Source: Saccoglossus kowalevskii (Eukaryota; Hemichordata; Enteropneusta; Harrimaniidae). Taken from it: 22,668 nucleotides of DNA. The stretch covers positions 827,620 through 850,287 of the forward strand of contig NW_003123904.1 in the NCBI RefSeq assembly GCF_000003605.2, given 5' to 3'. The notes beneath the pieces are model-generated. The model did not search any database. It was not told where the DNA came from and was given only the letters and a program-made list of their open reading frames with translations. Shown here in pieces: positions 1 to 22,668 of this stretch (the first letter of the stretch is position 1; each line of letters starts with the position of its first letter). The translations under genes and the position numbers were made by a program.

Positions 1-1776
1 CTGTAAATGTACTAAGTATTTTTTTTTTTCATCAGCTGATTTTTTTGATGAAGCACAGATCGATTAGTGTGGACAAAACGGCAAAAACTGTGTGGGCCAC
101 TGAAATAAGATGATTAAGAAAGCACTCGAGAAAGTTTACTTTTGGTGTTATAATGCCTTACCAATAAACATACAGATAAAACAAAATAGTTGTATTGGAT
201 GCGTCATTAAAAGCAGTGTGTACATCGCGTCAAAAATATTATATTTCAAACCATTTTCCAATTTCACTGGGCATTCAAACAGACACGCATGCAGAGTCCC
301 CACGTACTTCCGTAGTTATATAGACATTTTTCTCTTGATCGTACGGTAAGCTGCGAAAACACTTTGTGTTTTCTAAAAGATGCTATTTTCTGTACAACTT
401 TCTAGATTGTCCAGAAACGCGGCATTTACTTATTTAAAATAAAGGATACAGAATTAAAGTGTCAGACTGTAGTGAGCTGCGAATATTTGTTATTGTGTAC
501 GTGTGCAGGATGTGCCCGTTCTGTCGGAGGCTGCACGTGTCGGAAATGTACAAGACATTGACTGACTGCTTCCTATGGTGTCACCCTTTGTTTTATTTTT
601 CGACAGTCTGTGAAATTTGAGCACCACGAAAACCTTGAACAGCCAAAACCGCGGAATTAAACGTTTCTACCACGGTTACTAATAACCGTGTTTTTACAAT
701 ACTTCTTAAAGTCATTGTCCGTCGAGGTGAATATGTCAGTCAGATTATACATGGAGTTTGGTTTATATGTATATTCTAATTCACCAAAAAATAATCGCAA
801 TCGTGATAGCCGTACAAGCGCTGTAACACGATTGCATTGGCGCGGTGTTTTTGATGTGTTTAGCTTGTGTAATGTTCAGGTCATTTCAAGTTTATGACGG
901 CACTTGTTGTGTGATCGGCGTGGGTTCATGTTATATTTTAAATCCAAATTCGTAAATATTTCGCCAGTGCAATTGCGTGTAACATCTTCATGGTCAATAA
1001 TCTTAATAGGTTGTCACGGTATATAATTACTAGTATGTCTAGTAAGTAAACTGTTGAGTTGTAGCAGTTTGACAATTATTTTAACAATGTCTTAAAACAG
1101 TCAAACTGGGAAACAAAACGTAGACTTCATTCAGGGAAGACATCATAGAAGCGGGGGAGCGGGTCATAAGGTTAGCTGCGGTTCCGTGGGTCTTTAGTGT
1201 GACCAAATTTTGTTGTTTATACTTTAAAACAAATTTCGTCATTTTGACAGAATTGGATCGTGACAGTCAACGTAAATAGTTTTCAACTCCTTGATCCCGA
1301 CTATGATTTTGTTAAATGCAGAGGTCGACGTTATTGTCGAGGTACACTTTCGTTATTTTAAGAATGAAAACAAACTTCCACCAAAGTGTACGAATGAACA
1401 CTGGCGTTATTCTTTGATACTATAGATGTATGCAGATGGTCCGTGTCCTCCTTAACCAGTAGTTGTCAGCCACTCCTATCCTCGTAGCTGCTAGTCAGCT
1501 ATTCACACTTTTTAACGGGTTGTATTGTAATGACGGTAACTTTTCTTGTGTTGGACACTTCTCTCGTACCTATCGGAGCTGCATCATCGCTGTTAACCAT
1601 TGCCAAACGAACCGCTATGTCAATACTGAGGTATTCAACACTTACAAAAAAGCAGAGTGATAGTCTGTCTGTTTCTTTAGAATATGCCAACTGTTTTATG
1701 AAGAAGTCTAACTTAGAAGTATGTATAATATCAACATACTTTGACAAGTTGTGTATGAAAAGATGATTTTTGGTGC
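1..1776. other. Leading stretch without a recognisable gene
   Basis: I see no gene that I can support here. Open frames are below 110 codons, have no recognisable motif and overlap one another on both strands (for example 110-349 + and 1499-1816 -). The DNA is moderately AT-rich without long simple repeats. A perfect 8-bp inverted repeat, CACGGTTA / TAACCGTG with a 4-nt loop, lies at 671-690. If the exon-like block at 1777-2151 belongs to a real gene, its promoter or upstream exons should be in this stretch, but no convincing TATA box or splice-donor chain was found. Confidence 0.5.
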
Positions 1777-2151
1777 ATGGCAGTGATGGTTTGCAACAAA
1801 TTATGGATAACAACATTTCGGATTTATTATCTCTTTACCTACATTTCACCCCAGTACCGACATCAACTACCAGCAGCCAAGCTGACCTACCATATATCAG
1901 AAACAGTTGAGGGATCGCTAAACAAACTGAAACACAGGGACCTGACAAGACTGGTTACGGACATGGTAAAAATAACTGAAAATCGTCAGCCTCATTGGGA
2001 CAATCTGATTTCGTTCCAAATTGGTGGCCTAGCGAAGTGCCGTATTGCAACCCTACGAAAGGACCTAAATTATCTCCAGGTGTCTAGACAAAGTTGTTAA
2101 GAGACGCCACAAGAGCGTGCTATACGCACCACAGACAACAAGAGTTATTAG
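1777..2151 (+). pseudogene. NRF-1-like DNA-binding domain exon, broken
   Basis: This block resembles the DNA-binding region of nuclear respiratory factor 1-type proteins. One frame (open from 1777) reads LTRLVTDMVKITENRQPHWD up to about 1998. Homology then continues in another frame with FVPNWWPSEVPYCNP (2010-2054). After an in-frame TAG at 2085-2087 it continues as RACYTHHRQQELLG (2112-2151). The WWP-x-x-[VI]-P motif followed by a CY-x-x-H helix is the part I recognise from NRF-1; the rest is inference. The block ends at G2151 before a GTAAAT donor, leaving phase 1, which matches the next exon-like block at 2284. One frameshift (about 1998-2010) and one stop argue for a pseudogene, or for sequence error. 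The true start is unknown. An alternative is a mobile-element protein that carries the same domain. Confidence 0.5.
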
Positions 2152-2283
2152 GTAAATATATTTTTCTATTTGAATTTAAAATTTTCTGTTCAGTCTTGTG
2201 CATTGAGCGTTAAATGCATAGTATTTATTTATTCCTTACACATCTGATAATTTGTGTATTTATATTAAGAGAAATAAGTCCAG

Positions 2284-2355
2284 TAATAGAAAATGTACCA
2301 CAGCCAGTGACAGAGAATGTAGTTCAGGCAGTACCAGTAGATGCTTCACAACAAG
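2284..2355 (+). CDS. Candidate 72-bp exon, phase 1 to phase 1
   Basis: A short exon-like block between an AG acceptor (2282-2283) and a strong donor (AAG|GTGAGT, GT at 2356). With the single G carried over from the block ending at 2151 it reads VIENVPQPVTENVVQAVPVD followed by ASQQ. The Val/Gln/Thr-rich composition is like the low-complexity activation region that follows the DNA-binding domain in NRF-1-type factors. Its length is a multiple of three, so it preserves phase 1 into the block at 2871. The function cannot be named from 24 residues. The evidence is the phase agreement and the strong donor; the acceptor lacks a good pyrimidine tract. Confidence 0.4.
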
Positions 2356-3214
2356 GTGAGTTAAGAAAAATATTACTAAATAGCATCAGTTTCTAAAAAT
2401 GTTATTACATCCATAAAATGCAGTTATTTTCTGGGTAATTCAAAACAAAATGTTTTATTAAAAAAGGTTCATTCCCCTATATTGTTCTTTTAATTCTTGT
2501 AGTTAATATACCAGGGACAACTTTGATGACACTTTCTATCCTAAATAAAGTACACATGTATTCTGTGTATTAATTACAGATATGCAAGTGAAATATTTTT
2601 AATTTGATTTTTTTACCTGTGTTGCAATACTGTAAATTGTCAGTCGAGTAATTGGTAAATACAACATCGCAATAATTTAAACTAGAAAATGAAATCAATC
2701 ACAAACATTTTTGTTGTAGATTGTGGGCCATTAACACTATTATTTAGTAAAAAAAATAGTGCAATTATCAGTTGTGCTGTTAGTCATAGAACATACAATG
2801 AATAACTTTTAGAATTGGTTTCTTTTCCCCATTCTGCAGAGTGTACCTAATGTACGAAATGTGTTTGCAGATATTGTCCAATATGGTTTAACATTGAATG
2901 AATCAGACCTAGGTAAGTGTGTTATTGTCGTTGTACTTTAAAGGGGTTAATTACTCACTGGGTTTTAATTTTGCTTATTTCGCTGACTGGAAAATGCACT
3001 AAATTAAAACTCAGTGAATATGTAAAATTTAGCATAGAACACATTGCCTAAATGATGAAATCGTGAATTTAAAACCCACTGAAGATTAGTCATTTTACAG
3101 TATGTAGTATCATTGTAACATCAACAATAACCAATTGTTTTCCCTATTTATCTTGCATAATAGTGTAAAATATATACATTGTTTCTATTGTAATCACTTG
3201 TTTACCCATAATAG
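2356..3214 (+). other. Inferred introns around the 2871-2912 micro-exon
   Basis: Two AT-rich non-coding stretches, 2356-2870 and 2913-3214, are bounded by GT and AG dinucleotides in the positions described for the neighbouring exon-like blocks. No other open frame, RNA gene or mobile-element motif is visible inside them. Confidence 0.35.
2871..2912 (+). CDS. Candidate 42-bp micro-exon, phase 1
   Basis: This block lies between TTTGCAG (ending 2870) and a consensus donor (CTAG|GTAAGT, GT at 2913). Carrying the G from 2355 it reads DIVQYGLTLNESDL with no stop, and again leaves phase 1. A second acceptor with a better pyrimidine tract ends at 2839. An exon from 2840 is open in the same frame (it begins SVPNVRNVFA) but would need a phase-0 upstream partner: joined to the block at 2355 it gives a stop after three codons. 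Alternative 3' splice-site use is therefore possible but only the 2871 site fits this chain. The function is unknown. Confidence 0.4.
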
Positions 3215-3423
3215 GGGAGATACTATTCCATAAGGTTCGGTGGATGTTAGTTAGTATTACCGTGTATGACACCATCAATACCAGTGCATCTATATCATCG
3301 CCTTCTGTTGCATTGCTATCTCATCAATATCAGCCAGCTTCACCAGCAACAAGCCAAAGCCAACTCCCATTTACATCAATTGAGCCAGCAACAAGCCAGT
3401 CAATTCCCATCCACATCAATTGA
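3215..3423 (+). CDS. Candidate terminal exon running into the minisatellite
   Basis: The acceptor is TTTACCCATAATAG ending at 3214. With the G carried over from 2912 the frame is open for about 69 codons and becomes Ser/Thr/Pro/Gln-rich (SASISSPSVALLSHQYQPAS). It then enters the minisatellite in the frame that reads SIEPATSQSQLPFT. The first complete repeat unit is 40 bp instead of 42 bp, so the frame shifts and meets TGA at 3421-3423. If real, this is the C-terminal exon of the NRF-1-like chain and most of the array would be 3' untranslated. It could equally be non-coding sequence that is open by chance through composition. Confidence 0.35.
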
Positions 3424-3983
3424 GCCAGCAACAAGCCAAAGCCAACTTCCATTTACATCAATTGAGCCAGCAACAAACCAGGCAACTCCCATTTACATCA
3501 ATTGAGCCAGCAACAAGCCAAAGCCAACTCCCATTTACATCAATTGAGCCAGCAACAAGCCAAAGCCAACTCCCATTTACATCAATTGAGCCAGCAACAA
3601 GCCAGTCAACTCCCATCCACATCAATTGAGCCAGCAACAAGCCAATCAATTCCCATCTACATCAATTGAGCCAGCAACAAGCCAAAGCCAACTCCCATTT
3701 ACATCAATTGAGCCAGCAACAAACCAGGCAACTCCCATTTACATCAATTGAGCCAGCAACAAACCAGGCAACTCCCATCTACATCAATTGAGCCAGCAAC
3801 AAGCCAAAGCCAACTCCCATTTACATCAATTGAGCCAGCAACAAGCCAAAGCCAACTCCCATTTACATCAATTGAGCCAGCAACAAGCCAGTCAACTCCC
3901 ATCCACATCAATTGAGCCAGCAACAAGCCAGTCAATTCCCATCTACATCAATTTAGCCAGCAACAAGCCAAAGCCAACTTTAC
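3341..3983 (+). repeat. Minisatellite, 40- and 42-bp units, higher-order structure
   Basis: About 15 tandem units share the core ATCAATTGAGCCAGCAACAA. Full units start at 3375, 3415, 3457, 3497, 3539, 3581, 3621, 3661, 3703, 3743, 3783, 3825, 3867 and 3907, with partial copies at each end. Their lengths are 40,42,40,42,42,40,40,42,40,40,42,42,40,40 bp. The 42-bp type has CCAAAGCCAAC; the 40-bp types have CCAGTCAA, CCAATCAA or CCAGGCAAC. Blocks 3415-3660 and 3661-3946 repeat the same order of unit types, the second with one extra CCAGGC unit. One frame has a TGA in every unit and the 40-bp units change frame, so no single frame crosses the array. Confidence 0.95.
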
Positions 3984-6137
3984 CTTTTTTACTTTGCCAG
4001 TAACATCAAGGATGGAAGGGAATGGTAAATCAAGAGAAAAATTGCTGTTGTCGTTATCGTTAATAATTGTTATTGTGTGCACAATAACTTTACTAATTCT
4101 ATTCAAAACTTCATCAAACTTGGTCACCTTATTCATCAGTATAAAGTCTTCCCCGAGTATGAACAACAGTTGTCCTGTATGAAAATATGCAAAAATTGAG
4201 ACAATCTGATAAAATATTTTGACTGCTTCTACTTGACTGATCACTGGCGATACACATTCAAAGCTCACTGATCTCAGTGAAAATATACATTGTTGTATGT
4301 GTTCAATGAAGCAAATCATTTATCTTGTAATATTATCCTTGGTAATGTATCTCCCAATACTAGACTAGGTTTTTAAACCAACTCATGGTGAGAGTTTTTG
4401 CACAGTCTGATACACATTTGCAAACCTACCAATAAAAAACAAGTTATCAGAAAATCAATTTGACAAATGGAAATTCACCGGAATTTGTTTCAGCTATTAG
4501 AACAGAATGATAGAGCTTTTATAATAATAGTTTAAAAACACACTTCAAAAACAAAGATTCTCAGGAGGCAACAGTACTTGTTGACTTCTTTCTCCACTGG
4601 ACACCAACTAACAATTTAAGTTGATTTACATACAAAGCAGAGCTTTCAACATGATAGCTATTCATAGAGGCCATTTTTTACTTTTCATATAATACAGTAG
4701 TCACACAATAAGACAGTTCATATTTTTCTCAGTGAATCATTAATTTTTACAGACACCTGTACAAAATACCTGGGCAAAAGCCAGCTAAGACATTTGTTTT
4801 ATACTAAAATTGCTTTGAATAAAGCTGGAAATTATGACCCTTAAAATATTAAACAAATTTGGCACAAATGTTTTTGTATGATATTTAGGTCTATCAAGGA
4901 CATTCGGTAGACTGCTTTCCAACTGTTGTTTCAATCCCAAAACTTGTTTGTATTCAAAATTATGACAATGCATATTGAAACAAACTATGATAAAGGGAAT
5001 AATATTATATAACAAACGACAAGGTCACCAGAGTTCATCTATGTTTGTTCAGTTTATCAAACTGATGACACCAACTTACAGGATGAACATGTGTACATAG
5101 ACAGAAGTGATTTATTTACATCCTTGCACATCATAACCATCAAAGTCAAACTTTGCAAAGTCTCCCAACCTTCATTCAAAAAGTGAACACTGATTAAACT
5201 TAATAAAAAGTATAATCCAAATACGGTTTGTTAAATTTTGTGTATAAAATCATGAAAAACATTCTCTTCAAATAAAATTTCAATATCAAAACCTGGCAGT
5301 ATACTACAAAATGACAGCAAAGAAAAATATTTAAATGGAACTTCATTTCAATTAATTTAGCCACTTCATTATTAGCTAAATTTACAGTAATTGGTAAAAT
5401 AATATAATGGCTTTAAACTAAATGTTACAGAATGTCAAATACATTTTGTGAAACATCCTGGCCAAATCAAATAGATAAATACTCTTAAAAAGATAGACAC
5501 TTCATTTTACACAATATATATTAAATCAAATTGTTATGATGGCTTTATTTAACTTTTCTATTTGTCAAAGCTAGGCTGAGTGCTGCATGCAATATAAAAT
5601 TATCAGGCAACATGTAGGCAAGCTGTGATCTGATTCTTGAGATGGCGGCATTGGTTTGTTCAGATTTGCGAATTCAGTCAAGCAATTTCACGTTTTGCCT
5701 TGTACATGTCCATATTATACCCAGATGAACAAGATGTAAGAATTAAAAGGAAAATAAGAAATTACTTTAGTACTTTTATAATCTATTTATATTGAGAATA
5801 GAGTTTTTGGTTATAATTTTACTGCAAATCTGTTAAAAGCTTTGGTTGTCATTTGACTAATATTGGTTCTGTCATGGAAATGAATATAACACTAAAAGTT
5901 GTGTATTGAGTATCTCCTTTGTTTACATTTTGCTTGTCCCTAGACTGAAAATACATACACTTACCCAGTATGAATGCACCAATAGAGCCTGTCTACCAAG
6001 AATCTGGTACTTTTAAAAAAATCTGGTTCCTTAGAAATGTAATTGTCTGGTATTAGTTACAAAGTTTACAATGACAACTATATTTCGTTCAGAGCATACA
6101 TAAATGATGAAATGTTTTGAAAACCGTGAATAAGGCA
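3984..6137. other. AT-rich stretch without a supported gene
   Basis: No recognisable protein motif was found on either strand. A small plus-strand frame from about 4011 to 4182 follows an AG at 4000 with a pyrimidine tract. It holds one hydrophobic run (LLLSLSLIIVIVCTITLLIL) that could be a membrane segment, but nothing links it to a gene. A minus-strand frame at 4785-5015 is likewise unassigned. Further C-terminal exons of the minus-strand KDZ-like gene would be expected here, but I could not find the motif that usually follows. Confidence 0.4.
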
Positions 6138-6422
6138 TTATTTTTCAAAAGTATCATAATACCTAGCTGGAATACTATTATTGTTCTCTGATACAATACA
6201 ACTTAATAAATGTGATGCTAAGGGAAGCCAACAAGTAGACAATGTAAATTTTACATTATTGTTTTGTGTTACTGTTGGTGCAGTAATATTTCGTACTTCA
6301 AACTCCCTCATCAACATGGAACTTTCATAGAGACTTTGCAATGTTTCTAGATACTTGAATTGGCAGTTTGGTGTATGAAACATTACTGCACTAGCAGTAG
6401 TTTTTTGACAAAAATGGCACAA
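6138..6422 (-). CDS. Hypothetical ORF with a possible C2HC finger
   Basis: A 94-codon frame on the minus strand, unrecognised. Near its N-terminus it has Cys and His spaced as a possible zinc finger: CHFC, then HTPNC about 11 residues later. Its codons look like protein (few rare runs, acidic and hydroxyl residues mixed). It lies directly downstream, on the same strand, of the KDZ-like exon ending at 6505. An AG with a pyrimidine run occurs upstream (minus strand, about 6460) but the joined frame hits a stop, so linkage is unproven. It may be the last exon of that gene after a frameshift, an independent small ORF, or chance. Confidence 0.25.
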   Translation of the reverse strand: MCHFCQKTTASAVMFHTPNCQFKYLETLQSLYESSMLMREFEVRNITAPTVTQNNNVKFTLSTCWLPLASHLLSCIVSENNNSIPARYYDTFEK

Positions 6423-6504
6423 GTTTTAATGCGTTTTAATCATCATCCAAAGCCCTAAAATACATTATTTAATTCAATTTTACTTGGGTAATTAGTGCAC
6501 TGAC

Positions 6505-6733
6505 CTGTTCATGCAGTATTGATGTAATTTACATGAGTTATCATACAAAATAATTCTTGGTGCTTTTTGAAAACGCTGTCTGATGATTCTGAAGGGAATG
6601 GCTGATTCATGCTGCTTCATTAGTTGAATACTGAGGCACCAATATCAAATAGTCTGATATAGCTATTCCATGCCAGTCTAAGTTGGTGAAGTGGAAGGTG
6701 GATCATGGATGACAAAGTTTTTGTGTATACGCC
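6505..6733 (-). pseudogene. KDZ-type transposase-like exon, core motif
   Basis: The minus-strand exon begins after TTATATTTTAG (AG at 6735-6734) and ends at a GTCAGT donor (6504-6503). The first part reads PLHQLRLAWNSYIRLFDI (6691-6641). One frame over, from 6644, it reads YWCLSIQLMKQHESAIPF and then KAPRIILYDNSCKLHQYCMN, ending at 6505. The AP-x-x-I-x-YDN-x-C-x-LH-x-Y-x-x-NR motif is a signature of KDZ-type transposases and related invertebrate proteins as I recall them. The LR-x-AW-x-x-[FY]-x-RL-x-DI segment normally sits just before a CxxC domain; here that domain is absent, and the two flanking parts abut with a frame change. The exon connects in phase 0 to the one ending at 6935. Confidence 0.6.
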
Positions 6734-6934
6734 CTAAAATATAAGAATGATAATATCTATAATGCTATATATAGTACTATATACAATACTCGTCAATTAA
6801 GGTTATAACTCAGTGTAACTAAGTCTCGCACACAAAAATATTTTTCATAAAATTTCCATACATGTATTAACATTGTAGTGCCAATAATAACATTTAGTGG
6901 ACTAAAAAAACACAAAAAACTAATAAGTGTGTAC

Positions 6935-7068
6935 AGTATGTAAATAAAGGTAGCTCTGTAGCAAGCCATAATGTACAAGTATGTGGTTGTTTAAATTTAA
7001 CAGCAAATCTTCTTGCCCATCATAATACAAAAGGCAGTCACACAACCCGATACTTGGTCTGAAGAATA
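6935..7068 (-). CDS. KDZ-type transposase-like exon, CDC..YYDG motif
   Basis: This exon starts after a very good acceptor (TTTTTTCTCTTTTCAG, minus strand). Carrying one G from the exon ending at 7954 it reads VFFRPSIGLCDCLLYYDGQE, then DLLLNLNNHILVHYGLLQSY, and stays open to a weak donor at 6934 (T|GTACAC). The CxC-x-x-YDGQ-x-DLL-x-NL block is conserved in the invertebrate family that also carries the C-x-HG motif of the upstream exon and the YDN-x-C-x-LH motif of the downstream one, and the order here is the expected one. Phase 1 in and phase 0 out agree with both neighbours. There is no internal stop, but the gene around it is broken. Confidence 0.6.
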
Positions 7069-7906
7069 CTGAAAAGAGAAAAAATCAATTCATACTTAAT
7101 TTAGGCCTGTGGTCCACATTGGATGGAAATTTGTAGACATATTATGTCAACAAATAAACTCAGCCATGAATGGTTACCCTTTGATGTTCCTGCAATTTAA
7201 TACCATGAAAAACTACATCGCCCCGTCAGGCATGTGTTGGGTTTGGAGCATTGCGGAGGGCCCAACTCGCGTGACCTTGTCAGGCTAACTAAAAGGCACA
7301 ATTAAATAAAATCAATGTTTTATTGTTTAAGGTAGACGCCTAGTCATAATTTTTGACAAAATTGGTCATAAATCGCATGACAATGTTCATTTGAAGTTAA
7401 TGTCTCATGGTACAATGAAATAGCATTATTTTGTGTTACAGTTATGCTTTTTGAGAAACGTGTCCTAATATTTCTTGAAAATTGCTATTTTTAGAAGAAT
7501 TCCATAGAACACAATGTTAAAGAAAAATTGCATTTTTTGACAATTATTAAAACCCAGATTTTTTAAATAATACTCCATCATTAACAATATATGATTTTTT
7601 CACCCCATGTCACCAGGCTAGATTTTGAGATATTGCATATCCCTGTCACAGGAACCTGTGGTAAAAGTGTTATAATGGTGTCAAAATGGCGACTTTCCAC
7701 TAAAATACAACCATCAATTTCTTGAAATAAAGGCTGGTGTTAGGTGTTAGGTCATTGTCTTTATATTGCCTTGGAGTACAATTTATTGCAAAATGATTAA
7801 ATTCTGGGTTTTTTAATTTATGAGTAGGCTTTTATCTTAAGTAAACTGAAAACTACAAGAAGAATTTACAAGTGTTTAGCTTTTATCTCACTGATGGTAC
7901 AATTTT

Positions 7907-7950
<44 letters not shown>

Positions 7951-7953
7951 CAC
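7069..7953 (-). other. Inferred intron containing an (AT)n run at its 5' end
   Basis: This is the AT-rich interval between two minus-strand exons whose phases agree. A 40-nt TA dinucleotide run starts two bases after the donor hexamer. 7220-7290 is locally GC-richer, but I see no tRNA or other RNA fold there. No open frame with a motif occurs on either strand. Confidence 0.45.
7910..7949. repeat. (TA)20 dinucleotide microsatellite
   Basis: An uninterrupted 40-nt run of TA. It lies immediately inside the inferred donor site of the minus-strand exon that ends at 7954. As transcript it would be (UA)n, able to fold back on itself. Confidence 0.97.
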
Positions 7954-8170
7954 CTTCATCAGTAATCCTGTCCACAGGATCATCTTCATTCCACGCAGAG
8001 CCATGCTTACACAAGCTAAATGGTTCATCAGCTCTAGGAATAGATGGTATCAGATATTGTGGTATGCGTAACTGTCCACACTCTTGTTCGTCATACACAG
8101 TTTTCAGCCTTGGAGGTAATGGGTAAGGAATAGGCCAATAAGATACACATTGAAAGTTACTCCTTCTTGG
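7954..8170 (-). CDS. KDZ-type transposase-like exon, N-terminal C-x-HG block
   Basis: The minus-strand frame reads SYWPIPYPLPPRLKTVYDE (from about 8143), then LRIPQYLIPSIPR, and FSLCKHGSAWNEDDPVDR, ending at GAAG|GTGTTA (exon end 7954, phase 1). The PIPYPLP-x-x-L stretch followed by C-K-HG and an acidic DPV turn is the N-terminal signature of the same family as the exons at 7068 and 6733, and the phase fits the exon starting at 7068. The frame stays open upstream to beyond 8242, but that DNA is also read on the plus strand by the CxxC exon. I therefore place the boundary between 8150 and 8234 without being able to fix it. Confidence 0.6.
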
Positions 8171-8233
8171 TTCATGTCTCTCCGTATCTGGGACAGGCTT
8201 CTCATTTTCTTCCAACCATTTGATTGGGAAAAG

Positions 8234-8716
8234 GAGTTTCACTGCAACCAGTGTGGCATCAATCCTGAGATCATCATTTGTGATGGAACATCAATTGAAC
8301 TTCACAAACCGCTACTAAATGGGCTGAATGGTAATGAAGATGTCAGCAGTCTGACGAGTATTGATGGAACAAAACATGTGGACCGTGTTTTTATACCAAG
8401 CCCTCAAGCAAGGAAACTCTTGCTTCAATATCCCGGTATTAATCCTCAATCAAAAAATACTAATCTCCCTCCTGTGCCTCTGTCTACAGAACAATATGGA
8501 AAACTGGTGTCACTGCTTCAAAAACACAGTCACCTGTCCTCTCTTCTAGATGTACTTGAAAGAATCAGCATTAATGGCACACATCTTTTGGCACCATCTA
8601 ACTACAAATTATTTCTTCAGGATATTTCCCGCAATACACCTGCTGTTGCTCTGCTGCAGCTGAATGTGTCAAAACTATGGAACACAATGAATACTGCTTT
8701 ATCAGATACATGCTAA
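8234..8716 (+). CDS. CxxC-domain exon of a KDZ-associated protein, opposite orientation
   Basis: The plus-strand frame is open from 8150 to the TAA at 8714-8716. Recognisable sequence begins EFHCNQCGINPEIIICDGTS at 8234, after an AG (8232-8233) with a pyrimidine-rich lead. It continues with DRVFIPSPQARKLLLQYPG and ends in a Leu-rich region (LVSLLQKHSHLSSLLDVLER). In the family, C-x2-CG-x2-P-x-I-I-x-CDG-x-x-[IL] directly follows the LR-x-AW-x-x-[FY]-x-RL-x-DI segment and precedes the hESp / YDN-C blocks. Those flanking blocks are here on the minus strand at 6505-6733, with exactly this part missing. The exon is therefore displaced and inverted, or comes from another copy. There are no internal stops in about 160 codons. 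Confidence 0.6.
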   Translation, partial: EFHCNQCGINPEIIICDGTSIELHKPLLNGLNGNEDVSSLTSIDGTKHVDRVFIPSPQARKLLLQYPGINPQSKNTNLPPVPLSTEQYGKLVSLLQKHSHLSSLLDVLERISINGTHLLAPSNYKLFLQDISRNTPAVALLQLNVSKLWNTMNTALSDTC

Positions 8717-8871
8717 TTAACAATCAAGAGAATTACAAATCTTGTATTAACAATTGAACACTGAAAAAAATGTTTAAAGCAACAAATCTAGTTTTTTCTC
8801 ATGAGTAACACATAGAATTGTTTCAATGCCTATACTATTAAATTATTCAGATTAATTTGTATACCAGTGTG
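8717..8871. other. Short AT-rich spacer and left target duplication
   Basis: Non-coding AT-rich DNA between the CxxC exon and the hAT element. Its last six bases, AGTGTG (8866-8871), are repeated directly after the element at 11471-11476 and form the target-site duplication. Confidence 0.7.
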
Positions 8872-8885
8872 CAGAGGTCGCGTTA
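8872..8885 (+). repeat. hAT left terminal inverted repeat
   Basis: CAGAGGTCGCGTTA. It pairs with the right terminus with one mismatch (G/A at position 11). A palindrome GCGTCC-CT-GGACGC follows at 8900-8913. Confidence 0.85.
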
Positions 8886-9026
8886 GGTTTCAATAAAACG
8901 CGTCCCTGGACGCATGTAACAAAAAAATGAGTCCCGGTAAATACTGCGTGCGTTTTAATTAATGGTTTCCCAATGTGACCTGATCACGTGTAACAACATG
9001 TTTGCGCTCATTTTTTAACATACCAA

Positions 9027-11064
9027 TTAAACTTTACGCCTGTCATTTCTTTTAAATATTTCAATAGCTCTTGCATAATTAAATTGTTCAATGTCACGTC
9101 CTTCCATGGTCAGAATCATCAAATTATCGCTATGGTCAGAAGTAAGTCTGCTTCTTCTAGCCGTAGAAATACGACTCTGTGCGCTGAACCCACGCTCACA
9201 CTGCACGGTTGACGCTGGTATGATAAGCGCTATACTTGCTAGAGTGGTAAATTGCCGGAACATGTCTTTATATTCCGTTAATAAAACACAAGTTCGCGTA
9301 AAGTTAAGTCCACCGTGATTTTTCATTACATGTTTATAAGCCAGACATTCGCCTCTCAGAACGGCTGGTTCAATTATTTGTGGAACTCCGTCAACATCTG
9401 TTAAAACATTAATAATCTGTTGTAAGGCATTATTTCCGTGATCACGGAGTTCCCCGTAATCACCAGGAAAACCTGTCGGGTTGAGAAGTACGTCCAAAGC
9501 GTTGATTGTATTAATTTCTTCAGACGGAAATCTATCTTCCAAATGTGATCGTAGCTGTTGAATAAATTCCCGTCTCACAGTTTTGTGGCTTTGTATATTT
9601 GCTCTGCCTGCAAAAGTCATTTCATGTCCTTTATAATACACACTATTTGTCACCCGGGTCGTCCAGTAAATCATGAGCTGTCTTGACAGATGGCTTGATA
9701 ATTCCGAGATTTACATCCTCCTGTTGAAATATTTTATTGAGTCTGTCCATAATGGGCATTACATCAAGTAGCATGTACGTATTAGCCTCAAAACTGTATT
9801 TCGAAATCTGTTTTAATAAACCATCAGCAGCGGGGTTGTTACGACCGTCTCCGCCAAACTGTGTCACAAGGGGAGACCAATTATGCGATCCAGCTCCCGT
9901 AATCTCTCATATCGAGTAGCAGAGTATTTAAAATAGTTGAATATTGTATTAACCATTTGCCGATAGTGAGAGATTGATTCGATCTTCTTTGCAGCACCCG
10001 ACGAAGCAAGAGCGACGCGATGAGCGGCGCAGTGCACAGATGTCATCAGCAGGTTGAGCTGCTTTAAACGAGTACTCACGCCCGTCCGCCTCCCTGTCAT
10101 AACTGCGGCTCCATCGGAACCAAATCCCATTACTTTAAATATTGTTGTGTTCATGTCATTTAAAATAGATGTAATTTTGTTCGTTATAGTTTCTGCATTT
10201 CCGTTTGGTACATCATAATTTCCAATCAGATGAGATTTCGCTACTCCGTCTTTTGTACAACATGCATATACAATCAGTTTCTTTTTTACATTGATATTCG
10301 TGGTTTCATTAACTAAAATACTAATAAATGGGCTTCCATTTATTTCTTCCTGAATTTCCCCACGTACGCAGTTTGATAGGGCAACTTGAATATTAGTTAC
10401 GGATGAGTGATGTCTGTAAATATTGTCAATATTCACATTTCCATTTATATTTTGAAGTTTCATCAGCTATTTCTTCACGTGCCATCCAATATACTGTTCG
10501 CATTTGAACAACGAGAGTATATCTGCCTTTTTTCGGCTTTCTATATTTCTAATTTTTATTTCTTTTGCATTCCAATAACACTCACTGCATCACCATGCTT
10601 GTGTCGTCTCAGCGAAGATTCTTGAAAATCTGTGCAGCCACGAGTATACGCATTTTGTTGTGCTCCCTTTTCACACACACGGCAAAACATCTTACCACCT
10701 CGATATTCTAGCCATGGGTATTTTTTCTCCCAGTCAGGAATATATGAACGCAATTACCGTTTGTGAGTCTCAATTACACGTACTGGATTAGAATTATCGC
10801 TTCCGGGTTGAGATGAACTCGATACAGATGGCGAAACCTCGTCGCTAGCACTCTGCTCTGGTCTCCCGGTGTGGAAGGGGCTTCGTTGTCATCACGAGAC
10901 ATTGACGTAGATGACAGAGCATCGTCGCAAATTTGGTTTCTCGTCGTGGATTCAGCTTCATTGCCGTCATGAGATATTCTTGACGTGAATGACCGAGCTT
11001 CGTCAGTTAAATTTCCACAGCGGGGTTTATTAAAATAACTGGCTATAGTTAGCTGTTTAGACAT
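9027..11064 (-). pseudogene. hAT transposase (ZNF862/KIAA1586-like), multiply broken
   Basis: The likely start is MSKQLTIASYFNKP at 11064, then an acidic Ser/Asn region with NEA-x-ST repeats. A BED-like finger follows at 10753-10556 (DWEKKYPWLEY, CRVC, then SLRRHKHGDA). MRTVYWMAREEIADE (about 10503-10459) is in another frame. The RNase H core is at 10463-9864: ILVNETTN, GFGSDGAAVMTG and HCAAHRVALA. A middle part lies at 9867-9643, and the C-terminal dimerisation region at 9674-9027 has LIIPASTVQCERGFSAQSR. Frames change near 10830, 10556, 10450, 9870 and 9660, and a stop lies at about 10757. The usual DESTD around the first catalytic aspartate reads NETTN (10310-10296), so catalysis is probably lost independently of the frameshifts. 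Confidence 0.85.
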
Positions 11065-11456
11065 GATGTTTACAGGCATTATAAACGTTAAAATATGACT
11101 GTTTTGTCTCCACCCCAGCACGAGAGCAGGCGGCATGCAAATTACGTTGGCAATTGCTGTCAGATTACGCACATGTCATCCAATAAGAATATTCATTCGG
11201 CAACATTTACGGACAATGTTATTACTTTGTGACAGTTTTCACTTGGTCCACGGGCAACTGGAATCACCCGCTGGTTTTTAATTTGTTTATATCCAACCAC
11301 TGTGACAATATGTTGTGATTATAATTAATGATACATTGTGACAGTAACTATTTTTACTCAATGCGCAAAACGGTTTATCCCGTACGCACGTCCACTCAAT
11401 GTTTGTATGCGTACAAGTCGATTTAACTGCGTCCCTCTGAACGCATAATTTTGCGT

Positions 11457-11470
11457 TAATGCGACCTCTG
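11457..11470 (-). repeat. hAT right terminal inverted repeat
   Basis: On the plus strand TAATGCGACCTCTG, the reverse complement of the left terminus at 13 of 14 positions. The subterminal GCGTCCCTCTGAACGC at 11429-11444 echoes the palindrome beside the left end. Confidence 0.85.
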
Positions 11471-11476
11471 AGTGTG

Positions 11477-12363
11477 ATAATACTAAAATATGTTCTCATT
11501 TAACTTGCAAGTTGTAAAATCACTTAGGTGTTTTTCTAAAATACCAATTTAAACACGTAAGTGGATAAAATACAGTTAGAATGTGTGAGGAACAAACCAC
11601 AACAGCTTACATTGAAAGTACTAGTACTTGGAAGTTTTAGAATTTAACATGCATACCACAAGATGGTTCTTACCAGTAATTCTATTGCTGGATTAGATGT
11701 AGATAACATGTACTGTACACTGCATGAATTGGCTAAAATACAGATATATACAGGTCTTTATTTGTAGGTGTATTTCGCAATGCTTATTAGGTAAAATTTA
11801 GATTGGGCCCCCAGGTCTGGTTTGTTTGATTACAAGTTCTACACTAAGCCCAAACATAACAAACTCCAGGTCTGACATTGCCACCCCAAACAGTCTACTG
11901 GACAAAGGGTGAAATAATAGAACCAAACTTGACTTAAAATTGTTATCTTTGCAAAAAAGAATGTACCAAAAATGATAGAACAAAAACATAAGAAATCAGT
12001 GAACATAAAGTGCACTGAGAATCTTTAAGTTTGAAATTAAGATTTAGAAGATGTTTTCACGGTGATGGCTGAGACAATGGATGTACATACACTAACACAG
12101 CTAGTACATCCTGTTTCTAATGATTTACTTGTTTATCTTGATTGGTGCATTGTTTAGTTTTCTAACAAAACACCAGCTCATGTGTTCAACTATTTTATGA
12201 ATACATATATTCATTATTGTACCTCAACATGATTTCATATGCACTTCTCCCATATTTCATGCTGCACATTTTTGCACATTGATACAAAGCAAGGGTTCAG
12301 GGTAATGAATTGTTATTGATGGGAAAACACTTTGGACAAGTATGATTTTACATTACTTTCCAG
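11477..12363. other. Non-coding interval
   Basis: AT-rich DNA between the hAT element and the exon chain beginning at 12364. No motif-bearing frame was found. A minus-strand frame at 11798-11989 has no recognisable content. Upstream exons of the 12364 chain may lie here but were not identified. Confidence 0.45.
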
Positions 12364-12542
12364 AATGTCAACAGATGCTAGAAAATTTTAATGCTCTGGT
12401 AGACGTATGTAAGCAGACTGCCACAGATCAAAGTGAACTAAAGAATGAGATGATATCCACATTTAATGATTTAAACAAAGCTATTGTGGAGGCTATTCAG
12501 CAGGAAGTTAAAGATGAAAATTGTTGTCCAGCTGAGCTTTCA
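12364..12542 (+). CDS. Exon a of an unidentified multi-exon gene, coiled-coil-like
   Basis: The exon lies between CATTACTTTCCAG (ending 12363) and CTTTCA|GTAAGT (GT at 12543). The frame enters in phase 1 and leaves in phase 0. It is open: CQQMLENFNALVDVCKQTAT, then a Gln/Glu/Lys-rich helix (LNKAIVEAIQQEVKDEN) and CCPAELS. The heptad-like spacing of Leu, Met and Ile suggests a helical or coiled-coil segment. I do not recognise the family from this exon alone. Both splice sites are close to consensus, so this is one of the better exon calls in the window. It precedes three further blocks with compatible phases. Confidence 0.5.
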
Positions 12543-12803
12543 GTAAGTACTGATACAAATTTCATAAATAGGGGAGCTTTGCTTTACTTTTTATTCGTCA
12601 CTTTGAATATAGATCAATGAATAAATAAAGTTGGATTTTTGATTATTATGAAGAATGAAATTGACAAATAAGTTTTTTTATAACCACCTTAAATAAAATC
12701 GTACAGTTTTATACCAATTTAAGTATTTCTTTCTATGTTATAGCTCAATGGTTGACTGTTTCAATTATGCACAATGTTTGCGATTTTCTTGTTTTTATTC
12801 TAG

Positions 12804-12869
12804 ATTCGAATCAAAAAAATTGATTTCAGATGATGAAACACTGTTCCATGCTATGAATGGCCGCGATGG
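12804..12869 (+). pseudogene. Exon b of the same gene, one-base frameshift in an A7 run
   Basis: The acceptor is TTGTTTTTATTCTAG (ending 12803) and the donor GATGG|GTGAGC. Entering in phase 0 from exon a gives IRIK and then an early stop. The other frame after the run of seven A (12813-12819) reads KKLISDDETLFHAMNGRDG and leaves phase 2, exactly what exon c needs. A one-base length change in the A run accounts for the break. It may be real decay or a sequencing error in a homopolymer. Confidence 0.45.
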
Positions 12870-13097
12870 GTGAGCAGTTATATTTTTATATTTTACACAA
12901 TTAGGAATACTTTAAATTGTTTGAACAATTGTTAACATACTGACATCAACTGCTGAACATATTTAAACCTTCACACAATCAGGATATGTAACCTACAGAA
13001 TTAGTGTAAAGTTGACATAATTCTGACATTTTGAGTGATATTTAGGTGTTCTGCTGAAACCTGCACGTTATCATGTGACATCTCTTATTTTTAACAG

Positions 13098-13209
13098 TTG
13101 GAATACTGAACAGAACAGAATAGTATGAGACAAATTGATGGAACAATTAACACTGAATTCTGGTGATGCCCTGATTTACTCATTTGCTATGTATAAATGT
13201 GATTGCATG
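13098..13209 (+). pseudogene. Exon c of the same gene, premature TGA
   Basis: The acceptor is CTTATTTTTAACAG (ending 13097). The GG left by exon b plus T gives Gly, followed by WNTEQNRIV, a TGA (13126-13128), and DKLMEQLTLNSGDALIYSFA. A donor ATG|GTGTGA at 13210 would leave phase 0, as exon d requires. The TGA replaces one residue in an otherwise protein-like run, so it looks like a point mutation. The family is not identified; together with exon b it reads as DDETLFHAMN-x-x-x-GWN. Confidence 0.4.
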
Positions 13210-13540
13210 GTGTGAATTACAACAAGATAATGAATACAAGAAAAACAGTGTACATGCATTGATAAATAATTTTATTTGTGCTACTATCGCAGTTGCTATA
13301 ACAGTTTTCCAATTGACACGACTTGATGTGCCAATATTCCGCTATTTGTGGTTTTTAAAAATATTCGAGATGACAAGAGTTGAAAATTGGGTGACAAGTT
13401 GAATTATACTGTTTATTTAAGCAATAATGTGATATTTCCTAAATTGGATTTAATTAGGGAATTAAACTGCCAAAATAAGTCTGGGCAGTGTTTTGCGAAG
13501 TACTCAATACTTAGTAAAATTGTATATTTATGTTTTGCAG

Positions 13541-13855
13541 ACACTTAAAAGAAGAACAAGAGTTTTGAGTAATGATGAAGAAAGGACACTATGGAAAGAT
13601 GTTACACCAGAGTTGTTGTCAGATGAGGAGGAGCAAGCGGATGGTTTGCTCCATCTGAAATCACCAAAAGTAGAGAGCTCCACAACTGCATGAGCTGATA
13701 TCTGAACTCGACCAACATATTGCTGCAAAATATGTCGCAGTCATACACAACAAAAAGACTGCGATTAGCAGAATGTCTAGCAGACAAAAACCAACAAAAC
13801 ATTATGGAGAAAATTTGGTGCAATCCACTAATTGATTATTTTGCGATTGCCGGGC
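13541..13855 (+). pseudogene. Exon d: acidic LW...MSDEE-like block plus a W-R-P-x-L block, frameshifted
   Basis: This block follows TTTATGTTTTGCAG (ending 13540) in phase 0. It reads TLKRRTRVLSNDEERTLWKD, then VTPELLSDEEEQADGLLHLK. At about 13668 the frame changes. Past a TAG (where the expected Trp codon lies) the next frame gives RAPQLHELISELDQHIAAKY (from about 13673) and a Lys/Arg-rich tail to a TAA/TGA near 13840-13855. I recall the combination LW-x5-[LM]SDEE followed by P-x-WR-x-x-x-L-x-x-[LF]I-x-x-LD from uncharacterised proteins of cnidarians and molluscs linked to mobile elements, but cannot name it. It is the likely 3' end of the chain 12364-13855. Confidence 0.45.
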
Positions 13856-14159
13856 GACTGGATTTTAAAGCAGATTTTATTTCATACCATTCATTCACAT
13901 TGTTTCACTAAGATATTTACAGAATGTTTTTGTTTGCCAGTTTATTATAAACAGTTCAACTTACTAATGTGTTTTCTCATGATTACAAGTGGAGAGTAGT
14001 ATGGCTATGAGTGTGTGTATGTATGTATAATATCATGATTTTCAAAGACAATACTGGAAGTAAACAACTCCTATGAACATCCATACCTAAGAATATCTGT
14101 CTAACTCGTTATTAATGTCGTCAAGGTCACAGAAACCTATTAGGTCTCCTGACTAAAGC
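13856..14159. other. Spacer between the exon chain and the P-like relic
   Basis: AT-rich, with a short TG/TATG-rich run near 14008-14030. No gene or motif was recognised. Confidence 0.5.
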
Positions 14160-14760
14160 GAATATACCAGTCCAGACTTTATCTTGGCTTCATCACCGAT
14201 ACATTCCCTTCAAATTCTTCCAGGTCTCTGATATTATTTTCTTCTTGAATTTTTTTAAGCACATCAAAATTCAGTCCTGGCTTACCAACAGTAAATCTTG
14301 TGTAATCTTGCAGTGTGTTTTCATGGGGCAGCACAAGGAATTTTGATGCCCGAATCATTTTGTATGCTGCTGCAGACTTAGCATGTAGGGCTATGCACCA
14401 TGGTTGGATGTCACTTAATTTGCTTTCCCAGTACAGCAGCCTCCCTCTGTTGCTCCCACAGTAGTCGAAGTGGACTTGAACTGGGGAACTCTTGCTTTAC
14501 CTTAGTATGATTTGCCTTCATTACTTCCAAGAATGAGTTACTCATTGGATTCTTTAAAGGATGGCTTTGGTCTTCGATCGATTTTTTAACTGTGTTTTGC
14601 AAGTGACTCACTTTCCTCTTTAAAAGTGTCCTATCTTCCTGTAGCTGCCTGGCTTTTAATTGAAGTTTATCTCTAGTCAGATAGTCATTCCTTATCGTGC
14701 TAGTTTTTAAATCTTGCACACTGGATGCATTATTTTGTTTTGTCCTTTACATGGACATCC
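14160..14760 (-). pseudogene. P-element/THAP9-like transposase relic
   Basis: From high to low coordinates the relic holds a Lys/Leu/Gln-rich coiled coil (LQLKARQLQEDRTLLKRKVS) and SSSPLRLLWEQQREAA (ending near 14427). A frame change follows, then WCIALHAKSAAAYKMIRAS, LVLPHENTLQDYTRF and, after another frame change near 14195, GDEAKIKSGLVY (14197-14162). The order coiled coil, SP-x-RL-x-WEQQ, W-C-x-x-L-x-x-[KS]S-x-x-AY, LP-x-x-x-TL-x-DYT and DE-x-KI-x-x-GLVY matches P-element and THAP9-type transposases as I know them. The Asp of the DE-x-KI motif is the first catalytic residue. The THAP finger expected upstream and the rest of the RNase H fold are missing. Confidence 0.7.
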
Positions 14761-15192
14761 CACGTCAGACCCTTCTAGATAGCAACACGATGTGTAATTC
14801 TGGTATGTTCAGAATTAACTTTGATTTAAAAAACGTACTGCTATGCTCTCCTTTAAAGAACCCGGATTGTTCTGTCAGAAAACTGGAATCTTCACTGCAA
14901 ATTGTGCAGCTGTTTGTATGTAAGCTGTCTGTAAACTAGCGAATTACCAATTTTAATAATTGTTTACTCTGGCGTCAGCAACGCTTGTTTATATCAGTTT
15001 AAATGTAACAATATTGTCTATAGTGTCGGTGCCTCAAATAAAAAAACGTTCTCTAGCCCAACGTAGTTTGGCAACTTTGGTAATTTTGGTTGTATTCATG
15101 TTATCAGTTTCATTGTTAACAGCAGATTCATTCATCACAATAAGCACCACACACGTCACTGTCAGTGGTTTTATTTTGAGAGCGTGTTTTAT
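14761..15192. other. Boundary zone between two minus-strand relics
   Basis: No clear motif. A minus-strand frame with CTIC (about 14905) and several stops could be the decayed N-terminal side of the P-like transposase. The distal part is probably the decayed 3' side of the ORF1 relic. The hydrophobic plus-strand frame at 14960-15382 is antisense to that relic and is not called. Confidence 0.4.
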
Positions 15193-16028
15193 TTATGTGA
15201 GCTGTATTTTTGTTTGTATTGATATCAGTTTTGCTTTTAGTAGATGTTTTTCAGCTTGTTTAGCAATGCCTTGTATTTCATCAATAATACTCGCACTCTG
15301 TTTTTGTGTGAGAAATTTCCGTTTGTGTATCATTGGTTCGTACATTCGTATCGGTTTCATTGATTTCATTATTAGTTTCTGATTTTGAGGTTTGTGTATC
15401 AGTTGTTTCCATTTCTGTTTTACCACTACTGGTGTGTATGTTTCATCATTTTGTCGACAGTTGTCTTGTGTGGCCCTTTTTGTGGCATTTGTTACAAACA
15501 ATTTCATCTGTAGACAATTAAATTCTGTAGGCATGTTGCTCATGTATAACGTTTATGACACCATCAATTTTATCACTGCAAATCATGTAGACTTGTCTGC
15601 GAAATGATTTGACGTGTTTGAGCTGAAGTATTTTGCAACCCAGGGGAATTACTCGGAGTGAGGTCACCACACGCCCATATATTTGTAGTTCTGCCTCAAG
15701 GGCAGCGTTTGAAATAAACGGTGGCACACAAGAGAGTATTAACTTTGGTTGCAGTTTTAACCAAGGTCTCAACATAAAGAAAACAATCACCTATTGTTTG
15801 AACACCAAGTGTACATACCTGCTGCACCGTTTACAACGAACGTAGAAAAGCAATCACGCTGCCACTGACACGAGAGGCAGCAATTACATTTTGAGGGCCA
15901 ACAACATCTGCCAAAGCACTCACACATACCTCAATACTGACACCAGTGATTGATTCGCATCGAATTCCTTGTTTCATGGACAATCCAGAAAATGGGTTGA
16001 CACGTGTGGTCAACGTGACAGTCTCCAT
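15193..16028 (-). pseudogene. ORF1 of a Tx1/Nimb-like non-LTR retrotransposon
   Basis: The start METVTLTTRVNPFSG at 16028 has a good context (AAGATGG). The first frame runs through GVSIEVCVSALADVVGP and stops at 15831. The second (15790-15518) carries LILSCVPPFISNAALEAEL, YGRVV and LKHVKSFRRQVYM, the RNA-recognition-like core typical of these ORF1 proteins. A CCHC-type knuckle, CNKCHKKGHTRQ, is present at 15496-15461, but in a different frame from the surrounding 15543-15193 frame and without its last Cys. The tail is Lys/Gln-rich. ORF1 normally precedes an endonuclease/reverse-transcriptase ORF2; none follows on this strand, where the P-like relic lies instead. The product would be a nucleic-acid-binding protein that packages the element RNA. 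Confidence 0.75.
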
Positions 16029-16555
16029 CTTGGCTACACCACCAAACCAAAAACAAAATCAGTCAAAGAACGGGCAGATTTTTGCTGAAACGAACCAAAA
16101 ATTAATAAGTAAAACTAGTAAACACTCATAAAAGGATTGAAACAGAAAGAAAACTCACGTAACTATTTTGAAGGTGAAAAACACGGCTGTCAATAGGAGC
16201 TCAGGTCGGCACGTGTTTGCCCACTAGCATACATACATAAATAAATACATACATACATACATACAGGGTAGCTGCAAAGACTCCCTTTTGGGCTTCGCAC
16301 ACTGGAGTCAAACAGATCCTAGATTGTAGGCCACGTCAACTGAAAGGATTGAAAACGACGACCGTTCAGTACAGAATCGTATCAGATCAACCATCTGTAA
16401 TTGACACATGTATTGGATAGGAAACGCAGATCTCTCACATATGCATCAGGTCCCATTTTTCCATGCTCTTGAACTTGCTGTATTGCTGATGAAACCCAGT
16501 CCTGTTCTTTTATTCGATCCCCATTTCCATTTTTAATATTAATTATAATAATCAA
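16029..16555. other. Spacer between two divergently placed retrotransposon relics
   Basis: 5' flank of ORF1 (minus) and of the CR1-like ORF2 (plus). It contains the ATAC microsatellite at 16224-16265. The following 16266-16400 has higher complexity and GC but no frame or motif that I can name; it may be 5' untranslated sequence of one of the elements. Confidence 0.4.
16224..16265. repeat. ATAC/AAAT tetranucleotide microsatellite
   Basis: A run of CATA/ATAC tetramers with two AAAT interruptions, about 42 nt. It lies upstream of both neighbouring retroelement relics rather than at a 3' end. Confidence 0.9.
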
Positions 16556-18625
16556 TCAACTACAGTAAATCTTGCCAGTATCAATTAATAAACCCTCACG
16601 TTCAACAAATAGCTCATCAACAATAATTGACCACATATATATTCAAACTTCTATGATTATTGTGTGCGCTGTGGCACTATTCTGACAGATCACAGTCCCT
16701 CTGTGGACAGATATAACAGATCATTTTCCCATTTTTGCGTTCATTGAAAGTCTTGACAAAATGTACCAAAGCAGAATTTATTTTATACTCGAGACTTTTC
16801 CCAGTATAATATTGAAAATTTTCATCTGAAATAAAACAGTGTCAGTGGTCTGATGTCCTTAACACCTTGAATGTAAATAATGCGTATAATACGTTTTGTC
16901 TATTTTTAGCACTATTTGTGACAAAGTGGCCCCCTTAGTCAAGATAGAAAAAAGGTCAAAACTACCCAAGAAGCCATGGATAACGACGGGCATTACAAAA
17001 TCAATCAGACACAAAAATAAACTATACGAGAAAGTGATTAAATGTGATTACAATCCAAATAGCCCGTCTGCTTACAAAACCTACAGAAATATTCTTTATA
17101 ATAATATAATATATTAATATCAATATAACTAAAAGTATAACTATTCTTAGAAAATAAAAAAAAATATTACTACAATTTAATTAATCTAAATAAAAACAAC
17201 CCTACTAAACTCTAGAAAAATGATAAACGATTTAACAGTAAGGACCACTGGGAATGGTGGTAGACTGCCTAAACTGCTTACCATAGACTACTCGTTTTCT
17301 CAATACATGAATATTCATGAACCAATAATAATAGCTAACTATTTCAATAGATTATTCGCTAATATTGGGGAGGAACTTGCTATGAACATTAATACATCTG
17401 CCGATCCCATGGACTACTTCACAACTACCAATTTGAATTCTTCCTTTCTCCAACCAGTTACCATCCATGAAATGAAATTATTAGACCCGCGTAAATATTG
17501 TGGTCATGACTATAATTATTCCCGTCTTCTAAGAGATGCTGCCTCTTTCATTAAAATACCTTTGTCACATTATAAATCTGTCCTTTATGTCTGGTGTATT
17601 CCCTGACTAACTAAAAATAGCCAAAATCACTCCTATTTTCAAAAAGGTTTACCCTATTTGTCTGGTAATTACAGACCCATCTCAATCTTGCCCATTATCA
17701 GTAAAATTATTGAAAAAAACTCTCCACAAACAATTATTTTCCTTTTTTGACAAACTTAATATTATCAATCAGCACCAATATGGATTTCGCAGAAAATACA
17801 GTACCAAGCTTGCGTTAATAGATCTTTTCTATTAATTAATTAATGAAATTGATGAAGGTAATGTGATGGGGGTATTCCTGGATTTTACTAAGGCCTTTGA
17901 CACGATAACATTCTTCAAATATTTCCAAATTTCCAAACCTTTAAAGTGGCTTGAAAACTATATATTGAATCGAAAACAGTTTGTTCAAGCTGATGGCCAT
18001 ACCTCCTCCACTCTCCCAATTAATTATGGTGTGCCGCAAGGTTACATCCTTGGACAGTTACTTTTTCTTATTTATATAAACGATATTCCTGCATCATCAT
18101 CTTACTACAAATTTAAATTATTTGCTGATGACTCCAATCTTTTTCATTTATTTTCCAGTAACAGTATACCCAACGCTGAAATTGACTTACATCTTGATAT
18201 GGTGAACACATGGTGTAACACTAATAAACTTAATAAATACCAACATAACTAATTACACAGTATTCCACCTCTAAGAAACAGCTGGTAAACAAACAAAACA
18301 TACATTTGAACAGTGCAGTTCTCATGGAAGTCGATACTACTCATCTTGGTGTATTGATAAACATTTCACATGGAAGTCGCATATTAATAGAGTTTTAGCA
18401 AAGGTAACGCCTTTAATTGGTTTAATTGCTAAGCTCAGACATACACTTCCCAAATATGTTCCTATCCTTCTGTATCATTCTTTCTTTCTTCCTCATATCT
18501 ACTATGGTTTAGAAGTGTGGGGTAGTACTTATCGCACATTTCTAGACCCTATATATAAACAACAAAAAAAGCTTTTTCGCATTATACTATTTAAAGATTA
18601 CTGTGCACACAGTAAACCTGTTTCG
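16556..18625 (+). mobile_element. CR1-like non-LTR retrotransposon, truncated at both ends
   Basis: A 5'-truncated ORF2 copy. The C-terminal end of an apurinic-type endonuclease is seen as SSSTIIDHIY (16611-16640) and ITDHFPIF (16713-16736). A linker QWSDVLNTLNVNNAYNTF (from 16843) and KPWITTGITKSIRHKNKLY follow, then the reverse transcriptase, ending in an RT C-terminal region (WKSHINRVLAKV, WGSTYRTFLD, QQKKLFRIILFKDY). The match stops near 18625, where unrelated sequence begins, so the 3' end and any 3' repeat are lost. Clade assignment (CR1/Jockey group rather than RTE or L1) is from these motifs only. Confidence 0.8.
16556..18625 (+). pseudogene. Endonuclease/reverse transcriptase ORF2, broken
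   Basis: The enzyme would nick target DNA and copy the element RNA. Seen in order: endonuclease tail (16611-16736), PWITTGI (about 16976), IANYFNRLFANIGEELA (17328-17378), YRPISILPIISKIIEK (about 17670-17718), QYGFRRKYSTKLAL (17776-17817), VFLDFTKAFDTI (17872-17907), GVPQG (18028-18042) and FADDSNLF (18121-18144). The palm Asp residues are kept. Breaks: several frame changes (near 16780, 17110, 17610 and 18252); a frame change at a run of seven A (17713-17719); a TAA at 17834-17836; and an apparent deletion between DFTKAFDTI and PLKWLENYI, where about 15 residues of the usual spacing are missing. It is inactive. Confidence 0.8.
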
Positions 18626-18757
18626 TGGCCACTGTTGTGTGTCAAAATGCATTTTAGTGGTGCCAAAACCGCCCCCAGTGGCGAACCAGAGAGAGGTCTG
18701 CATAACTCCTTTCATTCAAACTCAAAAAATGACGGCAAGTCTACACGAAGTAAAGTT

Positions 18758-19184
18758 TGAACGGATATCGAAGTTTTGGCTTTGCTGAACATATGGCGAG
18801 AGGACGAGCTTCTTCATCAAGTAGATTCCAGTACACGAATAAGAGACATGTTTACGAATACATTCGTGAAAAATTGGAGAGTATGGGATTTGGTGGCTAG
18901 TCATGTGATGCAAATTTAAGCAAAAGTTTAAAGCGACAGAGGATCACAACCGTCAAAGTGGAAAGGATAAAATAACGTGCCCGTTTTATGACGAACTTAA
19001 AGAAATACTGGGATTTAAAGATTCCATAAACCCTTCAGTAAATATGGTGATTGAAATTACTGATACGTACATTTTTTTCAATTTCACTTTCATATCGCGA
19101 TATGTGAATAAATTAATAGAACCTGAACTGAATCCTTCTTTCATTGGTGAACTATGTTTTCCGGTAATAAGCATTTCACATTGA
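18758..19184 (+). pseudogene. Myb/SANT-like (trihelix-type) DNA-binding domain relic
   Basis: Three frame segments make one domain. The first is TDIEVLALLNIWREDELLHQ after a TGA (18758-18760) where the first conserved Trp is expected. The second is NKRHVYEYIREKLESMGF (18838-18891), followed by a TAG and CDANLSKSLK. The third is KFKATEDHNRQSGKDKITC then PFYDELKEILGFKD (18924-19022), open to TGA at 19182. The order W-T-x2-E-x-x-ALL-x-x-W, VYE-x-I-x-x-L-x-x-x-GF, C-x-x-K-x-x-x-LK and the closing FYDEL-x-x-ILG is that of the Myb/SANT-like 4 (trihelix) family. Such proteins are common in invertebrates and are also the second gene of PIF/Harbinger transposons. A Harbinger transposase fragment lies 780 bp away, pointing toward it. 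Confidence 0.75.
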
Positions 19185-19961
19185 TTTTCATAAAAAGTAG
19201 AATTGCCATGTTCTTGAAAATATATGTTCTATTTCTCCTATCTGGTGGGAATAATGTCCATTGTTGGGGAGTATCTTACAATACATAGAATACATGGACA
19301 AAGGGAAAACATAACAATAGTGTGTACTTTTCTATTCACAAGTGAAATTTAGTATTTTTCCATGTTATAAGTCTTTATTTAGACCCTTAATTTTCCATTT
19401 ACCTTTTTAAAATTAGCAGACAAATAAATAATTGTTAATTTAAAATTCACAAAGTGAAAAAAAGATATTCAAAACTTGCAGTATGTTTATATAAAACAAG
19501 ATAACCTAAACATAAATTAGTTCAGTCATAAATACAAATACATTAACTTGAAACAAAGAATCCAGACATGAGATAATAAATTAATAATATATGTGACCAA
19601 TCCATTCAACAAAGGAAAATATAAATACATATACTACCATTCAAGATGATAGATTGTCACTAGTCCTTATATAATATAAATATAATAATAGAAGTATAGA
19701 AATTGTATGCTGGTTATAAATATTTTTGATTCAATAAACCTTTAAATATCAACTTTAACAACAGATTGACCAATCAGCAGAAATAATAATTTTAGTGACG
19801 CCACATGAAAAATTACTGACAATAATTTTAACCCAGATTTTATTTTAACCACCTTTACTACAACAATTAATTATAATGAAATTCCACATGATGGAGAAGT
19901 GAAATTACATCATTTACAGAACACCCCAATTACTCTAAACTATGTCAATATTTAAATGTAC
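19185..19961. other. AT-rich interval between Myb and Harbinger relics
   Basis: If both relics belong to one element, the catalytic C-terminal half of the transposase should be here on the minus strand. I found no DDE-type motif, only strongly AT-rich DNA with short frames. It is either an internal deletion, a long intron, or unrelated sequence. Confidence 0.4.
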
Positions 19962-20390
19962 TTGCAGTTGGTCACCAGATGTAAATGTAATTGAGGTTGC
20001 ACCAAAGACATGGACAATTATCTGACATGTTTCAAATGAAAAATGGCGCACAGAGTTGACCTGCCAATTCCAAATAAATGAGCAATAGGTCTGTATTCGC
20101 TAGATGTGGCTAATGTCCATAGTGTTGCTGCAATTCTCACTTCCACTGAAATGGGATCTCGCATTCTAGTGTCCGATTTCTGTAAATATGGACGCAGTCG
20201 ATCACATAGAAAAGTAAATGTATCTCTGTTTATTCTGAAATGAAGTAAATTAAATTTATCAGTTTCAACAAATCAAGCCATCTTTACTTTTTTGTTGTCA
20301 ACAAATAACCGGAAGTTGAACACAAACAAAAATGCAATTTCGGCTTACCTAAAGTTTTCAAAAAATCCCTGTTATCCCAGGTTGGTAAAA
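19962..20390 (-). pseudogene. PIF/Harbinger transposase N-terminal fragment
   Basis: There are two exon-like parts on the minus strand. The upper part (20390-20349) reads WDNRDF and, after a frame change at a run of six T, ENF, ending at AG|GTAAGC. The lower part starts at 20234 after ACTTCATTTCAG and reads INRDTFTFLCDRLRPYLQKS, DPISVEVRIAATLWTLATSS and EYRPIAHLFGIGRSTLCAIF. A frame change at about 20036 follows, then FETCQIIVHVFG, to a possible donor at 19961. FR-x-[SN]-[RK]-x-TF, [VA]-A-x-TLW-x-LA, and GxGRSTxC helix-turn-helix features are typical of HARBI1-like DDE transposases. The DDE half is absent. The 113-bp intron and the phase 2 fit (AG plus A gives Arg) support the two-exon structure. 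Confidence 0.75.
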
Positions 20391-20949
20391 CTACCCTGTC
20401 CCACCAATGAGTACACCTTGTACGTTGCCATACAGTACGGATGAGTTATTGCTCGTAAGCCAGCTCCTTGTATGAAAAGTACAAATGAAGATCTCAGTGT
20501 TGACGTGCATATATATAAAGTCTTTTAGTGGGTATAAACACACGTCAAGTGAATCATCTGAGTGAAACTAGCGAAGACACAGCAGCCAGGGCATACGCTC
20601 GTTCTCCAGGTTCAGATCAGACGATCTCAGTTCCCGGATGTTGGAGAGTGGGAACCTCGGTACCTGTCGGGATCCTTCGGTGATACGTCAATCACATCGG
20701 CCATTTATACTACACATATAACGCTGTAATTTCTTCGTTCAGTGTTATATTGACATGAGCGCACGGCAAATATACGGATTCTTCGCTGTATGTCTCGGGC
20801 TCGACGATTCGTTATACTTATCAGCAAACTTAACAACAGACAGACATGCCGCAGGCCATTTTGTTTAAAAACTGTCACCACTCTGTCGAATGAGGGCGTG
20901 ATTTCGGCATATGCCGACTGGGTCCAGTCCTGGTATGAACGCATTGTTG
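20391..20949. other. GC-richer unassigned segment with a TATA-like box
   Basis: This part is less AT-rich than its surroundings and has no recognised gene. TATATATAAAG at 20509-20519 is followed by about 200 nt of complex sequence, rich in short inverted words (for example CTCGGTACC and GATCCTTCGG). It could be a promoter with a 5' leader, a piece of an LTR or SINE, or the 3' flank of the adjacent hAT relic. I found no convincing tRNA-like A and B boxes. The minus-strand frame at 20705-20944 has no supporting motif. Confidence 0.3.
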
Positions 20950-22330
20950 TTAATTAATCTCTATACAAACATCGAAGATTAACTCGGTTTCGATCCGGAT
21001 CGAGTTCGCCAGTGAGAACACAACTACGTTTTGATTTTATTCTGGGCTGAGAAGACTATCTCGCAAATAGCCGTGTTAACTGGCAGTGTTACGGCAATCT
21101 TCGCTAAATTGATCATATTAGGCACTGTTTGACGGTGGTTGTTTTTATCAGTTTTAACAGCTGTGTTAATTTATCACGTGGATAAGCTTGTTGTAGTACG
21201 AGCTTTTTTTACAACAGAACATTCGTGTCGGGTTTCATCAGGGACATTGATGGGATCGCACGGCCTGCCTTGACTGTCATACTTCGTCTCACCATAACGA
21301 CAAATCAGTATTTCGAATGTAACATAGCCGTGATGGGAGAGTTGGTCAGCTAGTACAAATGACAGGTCACGCATTGCTAGTACATCAAACGCCGATAATG
21401 CACTTGTACTATCATTTGGAAAACGACTATCGATGTTCTTGATAAGATTATCGAGGAATTCGCGTTTGGTGTTCTCTACATAATCGACGTGTTGACGATT
21501 TTGTAGTTTATGTCCCATAAGTTCGCCGTCTTCATTGATCTGCTCTTGTAATTGGGCTTCATAATACCCATGCAGAGATCCACTGCATAAATCTTTCAGT
21601 TGCTGGACTGTCGTGTCTATGGTAGATTTAATTAATTGCCGCGACGTCTAAACAGTCCTTTTCAAATATTAAGTTCAGTTTAGTAACAATTGGAATGACA
21701 TCCATCAAAAACCATGTTATGACGACGAACTTGTATTGTGTCAGGTGCTTATGTAATCCAACCCCTATCTGATCTTTATGAAGAACACTCCATGTTCGGT
21801 AAATTGTTTGCAAAGAATCGTAAAATGCAAACCAGCACACTCCTTTATCTTCAGCTCGGGGTATCAAGAATGTTCTATATTCCCTTAAATCGCGATGAAC
21901 GAGCGAATACTGCTTATATAATAAAACAAACTGGTGAGAACTTCTTTGTACTGCTTTAAATAGTCAACACCACCGACTGTCGGTCGGTGTCCGACGTCGG
22001 TGTCCGACGCGACGCAATGGATATTTATTAAAAATGTGTTTGTTTTTTGACACTAACTCCATTATTTATTCCTACCATTACCGATGCTCCTTCACTTCCT
22101 AGGCCCATCATTTTTCTGGCATTGAGTTCTCGTTGCTGCAATGCGACGAAAGGTTTGTCGGTAATTGATGCCGCATCTTTTTCAATGAGGTGAAAATTAC
22201 CAAGGAAATGAGATTTCATATCGAATCCTTCATTTACCATTCTTACGCCTTCCAGTCACCGATATATCAGTGCTTTCGTCTGTAAGGATGCTGAACATAT
22301 CACAGCTCTGAACAGGTGCAGCCAAGGAGC
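20950..22330 (-). pseudogene. Second hAT transposase (ZNF862/KIAA1586-like), older relic
   Basis: From high to low coordinates: FSILTDESTDIS (22295-22260), with the catalytic DESTD motif kept at 22280-22266. After a frame change it reads HFLGNFHLIEKDAAS and MGLGSEGASVMVG (Glu for the usual Asp). A GC-rich repeat sits where the HC-x-x-H segment is expected. VDYLKQYKEVLTSLFYYISS, DSLQTIYRTWSVL and FLMDVIPIVTKLNLIFEKD (to 21630) follow. After a frame change come LCSGSLHGYYEAQL, RREFLDNLIKNIDSRFPND-like sequence and PINVPDETRHECSVVKKA (to about 21200). The dimerisation region LAKIAVTLPVNTAICEIVFS lies at about 21115-21055. At least five frame changes or stops. N-terminal finger and terminal repeats were not found. 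It differs clearly from the 8872-11470 copy, so it is a separate family or a much older insertion. Confidence 0.75.
21974..22015. repeat. GC-rich 13-bp tandem, self-complementary
   Basis: GTCGGTGTCCGAC occurs twice head to tail (21983-21995 and 21996-22008), preceded by CGACTGTCGGTC and followed by GCGACGC. Each unit is itself an imperfect inverted repeat (GTCGG/CCGAC), so the block can fold into one or more hairpins. It sits inside the second hAT relic. Confidence 0.85.
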
Positions 22331-22668
22331 AATAAATTGAAATAGTCAATTTTCTGGGACGAAATTTATTTTATAGGCCTTTTGAATTATGCAAATTAAT
22401 ATAAAGGTTAAAGGGGAAATTAAAAGCTGTTCATAAGCTACCCTCCTGCTGATCAAATTCATCTTTCCCCTGCCCTCATTAAAAAAACATTTTTGCCTAC
22501 TCCCCAACCGCCAACTTGTCTTTCTTACTCTCCTGCTGACCAAATTCATCTTTCCCCTCCCCTCATTAAAAAGCCAATTGGCCAAACGAGTAGAATGTAT
22601 TATCACTGTATTGTCAATTGATGACACATGCCACAATATTTTCTTTATGGTGGATTGTGACAATCAAA
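22331..22668. other. Right end: AT-rich flank with a direct repeat
   Basis: No gene was recognised. The N-terminal half of the second hAT transposase is expected here on the minus strand but was not found. The minus-strand frame at 22346-22663 merely translates the direct repeat twice. Confidence 0.5.
22439..22572. repeat. Direct repeat, two 47-bp copies 87 bp apart
   Basis: Copy 1 is 22439-22485 and copy 2 is 22526-22572. Both contain CTCCTGCTGA, CAAATTCATCTTTCCCCT and CCCTCATTAAAAA, and they differ at 3 of 47 positions. The 40 bp between them are unrelated. Confidence 0.9.

Follow-up and report, generated by a model that had tools for sequence, protein, structure and literature searches.

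Results

A Multi-Exon Transposase-Like Gene with One Block on the Opposite Strand

The window, the whole stretch of DNA that we analyzed, comprises 22,668 nucleotides of Saccoglossus kowalevskii and forms the final part of a contig 850,287 bases long within a 572-Mb assembly. It contains the remains of a multi-exon gene that we divided into seven blocks, six of which (A to F) lie on the minus strand. Block A (7954–8194) is an exon piece with an open frame and a GT donor at its end, and block B (6935–7068) is an exon with LCDCLLYYDGQEDLLLNLNN and AG/GT borders. Block C (6641–6733) is the front part of an exon: it has an AG acceptor and ends at the residues LFDI, the expected place of the seventh block. 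It is followed by block D (6504–6638), the rear part of an exon (MKQHESAIPF...YDNSCKLHQY) with a GT donor at its end. Block E (5961–6041) consists of FKSTRFLVDRLYWCIHTG and then a GTAAGT donor. Block F (5551–5731) is the last coding block found, and it carries an in-frame TGA at 5680–5678 and a frameshift shortly after. Of the seven blocks, five (A, B, C, D, and P) have open frames, and five (A, B, C, D, and E) keep a GT or AG border.

The seventh block, P (8220–8680), contains a CxxC cluster (HCNQCG...IICDGT) and is the only one on the plus strand, where it faces A head to head. The similarity of A to its relatives starts at approximately 8194–8184, and the stretch 8195–8219 between A and P could not be assigned. 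P is about 460 bp long and lies in a frame (8120–8716) that runs for 198 codons without a stop. Its left edge falls at 8220–8222, somewhat before the start at 8234 given in the original prediction; its right edge lies between 8677 and 8741, protein similarity reaching to approximately 8677 and weak DNA alignments continuing out to 8741.

The original prediction joined three minus-strand exons in compatible phases. For A, B, and C (6733–6641), this holds, with AG/GT borders, but the third of its exons (6733–6505) is not one open exon. The frame of D is off by two bases from that of C, and reading through from C gives LFDI-GASVFN and a stop. The residues YWCLS, proposed to abut LFDI exactly where the CxxC block belongs, overlap LFDI by 4 nt, and D is read in another frame; P does follow C in a relative (L009).

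The Neighborhood of the Gene

Beyond P lies a 2.6-kb hAT-like DNA transposon (8872–11470, minus strand) with the ends CAGAGGTCGC and a Dimer_Tnp_hAT domain (E 1.7e-8). The 6-bp repeats AGTGTG stand outside its ends, while the usual hAT target repeat is 8 bp. Its coding frames are broken, and it contains a below-cut-off piece of DUF4371 and a piece of a C17orf113-type zinc finger. The element is a later neighbor and lies outside the rearranged gene.

Other features of the window are a tandem repeat array at 3276–3979 (82-bp unit, also 286 bp; about 7.7 copies) and LINE-type remains on the plus strand at 17190–18760 with a reverse transcriptase domain (E 1.9e-11), a 666-bp stretch of which is 90% identical to sequence within the locus of one relative of the gene (L013). 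A minus-strand frame at 14179–14496 shows weak, below-cut-off similarity to the HTH domain of the P-element transposase (E 0.013). An open frame of 103 aa on the plus strand (12309–12620), with GTAAGT inside and without a family match at E 0.01, could be an exon belonging to some unrelated gene. Introns and the hAT and LINE remains are in keeping with a eukaryotic genome. To find the 5′ part of the transposase-like gene, we compared the window with L024 and with the upstream regions of five relatives and obtained no match at E 0.01. Rfam gave no match at curated scores, and a scan of viral contigs yielded eight pattern matches, none of which was confirmed as a relative.

Relatives Keep the Blocks on One Strand and in One Order

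The plus-strand frame containing P, the sole query searched against the whole genome, matched six other places (L008 to L013; E 6.1e-12 to 2.0e-4) with protein identities of 37–52%. Five of the six have in-frame stops within the P block. Three are decayed copies found on one contig, all on the same strand (G000:C2719, 35.8–83.5 kb). No block query matched the left-hand neighboring 100 kb of the window at a cut-off of E 0.05.

We read the block order of each relative from a 10-kb stretch around the match, compared with the blocks of the window. All the blocks recognized, in all six, lie on one strand and follow the order A-B-C-P-D(-E-F). The most complete relative is L013, in which all seven blocks are recognizable (D weakly, with E 0.066), and L009 retains B, C, P, D, and F; the others have fewer blocks: A, B, P, and D in L012, A, B, and P in L010, P, D, and F in L008, and P with a weak C (E 0.048) and a weak D (E 0.025) in L011. 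Five matches off this strand or order, with E values of 0.09–0.78, were discounted as chance in the count: off-strand matches of C in L008 (E 0.47) and L004 (E 0.78), of D in L009 (E 0.09), and of A in L007 (E 0.38, within the query section that is antisense to P), and a second match of C in L003 (E 0.78). Further weak D matches in L007 were left out. Of the seven copies, only that in the window departs from this pattern, its P standing on the plus strand and its other blocks on the minus strand. The proposed family order of the minus-strand exons is thereby confirmed, D, E, and F matching the relatives on the minus strand as do A, B, and C, and so is the head-to-head position of the CxxC block relative to the first exon as the feature in which the window departs from the family.

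The individual blocks differ in their similarity to the relatives. In protein comparisons, B showed 61% identity with L009 over 33 aa and D 50% identity with L008 over 46 aa; at the DNA level, E is 75% identical to L013 over 65 bp, and the C block of L013 has the same GGCGTATA start as that of the window. The original prediction suggested comparing the nearest relatives of the plus- and minus-strand parts. When we scored all seven blocks against the six relatives as DNA, L013 came out on top for P (359) and also for A (259, compared with 120 for the highest of 10 shuffles; A is similar to L010 and L012 as well), E (198), and F (287), but not for the others: L009 gave the highest score for both B and D, in the case of D closely followed by L008, and C did not stand out clearly from the background. 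The test of a common origin rests therefore on four of the seven blocks.

P Is the Later Part of the Exon That Opens with C

In L009, the end of C (ARLLDI) directly abuts the start of P (DFTAAFCCLECG), without a gap and in one frame. In L013, the alignment of C halts 11 bases before the end of C, and that of P begins where those 11 bases would finish. The translations of L010 and L011, read by eye, show the same contiguity. P is thus the later part of an exon opening with C, and the idea of the CxxC block as an exon of its own has to be given up. An inverted and displaced exon of about 480 bp had been proposed; what appears to have been inverted and displaced is a piece of about 460 bp of the window gene, cut from within an exon.

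The junction of C and D lies at 6639–6641 on the minus strand, as aligned on L013 and L009, and includes the bases TTG that are also found at the start of P; the exact base is not fixed. Compared with L009, the similarity of C continues to 6640 (GATATTG) with a score of 102, which none of 200 shuffles equaled. Compared with L013, that of P starts from 8220 (TTGATTGGG), and extra upstream bases give no lengthening of the alignment. When extrapolated by a few bases, the C and P sides have TTG in common and no bases are missing between them. On the family sequence, the end of C and the start of P thus coincide within about 3 bp if the alignments are extrapolated and within 10 bp if they are taken strictly. 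Because the edges are less sharp in other comparisons, we give the fit as 3–10 bp. Against L013, C aligns to 6652 when taken alone and past the junction to 6608 when given the following bases; the extension was matched by 366 of 2,000 shuffled extensions and is weak, yet it blurs the edge of C. Similarly, the DNA alignment of P with L009 starts only from 8250. A 9-bp word, CAGTATTCA (in minus reading), occurs near both outer junctions and carries no weight as evidence, as 273 of 5,000 simulated pairs shared a word as long.

Sequence between P and D Was Not Found in the Window

In the relatives, 0.7–1.0 kb separate the start of P from the conserved part of D (about 0.7 kb in L013 and 970 bp in L009), of which the window retains about 460 bp, lying on the plus strand. 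D in the window starts inside its exon, at a point that is not reciprocal to the far end of P. Peptides of relatives that represent the stretch following P and the first part of exon D gave no convincing match anywhere in the window, the lowest E value (0.035) being that of D itself. The remainder of the C/P exon, an intron, and the first part of exon D seem to have been lost in the move, though a strongly diverged remnant would escape the search. As the sequences after P and before D were not found in the window, the move does not appear to have been conservative, and clean nested inversions are not supported as a sufficient explanation.

The Gene Is a Pseudogene of a Family Probably Related to KDZ Transposases

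The stop and the frameshift in exon F lead us to read the gene as a pseudogene, and it combines homology to collinear relatives of a local family with disabling lesions. In block P, it has decayed less than most of its relatives. The differences of P from the relatives are somewhat more common at third codon positions (for L013, 0.29, 0.28, and 0.39 at the three positions), which fits a coding past.

The family is probably related to KDZ (Kyakuja-Dileera-Zisupton) elements, to judge from a subthreshold CxC4 match and motifs read by eye. We scanned blocks A, B, C, D, and P of the window, pieces of L008 and L009, and D of L008 joined to E of the window with hmmscan. CxC4 was matched in block B with 13.3 bits, below the cut-off of 26.9, and in a joined A-B-C query with 11.7 bits; it was found neither in a joined five-block query nor in block B of L009. 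The KDZ transposase domain (PF18758) had no match among these queries, which are short and decayed. The motifs CDGT, YDNSC, VDR..H, and E..N, seen by eye, may represent the acidic catalytic residues in the KDZ order. The window has two inverted pairs of at least 30 nt, neither closely bracketing the gene.

The family resembles KDZ elements in having several exons, several copies, a CxxC cluster, and the weak CxC4 match in B. The window copy differs from them in being broken, in lacking PF18758 or an above-cut-off CxC match in the pieces scanned, and in showing no terminal repeats in our search. Published reports describe multi-exonic Zisupton copies in a nematode, with relatives in other metazoans (PMC9297572), 8-bp target duplications for Zisupton (PMC12730594), and KDZ-associated cysteine clusters in fish genes (PMC12062965).

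Discussion

In our view, the window gene is one decayed member of a small family of multi-exon, transposase-like genes and was broken by a local break-and-rejoin event, in which P was displaced and inverted and the sequence between P and D was lost; we assign this reading a probability of roughly 75%. A local break would have split one exon at roughly the codon that follows LFDI; the piece P of about 460 bp would have been rejoined, inverted, upstream of exon A and the end of C joined to the inside of exon D, with a few hundred base pairs between P and D being lost. Several double-strand breaks mended by end joining would be a likely route, as would two nested inversions and a deletion. The block order and orientation, the nearly coincident breaks of C and P, the undetected stretch, and the break in frame are observed, and from them we infer the mechanism, the number of events, their timing, and the loss, rather than the divergence, of the undetected stretch.

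Inverted exons have been reported before in copies of genes: in the Drosophila simulans clade, Y-linked copies of ARY have exons 1 and 2 inverted, and the authors make a case for microhomology-mediated end joining on these Y chromosomes (PMC8794474). ARY differs from our case in that exons 1 and 2 are inverted in duplicates, while in the window gene a part of an exon has been moved and inverted and a part of the gene is not found.

The strongest competitor to a single broken gene is that P was inserted from a second copy of the family and that C and D were joined by an independent deletion in the minus-strand copy. The family indeed has six further copies, three of them on one contig, the junctions are nonreciprocal at the far end, and the nearest relative of B and D is not that of P. 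On the other hand, such an insertion requires two unrelated breaks that nearly coincide within one exon, and a rough estimate for two unrelated truncations to meet gives 7 of 450 positions within 3 bp and 21 of 450 within 10 bp. Moreover, no close copy was found among the six relatives, identified with P as the only genome-wide query, or in the 100 kb to the left. The nearly identical break in C and P, together with L013 being nearest for P, A, E, and F, favors one broken gene over an insertion, which was put forward as the simpler explanation and which we regard as unlikely.

We give considerably less credence to the inverted piece being a misassembly or a chimeric library molecule. Short shared words, such as the TTG at the break, are also usual at the breaks of chimeric molecules, and the window is the end of a contig. 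However, the rearrangement lies about 14 kb from that end, the 850-kb length of the contig suggests long reads, and a simple orientation error leaves the undetected stretch between P and D unexplained.

A live locus with two divergent transcripts, in which the inverted CxxC block would now be a separately expressed plus-strand gene (a protein of about 180 aa, with an ATG at 8174) having a divergent promoter region in common with its shortened minus-strand parent, is highly improbable: the plus frame is open for its full length where five relatives have stops, and several splice borders are kept, but F has a stop and a frameshift, C and D are out of frame with each other, and the 16 codons from the ATG to P have no detected similarity to the family. 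If true, it would mean that one transposase-like gene was split into two by inversion.

The observations instead seem to reflect the decay of a gene by local rearrangement, and nothing in them points to a novel type of gene. They call for caution as an automatic annotation could take the plus-strand open frame for a separate gene. The window gene, broken locally in the manner favored here, would be an example of a decaying transposon-derived gene in which a part of an exon has been displaced and inverted and the edges on either side of the break still almost match.
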